Shown piece after piece: positions 1 through 64,000 of a DNA stretch of 64,000 nucleotides. Origin of the DNA: Eggerthellaceae bacterium (GTDB taxonomy: Bacteria; Actinomycetota; Coriobacteriia; Coriobacteriales; Eggerthellaceae); the NCBI GenBank assembly GCA_022644775.1, contig JALCHN010000006.1, forward strand, positions 1 through 64,000. The letters run 5' to 3'. The position numbers were made by a program, and so were the translations under genes. The notes under the pieces were generated by a model. It made no database searches. It saw only the letters and a program-made list of their open reading frames with translations, and was not told the DNA's origin. Within the stretch, counting starts at the first letter, position 1, and the number at the start of each line of letters is the position of its first letter.

Positions 1-2
1 TT

Positions 3-31
3 GTGACAACATCACGCGCCGCCGTTGTCAC
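3..31. repeat. GTGACAAC hairpin repeat, copy 1
   Basis: Arms GTGACAAC (3-10) and GTTGTCAC (24-31) are exact complements and enclose the 13-base loop ATCACGCGCCGCC. The same arms and loop, in either orientation, recur between genes at 5.9 and 45.3 kb, and diverged copies occur at 34.4 and 34.9 kb. Confidence 0.85.
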
Positions 32-42
32 ATTGCGCTCGC

Positions 43-71
43 GCGACAACATCACCCGCCCCCTTCGTCAC
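43..71. repeat. GTGACAAC hairpin repeat, copy 2 (diverged)
   Basis: GCGACAAC followed by ATCACCCGCC and ending in TTCGTCAC. It is a decayed tandem partner of copy 1, in the same orientation 40 bases downstream. Confidence 0.65.
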
Positions 72-107
72 GATTCTTCTCATTGTTTTGAGATTGTCAA
101 TTACTTG

Positions 108-137
108 TTGACTCGAAGGTTTGATCTGAAATACAGT
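108..137 (+). promoter_or_regulatory. Possible sigma-70-like promoter
   Basis: TTGACT (108-113) and TACAGT (132-137) are separated by 18 bases in a locally AT-rich stretch ahead of the dmsA-like gene. The match to the -10 consensus is 4 of 6, so this is only a candidate. Confidence 0.35.
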
Positions 138-366
138 AAACGAGTTTTTTCGCCGATACTTCTGCATCCGTATCGACGGAGACAACATTGGGCTTACAGG
201 GTATGCACCCCTGTATCTTTCATGCGTCACGTTGGTGTTTCTGCATACCACCCGGCTGGCGCGCGCGGGCGCATTCTGCTTGCGCCATAGTTGCCCATTC
301 TGCGCGTGGGCTTCTTATCCCAAAGACACATATTTCGCCCTGCTTTATACGGGGAAGAGGAGAAGC

Positions 367-2757
367 ATGGCTAAACTAACTTCGGCTTCTATGAGCCGAC
401 GGTCGTTTCTTGCCGCAACGGCGGCCGGCGCCGGTGCGGCTGCCGTATGCGGCGTATCGGGATGCAGCGCTCCTGCGCCTACTGACGATACGGTTGAAGA
501 GAAGATGACGTGGACGCACTGTTCGCCTAATTGCTACGGTCGCTGCGCCCTTCGCGTGTTCACGCGCGAGGGCCAGGTCGTGCGCATCGAGTCCGACAAC
601 ACCGGTGACGATGCCTTCGGCGACCACCAAATTCGCGCCTGCCTGCGCGGCAGGTCCATCAGGCGGTGGATCAACGATGAGAACCGGTTGAAGTATCCGC
701 TCAAGCGCACGGGGGCTCGCGGCAGCGGCCAGTTCGAGCGCATCAGCTGGGACGAAGCGATTGACACTATTTGCACCAAGTATCAGCAGATTCTCGATGA
801 CTACGGTCCCGAGGCGGTGCTCATCGCCCCGGCGAGCGGCGTGAAGGCGCAGAACATTTCGGATTTTCTCAAACGGTTCTGCATCTGCAACGGAGGATAT
901 GTCGAGCAGTCGGGCGGCTACAGCATGGCTCAGGCGCGCACGGCGATTCCTTATTTGTACGGTGAGATGAAGAATAATTCGACTGCCGATTTGGCGAATG
1001 CGAAACTCTGCGTCATGTTCGGCGACAATCATGCCGAAAACAAGCTCGGCGGCGCAGGCGACGGCTATCAGATTCAGCATGCGCTCGAAGCGGGTGGCGC
1101 GAAGGTCATCGTCATCGACCCTCGTTTCACGGGGACGTCTGCGCTCCATGCCGACCAATGGATTCCCATTCGACCGGGAACCGACGCTGCTTTAGCCGAG
1201 GGCATCGCGTACGTGCTGATCACCGAGGATATGGTGGACCAGGAATTCCTGGACACGTATTGCATCGGTTACGACGAGAAGACGCTTCCCGATAGCGCGC
1301 CCGCACACGGCGACTACAAGAGCCATATTCTCGGCCAGGGTCCCGACGGCACGCCGAAGACGCCTGCCTGGGCGAGCACGATCACCGGTATCCCCGAGCA
1401 GACGATCATCGAACTGGCGCGAGAAATCGGTACGACCGATCCGTGCTGCATCATGCAGGGGCTCGGCCCTCAGCGACAGCAGAACGGGGAGCAAACCTGC
1501 CGAGCGATTTGCATGCTCGAGGTTTTGCTCGGCGGCGTGGGCAAAAGCGGAGCGGGCACCGGCTTCTTGTTCGGGGCCGATACGATTACCGGCGTGAAAG
1601 TGCCTACGGGAACGAATCCGGTCGCTATCACGATTCCGACGTTCATGTACATGGAAGCCATCGAGGACGCGACGAGCCTCACGACGTTCAACGCGGGCCT
1701 TCAGGGCGCCGGCCGTCTGCGCCAGCCGATCAAGATCATGTTCTCGCACGGCGGCAACAGCCTCACCAACCAGCACGCCAATATCAACCGCAGCCATAAG
1801 ATCCTTGCCGATGAGAGCCTGTGCGAGATGATCGTTGTGTGGGAGACCATGCTCACCGACAGCGCGAAGTACGCCGATATCATCTTGCCCGACCTTATGC
1901 CTTCGGAACAGCCGAGCTTCGCCTCGGGCGAGTACTGCGGCAACATGGGCTACGTTATCTGCGGTACAGCCTGCGATAACGAGAAATACGAGCGCAAATC
2001 CCTCTACGAAAGCCTGACGCTCATGGCGCGCAAGATGGGCTGCGAAGACGAATTCACAAAGGGCCTCGACGAGACCGGATGGCTCAAAAAGATGTACGAA
2101 ACCGCCCGTGAGACCGATACCGAATTGCCGGAATGGGACGATATGGTCGAACGGGGCGTGTACCGTCGCAAGCAGAAGAACGGTGGTTCTATCGCGTTCG
2201 ACAAGTTCCGCAAGAACCCAGGTGCGCACAGGCTGAAAACGCCGTCGGGCAAAATCGAAGTGTACAGCGAGCGGCTGGCGGAGTATGCGCGCACGTGGAA
2301 GCTGCGCGACGGGGACGTCATCGACCCGCTTCCCGTGTATGCGCCGGATGCCGAGTACGGCTACGATGACGAGCGCCGCTCTACGTACCCGCTCCAGATG
2401 GTCGGGTTCCACGAGCGCGGTCACGCCCACTCGTCGTTCACTCAAATCGATGTCCTGCAAGCTGTGAATGTGAAGCGGTTCTGGATGAACACGGCCGACG
2501 CTGCGGCGCGCGGCATTGCCGATGGCGACACGGTAGAGGTCTTCAACGAGTTCGGACGCATGCAGGTGCAGGCGAAGGTGACCGACCGCATCATGCCGGG
2601 CGTTACTGCCATGGGCCAGGGCTACTGGTTTTCCGCCAACGAGGAAGGCGTCGATGTGGGCGGTTGCATCAACACGCTTACGAACTCGCATCCCTCGCCG
2701 CTCGCGAAGGCCATTCCCGCCCATACGAACATCGTCGAAGTGAAGAAGGTGAGCTAG
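367..2757 (+). CDS. dmsA: DmsA-like molybdopterin oxidoreductase, catalytic subunit
   Basis: A 796-residue exported molybdoenzyme of the DMSO reductase family, probably reducing an S- or N-oxide outside the membrane. The start is ATG 367 because GGGGAAGAGGAG lies just upstream; the frame is open further upstream but that part has no signal. Residues 10-15 (SRRSFL) are a twin-arginine export signal followed by a hydrophobic stretch. Cys52, Cys56, Cys60 and Cys92 form the CX3CX3C...C [4Fe-4S] motif. The text around residue 186 (GGYSMAQA) matches the part of E. coli DmsA that contains the serine ligand to Mo. Long stretches such as WIPIRPGTDAAL and YCIGYDEKTLP are typical of DmsA/YnfE. It abuts the Fe-S subunit gene. 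No DmsC-type anchor follows, which is unusual. Substrate not determined. Confidence 0.9.
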   Translation: MAKLTSASMSRRSFLAATAAGAGAAAVCGVSGCSAPAPTDDTVEEKMTWTHCSPNCYGRCALRVFTREGQVVRIESDNTGDDAFGDHQIRACLRGRSIRRWINDENRLKYPLKRTGARGSGQFERISWDEAIDTICTKYQQILDDYGPEAVLIAPASGVKAQNISDFLKRFCICNGGYVEQSGGYSMAQARTAIPYLYGEMKNNSTADLANAKLCVMFGDNHAENKLGGAGDGYQIQHALEAGGAKVIVIDPRFTGTSALHADQWIPIRPGTDAALAEGIAYVLITEDMVDQEFLDTYCIGYDEKTLPDSAPAHGDYKSHILGQGPDGTPKTPAWASTITGIPEQTIIELAREIGTTDPCCIMQGLGPQRQQNGEQTCRAICMLEVLLGGVGKSGAGTGFLFGADTITGVKVPTGTNPVAITIPTFMYMEAIEDATSLTTFNAGLQGAGRLRQPIKIMFSHGGNSLTNQHANINRSHKILADESLCEMIVVWETMLTDSAKYADIILPDLMPSEQPSFASGEYCGNMGYVICGTACDNEKYERKSLYESLTLMARKMGCEDEFTKGLDETGWLKKMYETARETDTELPEWDDMVERGVYRRKQKNGGSIAFDKFRKNPGAHRLKTPSGKIEVYSERLAEYARTWKLRDGDVIDPLPVYAPDAEYGYDDERRSTYPLQMVGFHERGHAHSSFTQIDVLQAVNVKRFWMNTADAAARGIADGDTVEVFNEFGRMQVQAKVTDRIMPGVTAMGQGYWFSANEEGVDVGGCINTLTNSHPSPLAKAIPAHTNIVEVKKVS

Positions 2758-2758
2758 C

Positions 2759-3385
2759 ATGTCCCAGTTTGCCTTCTTCTACGACGGCACGCGCTGCAAC
2801 GGCTGCAAGACGTGCGTTATGGCGTGTAAAGATTTGCACGACCTCCCGGCTGGCCGAACGTATCGCAAGGTGGTGGAGTACGAGAAGACGTCCGGGTGGA
2901 CGACGGACGCCGAGGGACTGTTCGTGCCCGGGGCTATGTACGCCTATTTCACGTCCGTTGCCTGCAACCATTGCGACAATCCCGCCTGCGTCGCGGCGTG
3001 CCCGGTGGGCGCCTGCCAGAAGGACGCGGATACGGGAATCGTTTCTATTGACGAGAGCGTCTGCATCGGCTGCGGGTCCTGCATCGCGGTGTGCCCTTAT
3101 GGTGCCCCGGTGAGAAACGAAGACACCAGCGTAACGGAAAAATGCGATGCATGCCGTGATCGCATCGAAGCGGGCAGTGCCCCGTTCTGCGTTGAAGCGT
3201 GTCCGCAGCGCGCACTTACGTTCGGCGATGCGTCGCAGGTACCCGATGGATTCGAACGCGCCCATACGGCGCCCTTGCCCGATCCGGCGACTACGATGCC
3301 GAACGTGTACGTAAAGCCGTTCAAGGCGGCTGTGGATTTCGCGAGCGCCGACGGCGTCGTTGCCAACGGCGAAGAGCTGCGATAG
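2759..3385 (+). CDS. dmsB: DmsB-like four-cluster ferredoxin subunit
   Basis: A 208-residue electron-transfer subunit partnering the DmsA-like protein; it starts one base after that gene stops, so the two are translated together. Four cysteine groups are visible: CNGCKTCVMACK near the N-terminus, CNHCDNPACVAACP, CIGCGSCIAVCP and CDACRDR with a later CVEACP, the normal arrangement for four [4Fe-4S] clusters in DmsB/NrfC proteins. It has no signal peptide, so it would be carried across the membrane in complex with the Tat-exported catalytic subunit. The usual third partner (DmsC or NrfD) is absent downstream. Confidence 0.92.
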   Translation: MSQFAFFYDGTRCNGCKTCVMACKDLHDLPAGRTYRKVVEYEKTSGWTTDAEGLFVPGAMYAYFTSVACNHCDNPACVAACPVGACQKDADTGIVSIDESVCIGCGSCIAVCPYGAPVRNEDTSVTEKCDACRDRIEAGSAPFCVEACPQRALTFGDASQVPDGFERAHTAPLPDPATTMPNVYVKPFKAAVDFASADGVVANGEELR

Positions 3386-3436
3386 GGGGAAGCACGGCAG
3401 TCGGGTGCCACACGGTCCCGCCTGCCGTGCTTCCCC
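3386..3436 (+). terminator. Long perfect hairpin without U-tract
   Basis: Arms GGGGAAGCACGGCAG (3386-3400) and CTGCCGTGCTTCCCC (3422-3436) are perfect 15-bp complements with a 21-base loop, directly after the dmsB-like stop. No run of T follows on the + strand, so it may stabilise or process the mRNA rather than end it. Confidence 0.6.
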
Positions 3437-3476
3437 TCGCTACAAGGTTCAACCATCTCTGAGAAAGGATGTGTGC

Positions 3477-4622
3477 ATGTACAAAGAACTGAAGTTGAAT
3501 GCGGGGGCGAAGGTGGGTCGCTGGGCGGCCGCCTGTGCGGTGAGCGCCGTGCTCGCCGTCGCGCTCTGCTCTTGCTCGAGCGCATCGACGGGAAGCGAGA
3601 GCTCGTCTTCGTCTTCCGCCGCCTCTTCGAGCGCGGAGCAAGCGTCTTCCAACCAGGCCACCGCCAAAGTGAAGAGCGGCACGGTGACGACCACCGTCGA
3701 CATGACCGGTTACGATGCCGGCCAGGTCGTGCGCGTCTGGGTGCCCGTTGCGACCGACGGCGACTATCAAACGATTACCGACGACGCCATCGACGCCGGC
3801 AGCGGCGCCGCCGTTGCCCAGATGACCACCGACGCCCTGGGCAACAAGATGGCCTATATCGAATGGGACGCCAACGCCGACCCGGCGAGCCGTATCGCCA
3901 AAGTCTCCTTCCATGCGACCCGCACCGAAGCGCTTCGCCCCAACATCGTGGAGAGCGGCGACGTGCCCGACGACATCAAGGCCAACTACTTGGGCAGTTC
4001 GAGCATGGTGAAGGTCGACGACCCCTCGGTGGTGGCCAAGGCTCAGGAAATCACTGCCGGCCAAGACACCTACGAGGGCAAGGCGCGCGCCATCTACGAC
4101 TGGATCTATGACAATATGAACCGCGACAACAATGTCACGGGCTGCGGCGACGGCGACGTGTGCCGCCTGATTTCGAGCGGCGTTCTGGCGGGCAAGTGCA
4201 CCGACATCAACTCGGTGTTCGTTGCTCTGTGCCGTGCATCAGGCGTGCCTGCGCGCGAGATGTTCGGTATCCGCATGAATGCCGAAAACATCACGGCTAA
4301 CCAGCATTGCTGGTGCGAGTTCTACGTTCCCGGCACGGGCTGGGTTCCCGCCGACCCGGCGGACGTGCTGAAGGCCGTGCTCACCGACAGTCTCGATAAA
4401 TCTTCCGAAGAGGCCTTGCAGGTGAAGGATTACTACTGGGGTCAGTGGGATGAGAAGCGCGTCGAGTACAGCCACGGCCGCGACATCACGCTTTCGCCGG
4501 CGCAGGACGGTCCGGCGCTCAACGATTTCGGCTATCCGTACGCCGAAGTCGACGGAGATGTCATCGACTACTACACGCCGAGCACGTTCGTGTATTCGGT
4601 AACGTTCGACGAGGATAACTAG
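3477..4622 (+). CDS. Transglutaminase-like lipoprotein
   Basis: A 381-residue secreted protein of the transglutaminase-like superfamily. The start ATG 3477 is preceded by AGAAAGGA and begins a lipoprotein signal: basic N-terminus, hydrophobic core AAACAVSAVLAVAL and a CSC lipobox, then a Ser/Ala-rich linker (about residues 35-65). Residues 75-190 resemble the N-terminal beta domain seen before such folds. The catalytic triad is readable: Cys241 in GKCTD, His277 in NQHCWCEF and Asp293 in VPADPAD, so the fold is probably an active thiol hydrolase or transferase. Its place between an oxidoreductase pair and a CcdA-TlpA fusion suggests work in the cell envelope. Target unknown. Confidence 0.75.
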   Translation: MYKELKLNAGAKVGRWAAACAVSAVLAVALCSCSSASTGSESSSSSSAASSSAEQASSNQATAKVKSGTVTTTVDMTGYDAGQVVRVWVPVATDGDYQTITDDAIDAGSGAAVAQMTTDALGNKMAYIEWDANADPASRIAKVSFHATRTEALRPNIVESGDVPDDIKANYLGSSSMVKVDDPSVVAKAQEITAGQDTYEGKARAIYDWIYDNMNRDNNVTGCGDGDVCRLISSGVLAGKCTDINSVFVALCRASGVPAREMFGIRMNAENITANQHCWCEFYVPGTGWVPADPADVLKAVLTDSLDKSSEEALQVKDYYWGQWDEKRVEYSHGRDITLSPAQDGPALNDFGYPYAEVDGDVIDYYTPSTFVYSVTFDEDN

Positions 4623-4627
4623 GTAAG

Positions 4628-4658
4628 GGAGGCGGCGCCGACGCCGGTGTCGCCTCCT
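4628..4658 (+). terminator. GC-rich intergenic hairpin
   Basis: GGAGGCG and CGCCTCC flank a short paired inner stem between the transglutaminase gene and the CcdA-TlpA gene. It is followed by CTCTCGG with no U-tract, so a processing or weak termination role is more likely than full termination. Confidence 0.45.
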
Positions 4659-4674
4659 CTCGGATTGGAGACGC

Positions 4675-5913
4675 ATGGATATCGCGAGCATCGTATCGGC
4701 CGTAGGGGCGGGACTGCTTTCGTTTTTCTCACCCTGCATTCTGCCTTTGCTCCCCGTCTACATTGGGGTGCTTACGACGGGGCCAACGCAAGGGGAGGGC
4801 GAGCGCGCCGATCTTGGCCTGGGTGCGCAGGTCGCGCGCACGCTTGCGTTCGTGCTCGGCATCTCGTGCGTGTTCGTGGGGCTCGGCATCGGGGCCGCAA
4901 CGCTTGGGAACGCGGCTGCGAGCAATCCCTATCTCAATGTGGTGCTCGGACTCGCAATCTTCGTATGCGGTCTCTTTCTTACCGGCATTCTGCGCATCGA
5001 TGCTCTGCAGCGCGAACATCGCGCCAACCTTTCCCGCATCAAGGTGAACGGGGTCGCTGGGGCCTTTCTGCTAGGATTGGCGTTTTCATTCGGATGGACG
5101 CCCTGCGTGGGCCCTATTTTGGGGAGCATCCTCGCGCTGGCGGCGGGAGAGGGGACCGTGGCGGCCGGTGCCGTTCTTCTGCTCGCGTACGCTCTGGGGC
5201 TGTGCGTGCCGTTCGTCGTGCTCACGTTGGGCGCGAGCGCGCTCATGTCTCGCGTGCACAGCCTGTACCGCTACCTTCCCGTCATCCAAAAGGTCGGCGG
5301 CGCTCTTATTGCGGCGATGGGTCTTTGGATGGTCTTGAGCCAGGTGGGGGCGCTTGCCAATGCGTCGAAGGCCTACGACGGTGGCGATGCGGCGCAAATC
5401 TCGGAGCAGAGCGCGGAATCCTCGCAAGCCGACGACGATCCCGTTGTCGGAACCGTGGAAGCCGGCGACGAAGATACCTCGACGAAGTCGAGCGCTTGGA
5501 AGAACGTAGTGCTCACCGACCTCGACGGCAATGCTCACAAGCTAAGCGAGTACAAGGGGAAGCCCCTCTACTTCGAATTCTGGGGTAGCTGGTGCACCTC
5601 ATGCGTGCAGGACCTGGGCCAGCTTACCGACGTGTATCGAGAGCATGAAGAGCTAGGCGATGTGGTCGTTGTCTCCGTTGTCGTGCCGGGCCAGTTCGGC
5701 GAGCGGTCGGCGGATGATTTCGTCCAGTGGGCGCGCGACAACGACGTCGAGGTTCCCGTGCTGATGGATACCAACGGCGCGCTGAGCACCCATTTGGGCG
5801 TATCGGGTTTCCCTACTTCGGTGTTCGTGTCGAGCGACGGCCAATTGTACAAGATCCGTGTCGGGGCCATTTCCGTCGACGAGCTTGAGGGTTTGCTCTC
5901 TCAGCTAAGCTAA
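4675..5913 (+). CDS. CcdA-TlpA fusion, thiol-disulfide electron transfer protein
   Basis: A 412-residue two-part protein. Residues 1-225 form a CcdA/DsbD-type membrane domain with about six helices and the paired cysteines Cys21 (SFFSPCILPLLP) and Cys144 (FGWTPCVGP), which carry reducing power across the membrane. A linker of about 50 residues rich in Ser, Asp and Glu leads to a thioredoxin/TlpA/ResA domain with the active site WCTSC (Cys307, Cys310) and a cis-Pro loop GFPTS. Such proteins keep extracytoplasmic cysteines reduced, for cytochrome c maturation or thiol repair. Being joined, the two halves form a self-contained relay. It is the last gene of the dms-like cluster. A single TTGGAG precedes the ATG. 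Confidence 0.9.
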   Translation: MDIASIVSAVGAGLLSFFSPCILPLLPVYIGVLTTGPTQGEGERADLGLGAQVARTLAFVLGISCVFVGLGIGAATLGNAAASNPYLNVVLGLAIFVCGLFLTGILRIDALQREHRANLSRIKVNGVAGAFLLGLAFSFGWTPCVGPILGSILALAAGEGTVAAGAVLLLAYALGLCVPFVVLTLGASALMSRVHSLYRYLPVIQKVGGALIAAMGLWMVLSQVGALANASKAYDGGDAAQISEQSAESSQADDDPVVGTVEAGDEDTSTKSSAWKNVVLTDLDGNAHKLSEYKGKPLYFEFWGSWCTSCVQDLGQLTDVYREHEELGDVVVVSVVVPGQFGERSADDFVQWARDNDVEVPVLMDTNGALSTHLGVSGFPTSVFVSSDGQLYKIRVGAISVDELEGLLSQLS

Positions 5914-5929
5914 GGGTGCGACGGGGCGG

Positions 5930-5958
5930 GTGACAACAGGGGCGCGTGATGTTGTCAC
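5930..5958. repeat. GTGACAAC hairpin repeat, inverted copy
   Basis: GTGACAAC (5930-5937), loop AGGGGCGCGTGAT, GTTGTCAC (5951-5958). The loop is the reverse complement of the 5967 copy except for one base, so the pair points in opposite directions and can also fold as one 66-base structure. Confidence 0.85.
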
Positions 5959-5966
5959 ATTCTGTT

Positions 5967-5995
5967 GCGACAACATCACGCGCCGCCGTTGTCAC
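5967..5995. repeat. GTGACAAC hairpin repeat, direct copy
   Basis: GCGACAAC (5967-5974), loop ATCACGCGCCGCC, GTTGTCAC (5988-5995). The loop is identical to that of the copy at 3-31. Confidence 0.85.
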
Positions 5996-6106
5996 CGTCG
6001 TCACGTTTAACCTGCCTGAAACATGCGCGTAACGAAACAGACGTGCGCGCGCCGTAGTCTAGCCATCAACCTGGCGCTCGCGCACTCGATGCGGCGCCGG
6101 TTGGAT

Positions 6107-6157
6107 GGGCCGGGCACATCGGGCTTCCCCAATCGGTTCGATGCGCCCGGCCCGTTT
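6107..6157 (+). terminator. Terminator-like hairpin in the gltB leader
   Basis: Arms at 6107-6121 and 6139-6153 (GGGCCGGGC-N-CATCG pairing with CGATG-N-GCCCGGCCC) are followed by GTTTT. It lies only 22 bases before the gltB start, with the GGGAGGA ribosome site just beyond, so it could act as an attenuator or end a leader transcript. Confidence 0.55.
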
Positions 6158-6179
6158 TGGCTAGATTGGGAGGAACGGA

Positions 6180-9100
6180 ATGGCAGACGCAATCACGCAA
6201 CAGGATGCCGGCGAGCAGCGCGCTCGCGGTTTGTGGCGCCCCGAATTCGAACACGATGCCTGCGGCATCGCCGCGCTCGTGCATCTTTCGGGCGAGCGCT
6301 CGCACCAGCTGCTCGACGACGCGCTTTCGGCGCTCATCAACCTCGAGCACCGCGGCGGTGCGGGTTTGGAAAAGAACACCGGCGACGGTGCCGGTATCCT
6401 CTTCCAAATACCGCATCGCTTCTTCCGCAGGGAGGCCCAGTGCTACGGTCACCTGCTCCCCGCGGAAGGCGACTACGGCGTGGCCATGCTCTTTCTCCCT
6501 CAAGACGACGAAGGCGTGGAAGCCGGCATGCGCATCTTCGAAGAAGGCTGCGCCCATGCGGGCATCCCGCTGCTCTTCTGGCGCGACGTGCCGGTCGATA
6601 CCCACGGCTTGGGCGCCACGGCGCTCGAATGCATGCCCACGATGAAGCAGGCCTTCATCGGCCGCCCCGAAGGGGTGCCGGCGGGCATGGATTTCGAACG
6701 CGCCCTCTACGTGTGCCGCCGCTCGATCGAAAAGGCGGGCCACGCAGCCCCCGAGCTCGCGCACAAGATCTTCTACATCTGCTCGATGAGCTCCCGCACG
6801 ATCGTCTACAAGGGCATGCTCGTAGCCACGCAGATGCGCGGCTTCTTCCGCGACCTCGACGACGCGTCGACCGAAACGGCCCTTGCCCTCGTGCACTCGC
6901 GCTATTCCACCAACACCACTCCTTCGTGGGAGCGCGCCCATCCTAACCGCTATATCGTTCACAACGGCGAGATCAACACCCTGCGCGGCAACGTGAACTG
7001 GGTGCGCGCCCGCGAACCGCGCCTCTATTCGCCCGTCATGCAGGACCATTTGGCCGACGTCCTGCCCGTAATCGACCGCGAAGGTTCCGACTCGGCCATG
7101 CTCGACAACGTGCTCGAGTTTTTGGTCATGAACGGCCGCAGCCTGCCGCGCGCGATTTCGATGGTCTTGCCCGAACCCTGGGACCACAACGAGGCCCTGC
7201 CCCCGCGCCGGCGCGCCTGGGACGCCTACCAGTCGATGGTGCAGGAAGCCTGGGACGGCCCGGCGGCGATCGCCTTTTCCGACGGCCGCGTGACCGGCGC
7301 TGTGCTCGACCGCAACGGCTTGCGCCCGGCTCGCTACTACATCACCAGCGACGACCGCCTCCTTCTTTCGAGCGAGGTGGGCGTGCTCGACGTCGATCCG
7401 GCGACGATTTTGGTGTCGGGCAGCTTGGGCCCCGGCCAGATGCTGCTCGTCGACCCGGCCAAGGACCGCGTCCTCTTCGACGACGAGATCAAGGACGCCT
7501 TCGCAAACGAGAAGCCCTATCGCGAGTGGATCACCCAGAACATGCTCACCCTGGCCGACGTGGAGGACACGGCGCGGGAAAGCGAGGAAGCGGCGCCCGA
7601 CGCCGATGAATCGCTCACGCGCCGCCAGGCCGTGCACGGCTACTTCTACGACGATGTGGAAGAGGCCATCGTCCCCATGGCCCAGCAGGGCAAGAACCCC
7701 CTTGCCTCGATGGGCGCCGACGTGCCGCTCGCGGTGCTCTCGAGCCATCCGCGCCGTTTCTTCGACTACTTCAACCAGAAGTTCGCGCAGGTCACGAACC
7801 CGCCGATCGACGCTTTGCGTGAATCCTTCATCACCTCGACCCTGCTCTACGTGGGCAACCACGGCAACGTCCTCGAAGACGCCCGATCGAACTGCCGCCT
7901 CATCAAGCTGGAGACGCCGATCCTCGATAAGCGCGGGTTCGATTCGCTGTCCCATGTCGATCGCCAGGGCTTCAAGGCCGTGTCGGTGCGCGCCGTCTAC
8001 GACCGCGACGGCGGCCCCCATGCGCTCGAGCACGCGCTCACGCGCCTGCGCAGCGAAGCCGAACGCGCCGTGCGCGACGGGGCCAACATCCTGGTCGTGT
8101 CCGACCGCGCGGCTGCGGGCGAGGTGCCCGTGCCCTCCCTGCTCGCCGTTTCGAGCATCCACAACCACCTGCTCCGCAAGGGCATGCGCACGAGCACCGA
8201 CATCATCGTCGAAGCCGGCGATGCGGTGTCGGCCCACGACTTCGCTACGCTCGTGGGCTATTCCGCTTCGGGCATCTACCCCTATATGGCCCACGAAACG
8301 ATTCGCGCCATGGCCGAAGCGGGTACGCTTTCGGTCGATGCGGAAACGGGCATCGCAAACTACAACAAGGCCGTGACGAGCGGCATCGTGTCGATCATGT
8401 CGAAGATGGGCATCTCCACGATGCAGGGCTACCATTCGGCCCAGGTCTTCGAAGCCGTGGGCTTGGGAGAAGGCCTGGTCGACGAGCATTTCGCCGGCAC
8501 GGTGAGCCGCGTGGGCGGTTTGGAAATCGACGATGTCCAGCGCGAGTGCGACGAGCGCTACGACGCCGCGCTTGCGCTCGATAAGACGCCGGCGCCCGAC
8601 CAGCTGCGCTCTTCGGGCATCACCAACTGGCGCCCGATCGACGGTGAGGACCATCTGATCAACCCCATGGTCGTCAACCTGCTGCAGCGGGCCGTGCGCG
8701 CCAACGACGCCGAACTCTTCGCCCAGTACAGCGCGGCCGTGCATCCGGCGGGTCGCACCGTCACCCTGCGCGACCTGCTCGATTTCGACTTCTCGGGGGC
8801 GGGCATCCCGCTCGACGAAGTGGAACCGGCCAGCGAAATCGTCAAGCGCTTCAAGACGGGCGCCATGTCCTACGGGTCGATTTCGCAGGAGGCGCACGAG
8901 TGCCTGGCCATTGCGATGAACCGGCTGGGCGGCCGGTCGAACACGGGCGAGGGCGGCGAGGACCCGGCCCGCGAAGTCACCCTGCCCAATGGCGACAGCA
9001 AGCTTTCGGCCATCAAGCAGATCGCCTCGGGCCGCTTCGGCGTCACGAGCCGCTACCTGATGAGTGCCAAGGAGATTCAGATCAAACTCGCCCAGGGGGC

Positions 9101-10805
9101 CAAGCCCGGTGAGGGCGGCCATCTGCCCGGCAAGAAGGTCTACCCGTGGATCGCGCGCACTCGGCGGTCGACCCCGGGCGTGGGCCTCATCTCGCCGCCG
9201 CCGCACCACGACATCTACTCGATCGAAGACCTGGCTGAGCTCATCTTCGATATGAAGAACGCCAATCCCGCGGCCGATATCTCGGTCAAGCTGGTAAGCG
9301 AGACCGGCGTCGGCACGATCGCCACCGGCGTGGCCAAGGGCGGGGCGCACAAGATCCTCATCTCGGGCGCCAACGGCGGCACGGGCGCCGCTCCGCGCGA
9401 TTCCATCTACCACGCCGGCCTGCCGCTCGAGCTGGGTTTGGCCGAAACCCAGCAGACCCTTTTGCAGAACGGGCTGCGCAGCCGCGTGAAGCTCGAAGCC
9501 GACGGCAAGCTCATGGACGGCCGCGATGCGGCGATCGCCTGCCTGCTGGGCGCCGAAGAGTTCGGCTTCGCCACGATGCCCCTCATCGCCATGGGCTGCC
9601 TTATGCAGCGCGACTGCCAGCAGGATACCTGCCCGGTGGGTGTGGCCACCCAGAACTGTCGCTTGCGCGGGCATTTCTGCGGCAAGCCCGAATACGTGGT
9701 CAACAACATGCTGTTCGTGGCCGAGCAGATGCGCCGCATCATGGCGCGCCTGGGCTACCGCACGATCGAAGAGATGGTGGGCCACCCCGAGCGCCTCAAG
9801 CAGACGGCGGCCCCCAAGAGCTGGAAGGCCCAGCTCGTCGACCTGTCCCAGGTCCTCTTCGAGGCGCGCGCCGAGTTCGGCACGGACATACCCTGGGCGA
9901 GCTGCCGCCATTGGCTGCCCGAAGCGGCGCCGGAAGACACCCTGCCCAAGACCCTCGACGCCACCTTGTTCATTCCCTATACGGCGCGCGGGCGCGCCCG
10001 CCTCGAGCCCCAGCGCTTCAAGGCCTACATATCCAACGTCAACCGCTGTGTGGGCACCATGCTCGGCAGCAAGGTGACGAGCGAGCACCGCGAGGGCCTG
10101 CCCGACGGGTCGATCGCGATCGACTGCATCGGGTCGGGCGGCATGAGCTTCGGCGCCTTCCTGCCGCGCGGCATCGAGATGACGATTTCCGGCGAGGCCA
10201 ACGACTACTTCGGCAAGGGCCTTTCGGGCGGCATCCTTTCGGTACACCCCTTCAGGAACGCTACCTACCGTCCCGAAGAGAATATCTCCATCGGCAACGT
10301 GGCCTTCTACGGCGCCACGAGCGGCAAGGGCTTCGTGAACGGCCTGGCCGGCCAGCGCTTTGGCGTGCGTAACTCGGGCGCGACGCTGGTGGTGGAAGGC
10401 TGCGGCAACAACGGCTGCGAGTACATGACGGGCGGCACGGTGCTCGTGCTCGGCGAAGTGGGCTTGAACTTCGCTGCCGGTATGAGCGGCGGCGTGGCCT
10501 TTGTCTACGACGCCGAGCATACCCTCGCTCAACGCTGCAACCTCGACATGGTGCACCTGTGCGTACCGACGAGCGCGGAGATCGACGAGATTCACGGGCT
10601 CATCGAAGAGCACGTGCAGCGCACCAAGAGCCCCCTGGGCATCATGATGCTCTACCGGTTCCAAGACGTGGCGCAGAACTTCGTGAAGGTTCTGCCCGAC
10701 GAATACGAACGAGCGCTCGAGCTCACGGCCCAGGCCGAAGCCGCGGGCAAATCGCACGACGAAGCGGTGGAAATCGCCTTCGAAACCATGAGGAAAGGTG
10801 AGTAG
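6180..10805 (+). CDS. gltB: Glutamate synthase, large subunit
   Basis: A 1541-residue glutamate synthase alpha subunit, which moves the amide of glutamine to 2-oxoglutarate to give two glutamates. Order of domains: class II glutamine amidotransferase with nucleophile Cys28 (HDACGIAAL) after a 27-residue propeptide; a central linking domain; the FMN-binding synthase barrel with GEGGHLPGKK and SPPPHHDIYSIEDL; a [3Fe-4S] cysteine group in CLMQRDCQQDTCPVG; and a C-terminal beta-helix with GGTVLVLGEVG repeats. Length is normal for bacterial GltB. GGGAGGA sets the ATG. It overlaps no gene upstream and runs directly into gltD, with the stop one base before the chosen gltD ATG. Confidence 0.98.
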   Translation: MADAITQQDAGEQRARGLWRPEFEHDACGIAALVHLSGERSHQLLDDALSALINLEHRGGAGLEKNTGDGAGILFQIPHRFFRREAQCYGHLLPAEGDYGVAMLFLPQDDEGVEAGMRIFEEGCAHAGIPLLFWRDVPVDTHGLGATALECMPTMKQAFIGRPEGVPAGMDFERALYVCRRSIEKAGHAAPELAHKIFYICSMSSRTIVYKGMLVATQMRGFFRDLDDASTETALALVHSRYSTNTTPSWERAHPNRYIVHNGEINTLRGNVNWVRAREPRLYSPVMQDHLADVLPVIDREGSDSAMLDNVLEFLVMNGRSLPRAISMVLPEPWDHNEALPPRRRAWDAYQSMVQEAWDGPAAIAFSDGRVTGAVLDRNGLRPARYYITSDDRLLLSSEVGVLDVDPATILVSGSLGPGQMLLVDPAKDRVLFDDEIKDAFANEKPYREWITQNMLTLADVEDTARESEEAAPDADESLTRRQAVHGYFYDDVEEAIVPMAQQGKNPLASMGADVPLAVLSSHPRRFFDYFNQKFAQVTNPPIDALRESFITSTLLYVGNHGNVLEDARSNCRLIKLETPILDKRGFDSLSHVDRQGFKAVSVRAVYDRDGGPHALEHALTRLRSEAERAVRDGANILVVSDRAAAGEVPVPSLLAVSSIHNHLLRKGMRTSTDIIVEAGDAVSAHDFATLVGYSASGIYPYMAHETIRAMAEAGTLSVDAETGIANYNKAVTSGIVSIMSKMGISTMQGYHSAQVFEAVGLGEGLVDEHFAGTVSRVGGLEIDDVQRECDERYDAALALDKTPAPDQLRSSGITNWRPIDGEDHLINPMVVNLLQRAVRANDAELFAQYSAAVHPAGRTVTLRDLLDFDFSGAGIPLDEVEPASEIVKRFKTGAMSYGSISQEAHECLAIAMNRLGGRSNTGEGGEDPAREVTLPNGDSKLSAIKQIASGRFGVTSRYLMSAKEIQIKLAQGAKPGEGGHLPGKKVYPWIARTRRSTPGVGLISPPPHHDIYSIEDLAELIFDMKNANPAADISVKLVSETGVGTIATGVAKGGAHKILISGANGGTGAAPRDSIYHAGLPLELGLAETQQTLLQNGLRSRVKLEADGKLMDGRDAAIACLLGAEEFGFATMPLIAMGCLMQRDCQQDTCPVGVATQNCRLRGHFCGKPEYVVNNMLFVAEQMRRIMARLGYRTIEEMVGHPERLKQTAAPKSWKAQLVDLSQVLFEARAEFGTDIPWASCRHWLPEAAPEDTLPKTLDATLFIPYTARGRARLEPQRFKAYISNVNRCVGTMLGSKVTSEHREGLPDGSIAIDCIGSGGMSFGAFLPRGIEMTISGEANDYFGKGLSGGILSVHPFRNATYRPEENISIGNVAFYGATSGKGFVNGLAGQRFGVRNSGATLVVEGCGNNGCEYMTGGTVLVLGEVGLNFAAGMSGGVAFVYDAEHTLAQRCNLDMVHLCVPTSAEIDEIHGLIEEHVQRTKSPLGIMMLYRFQDVAQNFVKVLPDEYERALELTAQAEAAGKSHDEAVEIAFETMRKGE

Positions 10806-10806
10806 G

Positions 10807-12243
<1,437 letters not shown>

Positions 12244-12248
12244 CGTGC

Positions 12249-12291
12249 AAATCCCGACAGGGGGTAGTCCCCTTGTCGGGATTTTTCTTTT
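12249..12291 (+). terminator. Rho-independent terminator of gltBD
   Basis: AAATCCCGACAGGGG pairs with CCCCTTGTCGGGATTT around a short loop and is followed by a T-rich stretch (ATTTTTCTTTT). It begins six bases after the gltD stop. Confidence 0.93.
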
Positions 12292-12293
12292 CA

Positions 12294-12329
12294 TGACGCG
12301 CGGCCGGGTGCCTTGCCGGCCCCGCGTCA
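12294..12329. repeat. TGAC/GTCA GGCCCC hairpin repeat, copy 1
   Basis: TGACGCG-C-GGCCGG pairs with CCGGCC-C-CGCGTCA, a 14-bp stem with one C-C mismatch. Related shorter units follow at 12353 and recur at 20208. Confidence 0.7.
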
Positions 12330-12352
12330 TGTTTCCGCCTCAGCGGAAAAGC

Positions 12353-12377
12353 TGACAAGGAACCCGGCCCCGCGTCA
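12353..12377. repeat. TGAC/GTCA GGCCCC hairpin repeat, copy 2
   Basis: Starts TGACAAGGAACC and ends GGCCCCGCGTCA. It agrees with the copy at 20208-20232 at 20 of 25 positions. A further half-unit (GGCAAGGCACCCGGCC) begins at 12384. Confidence 0.7.
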
Positions 12378-12663
12378 TGGTCTGGCAAGGCACCCGGCCG
12401 CGAGGCCGAGACTCCCCGTTTTCTGGCATTCCCCGGACGGTGCCCTAGCGTCAACCTTCTGCGACAGCTTCCGGCACGCCCCTTGGCTTGCAGCAGATCG
12501 GTCGGTCATTTCGTGCTCGCCCTGTCGGAAGGCTCGGGTGTCCTTCGGTCCAGGTACGCTCGCATCCCCCCCTGGGGCTTCGGGCTCCGGGTGAGCGCGT
12601 GGTATGCAGGGGAGCGCAAGTCCAAGTCGCGTAAAATAGGACCATTGACAATGGGGGGCTTCA

Positions 12664-13611
12664 ATGGATATCCAGCAGATCAAATACTTTTCGCGAGTCT
12701 ATGAAACCGGCAGTTATGCCCATGCGGCGGTTCAGCTGTGCATCACCCGCCAAGCGCTGCGCAAGTCGGTCCATCGCCTCGAGTTGGAGTTGGGCGTTCC
12801 CCTGTTCGCAAATCTCAACAACAAGCTCGTTGCGACACAGGCAGGTCGTCACTTTTACCAGGTGAGCCGAGCGGCTGTGAAGGAGTTTTCGGCCCTCGAG
12901 CAAGATGTCGCCCAGCAACGCCTCAAGCAGTCAGGCATCATTGCCTTGGGCGAGGGGCGCGGGTCCTCCGACGTCCTCTCGCGAGCGGAGGCATCGGTGA
13001 TGGCGGAGTTGCCCTATGTGGAGGATTCGCTGGAAGATCGGCTGCGAATCGTCGAGGGCACGACCTATGAGATCCGCGAGCAGGTGCTTTCAGAGCAGAT
13101 TGCCTACGGGCACATCATCGCGACGTCAATCGATGAGAGCCTCTTCGACTATGAGGTGATTCGGTCCGGTCGCATCCGCATAGCCATGCGCGATGACGAT
13201 CCTCTGGCGGATTGCCAGGAAATCGACATTCGAGATTTGCGCGATAGGCGCTGGTCCACGGAGGGCAAAGGCTTCGATGTGGCCGCCTTGCTCATGCGCC
13301 GCGCCCAAGATGCGGGCTTCACGCCGAGCATCTATACCGTTCAGTCGGCTCTTGCCGACCGGGTCCGGGTGGTCGAGACGGGATACTCTTTGACCTACGT
13401 CTACGATGACAGAACCTTCCCTAAAGTGGGCCCTCATGTCACGAGTCGCCCCCTGTCCGACCCGACCCTGTGCTGGACCTACTGCGTCATCGCCAAGAAG
13501 GGGATGGGCGACCCCCATCTCATGAACTACTTTTCCGGCAAAGAAGGACGGTTCGCTGAGGCGTGGACGGCGCAGGCCCCCAGATCTCGAAAGCAGGCAT
13601 CGGGCGATTAG
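12664..13611 (+). CDS. LysR-family transcriptional regulator
   Basis: A 315-residue LysR-type regulator. The first 60 residues are the winged helix-turn-helix (MDIQQIKYFSRVYETGSY then CITRQALRKSVHRLE and LFANLNNKLVATQAG). The rest would form the two-lobed effector-binding domain, but its sequence gives no clue to the ligand. GGGGGG sits eight bases before the ATG. It lies 188 bases upstream of, and in the same direction as, the second molybdoenzyme operon, so control of that operon is a reasonable inference. Confidence 0.9.
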   Translation: MDIQQIKYFSRVYETGSYAHAAVQLCITRQALRKSVHRLELELGVPLFANLNNKLVATQAGRHFYQVSRAAVKEFSALEQDVAQQRLKQSGIIALGEGRGSSDVLSRAEASVMAELPYVEDSLEDRLRIVEGTTYEIREQVLSEQIAYGHIIATSIDESLFDYEVIRSGRIRIAMRDDDPLADCQEIDIRDLRDRRWSTEGKGFDVAALLMRRAQDAGFTPSIYTVQSALADRVRVVETGYSLTYVYDDRTFPKVGPHVTSRPLSDPTLCWTYCVIAKKGMGDPHLMNYFSGKEGRFAEAWTAQAPRSRKQASGD

Positions 13612-13799
13612 GACCCGCTCGCGGTCGATCAGGTAAACGCCGACCTGCGGATGCTTCGTGTCAACTTTTTGTTCCCCCCTGGTGACCAGGAGATTCTGTT
13701 TCGACATACCCGGTCTTCCTAAGATTGAGTTGAGCTTGGTGGAGGCGCCTCGCGCCGACGCGCTAGCTGAGTTGAGAAGCTCGATTAAAGGGGGAGAGT

Positions 13800-16397
13800 A
13801 TGAAGCTAAGAGGAGAACCTGCGTCTGCCGCGAAGACAGCGGGGGAGCCGCTGGCGAATGCCGGGTCGCTGGGCGGCCCCAGCACCACGCGCCGCGGATT
13901 CCTGAAGGCTGCAACGCTTGCGTGCGGAGGCGCGCTTGCAGGCGGCGCGCTATCGGGCTGCAGCAGCATCGACGCCTACGACGCCGATGCCGCTGAGGCC
14001 GAGGAGAAGGTGTGCGTCACCTACTGCAATGCCTGCATGGGATGCCCGCTCGAGGCCGTGGTCCGCGACGACAACGTCGTGCTCACGCGTGCAGCTGAGA
14101 TTCCGAACGCCACGTTCGATCAGAAACGCATGTGCGCTCGCGGCGGGTCGATTCCGGTGCAGCTCGTCGAGGAGAAGCGGATCAAGTACCCGATGAAGCG
14201 CGTCGACGGCACCGAGCGCGGAGCCGGTCAGTGGGAACGCATCAGCTGGGACGAAGCCATTGACACGATCTGCACCAAGATCAAGGAGTACCAGCAGGAA
14301 TACGGCCCGTCGAGCGTCTGCACCTTCACCTACGGCACGACCGAGCCGCGCAACCTCTACAACCTCTACCGTTTGGAGAACGTCGCGCAGTTCTCGCATC
14401 AGAACCGCACGACCGACATGGCGCTGTCCTCCTCGCTTATGTACAACGCCGGCGGGTATTGGTACCAGGGCGGCGTCGACATGCATGCCATCGAGTGCAT
14501 GGACACCTTCGTCGTGTGGGGCCACAATCCCTGCGTGTCCTGGCCGAACACATGGCGCTATATCGCCAACGCCATCGAGAAGCGCGGATGCAAACTCATC
14601 GACGTGGACCCCAACCACAACACGATCGCCCAGAAGGCCGACCTGCATGTACCGATTCGACCCGGCACCGACGGTGCTTTCGCCCTCGGCATGATGAACT
14701 ACATCGAGGCGAACGGTCTTGCCAACGATACCTTCATGAAGCAGAAGTCCGACGGGGTGTTCCTGGTCAAGGCCTCCGACGGCAAGTACCTGCGCAAGAG
14801 CGATATGGATCCCAGCGTCCAGCTCGGCTCCACCGATGACGACTATGCGGTGTGGGACGAAGATGCCAACGCGCTCGGCTGGGCGAAGACGACGGCGAAC
14901 CCGTCGCTGCGCCATGAGCAGATGTCGATCAGCGGCGTGATCGGCACCGACGGAAGCACGGGGACCGTGCAGGTCAACACGTGCTACAACCTGATGATGG
15001 GCGTGGCGTCCGAATGGGATCTCGCGCGCACGTCCGAAGTCACGGATGTGTCCCAGGACACGATCGTCAAGTTCTGCGAGATGATCACAGCAGGCGGCAA
15101 CTGCGACTTCTTCCAGGGCTACGGGCTCGACCACTACGGTCATGGATACAACAACATCGCCGCGACGAGCGCGCTCCGCATTCAGTGCGGTTTGATTCCC
15201 AGCCCGAACACGCCCTATCCCTTGAACGATTCCGGCTTTGCGACCACCGAGACCGATCATCCGATCGTCAGCCAGAAGCTGGGCACCTTCATGTTCAACG
15301 ACCTGCTGGACAAGGGCTCCTATACCTTCCCCTCGGTTACGATCGGAACGGGAGACCAGGCGGTTGAGGTTCCAGGGGCGACGATTTCCACCCCGCTCAA
15401 GATGCTGATCAACTTCGGCGGTAACCTCTGCAACTCGGCTCCCGACCGCACGAAGACGGTCGAGGCCTACAAGAAGATCGACTTCCTCGTCGTCACGAAC
15501 GTCGAGTGGTGCGATACGGCCGACCTCGCCGATATCGTCCTCCCTGCTGCCATGATCCAGGAGTCCCCGGCGCCGATTTCGATAGACGGTTGCCTGGTTG
15601 CGGGTGAGAAGTGCATCACCCCGCGCTGGGAAGCAAAGCCCGATTACGAAATCGCCCAGCTGATCGGCCAGGGCATCGGACTCGGCGAATGGTTCACCGA
15701 AGACATGGACACCGGCATGTCCCATGTGACCGACAACGCCGTCATGAACGCCATCGGCATCACCTACGACGTCATGAAGGAGCAGAAGATCATCAACATG
15801 GGCGGCTCCATGCCCCTGCCTCAGTACATGAGCCTGACCGGCCGCACCATGTTCTACCAGGAAACGCCGGGACCCTTCGAGTACTACGGCCAGGTCTTCG
15901 ACCCGTCCGTGAGCCACCTTCCCACCTGGCAGCCGCCGCAAGAGGCCTGGACGGTCACCGCGGGCGGCTTCGAGCGCAACCCGCTTGCCGACACCTACCC
16001 CCTGCAGCTCATGGCGGGCACGCGCCGCTTCCGCGTCCACTCCTATTACGGGCAGAACCCCCTGCTCCGCGAGATGGAGGTCAACGAGCCGTGCGTGCGC
16101 ATGAACCCGGAGGATGCCGAGGCTCGCGGCATCGAAGAGGGCGACTACGTCAAGCTCTACAACGATCGCGGCCATGCGGTGGCCAAGGCTGAGCTCAGTG
16201 CGGGCATCCGTCCCGGCGTGCTCGACATCGACCGCGGCTGGCAGGCGTCCCAGTACAAGAGCGGATGCTCTCAGGACCTTACCAGCAAGCAAATTTCGGA
16301 TTGGAGCTGCCCCAACTACGCCTACCACGACTGCCTTGTGCAGATGGAGAAGTGGGACGGCACGGTTGAAGAGTCCGGCTCCGCGGCCACGGCGTAG
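13800..16397 (+). CDS. Tat-exported molybdopterin oxidoreductase, catalytic subunit
   Basis: An 865-residue DMSO-reductase-family enzyme of unknown substrate. Residues about 30-36 (TRRGFLK) form a twin-arginine signal, followed by a hydrophobic stretch ending in LSGCSS. The [4Fe-4S] motif reads CNACMGC with a later RMCARGG, a CX2CX2C spacing different from the CX3CX3C of the first enzyme. WERISWDEAIDTICTKI and VPIRPGTDGAF are family hallmarks. The middle and the Mo-ligand region (about residues 210-240) differ clearly from DmsA, so another substrate is likely. GGGGGAGAG precedes the ATG. First gene of a six-gene operon with Fe-S, NrfD, two small membrane proteins and TorD. Confidence 0.92.
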   Translation: MKLRGEPASAAKTAGEPLANAGSLGGPSTTRRGFLKAATLACGGALAGGALSGCSSIDAYDADAAEAEEKVCVTYCNACMGCPLEAVVRDDNVVLTRAAEIPNATFDQKRMCARGGSIPVQLVEEKRIKYPMKRVDGTERGAGQWERISWDEAIDTICTKIKEYQQEYGPSSVCTFTYGTTEPRNLYNLYRLENVAQFSHQNRTTDMALSSSLMYNAGGYWYQGGVDMHAIECMDTFVVWGHNPCVSWPNTWRYIANAIEKRGCKLIDVDPNHNTIAQKADLHVPIRPGTDGAFALGMMNYIEANGLANDTFMKQKSDGVFLVKASDGKYLRKSDMDPSVQLGSTDDDYAVWDEDANALGWAKTTANPSLRHEQMSISGVIGTDGSTGTVQVNTCYNLMMGVASEWDLARTSEVTDVSQDTIVKFCEMITAGGNCDFFQGYGLDHYGHGYNNIAATSALRIQCGLIPSPNTPYPLNDSGFATTETDHPIVSQKLGTFMFNDLLDKGSYTFPSVTIGTGDQAVEVPGATISTPLKMLINFGGNLCNSAPDRTKTVEAYKKIDFLVVTNVEWCDTADLADIVLPAAMIQESPAPISIDGCLVAGEKCITPRWEAKPDYEIAQLIGQGIGLGEWFTEDMDTGMSHVTDNAVMNAIGITYDVMKEQKIINMGGSMPLPQYMSLTGRTMFYQETPGPFEYYGQVFDPSVSHLPTWQPPQEAWTVTAGGFERNPLADTYPLQLMAGTRRFRVHSYYGQNPLLREMEVNEPCVRMNPEDAEARGIEEGDYVKLYNDRGHAVAKAELSAGIRPGVLDIDRGWQASQYKSGCSQDLTSKQISDWSCPNYAYHDCLVQMEKWDGTVEESGSAATA

Positions 16398-16415
16398 CAG
16401 GGAAGGAAGGTCATC

Positions 16416-17036
16416 ATGAGATATGGAATGGCAATCGACCTCAAGCGCTGCTCGGGTTGCAAAACCTGTTCGGTAGTGTGCAAGGTCGCCAACAACGTGC
16501 CCGAGGGCATTCTGTGGAACCGCGTGCTGACCGACGGCGGCGAGGCACCCGACACCTCGTCGGGGACCTATCCCGACGCCTCCATCGGCTACCTGCCGGT
16601 TCAGTGCAACCACTGCGAGAATCCGGCCTGCGTGAAGGCGTGTCCGGTCGGCGCAACATGGAAGGACAAGGAAACCGGCATCGTCCACCAGGATTACGAC
16701 AAGTGCATCGGCTGCCGTATGTGCATCGCGGTGTGCCCCTACACGGGCATCAGGTCGTTCAACTGGCAGGAGCCGAAGAACTATGCCGATTATCCGCTTG
16801 GAGATGCGAAGGCGGCAGTGCACCAGAAGCACACCGTTGAGAAGTGCATCTTCTGCGAGCATCGCGTCGCCGAAGGCAAGAAGCCGGCCTGCGTCGAGCA
16901 GTGCCTGGCCCGTGCCCGCACGTTCGGCGATTTGGACGATCCCGATTCCGAGGTGTCCAAGCTCATCGCGACGCGCGAGACGCAGCAGCTTCATCCGGAG
17001 TTCGGTACGAACCCCTCCATCTACTATCTGGTCTAG
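16416..17036 (+). CDS. Fe-S electron-transfer subunit (DmsB/NrfC type)
   Basis: A 206-residue protein with four ferredoxin-type cysteine groups: CSGCKTCSVVCK, CNHCENPACVKACP, CIGCRMCIAVCP and CIFCEHRV with a later CVEQCL. It passes electrons between the NrfD membrane subunit and the catalytic subunit. It has no signal peptide, as expected for a hitchhiker on the Tat-exported partner. GGAAGGAAGG lies in the 18-base gap after the catalytic gene. Confidence 0.94.
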   Translation: MRYGMAIDLKRCSGCKTCSVVCKVANNVPEGILWNRVLTDGGEAPDTSSGTYPDASIGYLPVQCNHCENPACVKACPVGATWKDKETGIVHQDYDKCIGCRMCIAVCPYTGIRSFNWQEPKNYADYPLGDAKAAVHQKHTVEKCIFCEHRVAEGKKPACVEQCLARARTFGDLDDPDSEVSKLIATRETQQLHPEFGTNPSIYYLV

Positions 17037-17054
17037 CGAAGGGTGTGAAGAGAC

Positions 17055-18380
17055 ATGGCTCAAAACATATCGGCTGCGGCGCCCAAGACGCGGGCGACTT
17101 CCGGAAGGCCTTCCGGCGCGGAAGGGCGCAAGCGGGGAGCCGTGCGCCTGCAAGGGCGCGGCGTGACGATCGCTATCGTCGTCTGCGCCATCCTGGTGGT
17201 CGTGGGAATCGCCCTGTGGATGGTACAGCTATCTGGCGGCATGGTTCAGACGGGCATGCGCAACCGGGATTCATGGGGTCTGTACCTGACGAACTTCATG
17301 TTCTTCGTGGGCCTTTCCGCCGGCGGCCTGATTATCAGCTCCATCCCCAACGCCTTCGGGATGAAGGGCTTCGGCCCCATCTCCAAGGTGGCTATCTGGT
17401 CGAGCGTGTGCTGCGTGTGCGTGGCCATCGGCCTGGTCGTGGTTGACCTCGGCGGTCCGGCCCGTTTGTGGGAACTGTTCGTGTATTCCAACCTCAGCTC
17501 GCCTCTGATGTGGGACATTCTGGTCTTGGGCACCTACCTGATCCTGTCGCTCGTGTACCTGTGGGCTCACCTGCGTCATGAGGCAGGTCGTATGTCGCAT
17601 GTCGCGATGCGCGTGATCAGCATCATCGCGCTCATCATCGCCGTCTCGGTGCATACGGTCACGGCTTGGATTTTCTCTTTGGCTCCGGCGCACGAGTTCT
17701 GGCACACGGCGCTCATGGGACCCTGGTTCGTGGCTTCCGCCCTTGACTGCGGCACGGCCTTGGTGCTGATCATCGTCGTCGCCCTACGTCGCGCGGGCTA
17801 TCTGAAGCTGGCTCAGTCCAACGTGACGAATCTGTCCAAGATGCTGGCGGTCTTCGTCCTTGTCGACCTGTACTTCTTCGCCTGCGACCTTCTGACGAGC
17901 GGCTACTTCGGAGCCGGCTCCGACGTCGTGGAGATGCTGACGACGGGCGCTCTCGCACCCTTCTTCTGGTCCCAGATCATCTGCATGGCGATTGCCGTGG
18001 TCATGCTCGTGGCTCCGCGCATGCGCACCGATGCGGGCGTCTGCATCGCTTCCGCCCTCGTGATCGTCGGCGTGTTCTTCAAGCGCGTGCAGATCATGCT
18101 CGGCGGCTTCCAGCTGGCGAACGTGACGCTGGGCGATGTGGCCAACGAGTTCACGATGACCAACTGGGAAAGCGGCATCGTCGCTCTCGGCTACAACGGC
18201 GTCGTGTACTGGCCGACGCCACTCGAATGGGGCGTCACTGCAGGCGTGATCGCTCTCGGCGTGCTCATGCTACTTCTGGGCTTGCGCTACCTGCCCTTGA
18301 ATCCTACGGAGGACGACCAGGCCGAGCAGGAGGCTGCAATCGAGGCGCAGGCTCAGGCGGCAGCGCCGGCGGAAGCTTAG
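17055..18380 (+). CDS. NrfD-family membrane anchor / quinol-binding subunit
   Basis: A 441-residue integral membrane protein with about ten predicted helices, matching the NrfD/PsrC family that oxidises or reduces menaquinone and anchors molybdoenzyme complexes. The N-terminal 40 residues are basic and Ala/Gly-rich before the first helix near residue 37. The stretch SWGLYLTNFMFFVGLSAGG is typical of NrfD helix 2. The C-terminus ends in a charged Glu/Ala/Gln tail. Gene order after the Fe-S subunit (18 bases) fits one complex. A strong hairpin follows the stop. Confidence 0.93.
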   Translation: MAQNISAAAPKTRATSGRPSGAEGRKRGAVRLQGRGVTIAIVVCAILVVVGIALWMVQLSGGMVQTGMRNRDSWGLYLTNFMFFVGLSAGGLIISSIPNAFGMKGFGPISKVAIWSSVCCVCVAIGLVVVDLGGPARLWELFVYSNLSSPLMWDILVLGTYLILSLVYLWAHLRHEAGRMSHVAMRVISIIALIIAVSVHTVTAWIFSLAPAHEFWHTALMGPWFVASALDCGTALVLIIVVALRRAGYLKLAQSNVTNLSKMLAVFVLVDLYFFACDLLTSGYFGAGSDVVEMLTTGALAPFFWSQIICMAIAVVMLVAPRMRTDAGVCIASALVIVGVFFKRVQIMLGGFQLANVTLGDVANEFTMTNWESGIVALGYNGVVYWPTPLEWGVTAGVIALGVLMLLLGLRYLPLNPTEDDQAEQEAAIEAQAQAAAPAEA

Positions 18381-18390
18381 CGGCTCTTGC

Positions 18391-18427
18391 AGAGGGGGCG
18401 CTCTGGGCACTCTGCGCCCCCTCTTTC
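18391..18427 (+). terminator. Intra-operon terminator or attenuator
   Basis: AGAGGGGGCGC (18391-18401) and GCGCCCCCTCT (18414-18424) are perfect complements followed by TTTC. It splits the operon after the NrfD gene, so the three downstream genes may be expressed at a lower level. Confidence 0.7.
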
Positions 18428-18537
18428 TGGCAGGGATGCGGGTTCGAGCTTGAGCACCGTGAGCCCGCATAAGCGCACCTTGGCACTGGTCAAGCTGCGA
18501 TATGGAACGATTGATGGCACGGGGAAGGGGCTGAGGC

Positions 18538-18894
18538 ATGACAGGCAGGTTCGGCATCGTGGCGGCGGTCATCGTCGTCGTGGCCGTGCTCACTCTTGCG
18601 GTGGGCGCGACGGCGTCGGGAACGTCGGTGGCCGTTGAGGCTATCGATGTGGACTCGGCCTGCCCGGCCACCGGCTGCGCGTCGGGGGCCTGCCATGGGT
18701 ACAGCGACGTGCCCGAGCCCGATGGCGTTCACGAGCTGACCTGCCCGGTGCGCGACTGCTCGTCTCTCTCCTGCCATCACTGGGACAATCTGACCTCTTC
18801 GTACCGGAAGGCGTCGGATGCAAGCCTCAACCTTTGGATCCTGCTGCCGTCGCTTTTGATCGGGGCGATCGTGCTCGCGGTAAGGCGGTCGTGA
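18538..18894 (+). CDS. Small membrane protein with two CX4CH motifs, possible cytochrome c
   Basis: 118 residues. An N-terminal hydrophobic helix (about 6-27) looks like a signal or anchor, a cysteine-rich extracytoplasmic part follows, and a second helix (about 96-113) ends the protein. Two parallel motifs are present: CPATGCASGACH and CPVRDCSSLSCHH, each holding a CX4CH sequence. CX4CH binds haem in tetrahaem cytochrome c3, so a dihaem cytochrome is possible, but the motifs could also bind a metal or form disulfides. It sits between the NrfD gene and a cytochrome-b-like gene in the molybdoenzyme operon, which fits an electron carrier. No family name recognised. Confidence 0.6.
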   Translation: MTGRFGIVAAVIVVVAVLTLAVGATASGTSVAVEAIDVDSACPATGCASGACHGYSDVPEPDGVHELTCPVRDCSSLSCHHWDNLTSSYRKASDASLNLWILLPSLLIGAIVLAVRRS

Positions 18895-18895
18895 T

Positions 18896-19399
18896 ATGAG
18901 GGGACGACTGACGGTCCTCGGATTCGCGACCATTGCCCTGTTCGCCCTTTCCGAGCTGCCCAATGTGACCGGCGAGCCCGTTCACGAATGGATCGGGCTC
19001 GCATGTTTCATTGCGCTGGCGGTGCACGGCGTTGCTCGCCTGCGGGTTGTTCCGCGCTCTGTGCGGCGCGGCCATGCGGCGTCGGCGACCAGAACGGGTA
19101 TCCCCTCCTCCCCGCATTCTGGCGTCGGCGCTCTGTGCAAGGGAATGCTTGCCTGCGCCACGATATGCGCGGTTTCAGGGCTGATGATGTCGGGCGCCGT
19201 ACTCCCCGCATTCGGCTTGTACGTCCCCGACGGCTACTTCGTATGGGAATCGGTGCACGCGGCGACCGCCAAGGTGCTGCTGGTGCTCGTTATCTTCCAC
19301 ATCGCCGATATGGCTTGCGCGAGGTTCGACCGCAAGCGTCGGAAGAATTCGAGCGAGAGGCTCGATCAAGGCCGAACGGCCGGAAAGGAACAGCCATGA
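18896..19399 (+). CDS. Cytochrome-b-like four-helix membrane protein
   Basis: 167 residues with about four membrane helices. Paired histidines lie within helices: VHEWIGL and AVHGVA in the first half, ESVHAATAK and FHIADM in the second. This spacing resembles the DUF4405 / cytochrome b561-like group that binds two b haems, though I cannot prove haem binding from sequence. GTAAGGCGG precedes the ATG, which starts one base after the previous stop. With the CX4CH protein it could form a b/c-type electron conduit to the molybdoenzyme. The stop overlaps the torD start as ATGA. Confidence 0.6.
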   Translation: MRGRLTVLGFATIALFALSELPNVTGEPVHEWIGLACFIALAVHGVARLRVVPRSVRRGHAASATRTGIPSSPHSGVGALCKGMLACATICAVSGLMMSGAVLPAFGLYVPDGYFVWESVHAATAKVLLVLVIFHIADMACARFDRKRRKNSSERLDQGRTAGKEQP

Positions 19400-20055
19400 C
19401 TGCTCTTTGCGAAGTCGATGAACGCACGGCGGACGAACGCGTTGCCAGAGCGGAGCTCTTCGAGCTCCTCGCGCACAGCTTCGCCTATCCGGACGAGGAG
19501 CTCGCGCAGGCGCTCTCGGACGGTTCGTACGCCCAGGCCGCCCGCCAGGTGTGCGCGGAAACGGATGCGGCTGGGGCATGTGCCGGGGATATCGACCGGA
19601 TAGACCAGGCGTATCGGGGCGTCGATGCACAGCACCTGCTCCACGCGTTGCGTGCCGAGTACACGCGCATCTACATCGGCACGACCTCAGCGGCGGTTTC
19701 GCCCTACGGAAGCTGGTGGAAGGCGGTGCAAGCGGGAAAGGAGCCGGTGCTGTTCCTCAGCAAGGAGACGCGCGCGGTCGAAAAGGCCATGCATGACGCC
19801 GGCGTGGGCAACCGGCCTGGCAACAAGGAACCGCTCGACCATATCGCCTGCGAGCTCGATTTCGCCCGCTATCTCAGCTTCGTGCTGGCGGGGGCGGCTC
19901 CTGCGCGTGCGGACGTAGCGATAGACGAGCGGACGCTCGAGAGTTTCCTTGACGAGCATCTTCGCCCCTGGGCGCCCGACTTCGCCCGCAAGACCGCGGA
20001 AACGACGACGAGCCCGCTCTACCGTTTCGTCGCTTCGCTGCTGGAAACTCTCTAG
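19396..20055 (+). CDS. TorD/DmsD-family molybdoenzyme chaperone
   Basis: A 219-residue all-helical chaperone that binds the Tat signal of a molybdoenzyme and helps cofactor loading. Features: N-terminal RAELFELLAHSFAYPDEEL, YTRIYIGTTSAAVSPYGSWW near the centre and DHIACELDFARYLSFVL, typical of the family. The start overlaps the preceding gene in ATGA, with GGAAAGGA upstream. Its client is most likely the 865-residue enzyme of the same operon. Confidence 0.92.
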   Translation: MTALCEVDERTADERVARAELFELLAHSFAYPDEELAQALSDGSYAQAARQVCAETDAAGACAGDIDRIDQAYRGVDAQHLLHALRAEYTRIYIGTTSAAVSPYGSWWKAVQAGKEPVLFLSKETRAVEKAMHDAGVGNRPGNKEPLDHIACELDFARYLSFVLAGAAPARADVAIDERTLESFLDEHLRPWAPDFARKTAETTTSPLYRFVASLLETL

Positions 20056-20207
20056 GGCCTCCGCCCAACTATCCGCTCCCTTCCCGCTCCCTTCACTCTC
20101 CCTTCCCGCCCTCTCGATCAGCGTTGACCGATTGGGCGGGATAGTCCATTCTTCCGCTCTGTGCGACCCGCTTTCTCACCGATAAGCCCGGCCCCCTGTC
20201 AGAAACC

Positions 20208-20232
20208 TGACGAGGTACCTGGCCCCCTGTCA
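20208..20232. repeat. TGAC/GTCA GGCCCC hairpin repeat, copy 3
   Basis: TGACGAGGTACC...GGCCCCCTGTCA. It is flanked by partial units (AAGCCCGGCCCCCTGTCAG at 20183 and CCCCGCGTCATG at 20238). It sits in the 224-base gap between torD and the convergent AEC gene. Confidence 0.7.
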
Positions 20233-20279
20233 TGGGCCCCGCGTCATGCACCTCCCCTGGCCCCGCGTCGCTTCCCGCC

Positions 20280-21203
20280 CTACATCTGGAGGATGCCCAC
20301 CATGACAGGCATGGTGACGATGCACAGGAGGATTGTGGTGACGTTGATGGCGTTGGCATACTCTGCGTTCCGATGATAGATCTGAGCCATCTGGCTCACC
20401 GTCGAGGCCGAAGGGGCCGCCGCAGCCAAGAGGACGATGACGGCGATCGTGTCGCCGATGGGCGAGACGGCCGTGATGCCCGAGAACTTGAGGAAGGCAA
20501 GCGCCGCCAGGGGAAATGCCAGCAAGCGAGCCGCCACTACCAGGGGAAGGCGCTTGAAGGCGAAGAGGGTCTTGAAGTCGATCCCGCCCATGACCATGCC
20601 GATGATGAGCATGGAAAGGGGGCCGATCATGTTGCCGATTCCCGAGACGGCATCGGCCACCGGGGCGGGAAACCGCAGGCCCGTGAAGAAGAGGACGACC
20701 CCGCAGGCGATGGCGATGATGTTCACATTGGTGACGATGGCTCGGACGTTGACCCCGTGCAGGCCCATGAGCAGGCTCCGTCCGTGCGTCCATATGGCGA
20801 TGGTCTGGAAGACCATGAAGGCCGTGCAATAGATGACCCAGTCTTGCCCGAATATGCCCGCGACCAGGGGGATGATCAGGTTTCCGGCGTTGGAGTAGGC
20901 CGCCGATGCCTGCTCCACGGGGTCGAACTTCAGCACCTTTCCCAGCAGCCAGGCTAAGACGATGAACCCGGTCTGGATCAGAGCCGCGCAAGCCAGAGCC
21001 AGAAGGAAGCCGTCCCGGACCTGGTCGGTCAAATCCACCTGGAAGGCGGCGATCACGCAGCAGGGCGAGACGATGTAGAGGACTACCTTGGAAATCCCCA
21101 GGCTGTCGGCGGGCTTGACCGCCCCCGATTTCACCAGGGCGAACCCCATGGTGATCATGAGGAAGAGGGAGAAGATTTTCTGGGCGAGCAGGAGGCTGAG
21201 CAT
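20280..21203 (-). CDS. AEC-family (auxin efflux carrier) transporter
   Basis: 307 residues, about ten helices, matching the auxin efflux carrier family of bacterial organic-acid or amino-acid exporters/permeases. The chosen ATG at 21203 starts directly with the first helix (MLSLLLAQKIFSLFLMITMG) and has AAGGA upstream. The upstream extension of the frame is arginine-rich and unlikely. The conserved NAGNL(I/P) motif appears as SNAGNLIIPL in the middle. It is transcribed divergently from dapL. Substrate unknown. Confidence 0.85.
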   Translation of the reverse strand: MLSLLLAQKIFSLFLMITMGFALVKSGAVKPADSLGISKVVLYIVSPCCVIAAFQVDLTDQVRDGFLLALACAALIQTGFIVLAWLLGKVLKFDPVEQASAAYSNAGNLIIPLVAGIFGQDWVIYCTAFMVFQTIAIWTHGRSLLMGLHGVNVRAIVTNVNIIAIACGVVLFFTGLRFPAPVADAVSGIGNMIGPLSMLIIGMVMGGIDFKTLFAFKRLPLVVAARLLAFPLAALAFLKFSGITAVSPIGDTIAVIVLLAAAAPSASTVSQMAQIYHRNAEYANAINVTTILLCIVTMPVMVGILQM

Positions 21204-21401
21204 GGGGGTCCTTAGGATGTGGGTCGCGAACGAGCGGATACGGCAGGGCCTACCAGGTCGTCTGGAGGAGGCGCTGGGTGCCGTGCCATGTTTCAATCGC
21301 GTGCGTTTCAGCATACAACCCTCGGCCGGCAGGACAGGTGCGGTATGCTGTTCGGCAGCAAGAAAGCCCTCGCAAATTCACAGTCGAAAGGCGGAAATCC
21401 A

Positions 21402-22622
21402 GTGGCCAAGGTCAACGAGAACTACGAGAAACTCCCCGGCAGCTACCTGTTCGCGGAGATCGGCCGTCGCAGCGCCAAATTCATGGAAGAGCATCCGGAA
21501 GCCAAGATGATCAAGATGGGCATCGGCGATGTGACCCGCCCTCTGGCCCCGGTGGTCATCGAGGCCATGCACAAAGCCGTCGAGGAGATGGGCACGGTCG
21601 AAGGCTTCCACGGCTACGGTCCCGAGCAGGGCTACGATTTCCTGCGCCAGGCCATCGTCGACCATGACTTCAAAGCCCGCGGCGTCGATATCGACCCCGA
21701 CGAGGTCTTCGTGTCCGACGGCGCCAAGAGCGACTGCGGCAACATCGGCGACATCCTTTCGGTCGACAACAAGATCGCCGTGTGCGACCCGGTCTATCCG
21801 GTCTACGTCGACACCAACGCCATGGCCGGCCGTGCGGGCGACTGGGATCCCGAAAAGGAAGAGTGGTCGAACATCCACTACATGCCCACCACGGCGGAAA
21901 ACGGCTTCTGCCCGGCCATCCCGGAAGAGACGGTCGACGTCATCTACCTGTGCTCGCCCAACAACCCCACGGGCACGGTGCTCAACCGCGACCAGCTGAA
22001 AGCCTGGGTCGACTACGCCAACGCTCATGAGTCGATCATCATGTTCGACGCCGCCTACGAGCGCTTCATCACCGAAGAGGGCATCCCCCATTCGATCTTC
22101 GAAATCGAAGGCGCCAAGACCTGCGCGATCGAGTTCCGCTCCTTCAGCAAGACCGCCGGTTTCACGGGCGCCCGCTGCGGCTACACCGTGGTGCCCAAGG
22201 AGCTCGTGCGTCAGGGCCAGAGCCTCAACGCCATGTGGCTGCGCCGTCAGACGACCAAGTTCAACGGCGCGTCCTACATCATCGAGCGCGGCGCCGAAGC
22301 CGTCTACACGCCCGAGGGCGACAAGCAGATCGAAGAGACGCTCGACTACTACCGCGCCAACGCCCGCGTGATCAAAGAGGGGCTCGAAGCGGCCGGCTTC
22401 ACCGTGTACGGTGCGGTGAACAGCCCTTATGTCTGGTGCAAGACGCCGGAGGGCATGGGCTCTTGGGAATTCTTCGACAAGTTGCTCACCGAGGCCAACA
22501 TCATCACGACCCCGGGCGCGGGTTTCGGCCCGTCGGGCGAGGGCTACATCCGCCTCACGGCGTTCGGCGATGCCGACGCGACGAAAGAGGCTATCGAGCG
22601 CATCAAGAAGCTCGACCTGTAG
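21402..22622 (+). CDS. dapL: LL-diaminopimelate aminotransferase
   Basis: A 406-residue class I aminotransferase that makes LL-diaminopimelate directly from tetrahydrodipicolinate, for lysine and peptidoglycan. The start is GTG 21402: GAAAGGCGG lies eight bases upstream and the protein then begins [17 protein letters not shown], the usual DapL N-terminus; an ATG at 21345 would add 19 atypical residues. Marks: [30 protein letters not shown] for PLP binding, and the PLP lysine in [15 protein letters not shown]. DapL is the lysine route known in Coriobacteria and some other anaerobes. Confidence 0.96.
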
Positions 22623-22640
22623 TCGCTACGAGATACGTTG

Positions 22641-22668
22641 AAGGGGCGGGCTTCGGTCCGCCCCTTTT
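22641..22668 (+). terminator. Rho-independent terminator of dapL
   Basis: AAGGGGCGG and CCGCCCCTT around GCTTCGGT, followed by TTCG. It begins 18 bases after the dapL stop and overlaps the approach to the Nudix gene. Confidence 0.85.
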
Positions 22669-22696
22669 CGTACGGAAGGACAGGGGAAGGGGCGCC

Positions 22697-23317
22697 ATGA
22701 AACAAGACCGCCGCGCATTCGCCGACAGCTTTCAAAGGGGGCTGGCCCGTCTTGCCGACCCGCGTGCGGGGGCGGCGATCCTCATTCCCTTGGTAGAGGG
22801 CACTGCGGGGCTCGAAATCCTCTTCGAAGTGCGTTCGCCGCGCTTGCGCACCCAGCCGGGCGAGGTCTGCTGCCCAGGCGGTAAGGTCGAGCTGCCCGAA
22901 GGCCCCCGCGAGGCCGCCCTGCGCGAAACCTGCGAGGAACTGCTCGTCGCGCCCGGGCAAATCGAGATTGTCGGCAGCCTGGGGATGCTCATGGGGCCCG
23001 CGGGGCTGCCTCTCTACGCCTACGTGGGCTATCTTTCGGACTACGCGGGCACCTTTTCGGCCGACGAAGTCGAGGGTACCTTCACCGTGCCGCTTGCCTG
23101 GTTCATGGCCCACGAGCCCGAGCTGCACGACGCCCACCTGGTGGAAGACCCGCCGGTCGACTTTCCCTTCGATCTGGTGTCGCGCTCTTCGGGTTCCGAC
23201 CGCCTGCGCCGTCGCTTCGATTTGCCCTTTTATCGGGGTACCGACCCGCTTGTATGGGGTGCGACGGCGCGGGCGGTCCACCGCCTCACCGACGTCCTGC
23301 ACGCTGCGGAAGGCTAG
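22697..23317 (+). CDS. Nudix hydrolase, CoA pyrophosphatase type
   Basis: 206 residues. The Nudix box reads GGKVELPEGPREAALRETCEE, and just before it FEVRSPRLRTQPGEVCCPGG matches the UPF0035 signature of CoA-cleaving Nudix enzymes (CoA or acyl-CoA to phosphopantetheine plus 3',5'-ADP). All Nudix glutamates are present. GGGAAGGGG precedes the ATG. It stands alone after dapL and converges on tag. Confidence 0.88.
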   Translation: MKQDRRAFADSFQRGLARLADPRAGAAILIPLVEGTAGLEILFEVRSPRLRTQPGEVCCPGGKVELPEGPREAALRETCEELLVAPGQIEIVGSLGMLMGPAGLPLYAYVGYLSDYAGTFSADEVEGTFTVPLAWFMAHEPELHDAHLVEDPPVDFPFDLVSRSSGSDRLRRRFDLPFYRGTDPLVWGATARAVHRLTDVLHAAEG

Positions 23318-23353
23318 GGACGGCCGAGGACCGTCGCGTGGGCGCACGTGCCC

Positions 23354-23968
23354 TTACGCGTGCGCGTCGGTTGGCTGCATCCGTTCCGGTGCGCAGAAAC
23401 AGGCGGGGTCGTGGGAATTCACGACGCCTGCGGCCTGGAGGTAGGAAAACATCGTGACGCTCCCCGCAAAGGCGACTCCGCGGCCTTTAAGGTCGGTCGC
23501 AAGCGCGTCGGAGAGTTCGTTGCGCGTCACGTTCGGCGCACAACGGAGGGGCGTGCCATCGGTGAATCCCCACAGGTAGGCATCGAAGCTGCCGTACTCC
23601 CGCTGAATCGCTTTGAAGGCCCGGGCATTGCCGATGCTCGCCTCGATCTTGCGGCGATGGTGGATGATGCCCGGGGCCTGCATGAGCCGATCGATGTCTG
23701 AAGGGCCCCAGCTGGCTACGGCGTCGACGTCGAAGCTCGCGTAGGCGCTGCGGAAGGCTTCCCGCTTGTTCAAGATCGTCTCCCACGAAAGGCCCGCCTG
23801 AAAGAGCTCGAGCACGAACAACTCGTAGAGGGAGCCTTCGTCGTGGTGGGGCCGACACCATTCGGCGTCGTGGTAGCGCACGTAGGCGGGATTGCTCAGC
23901 TTGAGCCAGGAGCACCGGGGCAGGGTCGCATCTTCCCAGCTGGGCCGCCCCTTTGTCGCCGTGCTCAT
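23354..23968 (-). CDS. tag: DNA-3-methyladenine glycosylase I
   Basis: A 204-residue base-excision repair enzyme that removes 3-methyladenine. Zinc ligands expected for Tag are present: Cys in CSW near the N-terminus, His in YHDAEW, and His and Cys in NSHDPACF near the C-terminus. FQAGLSWETILNKREAFR and APGIIHHRRKIEASIGNARAF are family signatures. The start at 23968 lies one base after the stop of the M18 peptidase gene, so the two are probably cotranscribed. The ribosome site (TAGG) is weak, consistent with translational coupling. Confidence 0.95.
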   Translation of the reverse strand: MSTATKGRPSWEDATLPRCSWLKLSNPAYVRYHDAEWCRPHHDEGSLYELFVLELFQAGLSWETILNKREAFRSAYASFDVDAVASWGPSDIDRLMQAPGIIHHRRKIEASIGNARAFKAIQREYGSFDAYLWGFTDGTPLRCAPNVTRNELSDALATDLKGRGVAFAGSVTMFSYLQAAGVVNSHDPACFCAPERMQPTDAHA

Positions 23969-23969
23969 C

Positions 23970-25307
23970 CTAGAGCGTCCCGATCGTCGCGCGGTCGGCC
24001 CCGTCGAGGGCAAGCGGGATGCGCCAGAAGGCCTCGAGCGCTTTGATGGCCCAGGCGGTGTCGGCGGCGCCGGCGGTCTCCCAAGCGGAATGCATGGCGA
24101 GCTGGGGCAGGCCCACGTCGACGGCGTGCATGCTCACCTGCATATTCGACAGGTTGCCCAAGGTCGATCCGCCCCTCTTGTCGCTGCGGTTGGCGAAGCG
24201 CTGCACGGGCAGCTGGGCGCGGGCGCAGATCTCTTCGAAGACGGCGCGGCTGAAGGCGTCGGTCGTGTACTTCTGGTTGGCGGCCTCTTTGACCACGATG
24301 CCCCGGTTGAGCAGGACGCGGTTGCCCTCGTCTGCGAGCTCGGGGTGGTTGGGGTGGACGGCGTGGGCGTTGTCGCAGCTCACGAGGAAGGACCGGGCAA
24401 TCGCCTGATAGAGGTTCTCCTTCGACCCGTCGAGCTTGTCGTTGACGCGCGCGAGCACGTCGGAAAGCAGGGTCGAAAGCGCCCCTTGCTTGGTGTTCGA
24501 CCCTACCTCTTCGTTGTCGAAGACGGCGAGCACGTTGATGGCGCTTTCGTTTTCGGCAGAGCAGAAGGCCTTGTGGGCAGCGAAGGCGCACTGGAGGTCG
24601 TCGAGGCGGGCGCTCGAGACGAATTCTCCGGCCTGGCCCCAGAGGCTGCCGGGGGTGCGGCTGACCAGGAAAAGCTCGCGCGCAACCACCTGGTCGGCGC
24701 GCGCGCCGGCGGCTTCGGCGATCATGCGGTCGAAATCGGCGGTCGAAAGGACGCCTGCCGAAAAGAGAGGGCACAGATCGATGCGGCGGTTGGGGGCGAA
24801 GCCCGTGTTAACAGATGCGTCCATATGGATGGCCACATGGGGAATGACGAGCAGGTCGCGATCGATGTACACGAGCCGGCTCTCGACGCCCCCGTTGCCG
24901 GAGACCATCACGCGGCCGGCGATCGTGAGCGGGCGGTCGAACCAGCTTGCGTCGATCGTGCCGCCGTAGGCTTCCACGTTAAGGCGCAGGTAGCCGTCGG
25001 GGCCTTCGAGAACGGGGTTGGCCTTGAGCTTGAAGGCGGGCGCGTCGCTGTGGGCGGCGGCGATGCGGAAACTCATCGTATGGGGGAAGACCTCGAGGCC
25101 GATCTTGAAGGCCACCAAACTCGAAGAGTTGCGTACCGTGTAGTAGGCGCCGCCGGGCTCGATGTTCCACTCTGCCTGTTCGGGCAAGTAGGTGAAGCCG
25201 GCTTCGTCGAGGGAGCGACGCATAGTGGCCACCGTGTGAAAGGCGGTCGGGCACTGGGTGATGAAATCGAGCAGGGCGGTGCTCGCGGCGACGGCTTCGT
25301 GGTCCAT
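23970..25307 (-). CDS. apeB: M18-family zinc aminopeptidase
   Basis: 445 residues, close to the length of bacterial aminopeptidase 2/LAP4-type enzymes, which trim acidic or general N-terminal residues in the cytoplasm. Metal-binding and catalytic motifs: AAHSDAPAFKLK near residue 80, FDNEEVGSNTKQGA near residue 260, and SCDNAHAVHPNHPEL then RGGSTLGNLS further on. The start at 25307 has AAAGGGGG upstream and gives MDHEAVAAS. Coupled with tag downstream. Confidence 0.93.
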   Translation of the reverse strand: MDHEAVAASTALLDFITQCPTAFHTVATMRRSLDEAGFTYLPEQAEWNIEPGGAYYTVRNSSSLVAFKIGLEVFPHTMSFRIAAAHSDAPAFKLKANPVLEGPDGYLRLNVEAYGGTIDASWFDRPLTIAGRVMVSGNGGVESRLVYIDRDLLVIPHVAIHMDASVNTGFAPNRRIDLCPLFSAGVLSTADFDRMIAEAAGARADQVVARELFLVSRTPGSLWGQAGEFVSSARLDDLQCAFAAHKAFCSAENESAINVLAVFDNEEVGSNTKQGALSTLLSDVLARVNDKLDGSKENLYQAIARSFLVSCDNAHAVHPNHPELADEGNRVLLNRGIVVKEAANQKYTTDAFSRAVFEEICARAQLPVQRFANRSDKRGGSTLGNLSNMQVSMHAVDVGLPQLAMHSAWETAGAADTAWAIKALEAFWRIPLALDGADRATIGTL

Positions 25308-25549
25308 GGTATCCCCCTTTGGGACAAGGCTTCGCATGCGGCCAGTGTAGCGCATGCATACGGGCTCTGACGTGCGGTTTCGTCGAATTTTCCAAGCCTG
25401 GGGAAAGGGGTGGCGCGCCGGTCATGCAGCGTGTGCGCATAGAGGGGGTCGCCTCATGCGGTCCCGGTGGAAAAGAAGGGCCTTCCCATGCAGCCGACGC
25501 CCCTACGGTGCGGAATGCCGACCCCGGACATTTGGCTGAAACTGACGGG

Positions 25550-26734
25550 CTACAGGCGGCCGAGCGCCCGGTCCCGCGCGAGCGTGGGCAGGCTGAACCT
25601 CGGGCTTTCGGTGACGTCGCGCACGAGTTCGATGCCGTGGGGCAGGCGCACGGGCGCGCCTTCGGGAAGGTGGGCGCGCACGAGGTCGGTGTAGGGCATG
25701 AAGGGGAAGCGGTCGACCGCGAGACAGGCGCTCGCGTCGCAGAGGGTCCAGCGTTCGGCGCGCAGGCGGGCGAAGGTGGGATCGGCCCACGAAAGCATCC
25801 AGGAAAAGCGGTCGCGGCCGATAGGGAGGCCGTCGGCGAGGTAGACGGTGCGTGTTCCGTGCTCGATGGCGTCGAGTTGGCTGAGGCCCGCGTGGGGCGT
25901 CCGGGCAAAGGTCGTTTCCACGGTCGCGGTGCGCACGCCGGGCAGGGCGTCGAGGGCCAGGCGCGAAGCGCGCCGCACGAGCAGGGTGCGGGCGGCGGTG
26001 AAGGGTGCGCCCGCAGCAAGGGCGGCGAGGAGGGCGGTACCGGCCGCTGCGCCCGCATCGTGGGTCCAAGCGTCGACGGAGACGACCTGTCCAGCTGCGC
26101 GCCAGGCGCGTGCCCGCTCACCGTCTGCGCCATCATCGCTTGCGACGAGGAGGGCGACGTCGTAGCGACCGGCCGCGCGGGCGGGGTCGTATCCTGCTGC
26201 GGAAAGGAGGCGTTCGGCCTCGAAGGGATCGAGACCCACTGCGGCGTCGGCCAGCCCGCCTGCGCAGAGGACGATGCCGCGCTCGGGGTCGAGCCCGGCG
26301 GCAGCGGCGTCCTCGCGGGCAAGCGCGAGCGCACAGGCGGCGCGGGCGCTATCCGTGCGGCAGGGATTCTGGCCGGGTACGGGCTCGTCATCGCGCGGAG
26401 CTGCGACGGCCACGTCGAAGCCCTTGAGCATGAGGGCGCGGGCGCAGAGAGGCACAAGGGTCGCGACGACCGATCGGGCGCCGCCCACGAAGGCGATGCG
26501 GCGCGGGCGCCGCCCCGTGTCTTCCGCTTGGGCGATGAGGTCGGCGAGGGGCATGCCATAAAGGTCGGCCAGGTGCGCGAGGGTGTCCATGCCGGGGAAG
26601 GCGGCCCCCGTTTCCCATTTCGACACGGCCCGGTCGCTCACGCCGGCGCGCGCGGCCACGGCGCGCTGGGACAGGCCCGCCTCTTTGCGCAGTTGCGCCA
26701 GGGTGCGCCCGAGATGTTCCTTGCTGAGCGTCAA
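25550..26734 (-). CDS. XRE-family regulator fused to degenerate ATPase/CYTH-like module
   Basis: 394 residues starting at TTG 26734 behind TAGGAGG. Residues 5-60 are a clear Cro/C1-type helix-turn-helix (LAQLRKEAGLSQRAVAARAG, SDRAVSKWETGAAFPG). The rest is unusual. RIAFVGGARSVVATLV at about residue 80 has the position and surroundings of the Walker A loop of AAA_28 ATPases, but the GK[ST] is gone. RYDVALLVASDDGADGE and TLLVRRASRLALDALPGVR then follow the order seen in AAA_28-CYTH fusions, and the end (VDRFPF, HGIELVRDVTESPRFS) resembles the final strands of a CYTH domain without its charged ExExK residues. I infer a non-catalytic ligand-sensing regulator. It is divergent from paaK. Confidence 0.75.
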   Translation of the reverse strand: MTLSKEHLGRTLAQLRKEAGLSQRAVAARAGVSDRAVSKWETGAAFPGMDTLAHLADLYGMPLADLIAQAEDTGRRPRRIAFVGGARSVVATLVPLCARALMLKGFDVAVAAPRDDEPVPGQNPCRTDSARAACALALAREDAAAAGLDPERGIVLCAGGLADAAVGLDPFEAERLLSAAGYDPARAAGRYDVALLVASDDGADGERARAWRAAGQVVSVDAWTHDAGAAAGTALLAALAAGAPFTAARTLLVRRASRLALDALPGVRTATVETTFARTPHAGLSQLDAIEHGTRTVYLADGLPIGRDRFSWMLSWADPTFARLRAERWTLCDASACLAVDRFPFMPYTDLVRAHLPEGAPVRLPHGIELVRDVTESPRFSLPTLARDRALGRL

Positions 26735-26890
26735 AAATCCTCCTAACGCGAATAGATACGAGAATTTTAAAGCAAATACTCGAATTGAAATAGAGTACGC
26801 CTGTTTCTCTCGCCTGCCTGTCGCCGACGTCGTAAGGTGGGCACATGAGCGGGGCGGCCGGCCCCGCAGGCGCGAGTGAAAGGTGAACGT
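26735..26890. promoter_or_regulatory. AT-rich divergent promoter region
   Basis: The 156-base gap between the XRE regulator and paaK contains an AT-rich block at about 26750-26800, far below the local GC content. Two related direct motifs, ATACGAGAATT (26756) and ATACTCGAATT (26777), and the pair AATAGATACG / AATAGAGTACG could be operator halves for the adjacent regulator. This is a candidate only. Confidence 0.4.
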
Positions 26891-28204
26891 ATGGGAGCGC
26901 AGACAGACGTGCTGCACCTGTCCCGCGACGAGATCGAGAAGATCCAGCTCGAGGGCATCAAGAAAACCGTGGTCGATTGCTATGAGAACGTCCCCTTCTA
27001 CAAGAAGTCCTTCGACGATGCAGGGTTCAACCCCTATGCGGTCGAAACCTTGGACGATTTGAAGGCGGCCCCCTTCGTCACCAAGCAGGACCTGCGCGAC
27101 AACTACCCCTACGGGATGCTCGCCCGCCCGCTTTCCGAGGTGAAGGAAATCCACATGTCGTCGGGCACGACGGGCATCGCCACTGTGGGTGCCTACACCG
27201 AACACGACCTGCAGTTCTGGGGAGATTGCTTCGCGCGCGGTATTCGCTACGCCGGTGGCACCGCCGACGACGTCTTCCACGTTTGCTACGGTTACGGCCT
27301 TTTCACCGGCGGCCTGGGCGCCCATTACGGCGGCTTGTCCGCCGGCTGCACGGTCATTCCCATGTCGTCGGGTTCTACCGAGCGCCAGCTGCGCGTTATG
27401 CGCGACATGGGTTCGACCATCATCGCCTGCACGCCCAGCTACGCCATGCACCTGGCCGACGTGGCGATCGAAAAGGGTATGAACCCGGCGCAGGACTTCA
27501 AACTGCGCGCCGGCATCTTGGGAGCCGAGCCCTTTAGCGACAATTTCCGCGCCGAACTCGAGCGAAAGCTCGGCATCAAGGCGCTCGACGTCTACGGGCT
27601 CACCGAACTCATGGGCCCGGGTGTGGCGATTGAATGCCTCGAGCAGAAGGGCCTCCACATCGCCGAAGACCATTTCTACTGCGAAATCATCGACCCGGCG
27701 ACCGGCGAGAACCTGCCCGACGGCGAATGGGGCGAGCTCGTGATCACCACGCTCGACCGCGAGGCGTCGCCGGTGGTGCGCTATCGCACGCGCGACATTA
27801 CCCGCATTCTGCCGGGGACCTGTGCCTGCGGGGTCACGCACCGTCGCATCGACCGCCTGCACGGGCGCACCGACGACATGCTCGTCCTGCGCGGCGTCAA
27901 CGTCTTCCCCAGTCAGGTGGAAGACGTTATGGAAACCTTCCCCGAGGTGTCGTCGTGGTACCAGATCGAGCTCACGACCAAGAACTCGCTCGACAACGTG
28001 ACGCTCAAGGTCGAGATCAACCCCGATTTCGACTTCGACAACATCGGCGCGATCGAAAAGCTCCAGGCCGCCATCCAGAAGCGCCTGAAGGAGCAGCTGC
28101 TCATCAAGATCAACGTGCGCATCGTCGAACCCAAGAGCATTGCGCGCAGCGAGGGCAAGGCCAAGCGCGTCATCGACTTGAGGAAGGGCATCTACAATGA
28201 TTAA
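26891..28204 (+). CDS. paaK: Phenylacetate-CoA ligase family enzyme
   Basis: A 437-residue AMP-forming aryl-acid CoA ligase. SSGTTGIATVGAYT is the phosphate loop, YGLTELMGPGVA the adenylate motif, HGRTDDMLVLRGVNVFPSQVEDV the hinge and C-terminal part. ATG 26891 has AAAGGTG seven bases upstream; the GTG at 26876 lacks one. It overlaps the ACT-domain gene by eight bases. In anaerobes these pairs often activate aryl acids such as phenylacetate or indoleacetate formed in oxidative amino-acid fermentation; the true substrate cannot be read here. Confidence 0.93.
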   Translation: MGAQTDVLHLSRDEIEKIQLEGIKKTVVDCYENVPFYKKSFDDAGFNPYAVETLDDLKAAPFVTKQDLRDNYPYGMLARPLSEVKEIHMSSGTTGIATVGAYTEHDLQFWGDCFARGIRYAGGTADDVFHVCYGYGLFTGGLGAHYGGLSAGCTVIPMSSGSTERQLRVMRDMGSTIIACTPSYAMHLADVAIEKGMNPAQDFKLRAGILGAEPFSDNFRAELERKLGIKALDVYGLTELMGPGVAIECLEQKGLHIAEDHFYCEIIDPATGENLPDGEWGELVITTLDREASPVVRYRTRDITRILPGTCACGVTHRRIDRLHGRTDDMLVLRGVNVFPSQVEDVMETFPEVSSWYQIELTTKNSLDNVTLKVEINPDFDFDNIGAIEKLQAAIQKRLKEQLLIKINVRIVEPKSIARSEGKAKRVIDLRKGIYND

Positions 28205-28625
28205 GCAGATCACGGTATTCTTGGAAAACACCGAAGGCCGTCTTGCGGCGCTCACCCATACCTTGCGCCGGGCCAACGTCAACATGCATGCGCTCACGAT
28301 TTCGGAAACGAGCGACTATGGGCTCGTGCGCATCATCTGCGACGATCCCGATGCCGCCCTTGCGGCCCTGCGCGCCGAAGACTTCCGCGCCACGGAAACC
28401 AACGTGAGCGCGATCGAGGTGCCCAACCGCCCCGGCGGCCTGGCCGACCTGCTCGATACGCTCGCCAGTTTGAACATGAACATCGAGTACGGCTACTGCT
28501 TCAGCTCGAAGGGCGACAATGCCGTCGACGTCTTCAAGATTTCGGGCCATGCCCATACGGCAGAGGCCACCTTCAAGCTCGAAGAGGCGGGCTTTAAAGC
28601 CCTGCGCCAGGAGGACCTGGCCTAA
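28197..28625 (+). CDS. Tandem ACT-domain protein
   Basis: 142 residues made of two ACT domains: MIKQITVFLENTEGRLAALT through about residue 70, then VSAIEVPNRPGGLADLLDTL to the end. ACT domains bind amino acids or related ligands and usually control a partner enzyme. The eight-base overlap with paaK and the repeated finding of this pair in anaerobes suggest that it senses an aromatic amino acid and modulates the ligase. Ends at a strong terminator. Confidence 0.92.
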   Translation: MIKQITVFLENTEGRLAALTHTLRRANVNMHALTISETSDYGLVRIICDDPDAALAALRAEDFRATETNVSAIEVPNRPGGLADLLDTLASLNMNIEYGYCFSSKGDNAVDVFKISGHAHTAEATFKLEEAGFKALRQEDLA

Positions 28626-28657
28626 GCGGCCTGCTTGTGGAGGGCGTATTTGTCGGT

Positions 28658-28695
28658 AAACGGGTCGGAGAGATGTTCCTCTCCGACCCGTTTTT
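28658..28695 (+). terminator. Rho-independent terminator of paaK-ACT
   Basis: ACGGGTCGGAGAG and CTCTCCGACCCGT form a perfect 13-bp stem with loop ATGTTC, followed by TTTT. Confidence 0.95.
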
Positions 28696-29148
28696 CACTG
28701 CCTAATGAGTCGATGGGAAAGTCAGGGATGCGGGGACTCGGAATGAAGCGGTCGAGGGTTCGCAGGGGAGAGGAGACGCGCGCGCTTAGCGAGGCCCTGC
28801 GCGCAAGCGCCGTGAACTCGCTGCCCACCGCCACCACCTAGCGCAGCCTCGGGGAGCGGTCGAGTCGACCACGTGCGACTCCTTTGACTCACCGCGGGGC
28901 GCCGTGCTGCCGATTGGCGGTGTCTTCGCTCCTGCGCCGCGGCAGAGGCCCGCGCCCGCGCCCGCGCCCCGCGGCTTTACCCTTGCCCGCATCCCCTCGT
29001 CATCGCCCTGTCCCTTTCCCCCCTGGCCTTCCTCGCCGTCGCCCTATCCCCTCTGCCCGCCTGCTCAACATGCAGGGCCCTTGCACGCCGAACGGGAAAC
29101 GGCGCTTCCAAAGCTCGTTTCGCAGGGGAAATGCACGCGAAACCCGTC

Positions 29149-29465
29149 ACGGCCCTGCATTATGAGCGGAACCGTGCAAGGGCCCTGCAAGATGAGCGGG
29201 ATTTGCCCGTTCGGCGCGACATCCCCCTGCGTTCTGAGCAGAGGGCCCCGCATGCGGGGCCCGAGCGCTCAACCCCGTGTACCGGCCCTGCGAAACGAGC
29301 GGGGAATCGCACCGGCCCTGCGAAACGAGCACGGGGATTGCGTCGGCCCTGCAGGATGAGCACGGGAATCGCATCGGCCCTGCGAAACGAGCAGGGGGAT
29401 TGCACCGACCCTGTGGAATGGGCGGAACCGCGCACCGGCCCTGCAGAATGAGCAGGGCCGGGCGA
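29149..29465. repeat. 30-31 bp tandem repeat array
   Basis: Units starting GGCCCTGC occur at 29151, 29181, 29284, 29314, 29345, 29376, 29407 (GACCCTG) and 29437, spaced by 30 or 31 bases from 29284 on. The typical unit is GGCCCTGCGAAACGAGC then RSGGGRATYGC and a short link. Some units replace GAAACGAG by AGGATGAG or AGAATGAG. Reverse-oriented units occur at about 29070-29080 and 29113-29124. Units touch each other with no unique spacers. Confidence 0.85.
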
Positions 29466-29556
29466 GACCAAGGCCGTGCAGCTGGCCGAAGACGGAAGCG
29501 TGGAATGGCCCAGCGAAACGTGCCCTCACGTCCCGCGCTTCGTTGGAGCCGTCAGA

Positions 29557-30786
29557 TCACCCGATGAGGGCGCAGGCGAGGTCGCAGACGTTGGTCCCGG
29601 TGGGGCCGGTGACGATGAGACCGTCCACGGCGGCGAGGGCGGGGTGCGAATCATGGGCGGCCAGGGCCGCGGCCGCATCGATGCCCGCCTGCCGTAGGGC
29701 AAGGGCCGTGTGGCCGTCGACGTAGCCGCCCGCCGCGTCGGTGGGTCCGTCGGTGCCGTCGCTGCCGAAGGAGAAGACGGCCGCCCGCTTGCCGTCGAGG
29801 ACGCCGGCGGCGGCCAAGGCGAGCTCTTGGTTGCGGCCGCCCGTGCCGGCATCTGCAAGGTGGACAACGGTTTCGCCACCGGCGAAAAGGGCGAGCTTGC
29901 GGTTGTGCTCGGCCTGGGTGGCGGCGATGCTGCCCAGCATGCGGCCGGCTTCGCGCGCCTCGCAGTCGAGCCGGTCGGTGAGGACGAGGGGCTTGTAGCC
30001 CAGCTGGCGCGCCGCCTTCACGCCTGCCTGGCAGAGCTGGGCGACGCTGCCCGCCACCTGCAGGGTGGCGTTGTCGATGTCCTTGGGCGTTTCTATCTGC
30101 AGCTGCTCGAGGGCTTCGGGCGACAGGCTCAGCCCGCGCCGGCGCACCACTGCGAGCGCGTCCTCGCAGGTGCTCGGGTCGGGCGAGATGGGCCCGCTCG
30201 CAATCATGTCAGGGCGGTTGCCCATGACGTCTGAAAGGGCGATGCCCACCACCTGCGCCGGGGCGCAGTGCTCGGCGAAGCGACCGCCTTTCACCATGCT
30301 CAGGCGCTTGCGGATCGTGTTGGCCTCCACGATGTCGGCCCCGCTCGCGAGCAGCTGGGCGGTGATGTCGCGCAGCTCGCCGATGGGGAGGTAAGGGCGT
30401 TCGAAGAGGGCGCTCGCCCCGCCGGACACCAAAAAGACCACGGTGTCGTCTTCCGAAAGCCCATCGGTCAGCTTCAGGGCCCGGGCGGTGGCGGCCACGC
30501 CGTTGGCGTCGGGCAGGGGATGGCCGGCCTCGTAGACGTCGAAGCCGGCAAGCGGCCCGCGCGCATGCCCGTACTTGGTGATCACGATGCCCGCGTCGAT
30601 GTGGTCGAGCACCCGAAGTGCAGCCGCGGCCATCTGCCAGGCGGCCTTTCCCACGGCGACGACGATCGTGCGTCCCGCGCCGGGGTAGAAGTATTCGAGA
30701 GCGCCCTCAACGGCGGCGTCAGGCAGGACGTCCTGGATGCACGAGGTGACGATCGCATCGGCGTCGGCGCGCAGCTCTTCGAACAT
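29557..30786 (-). CDS. Glycerate 2-kinase (MOFRL/GckA family)
   Basis: 409 residues. The N-terminal DUF4147 part (AVGKAAWQMAAAAL, GGASALFE, NTIRKRLSMVKGGRFA) and the C-terminal MOFRL domain (LFAGGETVVHL, GGRNQELALAAA, GTDGPTDAAGGYVDG) define the class II glycerate kinase / hydroxypyruvate family, which phosphorylates D-glycerate at C2. AAAGAAGGG precedes the ATG. It lies downstream of cydDC on the same strand with a 35-base gap and may share transcripts with it. Confidence 0.93.
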   Translation of the reverse strand: MFEELRADADAIVTSCIQDVLPDAAVEGALEYFYPGAGRTIVVAVGKAAWQMAAAALRVLDHIDAGIVITKYGHARGPLAGFDVYEAGHPLPDANGVAATARALKLTDGLSEDDTVVFLVSGGASALFERPYLPIGELRDITAQLLASGADIVEANTIRKRLSMVKGGRFAEHCAPAQVVGIALSDVMGNRPDMIASGPISPDPSTCEDALAVVRRRGLSLSPEALEQLQIETPKDIDNATLQVAGSVAQLCQAGVKAARQLGYKPLVLTDRLDCEAREAGRMLGSIAATQAEHNRKLALFAGGETVVHLADAGTGGRNQELALAAAGVLDGKRAAVFSFGSDGTDGPTDAAGGYVDGHTALALRQAGIDAAAALAAHDSHPALAAVDGLIVTGPTGTNVCDLACALIG

Positions 30787-30821
30787 GGGGCCCTTCTTTC
30801 CGCGAGGCTGAACTCATGCCC

Positions 30822-32572
30822 CTATTGTAGCGACCCCATGCCGCGGTCGAAGGCGAGCAGGGCGCGGAACCGCTCGTTTGTGCGGGCGAGTGCGGAAGGC
30901 GTCCCGTCCATCTGGATGCGGCCGTCTTCCAGGAAAATCACGCGGTCGAAGTGGTCGATGCCCTGCAAGTGGTGGGTGACCATGACGATCGTGCGGTCGG
31001 AAAGGACGGAGAAGAGGGTGTCGAGCAAATCCGCTTCGGTGAGAGGGTCGAGGGCAATCGTCGGTTCGTCGAGTAGGACCACGGGCGCCTGCGCGAGCAG
31101 AACGCGGGCGAGGGCGATGCGGTGGCGCTGGCCACCCGAAAAGCGTCGGCCGGCTTCGTCGACCATGGTGTCGAGTCCCTGCGGCAGGTCGCCTGCAAGG
31201 TCGCCCAATCCCACGGCGGATAGGGCGTCCAGGAGCTCGCTGTCGGTCGCGTGCGGCGCGCCCAGGCGCAGGTTGTCGCGCAAGCTGCGGTTGAACAGGT
31301 AGGGCTGCTGCTGCATGAGGCTGAAGATGGCCTCGGGAGCGGCCAGGTGCGCGGCGGGGACGCCGCCTGTGGTCGCGGTTCCGCGGGTGGGTGCCACATC
31401 GCCGTGGATGAGCGAGAGTAGGGTCGATTTTCCCGAACCGCTGCGCCCTAGGATGGCCACGTGCTCGCCGGGGGCGATCGAAAGCGTGACGCCGTCGATG
31501 ACCGGCCGCGCGCTTCCCGGGTAGGAGAAGACGAGGTCGCGCAAGTTGATCTGGGGCCCGTGCGCGACGGCAGTGCGGTCGCACGCTGCCGCTTCGGCGC
31601 CCTCTTCGTCGAGGTCGTTCAAACGCTCGATCGACTGGGCGAACCTAGTCGCCTGCTTGGCGGCTTGGGGCAGGGGGGCGAAGGCTTCGGTGAGAGGGAA
31701 GAAACCGAGCACGAAGGCCGCCACGAAGTTGAGGGCCGCTCCGCCCTGGGCGCCGAAATACCCGGCAGCCCAGGCGATCGTGGCCACCGCGCCCGTGCCG
31801 AAGACGACCTGCAGGACGAGCGCGAAACGGCGGTCGCGCGCGTCGAGGTCGCGCGCAAGGGCGGCTTGGGCGCGCTGAGCCTCTTCGAAGCGGTCGATGC
31901 AGGTCTCGGCGCGGCCTGCCAGTATCCAATCGGCTGAGCCCAGGATATCGTCGGTGAGGACGGCGTAGAGCTCGTCGGTGAGAGCTTTGCGCTCGGCTTC
32001 GCGGGCCCGATTCACCAGAAGCGACACGTAAGGGAGAAGGACGCCGGTGACGCCGAAGGTGACGAGCATGATGCCCACCAGCCAGAGGGAGAGCAGGCCG
32101 CAGGCGGCGGCTACGATGAGGGCCAGGATCCAGGCGACGGCGGTGGGGAAGATCACGCGCAGAAAGAGGTTCTGCAGATGCCCGATGTCATCGGCGATGT
32201 AGCCGAGCACGTCGCCGGTCGACAGAGGAGCGGCGGTGGAGGCGGCCCGCGCGGCGAGCACCCGGTAGAGCCGGCGGCGCAGGTCGCTGGTCATGCGGAA
32301 GACCCAGTCGTGGTTGGCCAGGCGCTCGAGGTAGTGGACGATCGGTTTGCCCAGGCCGCAGACTTCCACGGCGACGAGCGGCAGCACCGACACGAAGATG
32401 CTGCCGGGCAGGGTGGCCGTCCAGCTGATCAGATAGCCGGCGGCAAACATCATGAGCGACGAGCACGCGAAGGCGATGACGCCCATCCCGAGGGCGCGCA
32501 CGAGCTGCGGTCGGTAGAGGGCCAGGTAGGGCGCGATCCAACGGCGTCCGTCGATGCGGGGACGGGTGGTTC

Positions 32573-32576
<4 letters not shown>
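30822..32576 (-). CDS. cydC: CydC-type ABC exporter subunit
   Basis: A 584-residue half-transporter: six helices in the first 300 residues, then an ATPase with Walker A LGRSGSGKSTLL, signature FSGGQRHRIALARVLL and Walker B VVLLDEPTIALD. GKPIVHYLERLANHDWVFRM is typical of CydC. With CydD it exports cysteine/glutathione-type thiols and supports haem insertion in cytochrome bd. Starts in an ATGA overlap with cydD. No cydAB is in the window. Confidence 0.9.
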
Positions 32577-34393
<1,817 letters not shown>

Positions 34394-34438
34394 GGGCGGG
34401 TCTCCTTCCCTTATTGCTACCCATTCTATAGCAATTCC

Positions 34439-34467
34439 GTGACGGCGGGGGCGGGCGATGTCGTCAC
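34439..34467. repeat. GTGACAAC-type hairpin, diverged copy
   Basis: GTGACGGC...GTCGTCAC with loop GGGGGCGGGCGAT. The loop end GCGAT matches the GCGTGAT end of the family. Confidence 0.55.
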
Positions 34468-34550
34468 ATATGCATGCAGAATCAGCGCCCGAGCCTGGGG
34501 CGATCGGCAGGCCGCCTGACCCTGCGCTCGCCTGCGTGCAGGACCTGCGG

Positions 34551-34649
34551 GCGCAAGCTCTACCCATGCGGGCTCCACCGGCCCTGCATCCGCCTGAGCG
34601 ATGGAACCGCGCGCACAAGCTCTACCATGCGAGCCTCGCCGGGCCTGCG
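34551..34649. repeat. Direct repeat of about 38 bases, two copies
   Basis: 34551-34588 (GCGCAAGCTCTACCCATGCG and onward to GGCCCTGCA) and 34613-34649 (GCACAAGCTCTACCATGCGA onward to GGGCCTGCG) match closely at a spacing of about 62 bases. Both contain a (G)GGCCCTGC-like core also seen in the tandem array at 29.3 kb. Confidence 0.65.
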
Positions 34650-34690
34650 CCACCTGCGTGCAGGGACCGCGAAACGCTCCCAGCGCCCCG

Positions 34691-34842
34691 ATGGCTTGTC
34701 GATTGAGTTTTCGAGGAATACGAGCTCATTTTTTCGATTGAATGAACTGTTAGTCAACATATACATTTATTATGTTCAGCAATATACGGAATTGAACGTC
34801 GCAGACCATGCAATCGTCTCGAAAACTTGATTGCCATGCCAC
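34691..34842. repeat. TIR-A element, copy 1 (152 bp)
   Basis: Ends at 34691-34716 and 34817-34842 are imperfect inverted repeats sharing ATGGC, then AGTTTTCGAG (reading inward). The interior of 100 bases is strikingly AT-rich (for example ATATACATTTATTATG) against a background of high GC. No transposase and no obvious target duplication. Copies 2 and 3 lie at 45841 and 56478. Confidence 0.75.
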
Positions 34843-34923
34843 CGAGCCCCGATTTTCGTTCCGTATGTGTCTTGCGGTGGCATGGAACGCTGTCGCGGGG
34901 CGGCGGCCCCCGGGCGCGTGCGT

Positions 34924-34951
34924 GTGACGACGGCGCCCGCCCCGTCGTCAC
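34924..34951. repeat. GTGACAAC-type hairpin, GTGACGAC variant
   Basis: GTGACGAC (34924-34931) and GTCGTCAC (34944-34951) are exact complements enclosing GGCGCCCGCCCC. Both arms changed A/T to G/C together, keeping the pairing. Confidence 0.75.
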
Positions 34952-35085
34952 ACCAGGGAGAAACCCCTATGCCCGGATGGGGACATCCCCGTCGAGTTGC
35001 GCATTTCAGGTAACTACAATGGCCGCAGATCGGTAATCCGACACCTGCGCTCCCTGGGAGCGCGTCGAAGGAGAAGAAGGTAGAT

Positions 35086-36411
35086 ATGGCACAAGAAACC
35101 GCAGCGGTTGCAGTGGGGCTGGGCCCCCATCCCTCGCGCAAGGAGATCATCGCGCATTGGGATCCGGAAAACGAAGCGTTTTGGAAGGCCTATGGAAAGA
35201 AAACGGCAACGCGCAACCTGGTCGTTTCGATCATCGCGCTGCTCATCACGTTTTGCATCAACACCCTTGCCGCGCAGGTGAGCGCCCAGCTCAACAACGC
35301 GGGCTTTTCCTTTGATGCGGGCCAGCTCTTCCTGCTCACCGCCCTGCCGGGCTTGGTGGGCGCTACCGGCCGCCTCGTCTACACCTACCTGCCTGCGCGC
35401 ATGGGCGGGCGCAACTTCACGCTCGTAACGGTGGGCATCCTGCTCATCCCCCTTATCGGCATCGGCATGGCGGTGCAGGACACGACGACCCCCTTCGGCG
35501 TCTTCGCCGCTTGGTTCGCCTTCTTGGGCCTTGCGCTTTCGGTCTTTTCGGGGTCGATGGCCAACATCGGCTTCTTCTACCCGGTTGCGGAAAAGGGCAC
35601 GGCCAACGGCCTGAACGCCGGTATCGGCAACCTGGGCGTGGCGGTCACCTATTTCGTGACCCCTATGGTGCTCGGCACCTTCCTGGGAATCGGTTCTGGC
35701 GTCACCACGCCCGCCGGCACCCAGCTCTATCTGCAGAACGCCTGCTTCGTATGGGTCATCCCCACGATCGTAGCCTTGGTGCTTGTCGCCCTGTTCATGG
35801 ACAACCTGCCCATGCCCAAGCAGAGCTTCAAAGACATGGCGGCCATCTTCAAGAACAAGCACACCTGGTTCTGCACCTGGATCTACACCTGCGGCTTCGG
35901 TTCCTTCATCGGCTACTCGATGGCCCTTGCCCTCATCATCAAGGTTGTCTTCCCCAGCGTCGACGCCTCCTACATGATGTTTCTGGGGCCGCTGATCGGT
36001 GCCGGCATCCGTCCGGTGGGCGGTTGGCTGTCTGACAAGATCGACTCGGGCGCCAAAGTCACCTTCGTGTCGCTCATCATCATGTTCATCGCCACGGTCA
36101 CCGTCATCCTGGGCATCCAGGCGCAGAACTTCGTCCTCTTCTTCGGGTCCTTCCTCATCCTCTTCGCCACGACCGGCTTCATCAACGGCGCTTCTTTCCG
36201 CATGGTCCCCAACATCTTCCACGACCGTCAGCAGGCCGCCCAGGTGACGGGCTTCACCGCCGCGATCGCCGCCTACGGCGCCTTCATCGTGCCGATCCTC
36301 TTCCGCAGCGATTACTTCACCGCACTCGTGATCCTCGCTGCCTTCACCCTGTCGACGATCGTGCTGACCTGGGTGGTCTACACCCGCAAGGGCGCCGAAG
36401 TGAAGTGCTAG
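35086..36411 (+). CDS. narK: NarK-type nitrate/nitrite MFS transporter
   Basis: 441 residues, twelve-helix major facilitator protein. The signature stretches TALPGLVGATGRLVYTY and GSMANIGFFYPVAEKGTANGLNAG include the Arg and Gly-rich helix 5 expected in NarK. LGPLIGAGIRPVGGWLSDKI is the second nitrate signature. GAAGGAGAAGAAGG precedes the ATG. It imports nitrate or exchanges it for nitrite and lies just upstream of narGHJI. Confidence 0.95.
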   Translation: MAQETAAVAVGLGPHPSRKEIIAHWDPENEAFWKAYGKKTATRNLVVSIIALLITFCINTLAAQVSAQLNNAGFSFDAGQLFLLTALPGLVGATGRLVYTYLPARMGGRNFTLVTVGILLIPLIGIGMAVQDTTTPFGVFAAWFAFLGLALSVFSGSMANIGFFYPVAEKGTANGLNAGIGNLGVAVTYFVTPMVLGTFLGIGSGVTTPAGTQLYLQNACFVWVIPTIVALVLVALFMDNLPMPKQSFKDMAAIFKNKHTWFCTWIYTCGFGSFIGYSMALALIIKVVFPSVDASYMMFLGPLIGAGIRPVGGWLSDKIDSGAKVTFVSLIIMFIATVTVILGIQAQNFVLFFGSFLILFATTGFINGASFRMVPNIFHDRQQAAQVTGFTAAIAAYGAFIVPILFRSDYFTALVILAAFTLSTIVLTWVVYTRKGAEVKC

Positions 36412-36420
36412 GCCTTTGCT

Positions 36421-36477
36421 GGGGGAGCGGCGCGTGCCGCGCCCCCGTCCGCGCCGCGCGGGACGACGCGCGGCGCG
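36421..36477 (+). terminator. Two tandem GC hairpins between narK and narG
   Basis: GGGGGAGCGGC pairs with GCCGCGCCCCC (36421-36446, one mismatch). Next to it CGCGCCGCGCG (36450-36460) and CGCGCGGCGCG (36467-36477) form a perfect 11-bp stem. There is no T-run, so they may protect or process the nar mRNA, or pause polymerase. Confidence 0.6.
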
Positions 36478-36593
36478 TCTATCCCATTCCCTAAGAGCTT
36501 GCCCGCAGCAAGCAGGCGCCGTGCGCCGTTTCTGCGGAAGGTAGAGAAGCGCGGGGCCGGCTGCGGCCCCGCAAAAGACGAGGAAGGATGAAG

Positions 36594-39500
36594 ATGTCTC
36601 ATCTTTTCAGGAAGTACTCCCACATCAGGAAGGCCGACGATGCGCCGGCTCCGGTGCGCCAGCCTGAAGGCGGCCATCAGGAGCTGCGCGAGGGCGGCCG
36701 CGACTGGGAGCACATGTACCGCGACCGCTGGGCCCACGACAAGATCGTTCGCTCGACCCACGGCGTGAACTGCACCGGCTCCTGCAGCTGGAACATCTAT
36801 GTGAAGAACGGGATCGTCACCTGGGAGAACCAGGCGACCGACTACCCCGAGACGCCCGATTGCATGCCTGACCACGAACCCCGTGGCTGCCCGAGAGGCG
36901 CTTCCTTCTCCTGGTATCTCTACAGCCCCCTGCGCATCAAGTACCCCTACCTGCGCGCCGAGCTCGCCGAGATGTGGCGCGACGCCCGCGCCCAGGGCAT
37001 GAACCCCTACGACGCCTGGGCGTCGATCGCGAGCGACCCGGAAAAGAAGGCCCGCTACAAGAAGGCCCGTGGCCTGGGCGGCTTCGTGCGCTCCAACTGG
37101 AAGGAAGCTTCCGAAATCGTCGCCGCGAGCGAGCTCTACACCGCCTATACCTACGGTCCCGACCGCAACATCGGCTTTTCGGTCATTCCGGCCATGTCGA
37201 TGCTGTCCTACGCGGCCGGCGCCCGCTTCAACCAGCTCATGGGCGGCGCCCAGCTGTCCTTCTACGACTGGTACGCCGACCTGCCGCCGGCGAGCCCGCA
37301 GGTCTGGGGCGACCAGACCGATGTGCCCGAATCGTCCGACTGGTACAACGCCGGCTACCTGATGCTCTGGGGCTCCAACGTGCCGCAGACCCGCACCCCC
37401 GACGCTCACTTCCTGGCCGAAGTGCGCTATAAGGGCACGAAAGTCACGGCGGTCAGCCCCGACTACGCCGAGTTCTGCACCTTCGCCGATACCTGGCTGC
37501 AGCCCAACGTGGGCACCGACAGCGCCCTGGCCATGGCCATGGGCCACGTCATCTTGAACGAGTACTACTGGAAGAAGCCCGAGCCCTTCTTCCTGAACTA
37601 CGCCAAGCAGTTCACCGACATGCCCTTCGCGGTCATCATGGACGATCACGGCGACCACTGGGAGCCGGGCCGCTTCTTGAACGCCGCCGACATGGGCGTG
37701 GAAGGCGCCAACCCCGAATTCAACTTCTTCGTCTCCGACGCGAACGCCGGCAAGCTCGTGGTGCCCAACGGCACGATGGGCGACCGCTGGGGCGACCAGG
37801 CGCACTGGAACCTCAAGATGGAGGACAGCGCCACGGGTGCCGCGATCGACCCCGAACTGTCCTTCGTCGACCGTCACGACGACGTCGTGGCCACGGCCTT
37901 CCCCTACTTCGGCACCGACGGCAAGACGACGATCGTGCGCAACGTGCCCGTGCGCACCGTCACCGCGGCCGACGGCACCATGCTGCGCATCACCACGGTC
38001 CACGACCTGCTGCTCTCCCAGTACGGCATCGACCGCGGCCTGGGCGGGGAGTGCGCTTCCTCCTACGACGACGCCAGCGTTGCCTTCACGCCGGCCTGGC
38101 AGCAGGCCATCACCAACGTCGACCCCGCGCTCGTCGTGCGCACGGCCCGCGAGTTCGCCGACAACTCCATCGCCACCAAGGGCCGCTCGATGATCATCAT
38201 GGGCGCCGGCATCAACCATTGGTACCACGCCGACGACATCTACCGCACGGTCTTGAACATCCTGCTCTTCTGCGCGACCGAAGGCCGCAACGGCGGCGGC
38301 TGGGCCCATTACGTGGGCCAGGAGAAGCTGCGCCCGGCCGAAGGCTGGAAGACCGTCATGACGGCGACCGACTGGCAGATGCCGCCGCGCCTGCAGAACG
38401 GCACCTCCTTCTTCTACTTCGCGACCGATCAGTGGCGCAGCGACGAGATCGACACCGAAGACCTCACGAGCCCCCTGCGCACCCCGCGCTACCACCACTC
38501 GGGCGACTACAACATCATGGCGGCCCGTCTGGGCTGGCTGCCCGCGTACCCCACCTTCAATAAGCCGGGCGCGCAGATCGTCGCCGAGGCCAAGGCGGCC
38601 GGCGCCGCCGACGACGAGGGCATCAAGGCGGCGCTCGTCGACCAGCTGAAGAACAAGCAGGTCGACTTCGCCTACGCCGACCCCGACGCTCCCGAAAACT
38701 TCCCGCGCAACCTTATCGTGTGGCGCGCCAACCTTCTGGGCTCCTCCGCCAAGGGCTCCGAGTACTTCAACAAGTACCTGCTGGGCGCCAAGAACGGCGT
38801 GGTCGAAGAGGAGCGCATGGCCGCCGAACCCGAAGAGATCAAGGTGCGCCCCGAAGTCACCGAAGGCAAGCTCGACCTGCTCGTGAGCCTCGACTTCCGC
38901 ATGACCACGACGCCGCTGTACTCCGACGTAGTCCTGCCCACGGCCACCTGGTACGAGAAGACCGACATCTCCTCGACCGACATGCATCCCTTCATCCATC
39001 CCTTCAGCCCCGCCGTTGAACCGGGTTGGGAGTCCCGCACCGACTGGGACATCTTCCGCACCCTGGCCGCGGCCGTGAGCTCGGTGGCCAAGGAAGCAAA
39101 CCTCCAGCCGCTCGACGACATCGTCGCCGTGCCCCTGCAGCACGATTCGGCCAGCGAGCTCGCCCAGCCCTGCGGTCGCGTGCGCGACTGGTCGAAGGGC
39201 GAATGCGAGCCGGTGCCGGGCAAGACCATGCCCAACCTGGTGCACGTGGTGCGCGACTACACCAAGACCTACGACAAGTTCGTGGGCCTGGGCCCCAACG
39301 TCCCCAAGAAGAACTTCGGCTGGGACGCCACCGAACAGTACGAATGGATCGGCGACCGCAACGGGCGCATCGAGAACAAGGACCTTCTCTCCTACGGCAT
39401 GCCCTCGCTTGCCGAAGCCGAGCACGCGGTCGACGCGGTGCTCGCCCTGTCGACGTCGTCCAACGGCAAGCTGGCGGTGAAGGCCTTCGAGGGCCTCGAA

Positions 39501-40277
39501 CGCAAGACGGGCCTTACGGGCCTTGCCGACCTGGCGCGCGGTCGCGAAGAGGATCAGATCACCTACCGGGCGACCCAGGTGCAGCCGCGCGAGACGATCA
39601 CGACGCCCTGCTTCACCGGATCCAACACCAACCGCCGCTACACGCCCTTCACCCTGTCGACCGAGCAGAAGGTGCCCTTCCGCACCATCACCGGCCGCCA
39701 GAGCTTCTACCTCGACCACGAGCTCATCGCCGAATGGGGCGAGCAGCTGGCCACTTACAAGCCCATCCTCGATTACACGCCGCTCAAGCTCGAGCATGAC
39801 GCCCAGGGCCGCCGCGAGATCGCGCTCAAGTACCTCACGCCCCACAACAAGTGGTCGACGCACTCGATGTACTTCGACAACCAGCAGCTGCTCACCCTCT
39901 ATCGCGGCGGGCAGACGGTCATCCTCAACGAAAAGGACGCCGAAGCGATCGGCGCGGTCGACAACGACTGGCTCGAGGTCTTCAACCGCAACGGCGCCGT
40001 CACGGCCCGCGTAGCCACCACGGCCCGCATCCCGCGCGGCTCGATGTTCATGTACCACGCGCAGGACCGCCACATCTACGTGCCGGGCACCCCGCTTTCG
40101 GGCACGCGCGGCTCCGGCCACAACGGGCCCACGCACATCCACGTGAAGCCCACCCATATGATCGGCGGCTACGGCCAGCTGAGCTACGGATTCAACTATT
40201 ACGGAACCACGGGCAACCAACGCGACATCATGGTTGTTGTCCGCAAGATGGAAGAGGTCGATTGGCTTGAAGATTAA
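36594..40277 (+). CDS. narG: Respiratory nitrate reductase alpha subunit
   Basis: 1227 residues, the normal NarG length. His56, Cys60 and Cys64 (HGVNCTGSC) with a later RGCPRG carry the FS0 [4Fe-4S] cluster. FYDWYADLPPASPQ contains the aspartate Mo ligand region known from E. coli NarG. ATG 36594 is preferred to 36588 because AGGAAGG ends directly before the latter. The N-terminus MSHLFRKYS lacks a twin-arginine signal, so the enzyme faces the cytoplasm and nitrate must be imported by NarK. It overlaps narH by 11 bases. Confidence 0.97.
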   Translation: MSHLFRKYSHIRKADDAPAPVRQPEGGHQELREGGRDWEHMYRDRWAHDKIVRSTHGVNCTGSCSWNIYVKNGIVTWENQATDYPETPDCMPDHEPRGCPRGASFSWYLYSPLRIKYPYLRAELAEMWRDARAQGMNPYDAWASIASDPEKKARYKKARGLGGFVRSNWKEASEIVAASELYTAYTYGPDRNIGFSVIPAMSMLSYAAGARFNQLMGGAQLSFYDWYADLPPASPQVWGDQTDVPESSDWYNAGYLMLWGSNVPQTRTPDAHFLAEVRYKGTKVTAVSPDYAEFCTFADTWLQPNVGTDSALAMAMGHVILNEYYWKKPEPFFLNYAKQFTDMPFAVIMDDHGDHWEPGRFLNAADMGVEGANPEFNFFVSDANAGKLVVPNGTMGDRWGDQAHWNLKMEDSATGAAIDPELSFVDRHDDVVATAFPYFGTDGKTTIVRNVPVRTVTAADGTMLRITTVHDLLLSQYGIDRGLGGECASSYDDASVAFTPAWQQAITNVDPALVVRTAREFADNSIATKGRSMIIMGAGINHWYHADDIYRTVLNILLFCATEGRNGGGWAHYVGQEKLRPAEGWKTVMTATDWQMPPRLQNGTSFFYFATDQWRSDEIDTEDLTSPLRTPRYHHSGDYNIMAARLGWLPAYPTFNKPGAQIVAEAKAAGAADDEGIKAALVDQLKNKQVDFAYADPDAPENFPRNLIVWRANLLGSSAKGSEYFNKYLLGAKNGVVEEERMAAEPEEIKVRPEVTEGKLDLLVSLDFRMTTTPLYSDVVLPTATWYEKTDISSTDMHPFIHPFSPAVEPGWESRTDWDIFRTLAAAVSSVAKEANLQPLDDIVAVPLQHDSASELAQPCGRVRDWSKGECEPVPGKTMPNLVHVVRDYTKTYDKFVGLGPNVPKKNFGWDATEQYEWIGDRNGRIENKDLLSYGMPSLAEAEHAVDAVLALSTSSNGKLAVKAFEGLERKTGLTGLADLARGREEDQITYRATQVQPRETITTPCFTGSNTNRRYTPFTLSTEQKVPFRTITGRQSFYLDHELIAEWGEQLATYKPILDYTPLKLEHDAQGRREIALKYLTPHNKWSTHSMYFDNQQLLTLYRGGQTVILNEKDAEAIGAVDNDWLEVFNRNGAVTARVATTARIPRGSMFMYHAQDRHIYVPGTPLSGTRGSGHNGPTHIHVKPTHMIGGYGQLSYGFNYYGTTGNQRDIMVVVRKMEEVDWLED

Positions 40278-41706
40278 AGCCCAAATCTCCATGGTCATGA
40301 ACCTGGACAAATGCCTTGGCTGCCATACCTGTTCGATCACCTGCAAGAATGCGTGGACGAACCGCAAGGGCACCGAGTACATGTACTTCAACAACGTCGA
40401 AACGCGCCCGGGCGTCGGCTACCCCAAAGGCTGGGAGAAGCAGGACGAATGGAAGGGCGGCTGGACCTTGGACGACAAGGGCCGCCTGAAGCTGCGCGCC
40501 GGCGGCAAGGTCGAGCGCTTCATCAAGCTCTTCTACAACCCAGACCAGCCCGGCATGGACGACTACTACGAGCCCTGGACCTACGACTACGACGAGCTCA
40601 CCGCGGCGGGCCGCAAGCGCCATCAGCCCGTCGCCCGCTCGCGGTCGCTGGTGACCGGCGAGCGCATGGACATCACGTGGGGCCCCAACTGGGACGACGA
40701 CCTGTCCGGCGCCCCGTACGCCCGCGCCGACGTCGACCTGATCGCCGCCAACGCGGTGGGCGCGCAGATCAAGATGGACATGGAAGACCTCTTCATGCGC
40801 TATCTGCCGCGCACCTGCAACCACTGCCTGAACCCCGCCTGCGTGGCCGCCTGCCCGTCGGGGGCCATCTACAAGCGCGACGAGGACGGCGTGGTCCTCA
40901 TCAGCCAGGACGCCTGCCGCGGTTGGCGCGCCTGCGTGCCGGCCTGCCCCTACAAGAAGGTCTATTACAACTGGGAGACCAACAAGTCCGAAAAGTGCAC
41001 CTTCTGCTTCCCGCGCTTGGAATCCGGCATGCCGACGATCTGCTCCGACACCTGCGTGGGCCGCATCCGCTACATGGGCGTGCTGCTCTACGACATGGAC
41101 AAGGTGGAAGCCGCCGCGTCGACGGAGGACCCGCGCGACATCTGGCGGGCCATCAAGGACGTGCTCGTCGATCCCACCGACCCGGCCGTCATTGAAAACG
41201 CCCGCGCCAACGGGGTGGCCGAATCCTGGATCGACGCCGCCCAGCATTCGCCGGTCTACAAGCTCATCAAGGAGTGGGGCCTGGCCCTGCCGCTGCACGC
41301 CGAATACCGCACCCTGCCCATGGTCTGGTACATCCCGCCCATGAGCCCGATCCTGCAGCGCGTCGCCGCCGACACCGACCTTGCCCAGGCCGACGAGATG
41401 CGCATCCCGCTTGCCTACCTGGCAGAGCTCTTCAGCGCCGGCGACCCCGAACCGGTGCGCGACGTGATCAACCGCCTGGTGGCCGTGCGCGCGCACATGC
41501 GCGCCAAGGAAGTGGGCGCGCCCGAGCCCGAGGCCGAATTCGCGCCCGAAGTGCTCGACGAGATGTACCGCCTGCTCGCGATCGCCAAGCGCCCCGACCG
41601 CTTCAACATCCCCGAGGCCGCCGACATGACGCGCGCCGAGCGCTTGAAGGCCCAGCGCGAGTTCGGCTTCTGCACCTCGTGCGCCGAAGGGGGCTTCAAC
41701 GCATGA
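40267..41706 (+). CDS. narH: Respiratory nitrate reductase beta subunit
   Basis: 479 residues starting at TTG 40267 inside the end of narG. The protein then begins LKIKAQISMVMNLDKCLGCHTC, the usual NarH N-terminus, and GGAAGAGG lies upstream. Four cluster groups: CLGCHTCSITCK, CNHCLNPACVAACP, CRGWRACVPACP with Trp in place of one Cys (the known [3Fe-4S] variation), and CTFCFPR with CSDTCVG. It carries electrons from NarI to NarG. The stop overlaps narJ in ATGA. Confidence 0.96.
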   Translation: MKIKAQISMVMNLDKCLGCHTCSITCKNAWTNRKGTEYMYFNNVETRPGVGYPKGWEKQDEWKGGWTLDDKGRLKLRAGGKVERFIKLFYNPDQPGMDDYYEPWTYDYDELTAAGRKRHQPVARSRSLVTGERMDITWGPNWDDDLSGAPYARADVDLIAANAVGAQIKMDMEDLFMRYLPRTCNHCLNPACVAACPSGAIYKRDEDGVVLISQDACRGWRACVPACPYKKVYYNWETNKSEKCTFCFPRLESGMPTICSDTCVGRIRYMGVLLYDMDKVEAAASTEDPRDIWRAIKDVLVDPTDPAVIENARANGVAESWIDAAQHSPVYKLIKEWGLALPLHAEYRTLPMVWYIPPMSPILQRVAADTDLAQADEMRIPLAYLAELFSAGDPEPVRDVINRLVAVRAHMRAKEVGAPEPEAEFAPEVLDEMYRLLAIAKRPDRFNIPEAADMTRAERLKAQREFGFCTSCAEGGFNA

Positions 41707-42242
41707 TGACCGCCGACCAGCTGAAAGACGGGTTGCGCACGGCCTCCTTCCTGCTTTCCTACCCCGACGCCGCCTGGCGCTTCGGCCTCGACGAGGCCGA
41801 AGCGGCCGCCGGCGCGCTCGAGGGGCAGCCGGCAGCGCAGCTTGCCGCCTTCGTGGCGGCGGCGCGCGCGGCCGACGCCCAGGAATTCGAGAAGCGCTAC
41901 GTCGATGCCTTCGATTTCAACAAGGACACGAGCCTCTACCTTACGAGCCGCGACCGCGGCGACGACGCACAGCGCCGTACCGACATGCTCGCGTATTCGG
42001 TCTTCTTCACCGAAGCCGGCTACACGCCCGAAGGGGAGTCTCCCGACTATCTGCCCGCGGTGCTCGAGCTCGCCGCGGAAGCCGCACCCGAGGTCGCCGC
42101 GCGGATGATCCGCACGACCGCCTCCGACGTCGCCTCGCTGGAGGCGGCCCTCGAAGCTCACGATCTTTCCGACTACGCGCAGGTGGTCGGGGCGGCGATC
42201 GCCCTTGCCGGCGCCTATGAAAAGGAGGCGGTGCTCGCATGA
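41703..42242 (+). CDS. narJ: Nitrate reductase assembly chaperone
   Basis: A 179-residue member of the TorD/NarJ helical chaperone family that helps insert the molybdenum cofactor into NarG. FLLSYPDAAWRFGL at the start and YVDAFDFNKDTSLYLT in the middle are NarJ marks, as is DYLPAVLELA. ATGA overlaps at both ends show tight coupling with narH and narI. Shorter than the E. coli protein of about 236 residues. Confidence 0.94.
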   Translation: MMTADQLKDGLRTASFLLSYPDAAWRFGLDEAEAAAGALEGQPAAQLAAFVAAARAADAQEFEKRYVDAFDFNKDTSLYLTSRDRGDDAQRRTDMLAYSVFFTEAGYTPEGESPDYLPAVLELAAEAAPEVAARMIRTTASDVASLEAALEAHDLSDYAQVVGAAIALAGAYEKEAVLA

Positions 42243-42991
42243 ACGGCATCGACATCTTCCTGTGGGGCATCGCTCCCTACATCTCGTTCACGATGCTCAT
42301 CGCGGTGACGATCATCCGCCGCGTGCATTTCGCGCGCACCTGGTCGTCGAAGTCGAGCGAGTTCCTCGAGCGCAAGCAGGAGCGGGTGGCCAACCCCCTG
42401 TTCCACCTGTCGATCCTCTTCGTCTTCTTCGGCCACGTGGGCGGCGTGCTCGTCCCGCACGAGGTCACCGACGCCCTGGGCGTTTCCGAAGAGATGTACC
42501 ACATGGCGGCCTTCGGCATGGGCGGCCTGTTCGGCGTCTTGCTGGGCATCGCCCTCATCCTGCTCATCCGTCGCCGGTTCGGCGGCAACGAGCGCATGAA
42601 GGCCAACACTTCCACGTCCGACAAGGTGCTCTACGTGGTGCTCACCGCCACGATCGTGATGGGCCTGGTGGCCACGTTCTCGAACGCGTCGGGCGCCTTC
42701 AACTACCGTGAGTCGCTCTCGCCCTGGTTCCGCAGCCTGTTCACCTTCCAGCCCGACATCGCGCTCATGGCGCAGGTGCCGCTGGCCTTCAAGATCCACA
42801 TGTGCTGCTGGATGATCCTGTTCGCCGTGCTGCCCTTCACCCGACTGGTGCACATGTTCAGCGGGATCACGGCCCCGTTCAAGTACGCCCGTCGCAAGGC
42901 GGTGCTCTATCGGGCCCGCAAGCACGACGTGCGCGCCAACGGCGCTCGCGACCTCGAGTTTCCCGATGCTATCATCCTAGACAGGAAATAG
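42239..42991 (+). CDS. narI: Nitrate reductase gamma subunit (cytochrome b)
   Basis: 250 residues, five helices with the histidines expected to bind two b haems: HLSILFVFFGHVGG and YHMAAFG in the first half, FKIHMCCWMILF and RLVHMFSG in the second. It oxidises menaquinol and passes electrons to NarH. Ends with a basic cytoplasmic tail. ATGA overlap with narJ. Confidence 0.96.
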   Translation: MNGIDIFLWGIAPYISFTMLIAVTIIRRVHFARTWSSKSSEFLERKQERVANPLFHLSILFVFFGHVGGVLVPHEVTDALGVSEEMYHMAAFGMGGLFGVLLGIALILLIRRRFGGNERMKANTSTSDKVLYVVLTATIVMGLVATFSNASGAFNYRESLSPWFRSLFTFQPDIALMAQVPLAFKIHMCCWMILFAVLPFTRLVHMFSGITAPFKYARRKAVLYRARKHDVRANGARDLEFPDAIILDRK

Positions 42992-42999
42992 CTCGTTTG

Positions 43000-43031
43000 G
43001 CGCCCCGCCTGGGACCTTCCCGGCGGGGCGC
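43000..43031 (+). terminator. Hairpin between narI and the sensor gene
   Basis: GCGCCCCGCC (43000-43009) and GGCGGGGCGC (43022-43031) form a perfect 10-bp stem. No U-tract follows; the sensor gene starts 17 bases later, so read-through is likely. Confidence 0.55.
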
Positions 43032-43047
43032 AGCGGAAGGGGATGCT

Positions 43048-44175
43048 ATGCCCGCTCTTAAGAACACCGAAACCGCCGGCGACCGCTTGGCCGACGACCT
43101 GCGCCGTGCCTTCGACTTCGATTTCGTCGGCGTGTCGCTCGCTCCCAAAGAGCGGGGCGGCCTCTACAACTGGCGCTGCCTTTCGGGCAGCGTCACCCCG
43201 CGCACGCGGCGCATCTGGCTGCCCGAGGGGGTGGGCGCCCTGGGGACGGTGGCGGCCACCCGGCGCGGGTTCGTGGTGAGCAACACCCGTACCGACATCG
43301 CCCAGGATGTGTGGTACCAGTTCCCGATCGTCGCGTCGGAAGGCCTTGCGAGCTTGGTGGCCTTCCCGTTGCTCGACGGGGACGATCTGGCGCTCGTCGT
43401 GCTGTGCGCGTATCGCGACGACCGCCGGGTGACGCACGAAACCTTTGCGGCCGTGCAGCAGCGCGCCGTGGAGCTCACCGGTCTTTCGGCTTCGGCGGCG
43501 GCACCTTCGATATTACGCGCGGAAAGCATGACGCCCGTGTACGCGGAAACCACTCACAGGATTATTCAAGCCCAGGAAGACGAGCGCAAGCGCATCGCCC
43601 GCGAGTTGCACGACGGCTTGGCCCAAGAGCTTCTGCTCGTGCAGATAGAGCTGCGCAAGGCCAAGTACCTGCCGGAAGACGAGGTGCCCGATGCGATCAA
43701 GCGCGCGTCCGAAGAGCTGCGCGAGGTGCTCACGCACGTGTCGCGCATCGCGTCGAACCTGCGCCCGGCCTCGCTCGACGAGCTGGGCCTCGCGCCGGCG
43801 ATCGAGACGGAATGCCGCCAAATCGAGCGCACCTTCGGCATCCAGGTGACCGACCGCATAGAGAATCTGCGCGACGTGAACCCGGATGCCGAAGTGGCGC
43901 TCTACCGCATATTCCAGGAGGCGACGTCCAACGCCTGCAAGTACTCGCGTTCCGACCGGCTCGCGGTCGAGCTCGCCTCCGACGACGCGGGCGTGCGCCT
44001 TACCGTGCGGGATTTCGGGGTCGGATTCAACGTCGATCATCCCGAAGTGCACGGCGGCGGCTTGGGGCTCGCCGGCATGCGCGAGCGCGCCGGAGCGTTC
44101 GGGGGGAGCGTGAAGGTCGAATCGGTGCCGGGAAAGGGCTGCGCGGTGAGCGTGTTTTTGCCCTACGGGGGATAA
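43048..44175 (+). CDS. Cytoplasmic GAF-domain sensor histidine kinase (NarX/NreB type)
   Basis: 375 residues without membrane helices. The N-terminal 155 residues are a GAF domain (WLPEGVGALGTVAATRRGFVVSN, FPIVASEGLASLVAFPL) resembling the nitrate-binding protein NreA. A HisKA_3 dimerisation domain follows with the phosphorylated His in EDERKRIARELHDGLAQEL, then an ATPase domain with EATSNACKYS and GGGLGLAGMRERA. AAGGGG precedes ATG 43048. The Fe-S cysteines of NreB are missing. Position after narGHJI suggests a nitrate or redox input for the NarL-type partner downstream. Confidence 0.9.
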   Translation: MPALKNTETAGDRLADDLRRAFDFDFVGVSLAPKERGGLYNWRCLSGSVTPRTRRIWLPEGVGALGTVAATRRGFVVSNTRTDIAQDVWYQFPIVASEGLASLVAFPLLDGDDLALVVLCAYRDDRRVTHETFAAVQQRAVELTGLSASAAAPSILRAESMTPVYAETTHRIIQAQEDERKRIARELHDGLAQELLLVQIELRKAKYLPEDEVPDAIKRASEELREVLTHVSRIASNLRPASLDELGLAPAIETECRQIERTFGIQVTDRIENLRDVNPDAEVALYRIFQEATSNACKYSRSDRLAVELASDDAGVRLTVRDFGVGFNVDHPEVHGGGLGLAGMRERAGAFGGSVKVESVPGKGCAVSVFLPYGG

Positions 44176-44192
44176 GGAAGGAAGGGAACGAA

Positions 44193-44828
44193 ATGATCAG
44201 CATCGTGCTTGCCGACGATCATCGCATCGTCATCAAAGGATTCGAGATGATTCTGGGCCTGCAGCCCGACATGGAGGTGGTGGGGGAGGCCTCTTCGCCC
44301 GAAGAGGCGCTCGACATGGTCGCCAAGCTGCGCCCCGACGTGCTCGTGACCGACATCTCGATGGGAAGCGAGAAGTCGGGCCTGCTTCTGTGCGAGCGCG
44401 TAGTGGAATCGGGCCTGCCCACCGCGGTTGTGATGCTGTCGATGCACGACGAGCAGGAGTATCTGCGCCAGGCCATGTCGCGCGGGGCCAAGGGCTACGT
44501 GCTGAAGAGCTCGGAAGACGACGCGCTCTTCGCCGCAATCCGCACGGCGGCCAACGGCGACACCTACATCTGCCATGAGCTTCTGGGGGCCTTCGTGCAA
44601 GATGCGATCAACGGGGCCAAGCCGGGCGCGGTCGAGCTTACGCCGCGCGAATCGGAAGTCGTGTCCCTGGCGGTGAAGGGGTATTCCAACAGCGATATCG
44701 CCGAGCATCTGCACATTTCGGTGAAGACGGTCGAAAGCCAGAAGAGCAAGATCATGGGGAAGCTGGGCCTGCATACCAAGCCCGAGCTCTTCGACTACGC
44801 GGCGTCGCACGGGCTCATCCGCATTTAG
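44193..44828 (+). CDS. NarL/FixJ-type response regulator
   Basis: 211 residues. Receiver domain with acidic pair in LADDH, phosphorylatable Asp in VLVTDISMG, and Lys in YVLKSSED; C-terminal LuxR-type helix-turn-helix ELTPRESEVVSLAVKGYSNSDIAEHLHISVKTVESQKSKIMGKL-type sequence (split here by the usual turn). GGAAGGAAGGG precedes the ATG, 17 bases after the kinase. Probable activator of nar genes. Confidence 0.95.
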   Translation: MISIVLADDHRIVIKGFEMILGLQPDMEVVGEASSPEEALDMVAKLRPDVLVTDISMGSEKSGLLLCERVVESGLPTAVVMLSMHDEQEYLRQAMSRGAKGYVLKSSEDDALFAAIRTAANGDTYICHELLGAFVQDAINGAKPGAVELTPRESEVVSLAVKGYSNSDIAEHLHISVKTVESQKSKIMGKLGLHTKPELFDYAASHGLIRI

Positions 44829-44937
44829 CGGGTCGCCGGGGCGGGCGGGCGCGGTGGGCGCCTGGTCGCGCTTACCCCGCGTCGAAGCGCGCTTCGGGGC
44901 GCGCCGATGGGTCGGGGCGGGCGTCACCTCATGCCCG

Positions 44938-45013
44938 TGCGCCAAGGGGCCGGCTCCCTCTGTTGCATCCCCGCTGCGCGGGGCGCCCCAGAGGGAGCCG
45001 GCCCCTTGGCGCA
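44938..45013. repeat. 76-base palindrome with perfect 24-bp arms
   Basis: 44938-44961 (TGCGCCAAGGGGCCGG and onward to CTCCCTCT) is exactly complementary to 44990-45013. The 28-base centre contains its own CCCCGC/GCGGGG stem. It lies 109 bases after the response-regulator stop, so it could terminate the nar transcript, but no U-run follows. Confidence 0.85.
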
Positions 45014-45208
45014 GCGCACGACCGACAAATCTTACCAGGCGCGCCCTCTCACGCGCGCTTCTTTGGCGGGGCGCTCCAACGGCGCCCACCGCGCCCGCCC
45101 GCCCCGTGCACAGGTCCGCTTTGGGGCAGGGGGTTGCTGCGGCCGCCCGCGAGGGGGCGGCGGTTTCCGGTTGCGGCGTTTCAGGTGGTTGCGGCTTTTC
45201 CTGCGCGC

Positions 45209-45241
45209 GGGACGGGGCGAGGCGCTGCGCTGTCGCCCCTG
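45209..45241. repeat. GGGGCGA/TCGCCCC hairpin, copy 1
   Basis: GGGACGGGGCGAGGCGC then TGCGCTGTCGCCCCTG: outer stem GGGGCGA/TCGCCCC with inner GCGC pairing. Repeated at 45343, 45432 and 45749. Confidence 0.75.
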
Positions 45242-45254
45242 CTGCGGGTTGCGT

Positions 45255-45320
45255 GTGACAACAGGGGCGCGTGATGTCGTCACACCTGCGTGTGACAACA
45301 GGGGCGCGTGATGTTGTCAC
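45255..45320. repeat. Two GTGACAAC hairpins in direct order
   Basis: First unit 45255-45283 (right arm GTCGTCAC, one change), second unit 45292-45320 with perfect arms; both loops are AGGGGCGCGTGAT. The spacing is 37 bases. Confidence 0.85.
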
Positions 45321-45342
45321 ACGCTGGCGGTTGGGGCTCGCC

Positions 45343-45373
45343 GGGAGGGGCGAGGCGCTTCGCTGTCGCCCCT
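45343..45373. repeat. GGGGCGA/TCGCCCC hairpin, copy 2
   Basis: GGGAGGGGCGAGGCGCTT then CGCTGTCGCCCCT. Identical core to copy 1 except one base in the loop. Confidence 0.75.
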
Positions 45374-45431
45374 GTTGCGGGGTGGGACTCGCCGGGTTGG
45401 GGGTCCCGGGTCGCGGCCGCGTGAGACCTGC

Positions 45432-45463
45432 GGGACGCGGCGGGGCGCTTCGCTGTCGCCCCT
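45432..45463. repeat. GGGGCGA/TCGCCCC hairpin, copy 3
   Basis: GGGACGCGGCGGGGCGCTT then CGCTGTCGCCCCT. The right half is identical to copy 2, the left half has diverged. Confidence 0.7.
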
Positions 45464-45500
45464 GCCGCAGCGGCGGCCTCACACGTTCCGGGACGGGAAA

Positions 45501-45661
45501 TGACGTAAATTTCTCTAATTCGCGGATGGTGGGAAGGAAGCGAGGGACTGCAGCGCTTTTCAGTCAATGAAAATAGACAATAAATAAGAATATGTATAAT
45601 AAAATATGCATACGAATGTATACGGGCGTCGGCATTCCGCGAAATAGAGACATTTACGTCA
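45501..45661. repeat. TIR-B element (161 bp) with 26-bp inverted ends
   Basis: 45501-45526 begins TGACGTAAATTTCTCT and ends TTCGCGGA; 45636-45661 is its reverse complement at 24 of 26 positions. The interior is AT-rich, including AATAAATAAGAATATG and several ATAC/GTAT steps. No coding capacity. Only one copy seen in the window. Confidence 0.75.
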
Positions 45662-45748
45662 AATTGCGCTCATCTTCGTGTCGGCGAGGGAGTCTGGCGG
45701 CGAAGAGTTGGCCGTTTCCGCGTATCGCCTCTACCCCGCTCTGCCCGC

Positions 45749-45775
45749 GGGACGGGGCGCTGCGGTGTCGCCCCT
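45749..45775. repeat. GGGGCGA/TCGCCCC hairpin, copy 4 (short)
   Basis: GGGACGGGGCGCTGCGG then TGTCGCCCCTG. Lacks the GAGGC step of the other copies. Confidence 0.6.
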
Positions 45776-45840
45776 GGTTTCGGCTGCGATTCGCCTTCGC
45801 TCTCTGCTTGGTCTCGTTCTGAAACGGAAAAGGCGAGGAT

Positions 45841-45982
45841 ATGGTTTCTCGTTTAAGTTTTCGATTCAGGAGTGGCTGTTAAGGGTTAGATAATGCACAA
45901 ACTATTAAAGTATGTTCACTGATTCCGGCTTACTCTTTGAAAACCAGGGCGGTTTTCCTCGAAAACTCGATTGGCGTGCCAT
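45841..45982. repeat. TIR-A element, copy 2 (142 bp)
   Basis: Left end 45841-45866 (ATGGTTTCTCG then TTTAAGTTTTCGA) and right end 45957-45982, which read outward-in as ATGGCACGCC then AGTTTTCGAGG. The left end is the most diverged of the six ends. The interior is AT-rich. Confidence 0.7.
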
Positions 45983-46066
45983 CTACGGCCCTTGGGTCGC
46001 GGCCGCGTGGGACCTGCGTGTGACAACGGGGCACCCTGAAACGTGCGCGCCCGCCCTGGCGACCTC

Positions 46067-46543
46067 TTACGCCTCGTCGTCGCCTTCGAACTTGCGGTAG
46101 GTCACGCCGCAGTCATCGAAGATGCGCCGGCTGATCTGGTTGCCGATCGTTCCCTTGTACTTGTCGTCGGCGTACACCACGGCCCCGATGCCCACCTGCA
46201 CGAGGATCTTCGCGCATTCCTGGCAGGGGAACAGGGTCACGTACACGGTCGCGCCTTCCAAATCCTTCAGCGAACCGCGGTAGTTGAGCACGGCGTTGGC
46301 TTCCGCGTGCACCACGTAGCTGTGCTTGTCGTGCAGCGGATCGTCGGAAGCGCCCCAGGGGAAGTCGTCGTCGTTCAGGGCGCTCGGCGTGCCGTTGTAG
46401 CCCACCGAAAGGATGCGGTGGTTGGTGTTGGCGATGCAGGCGCCCACCTGCGTGTTGGGGTCCTTGCTGCGCTGCGAGGCGGCGACGGCGACCTTCATGA
46501 AGAACTCGTCCCAAGAGATGACGTTGTTGCGTTTGTCGGGCAT
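46067..46543 (-). CDS. dCMP deaminase family protein
   Basis: A 158-residue zinc deaminase. HAEANAVLN supplies the zinc His and catalytic Glu, and PCQECAKILV the two zinc cysteines. SQRSKDPNTQVGACI and GYNGTP are typical of dCMP deaminase, which converts dCMP to dUMP for thymidylate synthesis. The start at 46543 has GAGAGGGG upstream. Stands alone, divergent from the phosphate transporter. Confidence 0.93.
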   Translation of the reverse strand: MPDKRNNVISWDEFFMKVAVAASQRSKDPNTQVGACIANTNHRILSVGYNGTPSALNDDDFPWGASDDPLHDKHSYVVHAEANAVLNYRGSLKDLEGATVYVTLFPCQECAKILVQVGIGAVVYADDKYKGTIGNQISRRIFDDCGVTYRKFEGDDEA

Positions 46544-46867
46544 GATTCCCCTCTCCCGTGCTGCCGATGGCTCATCCGACCAGTCTAGTCCTTCACGCGT
46601 ATGCAACGGACGTGGAAAGTTCTTACGCTGTATGCAGTGCGCGTTTGGCTGCTGGGTGATATATTCACTAAGTAGCGTATTTTCCCAGGTGAAGGGCGTG
46701 TGTTCCTCCATGAAATCCGCAAATTTCGCCTTCAAAACCTGACACGACCGCTCGTCGTCTCTGACCTACATTTAACAAACGTTTCTTACTATTGTTGCCG
46801 TCTTGCTTGTTGCCGTCTTGCAATCTGTCTGAAAACGGCAGGAAATTCGGGAGGAATCGGATTTCAC
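46544..46867. other. Regulatory gap upstream of the phosphate transporter
   Basis: 324 bases with lower GC than the surroundings. It contains the AT-rich stretch ATATATTCACTAAG-like sequence near 46660-46680, TTTAACAAACG at 46771 and the 15-base tandem duplication at 46793-46822. Promoters for both flanking genes are expected here; none could be fixed. Confidence 0.5.
46793..46822 (+). promoter_or_regulatory. Perfect 15-base tandem duplication upstream of pit
   Basis: TTGTTGCCGTCTTGC occurs twice in direct contact, 46 bases before the phosphate transporter start. Tandem sites of this kind are typical for OmpR/PhoB-class regulators, and such a pair is encoded 3.4 kb downstream. Function inferred only. 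Confidence 0.45.
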
Positions 46868-48028
46868 ATGGATCCAGTAACGCTTATCGTCGTGGTCCTG
46901 GTAATCGCCACCGCGCTCGTCTTCGACTTCACGAACGGTTTCCACGATACGGCGAACGCCATGGCGACCTCGATTGCCACCGGTGCCCTGAAGCCCAAGA
47001 CCGCCGTTATGGCCGCCGGCACGCTCAACCTGATCGGCGCTTTCCTGTCGACTGAAGTCGCCAAGACCATCTCGGGCGGCATCATCAACGAACAGCAGGT
47101 CACCATCGAAGCCGGCTTCATCTTCGCCGGTCTCGTGGGCGCTATTCTATGGAACCTCATCACCTGGCTCGTCGGCCTGCCGTCGAGTTCCTCCCATGCC
47201 CTGTTCGGCGGCCTCGTGGGTGCCGTCATCGTGGGCGCAGGCGTTGAAGGCGTGAACTTCATGGCCGTGCTCAATAAAATCCTCATTCCGGCGCTCATCT
47301 CGCCGATCATTGCGGGGTTCGCCGCTTTCTGCGCGGTGCGGGTTATGTCGGTCGTGGTGAGAAAGATGAACGAGCAGCAGATGGAGGAAGGCTACCGTCA
47401 TGGGCAGACCGTCACCGCCTGCTTGCTCGCTCTTTCCCACGGCACCAACGACGCCCAGAAGACCATGGGCATCATCACCCTTACCCTTATCGCGGTCGGC
47501 GAGCAGGCGTCGGGTACCGGCCCCCAGTTCTGGGTGGTGCTCATCTGCGGCTTGGCCATCGCGCTCGGCACCTATATGGGTGGTTGGCGCGTGATTCGCA
47601 CCCTTGGCAAAGGGCTCACCGAAGTGACTCCCTTGCAGGGTTTCGCGTCCGAAGCCGCCTCGACGACCACCATCCTCGTGTCCTCTCATCTGGGCTTCGC
47701 CCTTTCGACCACGCAGGTCTGCTCCGGATCAATTATCGGCTGCGGCCTTGGCAAGAAGGGAAACGCGGTCAACTGGAAGGTCGCCGGCAAGATGCTCATC
47801 GCCTGGCTCATCACGTTCCCGGCCGCCGGCCTTGTCGGTGCGCTGGCGTGCGCAATTGCGAAGACCGGCATATACGGGACGCTTGCCGTCGCCGTCATCT
47901 TCGTGGTGCTCGCCTTCATCATCTTCCGCCTGTCGCGACGCAACCCCGTGAACGCCGCCAACGTCAACGAAGGCACCGACGTCAAGCTCAACCCCACCAA
48001 CAACGCTGCGGCATCGGTTCAGGAATAG
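46868..48028 (+). CDS. pit: PiT-family inorganic phosphate transporter
   Basis: 386 residues with two homologous halves of membrane helices. The duplicated signatures are visible: FTNGFHDTANAMATSIATGAL near residue 22 and LSHGTNDAQKTMGIITL near residue 195. It takes up phosphate with cations (low affinity, no ABC system needed). GGGAGGAA lies upstream. Followed nine bases later by a small membrane protein gene, and a terminator after that. Confidence 0.95.
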   Translation: MDPVTLIVVVLVIATALVFDFTNGFHDTANAMATSIATGALKPKTAVMAAGTLNLIGAFLSTEVAKTISGGIINEQQVTIEAGFIFAGLVGAILWNLITWLVGLPSSSSHALFGGLVGAVIVGAGVEGVNFMAVLNKILIPALISPIIAGFAAFCAVRVMSVVVRKMNEQQMEEGYRHGQTVTACLLALSHGTNDAQKTMGIITLTLIAVGEQASGTGPQFWVVLICGLAIALGTYMGGWRVIRTLGKGLTEVTPLQGFASEAASTTTILVSSHLGFALSTTQVCSGSIIGCGLGKKGNAVNWKVAGKMLIAWLITFPAAGLVGALACAIAKTGIYGTLAVAVIFVVLAFIIFRLSRRNPVNAANVNEGTDVKLNPTNNAAASVQE

Positions 48029-48037
48029 GAGAACGTC

Positions 48038-48256
48038 ATGCAAATTGCGAACTTTTTCCTCGTGCTCGCCGTCGCCACCGTCATCGTCTGTGGCGTGGGT
48101 TTCCTCTTCGCGAGCGGTCTGCGCCTGCTGGTGGGCGATGAAGGCCGTCAAGACCAAGTGGGCGGCGCGAGAAAGGCCCTTGCCTACGTCTGCTTCGCAG
48201 GATGCGTTGCGGTGGTCGTCTACGCGCTCTACCTGATCATCCCGGTGTTCCACTAA
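48038..48256 (+). CDS. Small two-helix membrane protein
   Basis: 72 residues with two predicted membrane helices (about 6-30 and 47-68) joined by a charged loop GDEGRQDQVGGARK. AGGAGAACGTC precedes the ATG, nine bases after pit, so it is translated with the transporter. No family recognised. It could be a small partner of Pit, but nothing in the sequence proves it. Confidence 0.8.
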   Translation: MQIANFFLVLAVATVIVCGVGFLFASGLRLLVGDEGRQDQVGGARKALAYVCFAGCVAVVVYALYLIIPVFH

Positions 48257-48266
48257 GCACCAACGA

Positions 48267-48306
48267 GGAGCCGGATGCCGCGCAAACGTTGGGTCCGGCT
48301 CTTTTC
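48267..48306 (+). terminator. Rho-independent terminator after the pit operon
   Basis: GAGCCGGA (48268-48275) and TCCGGCTC (48294-48301) with an 18-base loop, followed by TTTTC. Confidence 0.85.
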
Positions 48307-48362
48307 GTCGAAAGACGCTCTTGAAGATACGCTTCTACCGATAGGGAAGGACATCGGTACTC

Positions 48363-49217
48363 ATGAAAAAGATTCTCGTTGGCATCGACGGCAGCTCTCG
48401 CGGCGAGAAGGCCCTCGAATGGGCCGCACGCGACGTCGAGGGCCAGGACGCCCTGATCACCCTGCTGTGCGTGGGAGATTCCGAATTCGCCAAGGAAGCG
48501 GGTGTGGCACCCGAGCAGATGGAGGTCTCGATCAACGCCGTGCTCGAGGAAGCCAAGAAGAAGATCCTCGCCAGCTACCCCGATCTCAAGGTTGAGACCT
48601 TGGCCAAGACCGGCGCCGTCATCGACACGATCGTCGACGAAGCCAACCAGCACGACGCGGTGGTCCTGGGCACCCACCATGGCTCCACGGTGAGCGAGAC
48701 GATTACGGGCGCCAAGGGCCTGCGCGTGTCGATTTCCACCACGGTCCCCACGATCGTGGTCCCCTCCGACTGGGAGCCCAAGGACGCGACTCGCGGCATC
48801 ATGGTCGCCGTCGCCGCCGATGACTCGAGCGACAGCGCCATCGTGTGGGCGGCCAACCATGCCGTGGCCCGCAACCTGTCGATCGACCTCGTGTCGGCTT
48901 GGGGCCTGCCCAGCTACCTCACGCGTCCGGCCGAAGCCATGGGCGGCGGCATCGACCCGGTGGGCGAGCAGTTCCAGCGTCGCTTGAACGCCCTGGTCGA
49001 TCACCTGCACGGGCAGTATCCCTCGCTCGAGGTTTCGGGCGAATCGATCGAAGGCCCCACGCCTTCCACCACGCTCGTCGAATACTCAAAGAAGTTCGAC
49101 TACCTGGTCATGGGCACGCATTCCCGCTCGGCGCTCGGCCGCATGGTGTTCGGCTCGGTCACGCACTCGGTGCTCATGAACATCGCCGTGCCGACCGTCA
49201 TCGTTCCCCAGCCGTAA
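48363..49217 (+). CDS. Universal stress protein, two UspA domains
   Basis: 284 residues with two UspA domains. Domain 1 (about 1-140) begins MKKILVGIDGSSRGEKAL and ends VPTIVVPSD; domain 2 (about 145-284) has GTHSRSALGRMVFGSVTHSVLMN, the G-2X-G-9X-G[ST] ATP-binding motif, and ends VPTVIVPQP. Domain 1 carries a partial version (GTHHGSTVSETITG). Likely an ATP-binding stress regulator. Abuts the Ppx/GppA gene, with which it may be cotranscribed. Confidence 0.94.
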   Translation: MKKILVGIDGSSRGEKALEWAARDVEGQDALITLLCVGDSEFAKEAGVAPEQMEVSINAVLEEAKKKILASYPDLKVETLAKTGAVIDTIVDEANQHDAVVLGTHHGSTVSETITGAKGLRVSISTTVPTIVVPSDWEPKDATRGIMVAVAADDSSDSAIVWAANHAVARNLSIDLVSAWGLPSYLTRPAEAMGGGIDPVGEQFQRRLNALVDHLHGQYPSLEVSGESIEGPTPSTTLVEYSKKFDYLVMGTHSRSALGRMVFGSVTHSVLMNIAVPTVIVPQP

Positions 49218-49227
49218 GGTGGTCGCC

Positions 49228-50181
49228 GTGGGCAGATATGCGGTCATCGACGTCGGGTCGAACACGGTGCGCCTGTGCGCCTACGACGTGCCGAAGAAGA
49301 AGTCGGCGCGCACGGGCAAGCCGCGCAAGATATTCGATGTGAAGGAATCCATCGGTCTGTCCGCGTTCGTGGAGCCGCCTGCGGGCGGCTTCTCCGCGGA
49401 TGGGTCGCGTCCGGGCGTCATGACGCAGGCGGGCATCGACGCGGCAGCCAAGGCCGTCAAGCGCCAGGTCCGCCGCGCCCAGGTAGTCTGCGCCGACCAG
49501 GTATGGGTCTTCGCCACCGCCGCCCTGCGCAACTGCGCCAATTCCGACCAGGCCGTCGCCGCGGTAGAGGAAGAGTCGGGCGCGCGCGTTGACGTGCTCT
49601 CCGGCGAAGAGGAGGCCCGCCTGGGGCTTTTGGGCGCCCGCCTGGCCTTCGCCCTCGACGAGGGCGTCCTTATCGACGTCGGCGGTGGATCGACCGAGGT
49701 TACCCGGCTGTTCGCCGACGGCGGCGTGAAGGGCAAGAGCATTCCCATGGGGTCGCTGTCCTCCTACCGCCAGTTCGTCGACTGCGTGATTCCCACCAAG
49801 GCGGAAATCGAGCGCATCGGCGCCTCCTTCCGCCTGGCCCTGGAAGAGGCCGAACTGCCGGTGAGGGACGAATCCGATCTTTTCGGGATGGGCGGTTCGG
49901 TGCGCGCGGCGGCCCGCGTCTACGGCGATTTGTGCAACGGCGGCATCCGCTCGAACGTACTCGTGCCCGAACAGGTCGACGCGATCATCTCCTACTGCGA
50001 AGACGCGCCCGGCCCCTTCGCTCACGGCCTTCTGCGCGTGTGCGCCCAGCGCGTCCACACGCTCGTGCCCGGCTGCGCGATCATCCGGGAAGTATTCCGC
50101 GCCACGGGCGCCCAGCGCATGACGATCGACAAGTGCGGCGTCCGCGAAGGTTACTTGCTCGATAGAATCTCTCGATTGTAG
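49228..50181 (+). CDS. Ppx/GppA-family exopolyphosphatase
   Basis: 317 residues of the sugar kinase/actin-like superfamily. VIDVGSNTVRLCAYD is phosphate loop 1, VLIDVGGGSTEVTRLF phosphate loop 2, and FATAALRNCANSD the usual linking motif. It removes phosphate from polyphosphate or pppGpp. GTG 49228 is chosen because AAGGTGG lies six bases before it; a GTG at 49219 has none. Next to it is an OmpR-type regulator pair, and upstream a phosphate transporter, which suggests phosphate homeostasis. Confidence 0.92.
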   Translation: MGRYAVIDVGSNTVRLCAYDVPKKKSARTGKPRKIFDVKESIGLSAFVEPPAGGFSADGSRPGVMTQAGIDAAAKAVKRQVRRAQVVCADQVWVFATAALRNCANSDQAVAAVEEESGARVDVLSGEEEARLGLLGARLAFALDEGVLIDVGGGSTEVTRLFADGGVKGKSIPMGSLSSYRQFVDCVIPTKAEIERIGASFRLALEEAELPVRDESDLFGMGGSVRAAARVYGDLCNGGIRSNVLVPEQVDAIISYCEDAPGPFAHGLLRVCAQRVHTLVPGCAIIREVFRATGAQRMTIDKCGVREGYLLDRISRL

Positions 50182-50190
50182 AATGCGGCT

Positions 50191-50883
50191 ATGATTTACT
50201 ACGTTGAAGACGATGCAAACGTTCGCGAGCTGGCGCTCTACGCGCTCGCTCAGTCGGGGCTCCAGGCCAAGGGCTTTCCAGAAGCCGAGCCCTTCTACGA
50301 AGCCTGCAAGGAAACGGTGCCCGACCTCATCCTGCTCGACATCATGCTTCCGCATACCGACGGGCTCACGATTCTGCGCGAGCTGCGTCGTGATCCCAGT
50401 CTGGCCAACGTTCCCGTCATGATGCTCACGGCCAAGGGCACCGAAATCGACAAGGTCACCGGCCTCGATGCCGGCGCCGACGACTACCTGGCCAAGCCCT
50501 TCGGCATGATGGAGCTCGTGAGCCGCTGCAACGCGCTTCTGCGCCGCGCCTCCCGCAGCGAGGCCCCGCACGACGCGATCGTGAGCTGCGGCGACATCAC
50601 GATCGACACCGACGCTCACGACGTCCACGTCAACGGGGTGCAGGTGGAGCTCACGCTGAAGGAGTTCAGCCTTCTGCAGACCCTCATCGAGAACCGCGGG
50701 CACGTGCTCAGCCGCGCCCAGCTGCTCAAAGAGGTGTGGGACACCGACTACGTGGGTGAAACGCGCACGGTCGACACGCACGTGCAGACCCTGCGCAAGA
50801 AGCTCAACGACGTCGAAAAGGGCGCGGGCGACGTCATTCAGACGGTCCGCGGCGTGGGCTATCGCGCCCGCAGCGACGCTTAG
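50191..50883 (+). CDS. OmpR/PhoB-family response regulator
   Basis: 230 residues. Receiver with YYVEDDANV, Asp in LILLDIMLPH and Lys in DDYLAKPFGMMELVSR; C-terminal winged helix with LTLKEFSLLQTLIENRGHVLSRAQLLKEVW-type sequence and RTVDTHVQTLRKKL near the end. The start lies nine bases after the ppx-like stop. Partner of the kinase that follows ten bases later. Confidence 0.96.
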   Translation: MIYYVEDDANVRELALYALAQSGLQAKGFPEAEPFYEACKETVPDLILLDIMLPHTDGLTILRELRRDPSLANVPVMMLTAKGTEIDKVTGLDAGADDYLAKPFGMMELVSRCNALLRRASRSEAPHDAIVSCGDITIDTDAHDVHVNGVQVELTLKEFSLLQTLIENRGHVLSRAQLLKEVWDTDYVGETRTVDTHVQTLRKKLNDVEKGAGDVIQTVRGVGYRARSDA

Positions 50884-50892
50884 GCGCCCGCC

Positions 50893-52278
50893 GTGCCGCG
50901 CAAGAACCTTTCCCGCCGCCTCTTCCTCGAACTCTTCTTCTTCGCGGTAGGGGCCGCGCTCGTCATTGCCGCCCTCATCACGGCGGTGTCCTACCAGACC
51001 TATGAAAAGGACATGACCGACTCGCTGCTTTCCCGCGTCGAGGCGGTCGCGTCCGCTCTCAACCAGGTCGACGCCGACTACCGCGTGCGCGACCTTTCGA
51101 CCCTCGCGGTCAACGACGTCCGCTGCACGCTCGTCGGCGGGGACGGCACGGTCCTCTACGATTCCGAAGCCGACCCTTCCACGATGGAAAACCACAATGG
51201 GCGGCCCGAAATCGAAGGTGCCCGCGCCAACGGGGAATCGACGTCGTCGCGTACGTCCTCCACGGTGGGCGAGGACCTCATGTTCGCCGCCGTGGCCCTC
51301 GACGACGGCCAGGTCGTGCGCTTGGGCGAGGAGAAGCGGTCGTTTCCGGCTTTCGTGGGCTCGATGCTGCCGGCCATGGCGGTGGGTACCATCGCCGAGC
51401 TCGTGGTGGCCTACCTGATCGCCCGCCTGCTCGTGCGCCGCATCGTCAAGCCCTTCGACGCGATCGACCTGCAGCATCCCTCGGTGGGCTCCTACTACGA
51501 AGAGATGCAGCCCCTGGTCGACCGCATCGACGAACAGCGCCGCCAGCTCGTGAAATCCAACGAGGAACTTCGCCGCGCCGCCAACCTGCGCCGCGAGTTC
51601 ACCGGCAATGTGAGCCACGAAATGAAGACGCCCCTGCAGGTTATCGGCGGCTATGCCGAACTCATGGAAAACGGAATGGTGCCTCCCAGCGACGTGAAGC
51701 ACTTCGCCGGCCTCATCCTCACCGAATCGCGGGCCATGCGCTCGCTGGTCGACGACGTGCTCACTCTGTCGCACTTGGACGAGGGCAACATGGTGGGCGA
51801 CGACGCGCCTCTGGTCGACCTGTCGCAGGTGGTCATCCGCGTGAGCGTGCGCCTGCGCCCCAAGTTCGAAGAGAAGCACCTGTCGACCCAGCTGCTCGAA
51901 GAGTCGGCACATTCCGAAGAGGCGCTCGTGCGCGGCAACGAGGCCCTGCTCGAGCAACTCGTCTACAACCTGCTCGACAACGCCGCGCGCTATTCGGTCG
52001 ACGGCGGCCGCGTGCGCGTGCGCATCGCGCGCACCGGCGACACGGTGACGCTCGCCGTCGACGACGACGGGCCGGGCGTGGAAGAGGAATATCGCGAGCG
52101 CATCTTCGAGCGCTTCTTCCGCGTCGACGAAAGCCGGTCGCGCGAGACGGGCGGCACGGGCCTGGGCCTGGCCATCGTCAAGCATGCGGCCGAAGCCCAC
52201 GGCGGCACCGTGCATGTGGAAGAGAGCGAATGGGGCGGCGCCTCGTTCGTCGTCGAGCTGCCGGCGGCGGTGGGATAG
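50893..52278 (+). CDS. Membrane sensor histidine kinase (PhoR type)
   Basis: 461 residues starting at GTG. Helix 1 (about 12-36) and helix 2 (about 155-175) flank an extracytoplasmic sensor of about 115 residues. Then come a coiled segment, the H-box GNVSHEMKTPLQVIGGYAEL, the N-box NLLDNAARYSV, DDDGPGVEEEYRERIFERFFR and GGTGLGLAIVKHA. The overall plan is that of PhoR/WalK. Signal unknown; the neighbours suggest phosphate. Confidence 0.95.
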   Translation: MPRKNLSRRLFLELFFFAVGAALVIAALITAVSYQTYEKDMTDSLLSRVEAVASALNQVDADYRVRDLSTLAVNDVRCTLVGGDGTVLYDSEADPSTMENHNGRPEIEGARANGESTSSRTSSTVGEDLMFAAVALDDGQVVRLGEEKRSFPAFVGSMLPAMAVGTIAELVVAYLIARLLVRRIVKPFDAIDLQHPSVGSYYEEMQPLVDRIDEQRRQLVKSNEELRRAANLRREFTGNVSHEMKTPLQVIGGYAELMENGMVPPSDVKHFAGLILTESRAMRSLVDDVLTLSHLDEGNMVGDDAPLVDLSQVVIRVSVRLRPKFEEKHLSTQLLEESAHSEEALVRGNEALLEQLVYNLLDNAARYSVDGGRVRVRIARTGDTVTLAVDDDGPGVEEEYRERIFERFFRVDESRSRETGGTGLGLAIVKHAAEAHGGTVHVEESEWGGASFVVELPAAVG

Positions 52279-52386
52279 GCTCACGCGCGCCGGGCGGCAG
52301 CGCCGGCATCCGCCGTGTGCGCGAGCGAATCGATTCCGACTGGGTCGAGCGCGGGTGTTGAATGGGCCCGCAGCCTACGCCCGTAT

Positions 52387-53391
52387 CTATTCGTCGTCTG
52401 CCGTTTCCACGGCTTCCGCCCGCTTGTCTACCCGGCGCAGGACCCGGGTCATGAGCTTGCTGAAAAGCGCCGCGAGCACCTGCTGGTAGAGCGTGCCGGC
52501 CATCACGGGAAAGAGGGTGGCGGCGGGGAAGTACTGCATCGCGAGCACGGCGCCGGCCGAAATGTTGCGCATGCCGCAGCCGAAGGTGATCGGGATGAAG
52601 CGGTCGCGCTTCTGGCGCGTGACCCAGGCGATGCCCATGCCTGCGAAAAAGGTGAACACCGCGAAGAGCCCCACGAAGACGAGCACGCCCACGAGCTCGG
52701 GCGTGAGATGGCGCACGTAGTCGGCGATCGCCGACGAGTTGGTGGCCACGATCACCACGAGCACGACGCGGGCCGCCGGGGCGATCGCGGGCGAGAGGCT
52801 GCGCGCGCCCCAGCCCTTGGTGCCCTCGTTGACGGCGAGTCCCGCGAGCGCGGGCAGGGCCACCATGCCCACCATGGATAAGATCATCCCGACTGCATCG
52901 ATCTCAACCGTCGCGCCCAGCAGGACCTGCAGGGTGAGCGGAATCGTGAACGGCGAGATAAGGACGCTCGCGAGCAGGGTCGCGAGCGCAATCGACACGT
53001 TGCCGTGGAACATAGCCACCCACATGATCGCGCTCGTGGCCACGGGCACGCAGTATTCCAGCACGATGCCGCAGACGATCGTGGGGTCGTATCCGAAAAA
53101 CAGGGTGCCCGCGAGAAAGGCGAGCACGGGGACCGCGATATGCGCGAAGGCGAGGGTGAGCAGGATGGCCGCTGGGTGGGCGACGGCGTCCTTCAGGCTG
53201 CGCAGGGTGATGCCCAACGAGCTCTGGAAGGTCATGAAGGCGAAGAGCGCCGGCACGGCATGGGTGAGCGGGGCGAAGATCTGGGGCGCGGAAATGCCTG
53301 CCGCCAGGCACAGGAGGATCACGACGGCCATGTGCCTGCCGATGAAGCGGCCGAAGGCCTTCCAATGTTCGAACATGCGTATATCTGGCAT
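52387..53391 (-). CDS. BASS-family (bile acid:sodium symporter-like) transporter
   Basis: 334 residues, nine to ten helices. GIVLEYCVPVATSAIMWVAMFHGN and TFGCGMRNISAGAVLAMQYFP correspond to the two crossover helices of the BASS/SbtA-like fold. The ATG at 53391 has AAGGA seven bases upstream; an internal ATG at 53376 is possible. The substrate is not predictable; pantoate, oxoacids or steroid acids are known in the family. It converges with the sensor kinase. Confidence 0.85.
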   Translation of the reverse strand: MPDIRMFEHWKAFGRFIGRHMAVVILLCLAAGISAPQIFAPLTHAVPALFAFMTFQSSLGITLRSLKDAVAHPAAILLTLAFAHIAVPVLAFLAGTLFFGYDPTIVCGIVLEYCVPVATSAIMWVAMFHGNVSIALATLLASVLISPFTIPLTLQVLLGATVEIDAVGMILSMVGMVALPALAGLAVNEGTKGWGARSLSPAIAPAARVVLVVIVATNSSAIADYVRHLTPELVGVLVFVGLFAVFTFFAGMGIAWVTRQKRDRFIPITFGCGMRNISAGAVLAMQYFPAATLFPVMAGTLYQQVLAALFSKLMTRVLRRVDKRAEAVETADDE

Positions 53392-53413
53392 CGCGATTCC
53401 TTATACCTCACAA

Positions 53414-53443
53414 GAGGGCGCCCCGCCTGCGCGGGGCGCCCTC
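53414..53443 (-). terminator. Hairpin between the G3E GTPase gene and the BASS gene
   Basis: GAGGGCGCCCCGC and GCGGGGCGCCCTC are perfect 13-bp complements with loop CTGC. It lies downstream of the G3E GTPase gene on the - strand; the following sequence (TTGTGAGG) has only a weak T-run. Confidence 0.65.
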
Positions 53444-53504
53444 GTGCGTATTCCGTTCCGATTCGGCCTTCAAACGCCCCGTGCGGGCGGGGTTGCCGGC
53501 AGCC

Positions 53505-54653
53505 CTAGGCTTCCTCGTCGTCGAGCGGGACCCAGTCGGTCAGGCATTTGTCGAGCCCGCGAACGAGCTCGTCGCGGTCCATGTGGCGCCCGATGAAGAC
53601 GATCTTGTTCATGCGGTCGCCCACCTCGTCGTCCCAGTTGTCGAGCAGCTCGGGGTTCTCTTCGATGATCTTCTTCTTTTCCTCTTCGGGGGCCGAATCG
53701 ACGAAGAGGCCGTTCTCCATCAGCGAGACCTGCTGGCCGGCCTGCTCGAAGATGTAGCAGGTGTCGGGGTCTTCCGCCGACCAGAGCATGCCCTTGGAAC
53801 GGATGACCGCGTCGGGCCAGGTTTCCACGTAGGCCGAAAGCTTCTCGATGTCGAAGGGGCGGCGGCGCTCGTAGACGAAGGTCGCGATGTCGTATTCGAG
53901 CACTTCGGGGTCGTCGTGCTCTTCGGGGTGCTCCATCGCGTCGATCCAGGCGGCAGAATCGTAGGCGCGCTCGAAGTCGAAGCGCCCGGTGTTCAAAAGC
54001 TCGCCCATGTCGACCTTGCCGTGGTCGGCTTCCACGATGACGGCGTCCTTCTGCAGGCTGCGCACGATGGCTCTAAGCTCGGCGATCTGCTCGGGCGTGA
54101 CCTGGTCGGTCTTGTTGAGGATGACCGTGGTGCAGAACTCGAGCTGTTGGATGAGCAGGGCCTCGATGTCGTCTTCGTCGATGTCGTCGGCGAGCAGATC
54201 CTTGCCGCCTTGGAACTCGTCGAACATGCGGGCGCAGTCGACGACCGCCACGATGTTGTCCAGCGCGAGCGGGGCGTGGCCGTTGTGCTGCGAATCGTCG
54301 CAGAAGGCCTGGATCGTGTAGGCGATGGGGATGGGCTCGCAGATGCCCGACGCCTCGATGATGATGTAGTCGAAGTCGCCCGAATCGGCGATGTCGGAAA
54401 GCTGTTTGGCCAGGTCGTCGGCGAGGGTGCAGCAGATGCAGCCGTTCGACAGGGGAATGATGTCGTCGGCCTGCGAGTAGCCGCCGTTGGCGATGAGGCT
54501 GGCGTCGACGTTGACCTCGCCGATATCGTTGACGATGACGGCGGCGCGGATGCCCTCGTCGTTTGCCAAGATGTGGTTGAGCAGGGTGGTCTTGCCCGCT
54601 CCCAGATAGCCGGTGAGCAGGATGATCTTCACCGGGCCTTTGGTGTCGGCCAT
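53505..54653 (-). CDS. G3E-family GTPase (CobW/metal-insertion type)
   Basis: 382 residues. Walker A GYLGAGKTTLLN near the N-terminus, the metal-binding CXCC in SNGCICCTLADDL, Walker B-like EASGICEP and the guanine motif NKTD. The C-terminal half is a CobW_C domain with an acidic end. These GTPases deliver Zn, Co or other metals to client enzymes. AAAGGAG lies six bases before the ATG. No client is evident next door. Confidence 0.93.
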   Translation of the reverse strand: MADTKGPVKIILLTGYLGAGKTTLLNHILANDEGIRAAVIVNDIGEVNVDASLIANGGYSQADDIIPLSNGCICCTLADDLAKQLSDIADSGDFDYIIIEASGICEPIPIAYTIQAFCDDSQHNGHAPLALDNIVAVVDCARMFDEFQGGKDLLADDIDEDDIEALLIQQLEFCTTVILNKTDQVTPEQIAELRAIVRSLQKDAVIVEADHGKVDMGELLNTGRFDFERAYDSAAWIDAMEHPEEHDDPEVLEYDIATFVYERRRPFDIEKLSAYVETWPDAVIRSKGMLWSAEDPDTCYIFEQAGQQVSLMENGLFVDSAPEEEKKKIIEENPELLDNWDDEVGDRMNKIVFIGRHMDRDELVRGLDKCLTDWVPLDDEEA

Positions 54654-54882
54654 GGAAACTCCTTTGCGTTCGATGCGTGTTGAGTGCAGTGTACGCCTGA
54701 TGCGGTCGGCACGGCGGGGCGTGCGCCAGCCGTTACCAAATGCGCCCAAGCTGCTCGCGTTTCCGTTCGCCCCGGTATTCGCGCCGCTCGTGGTCGCAGC
54801 TGCACGTTCCCCGATTCCTTGCCGCTGGAAGGCGGGGGCAATGGTACAAACGGTAGCGGTAAACTTCGGGAAAGAGGACGAT

Positions 54883-56304
54883 ATGCCCCATTACAACGAG
54901 CTTACCGACGAACTCGCAGCCAAGCTCAAGGCGATCGTCGGTGAAGACAACTACGAGTACGAGGACATCAACGAAGACTACGCGCACGACGAGATGCCCA
55001 TCTACGGCTCTCATATGCCCGACCTCGTGCTGTTCCCCGCAACTACCGAACAGGTGTCCGAGATCATGGCGCTGTGCAACGAGCATGAGATTCCCGTCAC
55101 CGTGCGCGGCGCGGGCACGGGCCTGGCCGGCGGCTGCACCCCGCTCGCGGGCGGCGTGATCCTGTGCACCATGCACATGGACCAGATCATCGCCTATGAC
55201 ATGAACAACCTCAACGTCCGCGTCCAGCCCGGCGTGCGCCTGTGCGACCTGGCGGCCGACGCGCTCGAGCACGACCTCATGTATCCGCCCGACCCCGGCG
55301 AGAAGACCGGCTCGATCGGCGGCAACGTGTCCACCAACGCCGGCGGCATGCGCGCCGTGAAGTACGGCACCACCCGCGACTACGTCGAAGCGGTCACCGC
55401 CGTGCTGCCCAACGGCCACGTCCTGAAGATCGGCCGCGCCGTGGCCAAGTCGTCGTCGGGCTACAGCCTGCTGCACCTGCTCATCGGTTCGGAAGGCACG
55501 CTCGCGGTCATCACCGAGCTCACGATGAAGCTCATTCCCAACCCGCAGGAGAATATCAGCTTCATTCTGCCCTTCACCGATATCAACCAGGCCATCAGCG
55601 CCGTGCCCAAGATCAAGCTGGCAGGCCTGAACCCCCAGTCGCTCGAGTTCATGGAGCGCGACATCGTCGACTCGTCGGCGGCGGCCACGGGCAACAACGT
55701 CTTCCCGACCGAAGTGCAGGGTCAGGAAGCGGGCGCCTACATCTTGGTCACGCTCGACGGCAACGACCTCGACGAGATCATGCAGCGCGCTGAGATTCTG
55801 GCCGAAGTGGCCGACGAAGCCGGCGCCTTCGACGTGCTCGTCGTCGACGAACCGTCCCAGAAGGAAGCCGTGTGGGCCGCCCGCAGCGCCTTCCTCACCG
55901 TAATCGAAGACGAGGCCGACCTGCTCGACGAGATGGACGTCTGCGTCCCCGTCGACAAGATCGCCGCTATGCTCAAGTTCGTGCACGAAACGGGCACCAA
56001 GTACGGCGTGCGCATCCGTTCGTTCGGCCATGCCGGTGACGGCAACCTGCACATCTACTGCGCGGGCAACGACATCGACGAAGGCACGTTCAAGGAACAG
56101 GTCGCCAAGGTCATGCACGACGCCTACGCCAAGGCCGAAGAGTTCGGCGGCCAGGTGTCCGGCGAACACGGCATCGGCTTCGGCAAGAAGGCCTACCTGC
56201 GCGAATCGCTGGGCGACGAGGCCATCGGGCTCATGGCGGGCATCAAGAACGTCTTCGACCCCAAGGGCATCCTCAACCCGGGCAAGGTCTGCAGCGACCT
56301 GTAA
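54883..56304 (+). CDS. FAD-linked oxidase, GlcD/lactate dehydrogenase type
   Basis: 473 residues. An FAD-binding_4 domain (PDLVLFPATTEQVSEIMALC, RGAGTGLAGGCTPLAGG, GSIGGNVSTNAGG) is followed by the FAD-oxidase C domain with SFGHAGDGNLHI and EHGIGFGKKAYL. It oxidises a 2-hydroxy acid such as D-lactate or glycolate. AAAGAGGA precedes ATG 54883. ETF genes, the usual partners in anaerobes, are not in the window. Confidence 0.93.
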   Translation: MPHYNELTDELAAKLKAIVGEDNYEYEDINEDYAHDEMPIYGSHMPDLVLFPATTEQVSEIMALCNEHEIPVTVRGAGTGLAGGCTPLAGGVILCTMHMDQIIAYDMNNLNVRVQPGVRLCDLAADALEHDLMYPPDPGEKTGSIGGNVSTNAGGMRAVKYGTTRDYVEAVTAVLPNGHVLKIGRAVAKSSSGYSLLHLLIGSEGTLAVITELTMKLIPNPQENISFILPFTDINQAISAVPKIKLAGLNPQSLEFMERDIVDSSAAATGNNVFPTEVQGQEAGAYILVTLDGNDLDEIMQRAEILAEVADEAGAFDVLVVDEPSQKEAVWAARSAFLTVIEDEADLLDEMDVCVPVDKIAAMLKFVHETGTKYGVRIRSFGHAGDGNLHIYCAGNDIDEGTFKEQVAKVMHDAYAKAEEFGGQVSGEHGIGFGKKAYLRESLGDEAIGLMAGIKNVFDPKGILNPGKVCSDL

Positions 56305-56326
56305 GCCGGGGCTTTCAGAGACTGCG

Positions 56327-56364
56327 AAGCGGGCGCGAGCGGCAAGCTTGCGCCCGCTTTTTCG
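56327..56364 (+). terminator. Rho-independent terminator of the FAD oxidase gene
   Basis: AAGCGGGCGC (56327-56336) and GCGCCCGCTT (56350-56359) with a 13-base loop, followed by TTTTCG. Confidence 0.92.
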
Positions 56365-56477
56365 TGCAGGATGTGCGAGGTTGCACGCGCACGCGTGCGT
56401 GCAAGGTGCGTGAGTCGAGGGAAACGGGTGCGCAGGCTGCAGGCCAAGAAGGGCTCTGAAACGATTTCGACCGCTCC

Positions 56478-56672
56478 ATGGCGTGCCGTTTAAGTTTTCG
56501 AGGCGATAGAGCGAATGGATGGGAAATAATCGAGAGCGATTCCCAACTATAAGGATCTATCGCGCGAAAAAGCGTTATAGCTGAGACGAAGAATGGACAG
56601 CTGAATCACAATTGCACGGTCGCGGTGCTGCAGGGACCGCTCGGCTGCTCGAAAACTTGATTGGGAAGCCAT
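56478..56672. repeat. TIR-A element, copy 3 (195 bp)
   Basis: Left end 56478-56503 (ATGGCGTGCCG, then AAGTTTTCGAGG) and right end 56647-56672 (reads inward as ATGGCTTCCC, then AAGTTTTCGAGC). It is longer than the other copies because of a GC-rich stretch near the right end (CACGGTCGCGG and TGCAGGGACCGC); the word TGCAGGGACCGC also stands just outside copy 1, at 34659. Confidence 0.75.
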
Positions 56673-56717
56673 ATCGCATGCGAAATCGTTTCACGCACGC
56701 CGGTGGGACGCTTTCGG

Positions 56718-57587
56718 CTAACGTGCGATTTCGCCGTGCGCGCCTGCGGCCTGCTTTTCGGCCAGGCGGCGGGCGTGGTTGCGCATGTTTTCCACGGCGC
56801 CTTCCATACCGTGCGGCACGTAGTCGAGCTCGTCGAGGTTTGCGGGCAGGTAGTCGTAGAGGCTCGCATGCGCCGTCTGCACGATCTTTCTGGGGTCGGG
56901 CGCGGGCTCGGCGGTGGGCGCGGCCTCCACGGCCAGGACGGGCGCGCCTTTGGCCACCAGCTTCGCCTCGTATTCGGTTTCCGGCGCATCGGGGTGGGCG
57001 GCGCGCCAGCTGTGCGTGGCGCGCACCACGCGATAGCGGGCAAGGGCGAGCTCTTCCAGGCTGAACTGCAGGAAGGGATCGCTATCGGTTTTCAGCAGAA
57101 GGGCAGCGCCCGGCGCGAGCAGGGGTCGGTAGGCGATCAGGCGGTCGACGTGGGTGAGGCGCAGGGTCGCGTGCTTCTTCTTGGGATGCGGGGTGGGGAA
57201 GTTCATCACGAGCCGGTCGATCTCGCCGGGGGCGAAGAGGTCGGGTAGCCAGGGGTCTTCGACGAGCGGGAAGACGGCATTGGGCAGACCCGCCGCCACG
57301 GCCTTTTCGGCGGATTGCAGGGTGCATACGGGTTCCGCGTCGATGCCCACGAAGAGCGTATCGGGATGGGCGGCGGCCATCGCCACGGTGGCGGCTCCCT
57401 TGCCGCAGCCCAGATCGACGACGACCCGGCGCCAACCGCCGACGGGGGCCGGCGCGCCGGGCGCCGCCCAGGCATGCCAGCGGCCGAGCCAGGCGGCGGG
57501 CTCGCGTTCCACGGCGGCCGCGGCGGCGGCCAGGCGCTTTTCCAAATCGAATCCTTTGTGCTTGCGCGAGCGCGCGGTTCGGGTCAT
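56718..57587 (-). CDS. trmB: tRNA (guanine-N7)-methyltransferase
   Basis: 289 residues. SAM-binding VVVDLGCGKGAATVAMA, acidic VGIDAEPVC, the TrmB motif in the form NFPTPHPKKKH, and ETEYEAK near the C-terminal side. It methylates G46 of tRNA. ATG 57587 is chosen because AGAAGGG lies nine bases before it; the ATG at 57596 touches that sequence. The C-terminal 75 residues extend beyond the usual TrmB and have no clear function. Confidence 0.9.
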   Translation of the reverse strand: MTRTARSRKHKGFDLEKRLAAAAAAVEREPAAWLGRWHAWAAPGAPAPVGGWRRVVVDLGCGKGAATVAMAAAHPDTLFVGIDAEPVCTLQSAEKAVAAGLPNAVFPLVEDPWLPDLFAPGEIDRLVMNFPTPHPKKKHATLRLTHVDRLIAYRPLLAPGAALLLKTDSDPFLQFSLEELALARYRVVRATHSWRAAHPDAPETEYEAKLVAKGAPVLAVEAAPTAEPAPDPRKIVQTAHASLYDYLPANLDELDYVPHGMEGAVENMRNHARRLAEKQAAGAHGEIAR

Positions 57588-57682
57588 GCGTGCCATCCCT
57601 TCTGTTGAGCAGGCAGCATGTTAGCAGAAGCCGCCTGCCGCTGGGTGCTGCGGGCGATTCCCCTTAGGTCGCCGAGCAAATG

Positions 57683-57724
57683 AAAAGGCCCCGGTCGAAG
57701 CGCGTCGATGCGTCGACCGGGGCC
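57683..57724 (-). terminator. Rho-independent terminator of the AICAR transformylase gene
   Basis: On the - strand GGCCCCGGTCGA and TCGACCGGGGCC form a perfect 12-bp stem followed by TTTTCATT. Confidence 0.92.
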
Positions 57725-57752
57725 GTGAAGCGGGCGCTCTGCGAGCGCGCGA

Positions 57753-58931
57753 TCAGTGATGGAAAAGGCGCATGCCGGTGAAGGCCACGGCCATGCCGTA
57801 GCGGTTGGCGGTTTCGATCACGTTGTCGTCGCGAATCGACCCGCCCGGTTCGGCCACGTAGGTCACGCCCGATTTGCGGGCGCGCTCGATATTGTCGCCG
57901 AAGGGGAAGAAGGCGTCGGAACCCAGCGACAGGCCCGTCTGCTGGGCAATCCATTCCTTCTTCTCTTCCGTGGTGAGCACGTCGGGCTTCACCTTGAAGA
58001 CGCGCTGCCAGGCGCCGTCGCGCAGGACGTCGTCGTGTTCGTCGGAGATGTAGACGTCGATGGCGTTGTCGCGGTCGGCGCGGCGGATACCGTCGACGAA
58101 CTGCAGGCCCAGGACCTTGGGATGGTGGCGCAGGCTCCAGATGTCGGCCTTGTTGCCGGCAAGGCGCGTGCAGTGGATGCGGCTCTGCTGGCCGGCGCCC
58201 ACGCCCACGGTCTGGCCGTTCTTGGTGTAGCAGACCGAATTCGACTGGGTGTACTTCAGCGTGATGAGGGCGAGCACCAGGTCGGTCTTAGCAGCGTCGG
58301 GGATGTCCTTGTTTTCGGTCACGACGTTGTCGAGCTGGTCGGCCGAGATCTTGTAGTCGTTATGGCGCTGCTCGAAGGTGATGCCGAAGACGTCCTTCTG
58401 CTCGATTTCGGCCGCTTCGTAGGAGGGGTCGATCGCGACGATGTTGTAGTTGCCCTTCTTCTTGGTTTTCAGGATCTCGATGGCCTCGTCGGTGTAGCCC
58501 GGGGCGATGATGCCGTCGGACACCTCGTGCTTGAGCACGCGGGCCACGTCGGCGTCGCAGATGTCGGACACGGCCGCCCAGTCGCCGTAGGACGACATGC
58601 GGTCGGCGCCGCGGGCGCGGATGTAGGCGGCGGCCGCCGGCGAGGGGTCGAAGCCATCTTCCACGAAGTAGATCTGGCGCTCGACGTCGGTCAGGGGCGT
58701 GCCCAGGGCGGCGCCGGCGGGGCTCACGTGCTTGAAGGACGCGGCGGCGGGCAGGCCGGCGGCCTCCTTCAGCTCGCGGACGAGCTGCCAGGAGTTCAAG
58801 GCGTCGAGGAAGTTGATGTAGCCGGGCTTGCCGTTGACGACGGTGACGGGCAGATCGGAGCCGTCCTTCATGAAGATGCGGGCGGGCTTCTGGTTGGGGT
58901 TGCAGCCGTATTTCAGTTCGAGGGAATTCAC
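57753..58931 (-). CDS. purH: Stand-alone AICAR transformylase
   Basis: 392 residues starting at GTG behind AAGGAGG. It matches the AICAR transformylase half of PurH (MNSLELKYGCNPNQKPARIF, SFKHVSPAGAALG, YTKNGQTVGVGAGQQSRIHC, GSDAFFPFGDNIERA) but lacks the N-terminal IMP cyclohydrolase domain. It formylates AICAR with 10-formyl-tetrahydrofolate. The separate purO gene upstream supplies the missing cyclohydrolase step. The pair is read from a common transcript led by a ZTP riboswitch. Confidence 0.93.
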   Translation of the reverse strand: MNSLELKYGCNPNQKPARIFMKDGSDLPVTVVNGKPGYINFLDALNSWQLVRELKEAAGLPAAASFKHVSPAGAALGTPLTDVERQIYFVEDGFDPSPAAAAYIRARGADRMSSYGDWAAVSDICDADVARVLKHEVSDGIIAPGYTDEAIEILKTKKKGNYNIVAIDPSYEAAEIEQKDVFGITFEQRHNDYKISADQLDNVVTENKDIPDAAKTDLVLALITLKYTQSNSVCYTKNGQTVGVGAGQQSRIHCTRLAGNKADIWSLRHHPKVLGLQFVDGIRRADRDNAIDVYISDEHDDVLRDGAWQRVFKVKPDVLTTEEKKEWIAQQTGLSLGSDAFFPFGDNIERARKSGVTYVAEPGGSIRDDNVIETANRYGMAVAFTGMRLFHH

Positions 58932-59012
58932 GGGTCCTCCTTGGTGCAGTGGGGTGGGGCTACGGTGCGGGCGCGGGCACAGGCTGTGCGCCGGCTGGGG
59001 CGCCGGGCGCGG

Positions 59013-59654
59013 CTAGTCGCCCAGGTTCTTGTTGAAAAGGGTCACGGTGCCGGCCACGTTGGCGTAGAGCGACACCTTGTTGTCGGCGTTGAGGGCCTCC
59101 CACACGGCGGCGGGTTCGGGCACGGTCACGAGCTGGGGCTCGCCGGCGAAAGTGGGCAGGGGGTTGCCATCGCCCTGGTAGGTGCTGATGAAGTAGCCCT
59201 GGCCTTCGTCGACGCCTTCGTAGGCGAAGAACTCGCGGGTGCAGCGGTCGCCGGAACCTTCCGCGTGCTTCAGGATCGAGATCTCGAAACTGCCGTCGGG
59301 GTTGACGATCGCGCTGATGCGCGGGGTGAAGTTGGGGGCGTCGGGTTCGAAGGCGCGCTTCATGCAGCCGTCGCGGAAGCTGCCGGCGTCGACGATCGTG
59401 TCGGTCTGGTCGCCGTTGGTCACGACGAGCGCGTCTCCCATGGTGCGCACGGGATGGTAGATGATCAGGCTGGGGTCTTCGAGCAGGGCGGGGTCGTGGG
59501 CTTCGGTGCGGATGCCGTCGTCGGTGGGAACGAACACGCGGTTGCGGCTGTTGGCGCTGCGGCCCATGATCCAGTAGTACACGCGGTCGTGGCCCACCAC
59601 GATGCCGCGCCCCGGGTAGGGGTTGTGTCGAAGAATGTCTGCCAAATCTTGCAT
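59013..59654 (-). CDS. purO: IMP cyclohydrolase, archaeal PurO type
   Basis: 213 residues. RHNPYPGRGIVVG and YYWIMGRSANSRNRVF at the N-terminus are marks of the PurO family, unrelated to the cyclohydrolase domain of PurH. It closes FAICAR to IMP, the last step of purine synthesis. ATG 59654 is chosen because GGAAGGAG ends six bases before it; the ATG at 59660 touches that site. Followed 81 bases downstream by AICAR transformylase. Confidence 0.9.
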   Translation of the reverse strand: MQDLADILRHNPYPGRGIVVGHDRVYYWIMGRSANSRNRVFVPTDDGIRTEAHDPALLEDPSLIIYHPVRTMGDALVVTNGDQTDTIVDAGSFRDGCMKRAFEPDAPNFTPRISAIVNPDGSFEISILKHAEGSGDRCTREFFAYEGVDEGQGYFISTYQGDGNPLPTFAGEPQLVTVPEPAAVWEALNADNKVSLYANVAGTVTLFNKNLGD

Positions 59655-59707
59655 GCGCATCTCCTTCCAGATGCTCTCTCGAGCCGGCGCGGAAGGAGCC
59701 GTGATGC

Positions 59708-59738
59708 GGCAAGCCCCCTCTGGTGTGCACGGCTTGCC
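59708..59738 (-). promoter_or_regulatory. Possible riboswitch expression-platform hairpin
   Basis: On the - strand GGCAAGCC (59738-59731) and GGCTTGCC (59715-59708) form a perfect 8-bp stem. The first arm overlaps the conserved CUGGGCA end of the aptamer, so ligand binding and this hairpin would exclude each other. No U-run follows, so control might act on translation or by another route. Confidence 0.55.
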
Positions 59739-59803
59739 CAGACGGTCGGCGGATTGGGCGCGCTGCTCCCCTGTGGTGACCCACATGAACCGTCAGTCAC
59801 AGC
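59733..59803 (-). ncRNA. ZTP (pfl) riboswitch aptamer
   Basis: Read on the - strand the sequence has, in order, GUGACUG followed by ACGG; the hairpin GUGG-GUCA-CCAC; AGGGGAGC; a variable hairpin; and CCGUCUGGGCA. These are the conserved blocks of the pfl/ZTP riboswitch, with the ACGG/CCGU stem in place of the common GCG/CGC. It senses ZMP/ZTP, the AICAR nucleotides that build up when 10-formyl-folate is short, and it stands before purO and AICAR transformylase, the expected genes. Confidence 0.88.
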
Positions 59804-59879
59804 ACGCATATCGCAAGCATACACGCTTTCGGGGCGCGCGGCGCCCGCGCGGGGCGCTTCGCTACGAAATCGCCGAAGG

Positions 59880-59972
59880 TGAGTCGAGGGGCCGCATCTT
59901 TCTGGCGAGTCAAAGGGGTCACATCTCTCTGACTCATTTGCGAGTCGAAGAGATTCGACCCCCTTCGACTCA
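59880..59972. repeat. TGAGTC/GACTCA hairpins, three units
   Basis: Units at 59880-59912, 59907-59936 and 59942-59972 begin (T)GAGTC and end GA(G/C)TCA, with a middle of the type AAGAGATTCGACCCC or AAAGGGGTCACATCTC. The second shares its first bases with the end of the first. Confidence 0.7.
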
Positions 59973-59978
59973 TTCGCA

Positions 59979-60014
59979 TTGCCCGCCGCGACGGGCAATC
60001 GTCGCGGCGGGCAA
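59979..60014. repeat. Perfect 14-bp palindrome
   Basis: TTGCCCGCCGCGAC (59979-59992) and GTCGCGGCGGGCAA (60001-60014) around GGGCAATC, lying between two TGAGTC hairpin units. Confidence 0.75.
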
Positions 60015-60056
60015 AGGCAATCGCGCAGCCGCGGTGCCCGTCGTTCGGCGACGGGA

Positions 60057-60087
60057 TGAGTCGAAGAGATTCGACCCCATTGACTCA
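60057..60087. repeat. TGAGTC/GACTCA hairpin, fourth unit
   Basis: TGAGTCGAAGAGATTCGACC then CCATTGACTCA. Its first 20 bases match the third unit apart from the first base. Confidence 0.7.
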
Positions 60088-60225
60088 CGCATCGCGCGAC
60101 ATGTGGCATGCCCGCCTCGCAGCTGCTCCGCTCGTCCGCCCAATCCTTCCGCCCGCCCTCTCTAAGGGAAAATCGACTATAGACAATTCCTTGCATGTGG
60201 GTAAACAAATTCTGCATAAAATCGA

Positions 60226-60248
60226 ATTCATACTAAAGAAGTATGAAT
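60226..60248. promoter_or_regulatory. AT-rich dyad upstream of hdrC
   Basis: ATTCATAC (60226-60233) and GTATGAAT (60241-60248) are perfect 8-bp complements separated by TAAAGAA, in an AT-rich block 126 bases before hdrC. TAAAAT just upstream could be a -10 box. A repressor or activator site is plausible. Confidence 0.5.
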
Positions 60249-60373
60249 AAAATACGGGCAATTAGGGCAAAAATGCATCCGTTGGCCCAACATGTCGCAA
60301 CCCTTATTCGCCCCAGCGGCTATATATGGAAAAGGACGAAATTTCGGGCTCTGCCCGGATAGGAGGTTGCGCG

Positions 60374-60946
60374 ATGGGTTTTTGCAATCTATCGGAACTC
60401 GAAGAAGCCGCTTCGGGGCCCCTTTCCGAAATCGCCGCCGCATCGGGCGTCGACGTGAAGGAATGCTACCAGTGCGGCAAATGCGCGGCCGGTTGCCCCG
60501 TGGCCGCGTCGGCCGACGTCGATTGCCGCGGCGTCATCCGCCTGCTGCAGATCGGCGACGTCGATCGCGTGCTCAAGCTCCAGATGCCCTGGCTGTGCCT
60601 TTCCTGCGGCGTCTGTCTGGCCCGCTGCCCGCAGAACATCGACCTGCCGGCGCTCAACACGGCCATCTGCCGCTATGAGATGAAGCGCGGCATCGCGGCG
60701 GAACGCGAAGGCGAGGCCTTCATGAACATCTTCTTAGACAACGTGGAAGCCAAGGGCGTCTCCGACGAAACGATGCTCGCGATGCGCTACAACCTGCAGA
60801 CCGGCCACCTGTTCCAGGACGTCGCGAACTCGCCGCGCATGCTCTCGCGTGGCCTGCTTTCGGGCGACGGCTACAAACCGGCCGGCGCGCCCGACGTCAA
60901 GCGCATGGTGCACGACATCCGCAAGGGCGAAGGAGGTGCCGAATGA
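60374..60946 (+). CDS. hdrC: Heterodisulfide reductase-like subunit C
   Basis: 190 residues with two [4Fe-4S] cysteine groups: CYQCGKCAAGCPV and CLSCGVCLARCPQ, the HdrC pattern. ATG 60374 follows AGGAGG at the right distance; the frame is open 48 bases further upstream without a site. HdrC links HdrB to HdrA in the soluble complex. It overlaps hdrB in ATGA. Confidence 0.95.
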   Translation: MGFCNLSELEEAASGPLSEIAAASGVDVKECYQCGKCAAGCPVAASADVDCRGVIRLLQIGDVDRVLKLQMPWLCLSCGVCLARCPQNIDLPALNTAICRYEMKRGIAAEREGEAFMNIFLDNVEAKGVSDETMLAMRYNLQTGHLFQDVANSPRMLSRGLLSGDGYKPAGAPDVKRMVHDIRKGEGGAE

Positions 60947-61968
60947 GGTACGCGAATTTCCCGGGCTGCTCGGCTTCGACGACGGGCAAGGCCTACACCG
61001 AATCGTTTTCCTACGTGGCGCGCCATGCGGGTATCGAGATCGACGAAGTGCCCGACTGGAACTGCTGCGGCGCTTCGGCCGGCCGCCTGCAGAGCGACGA
61101 CTTGGGCGACGCCCTGCCGGCCCGCTCGCTCGCGAACGCGGAAGCGGCCTTCGGCGACGAGCCCGTGCTCGCCCTGTGCGCCGGCTGCTATTCGAACCTG
61201 CGCCGCGCCCTGGTCCACGCCCGTGAAAGCGAGGACCGCCGCCGCCAGATCGAGGCCCTCATCGGCCAGCCCTACGAAGCCAAGGCCGACGTGGTCTGCG
61301 GCATCGACCCCTTCCTCGAACCCGAGGTGGCGCAGACGGTGAAGGCCCGCGTGACCCAGCCTCTGAACGGCCTGAAGGTTGCCTGCTACTACGGCTGCGC
61401 CCTGGTGCGTCCCCGCGCGCTCACGACCTTCGACGACGAAGAGGACCCGCAGTCGATGGAAGCGGTCGTGAAGCTCACGGGCGCCGAGCCGGTGGAGTGG
61501 GGCAGCAAGACCGAATGCTGCGGCGCCTCCCACCACGTGAGCAATCCCACGGCCATGAAGCCGCTCGTCGAGCGCATCTTGGCCGACGCGATCGACGCGG
61601 GCGCCGAAGCCATCGCCACGGCCTGTCCCCTGTGCAACATGAACCTCGACATGCGCGAGGCCGAAATCAACAAGGCCCGCGCAGCCCGCGGCGAAGCGCC
61701 GCTCGACATCCCCGTCTACTTCTTCGCCCAGCTGCTGGCAAGCGCCATGGGGGCGAGCGACGCGGAAGCCGGCATCACGCGCAACTTCGTGCCCGGCAGC
61801 TCCCTGCTCGCCGAAGCGAAGACGCGCGAGGTCGTCGTCGAGCTCACCCCGGAACAGAAGAAGGCGGCGCGCATCGCCGCGGCCAAGAAGCAGGCGGCCG
61901 CGCGCAAGGCCGCCCAGGCCGCTGCCGCTGCGGCGCCTGCGCAAGGAAAGGAGGAGGCGCATGAGTAG
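60943..61968 (+). CDS. hdrB: Heterodisulfide reductase-like subunit B
   Basis: 341 residues with two cysteine-rich CCG domains: PDWNCCGASAG with CAGCYSN in the first, TECCGASHHV with TACPLCNMNLDM in the second, which in methanogens hold the noncubane [4Fe-4S] clusters that cut the CoM-CoB disulfide. The last 45 residues form an Ala/Lys-rich tail (AARIAAAKKQAAARKAAQAA) that methanogen HdrB does not have. The natural acceptor here cannot be CoM-S-S-CoB, since the organism is not a methanogen. Overlaps hdrA by eight bases. Confidence 0.94.
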   Translation: MRYANFPGCSASTTGKAYTESFSYVARHAGIEIDEVPDWNCCGASAGRLQSDDLGDALPARSLANAEAAFGDEPVLALCAGCYSNLRRALVHARESEDRRRQIEALIGQPYEAKADVVCGIDPFLEPEVAQTVKARVTQPLNGLKVACYYGCALVRPRALTTFDDEEDPQSMEAVVKLTGAEPVEWGSKTECCGASHHVSNPTAMKPLVERILADAIDAGAEAIATACPLCNMNLDMREAEINKARAARGEAPLDIPVYFFAQLLASAMGASDAEAGITRNFVPGSSLLAEAKTREVVVELTPEQKKAARIAAAKKQAAARKAAQAAAAAAPAQGKEEAHE

Positions 61969-63952
61969 GATCGGAGTCTTCGTCTGCCACTGCGGCACCA
62001 ACATCGCCGGCACGGTCGACGTGGAAGCGGTCGCCGACGCCGCGCGCCAGATGCCCAACGTTGCCTACGCGGGCACCAACAAGTACATGTGCTCGGCGCA
62101 GGGGCAGGACTACATCGTCGACATCATCAAGGAGCATAACCTCGACCGCGTGGTGATCGCCTCCTGCTCTCCGCGCATGCACGAGCGCCTCTTCCGCAAG
62201 GTCCTGGCCGAAAAGACCGACCTCAACCCCTACCTGCTCGAAGTGGCCAACATCCGCGAGCAGTGCTCCTGGGTGCACAAGGACAAGCAGATCGGCACGC
62301 CCAAGGCCATCAACCTCGTGGCCATGGCCGTGGCCAAGGCCGACTGCGACACCCAGCTGTTCACGCACGAGATTCCCGTGACCAAGCGCGCCCTCATCAT
62401 CGGCGGCGGCATCGCGGGCATCCAGGCGGCGCTCGACATCGCCGACGCGGGCTTCCCCGTGACCATCGTGGAACGCAAGACCACGATCGGCGGCAAGATG
62501 CCCATGCTCGACAAGACCTTCCCGACGCTCGACTGCTCGGCCTGCATTTCCACGCCGAAGATGAGCGAATGCGAAGCGCACCCGCTCATCGAGATCAAGA
62601 CCCTTTCGGAAGTCGAGAAGGTGGAAGGCTACATCGGCAACTTCGACGTGACCATCCGCGAAAAGGCCAAGTACATCGACTACGACAAATGCACGGGCTG
62701 CGGCATGTGCGAGACCAAGTGCCCGCAGAAGAAGATCCCTTCGGAATTCAACCAGGGTATGAGCACGCGCACGGCCGTTTACAAGCCCTTCCCGCAGGCG
62801 GTGCCCAGCAAGCCCACGATCGACGCCGACCACTGCCGCATGCTCACCGAAGGCAAGTGCGGCGTGTGCGCCAAGGTCTGTCCCACGGGCGCCATCGACT
62901 ACCAGGACGTCGACCGCGTGACTACCGAACGCTACGGTGCGATCGTGCTGGCCACCGGCTACGAGCTCATCGACTGGACCCGCCTGTACGGCGAATACGG
63001 CGGCGGCCGCTACGCCGACGTGATCAGCGGCCTGCAGTTCGAGCGCCTGGTGAATGCGTCGGGCCCCACCGAAGGCCACATCCTGCGGCCCTCCGACGGC
63101 ACCGAGCCCAAGACCATGGTCATCGTGAAATGCGTGGGCAGCCGCGACCCGCACAAGGGCGTGCCCTACTGCTCGCGCGCCTGCTGCATGTACGGCGCCA
63201 AGCACGCCCACCAGTTCATGGACAAGGTCCCGGGCGGCAAATGTTTCGTCTTCTACATGGACGTCCGCACGCCCGGCAAGAACTACGACGAGTTCTACAT
63301 GAACACCCTGCACGAAGGCGCCCGCTACATCCGCGGCCGCATCTCGAAGATCACGCGCCGCTCCGACGGCAAGCTCGTCTGCCTGGGAGAGGACACGCTT
63401 TCGGGCAACGTGGTCGAAGTCGACGCCGACATGGTGGTGCTGGAAACCGCGATGGTGCCGCCCGAAGGCGCCAAGAAGCTCGCCCAGACGGTGAACACCC
63501 AGCTGGGCCCCGAAGGCTTCTTCACCGAAGCGCACCCCAAGCTGCGCCCGGTGGAAACCAACACGGGCGGCCTCTACCTGGCCGGCACCGCCCAGGGCCC
63601 CAAGGACATCCCCGACACGGTGGCCCAGGCGGGAGCCGCGGCGGCAAAGGTCATCGGGCTTTTGTGCAAGCAGTCGATCGAATCAAACCCCATGGTCGCC
63701 CATGTGGACGACTCCAAGTGCTCGGGCTGCGGCGCCTGCGTCGACATCTGCCCGTATTCGGCCGTCACCTTGGTCGAGAAGACCCTGCGCGAGAACTCGC
63801 GGAAGGTCACGCGCACGGTGGCGCAGGTCAACGAGGGCCTCTGCCAGGGCTGCGGCGCCTGCACGGTGGCCTGCCGCCCCGGCGCGAGCGACCTGCTCGG
63901 TTTCAACGACGAGGGAATCATGCGAGAGGTGGAAGCATATGCCACGCGATAA
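61961..63952 (+). CDS. hdrA: Heterodisulfide reductase-like subunit A, flavoprotein
   Basis: 663 residues. Residues 1-130 form the HdrA N-terminal region (GVFVCHCGTNIAG, SCSPRMHERLFR). RALIIGGGIAGIQAALDIA near residue 140 is the FAD site, the usual site of electron bifurcation. Ferredoxin groups occur in the middle (CTGCGMCETKCPQ, CGVCAKVCP) and at the end (CSGCGACVDICP, CQGCGACTVACRP). GTAQGPKDIPDTVAQAGAAAAK is typical. Overlaps mvhD by 14 bases. Confidence 0.96.
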   Translation: MSRIGVFVCHCGTNIAGTVDVEAVADAARQMPNVAYAGTNKYMCSAQGQDYIVDIIKEHNLDRVVIASCSPRMHERLFRKVLAEKTDLNPYLLEVANIREQCSWVHKDKQIGTPKAINLVAMAVAKADCDTQLFTHEIPVTKRALIIGGGIAGIQAALDIADAGFPVTIVERKTTIGGKMPMLDKTFPTLDCSACISTPKMSECEAHPLIEIKTLSEVEKVEGYIGNFDVTIREKAKYIDYDKCTGCGMCETKCPQKKIPSEFNQGMSTRTAVYKPFPQAVPSKPTIDADHCRMLTEGKCGVCAKVCPTGAIDYQDVDRVTTERYGAIVLATGYELIDWTRLYGEYGGGRYADVISGLQFERLVNASGPTEGHILRPSDGTEPKTMVIVKCVGSRDPHKGVPYCSRACCMYGAKHAHQFMDKVPGGKCFVFYMDVRTPGKNYDEFYMNTLHEGARYIRGRISKITRRSDGKLVCLGEDTLSGNVVEVDADMVVLETAMVPPEGAKKLAQTVNTQLGPEGFFTEAHPKLRPVETNTGGLYLAGTAQGPKDIPDTVAQAGAAAAKVIGLLCKQSIESNPMVAHVDDSKCSGCGACVDICPYSAVTLVEKTLRENSRKVTRTVAQVNEGLCQGCGACTVACRPGASDLLGFNDEGIMREVEAYATR

Positions 63953-64000
63953 CGAGCAAACGGGCGAGTTCACCCCCAAGATCCTGGCGTTCTGCTGCAA
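63939..64000 (+). CDS. mvhD: MvhD-like delta subunit, partial
   Basis: Only the first 20 residues lie in the window: MPRDNEQTGEFT then PKILAFCC, cut at the edge. PKI(L/V)(A/G)F.C(N)WC is the usual start of the [2Fe-2S] subunit of F420-non-reducing hydrogenase (MvhD), which ties Hdr complexes to an electron donor. GAGAGGTGG precedes the ATG within hdrA. The operon continues beyond the window. Confidence 0.75.
   Translation, partial: MPRDNEQTGEFTPKILAFCC

What the first reader, a model, noticed from the sequence alone, without database searches (positions are those of the whole stretch)
34691..34842. TIR-A: an AT-rich element with 26-bp inverted ends, three dispersed copies
Three intergenic elements (34691-34842, 45841-45982, 56478-56672) share inverted ends reading ATGGC...AAGTTTTCGAG inward, with AT-rich interiors in high-GC DNA. 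Interiors differ more than the ends, as in MITEs or mobile structured RNAs. No transposase, target duplication or open frame is visible. I know no named family with these ends.
Basis: seen in the sequence. Interest (0 to 1): 0.72.

Follow-up and report, generated by a model that had tools for sequence, protein, structure and literature searches.

The report
Helically phased dispersed DNA-binding elements
Two related gut bacteria (genus Hugonella) carry about a dozen scattered copies of a roughly 190-base DNA element whose conserved ends and centre always sit a whole number of DNA turns apart, which suggests a platform on which an unknown protein folds the DNA rather than an RNA or an ordinary insertion.

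Summary
The genome has 11 paired elements (3 in the window) and its sister species Hugonella massiliensis has 13; no pairs were found in the other family or class genomes searched. Each element has two inverted 24-bp arms (ATGGCNTGCCRATCAAGTTTTCGA), usually an outer ACG-centred motif (often GAAACG) 14 bp outside, and an AT-rich interior. Arm-to-arm spacing takes only the values 103-104, 114-115, 125, 136, 147 and 157 bp, and arm-to-core spacing only 28-29, 39-40 and 50: steps of one helical turn. In three of six loci shared by both species the spacing changed by exactly one turn. The two arms of an element do not co-vary, so this is not an RNA stem. Arms at shared loci are conserved while interiors diverge. 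Flanking genes form no regulon. Best reading: composite double-stranded protein-binding sites on which an unidentified protein loops or wraps about 200 bp, kept by selection. An old miniature transposon family is the main rival. No transposase, target duplication or binding protein was found. Function unproven; a pull-down would settle it.

The parts
34671..34676 (+). outer motif GAAACG, element A left
   Evidence: fixed 14 bp outside the arm; ACG nearly invariant over 46 arms
34691..34714 (+). left arm of element A
   Evidence: ATGGCTTGTCGATTGAGTTTTCGA; arm alignment A1
34754..34778 (.). central dyad (core) of element A, TCAACAT-N11-ATGTTCA, 39 and 40 bp from the arms
   Evidence: also found with a matrix trained only on the other species
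34819..34842 (-). right arm of element A
   Evidence: GTGGCATGGCAATCAAGTTTTCGA on the minus strand
34857..34862 (-). outer motif GGAACG, element A right
45841..45864 (+). left arm of element B
45894..45918 (.). central dyad of element B, 29 and 40 bp from the arms
45959..45982 (-). right arm of element B
56458..56463 (+). outer motif GAAACG, element C left
56478..56501 (+). left arm of element C
56649..56672 (-). right arm of element C; arm spacing 157 bp; no significant core
56687..56692 (-). outer motif GAAACG, element C right

Best explanation
Each element is a composite double-stranded protein-binding site. A DNA-binding protein, or a complex of two, occupies both arms and the central dyad on one face of the helix and folds the roughly 190 bp into a closed loop or wrap. 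The sites are dispersed, intergenic and not tied to a regulon, so the most likely role is architectural (a chromosome-organising or insulating node) rather than promoter control. SHOWN: arms, core, helical quantisation, independent variation of the two arms, conservation of the arms at shared loci, restriction to Hugonella among the genomes searched. INFERRED: that a protein binds, that it bridges the three sites, and the architectural role. The protein is not identified.
For: Arm-arm spacings fall only on 103-104, 114-115, 125, 136, 147, 157; Rayleigh R = 0.96 near 10.8 bp, and treating departures from the common length as independent, 0 of 200,000 random sets were as phased. Arm-core distances are only 28-29, 39-40, 50. 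A core matrix trained in one species finds a phased core in 9/11 and 11/12 elements of the other, without using position. Shared loci changed spacing by one turn: 115 to 125, 136 to 147, 114 to 103. At the clearest orthologue (L069/L075) the arms are 43/48 identical, the interior 65/105 (P = 5e-4) and flanks 67-68%, with one clean 10-bp indel. Over six shared loci all 36 arm mismatches lie in columns 1 and 5-15, none in columns 2-4 or 16-24. No left/right arm covariation. All arms found at up to 3 mismatches have a partner. Flanking genes are unrelated.
Against: No binding protein, footprint or transcript is known. About half of the elements are present in only one species, odd for an essential architectural site. 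Phasing alone could also serve synapsis of short transposon ends. Orthology of four of the six shared loci rests on location, since their interiors are no more alike than those of paralogues. Three elements (157, 136, 147 bp) lack a detectable core.
Confidence: 0.5

Rival explanations
1. An old family of miniature transposons (MITEs): the arms are transposase-binding ends, distinct left and right ends with a shared inner repeat, and phasing was kept because two ends about 100 bp apart must synapse in cis.
For: Dispersed intergenic copies; the ends have distinguishable left and right outer sequences; 103-bp copies of H. massiliensis share distant interior homology, 46-47% against 26% shuffled, with homology fading 20-40 bp outside the arms; about half are lineage-specific. 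Helical periodicity for very short IS50/Tn5 derivatives is recalled from memory, not tested.
Against: No longer element with these ends in either genome; no precise empty site or target duplication; the best conserved part is the inner, not the outer, end of the repeat; one missing copy in G001 leaves a half-arm relic, so it was lost by deletion; arms constrained at an orthologous site; flanks syntenic at the shared sites examined on both sides.
Confidence: 0.27
2. Operators of a looping transcription factor that controls the neighbouring genes.
For: Phased multi-site architecture with a central dyad is typical of looping repressors (general knowledge).
Against: Neighbours are functionally unrelated (ABC exporter, MFS transporter, dCMP deaminase, FAD oxidase, TrmB-like methyltransferase, QueA, peptidase C1, DNA polymerase IV, kinase); many elements lie hundreds of bp from the nearest start and several between convergent genes.
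Confidence: 0.1
3. Arm-core-arm recombination site (attP-like or res-like) used by a site-specific recombinase.
For: Core dyad flanked by phased arms resembles lambda attP or res organisation (general knowledge).
Against: The core centres differ between elements, so sites could not readily recombine with one another by identity of the overlap; the window genome has only two tyrosine recombinases, each apparently with a counterpart of similar score in H. massiliensis, and genus specificity was not tested; shared sites show no synteny break. Serine recombinases were not searched.
Confidence: 0.08
4. A structured RNA: the arms form a long stem of a transcript.
For: The arms are complementary and could pair.
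Against: No left/right covariation, DNA-helix quantisation of spacing, no Rfam match.
Confidence: 0.04

Closest known systems
Correia elements (NEMIS) and similar bacterial MITEs
   Same: 100-200 bp, inverted ends of about 25 bp, AT-rich, intergenic, size classes; Correia elements can hold a DNA-bending (IHF) site (PMC10969869)
   Different: Interiors here are mostly not homologous, lengths are quantised by helical turn, no target duplication or precise empty site, about 12 rather than over 100 copies, left and right arms vary independently
P1 parS and lambda attP (multi-site nucleoprotein platforms)
   Same: Inverted or multiple protein sites around a central region with helical-phase dependence (from memory)
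   Different: Many dispersed chromosomal copies; no cognate protein found; canonical parS and a single ParB exist separately near dnaA
matS and SlmA chromosome-organising sites
   Same: Dispersed, not tied to regulons (from memory)
   Different: Those are short single palindromes; here a three-part site of about 190 bp, found in one genus only

Membership tests
MITE | terminal inverted repeats, short, no coding capacity, dispersed | tested here: met
MITE | direct target-site duplication or precise empty site (expected in younger copies) | tested here: not met
   at the missing sites examined the length difference exceeds the element (382 vs 44 bp, 1009 vs 66 bp) and one shows a half-arm relic
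MITE | parental transposase element with the same ends | tested here: not met
   every arm found at up to 3 mismatches in both genomes has a partner at element distance; the window assembly is in 56 contigs, so gaps remain
MITE | copies share a homologous interior | tested here: inconclusive
   weak homology among H. massiliensis 103-bp copies (46-47%), 35-36% among 104-bp copies of the window genome
Structured RNA | compensatory changes between pairing arms | tested here: not met
Multi-site looping or wrapping protein platform | spacing of sub-sites by integral helical turns | tested here: met
Multi-site looping or wrapping protein platform | a protein that binds the sub-sites | not testable with these tools
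   no candidate identified; no extra ParB; two tyrosine recombinases in the window genome, not shown to be related to the elements
parS centromere | ParB-binding palindrome near the origin | tested here: not met
   canonical parS cluster around dnaA; the elements are elsewhere and unlike it
Tyrosine recombinase att site | shared overlap sequence between partner sites | tested here: not met
   core centres differ between elements

The most novel reading that the evidence does not exclude
A dedicated, genus-specific chromosome-folding system: a protein bridges arm-core-arm at about a dozen dispersed sites per genome to make fixed small DNA loops, evolving under a rule that site spacing may change only by whole helical turns.
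Probability: 0.22. Interest if true: 0.82.

Novelty: new variant of a known kind. Interest (0 to 1): 0.6.

Why it matters
It is a natural record of helical-phase constraint: sister species have lengthened or shortened the same site by one DNA turn while the rest of the sequence drifted. If a protein bridges these sites, it would reveal an undescribed chromosome-organising or mobile-element system in human-gut Eggerthellaceae, and the sites themselves are ready-made bait for finding it.

Tried and rejected
Searches for the arms in the family (138 genomes) and class (398 genomes, profile model) gave only isolated weak matches outside Hugonella; those loci were inspected and show no inverted partner of comparable strength. 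GTDB-wide paired scan: besides H. massiliensis, six single-strand matches in unrelated organisms (about 2 expected by my own estimate), treated as chance, not inspected further. Viral contigs, phages and plasmids: none. parS identity rejected. Extra ParB: none. Tyrosine recombinase as cognate protein: no candidate. Origin or terminus bias: GC skew of sampled stretches was uninformative; an 807-kb stretch of the largest H. massiliensis scaffold (546-1354 kb) lacks elements, only marginally unusual. Orientation bias in H. massiliensis noted but not significant. Papers: nothing found on such elements in Hugonella or Coriobacteriia in the titles and abstracts returned.

Full report
OBSERVATION. 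Arms scoring at least 19/24 occur in the window only as these three inverted pairs, and 60 shuffled windows gave none. Across the genome (1.96 Mb, 56 contigs) there are 11 pairs, and in the only other same-genus genome returned by the search, Hugonella massiliensis AT8, 13 (name). The reversed control pattern gives none. Every arm found at up to 3 mismatches has a partner, so there is no longer element with these ends in the assembled sequence.

ANATOMY. Columns 2-4 and 16-24 of the 24-bp arm (ATGGCNTGCCRATCAAGTTTTCGA) are invariant or nearly so over 46 non-redundant arms. An outer ACG motif, most often GAAACG, lies 14 bp further out, and outer sequences come in a left type (ACGCTCAGAGC-like) and a right type (GAAACGAAAACGG-like), so most elements have a direction. 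The interior is AT-rich (44% GC, middle 36%, against 65% in the window). A 25-bp dyad TGAACAT-N11-ATGTTCA lies in it. Trained on one species only, its matrix picks a position phased to both arms in 9 of 11 and 11 of 12 elements of the other species, although position was not used. The three elements without a core have the longest spacings.

HELICAL PHASE. Arm-to-arm spacings are 103-104, 114-115, 125, 136, 147 and 157; arm-to-core distances are 28-29, 39-40 and 50. Steps are one DNA turn. Treating each departure from the common length as independent, none of 200,000 random sets was as well phased; independence is an assumption. Six loci are shared by the two species (same flanking genes; at L072/L083 and L066/L087 only one flank is present in an assembly). 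At three of them the spacing changed, by 10, 11 and 11 bp; at the others it is the same within 1 bp. At L069/L075 the change is one clean 10-bp indel in an alignable interior.

SELECTION. At L069/L075 the arms are 43/48 identical while the interior is 65/105 (P = 5e-4) and the flanks 67-68%. Over the six loci every arm mismatch lies in columns 1 and 5-15. For four of the loci the interiors are no more alike than those of paralogues, so common descent there rests on location, and on shared orientation where that can be judged. Element A (W34691/L080) lies in a stretch unusually similar between the species (96-97%), so it adds little.

NOT RNA. If the arms paired in RNA, left and right arms of one element would match better than arms of different elements. 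They do not (20.26 against 20.35 of 24 by permutation, P = 0.66). There is no Rfam match.

MOBILITY. About half of the elements are absent from the other species, though the window assembly breaks near several sites and may hide some. Where both flanks can be read, the size difference exceeds the element and gives no precise empty site: 382 against 44 bp at element C, 1009 against 66 bp at L071. At one site missing in H. massiliensis a 28/36 match to the outer half-arm remains (next best 18/36), which indicates loss by deletion. Several H. massiliensis copies show distant interior homology, so the family did spread by copying at some time. The pair L076/L081 shares 527 bp including flank, which looks like segmental duplication. 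The MITE rival is therefore kept at about one in four.

SURROUNDINGS. Elements lie in long intergenic spaces between genes of all relative orientations and unrelated function (gene calls are from a simple home-made caller, so some neighbours may be wrong). They do not coincide with parS, which is canonical and clustered around dnaA, and no second ParB was found.

DISTRIBUTION. Nothing comparable in 138 family genomes or 398 class genomes, nor in viral contigs, phages or plasmids. A site of the same architecture but different sequence in another genus would have been missed.

CONCLUSION. The best-supported reading is a composite double-stranded protein platform under selection for helical phase. 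That a protein binds, and that the role is architectural, is inference. The cognate protein is the missing piece.

Noticed in passing
window 44830-45150 (- strand); also L065 7060-7290, L068 7490-7750, L071 5909-6190, L081 6690-6930: A second dispersed GC-rich intergenic repeat, found only in the two Hugonella genomes among 60 searched (14 matching pieces in the window genome, 6 in H. massiliensis); as RNA the L065 copy folds into one long hairpin (-157 kcal/mol, z = -5.7); no Rfam match in the window copy. It often lies to one side of the TIR-A elements in constant orientation.
   Followed up: partly
window 59729-59810 (-): ZMP/ZTP riboswitch, 64 bits.
   Followed up: no
window about 28900-39500: This stretch is 96-97% identical to H. 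massiliensis while most other flanks are lower (mostly 76-94%), suggesting recent exchange between the species.
   Followed up: no
G000 contig ends C1, C22, C18, C36, C48; G001 C9 end: Assembly breaks lie near several TIR-A loci, probably because of the neighbouring repeats; further copies may be hidden in gaps.
   Followed up: partly
window about 44950-45500 and L065/L068 intergenic stretches: REP-like short palindromes (CAGGGGCGACAGCGAAGCGCCTCGCCCCGTCCCGC; GTGTGACAACATCACGCGCCCCTGTTGTCACAC) in the same intergenic regions.
   Followed up: no
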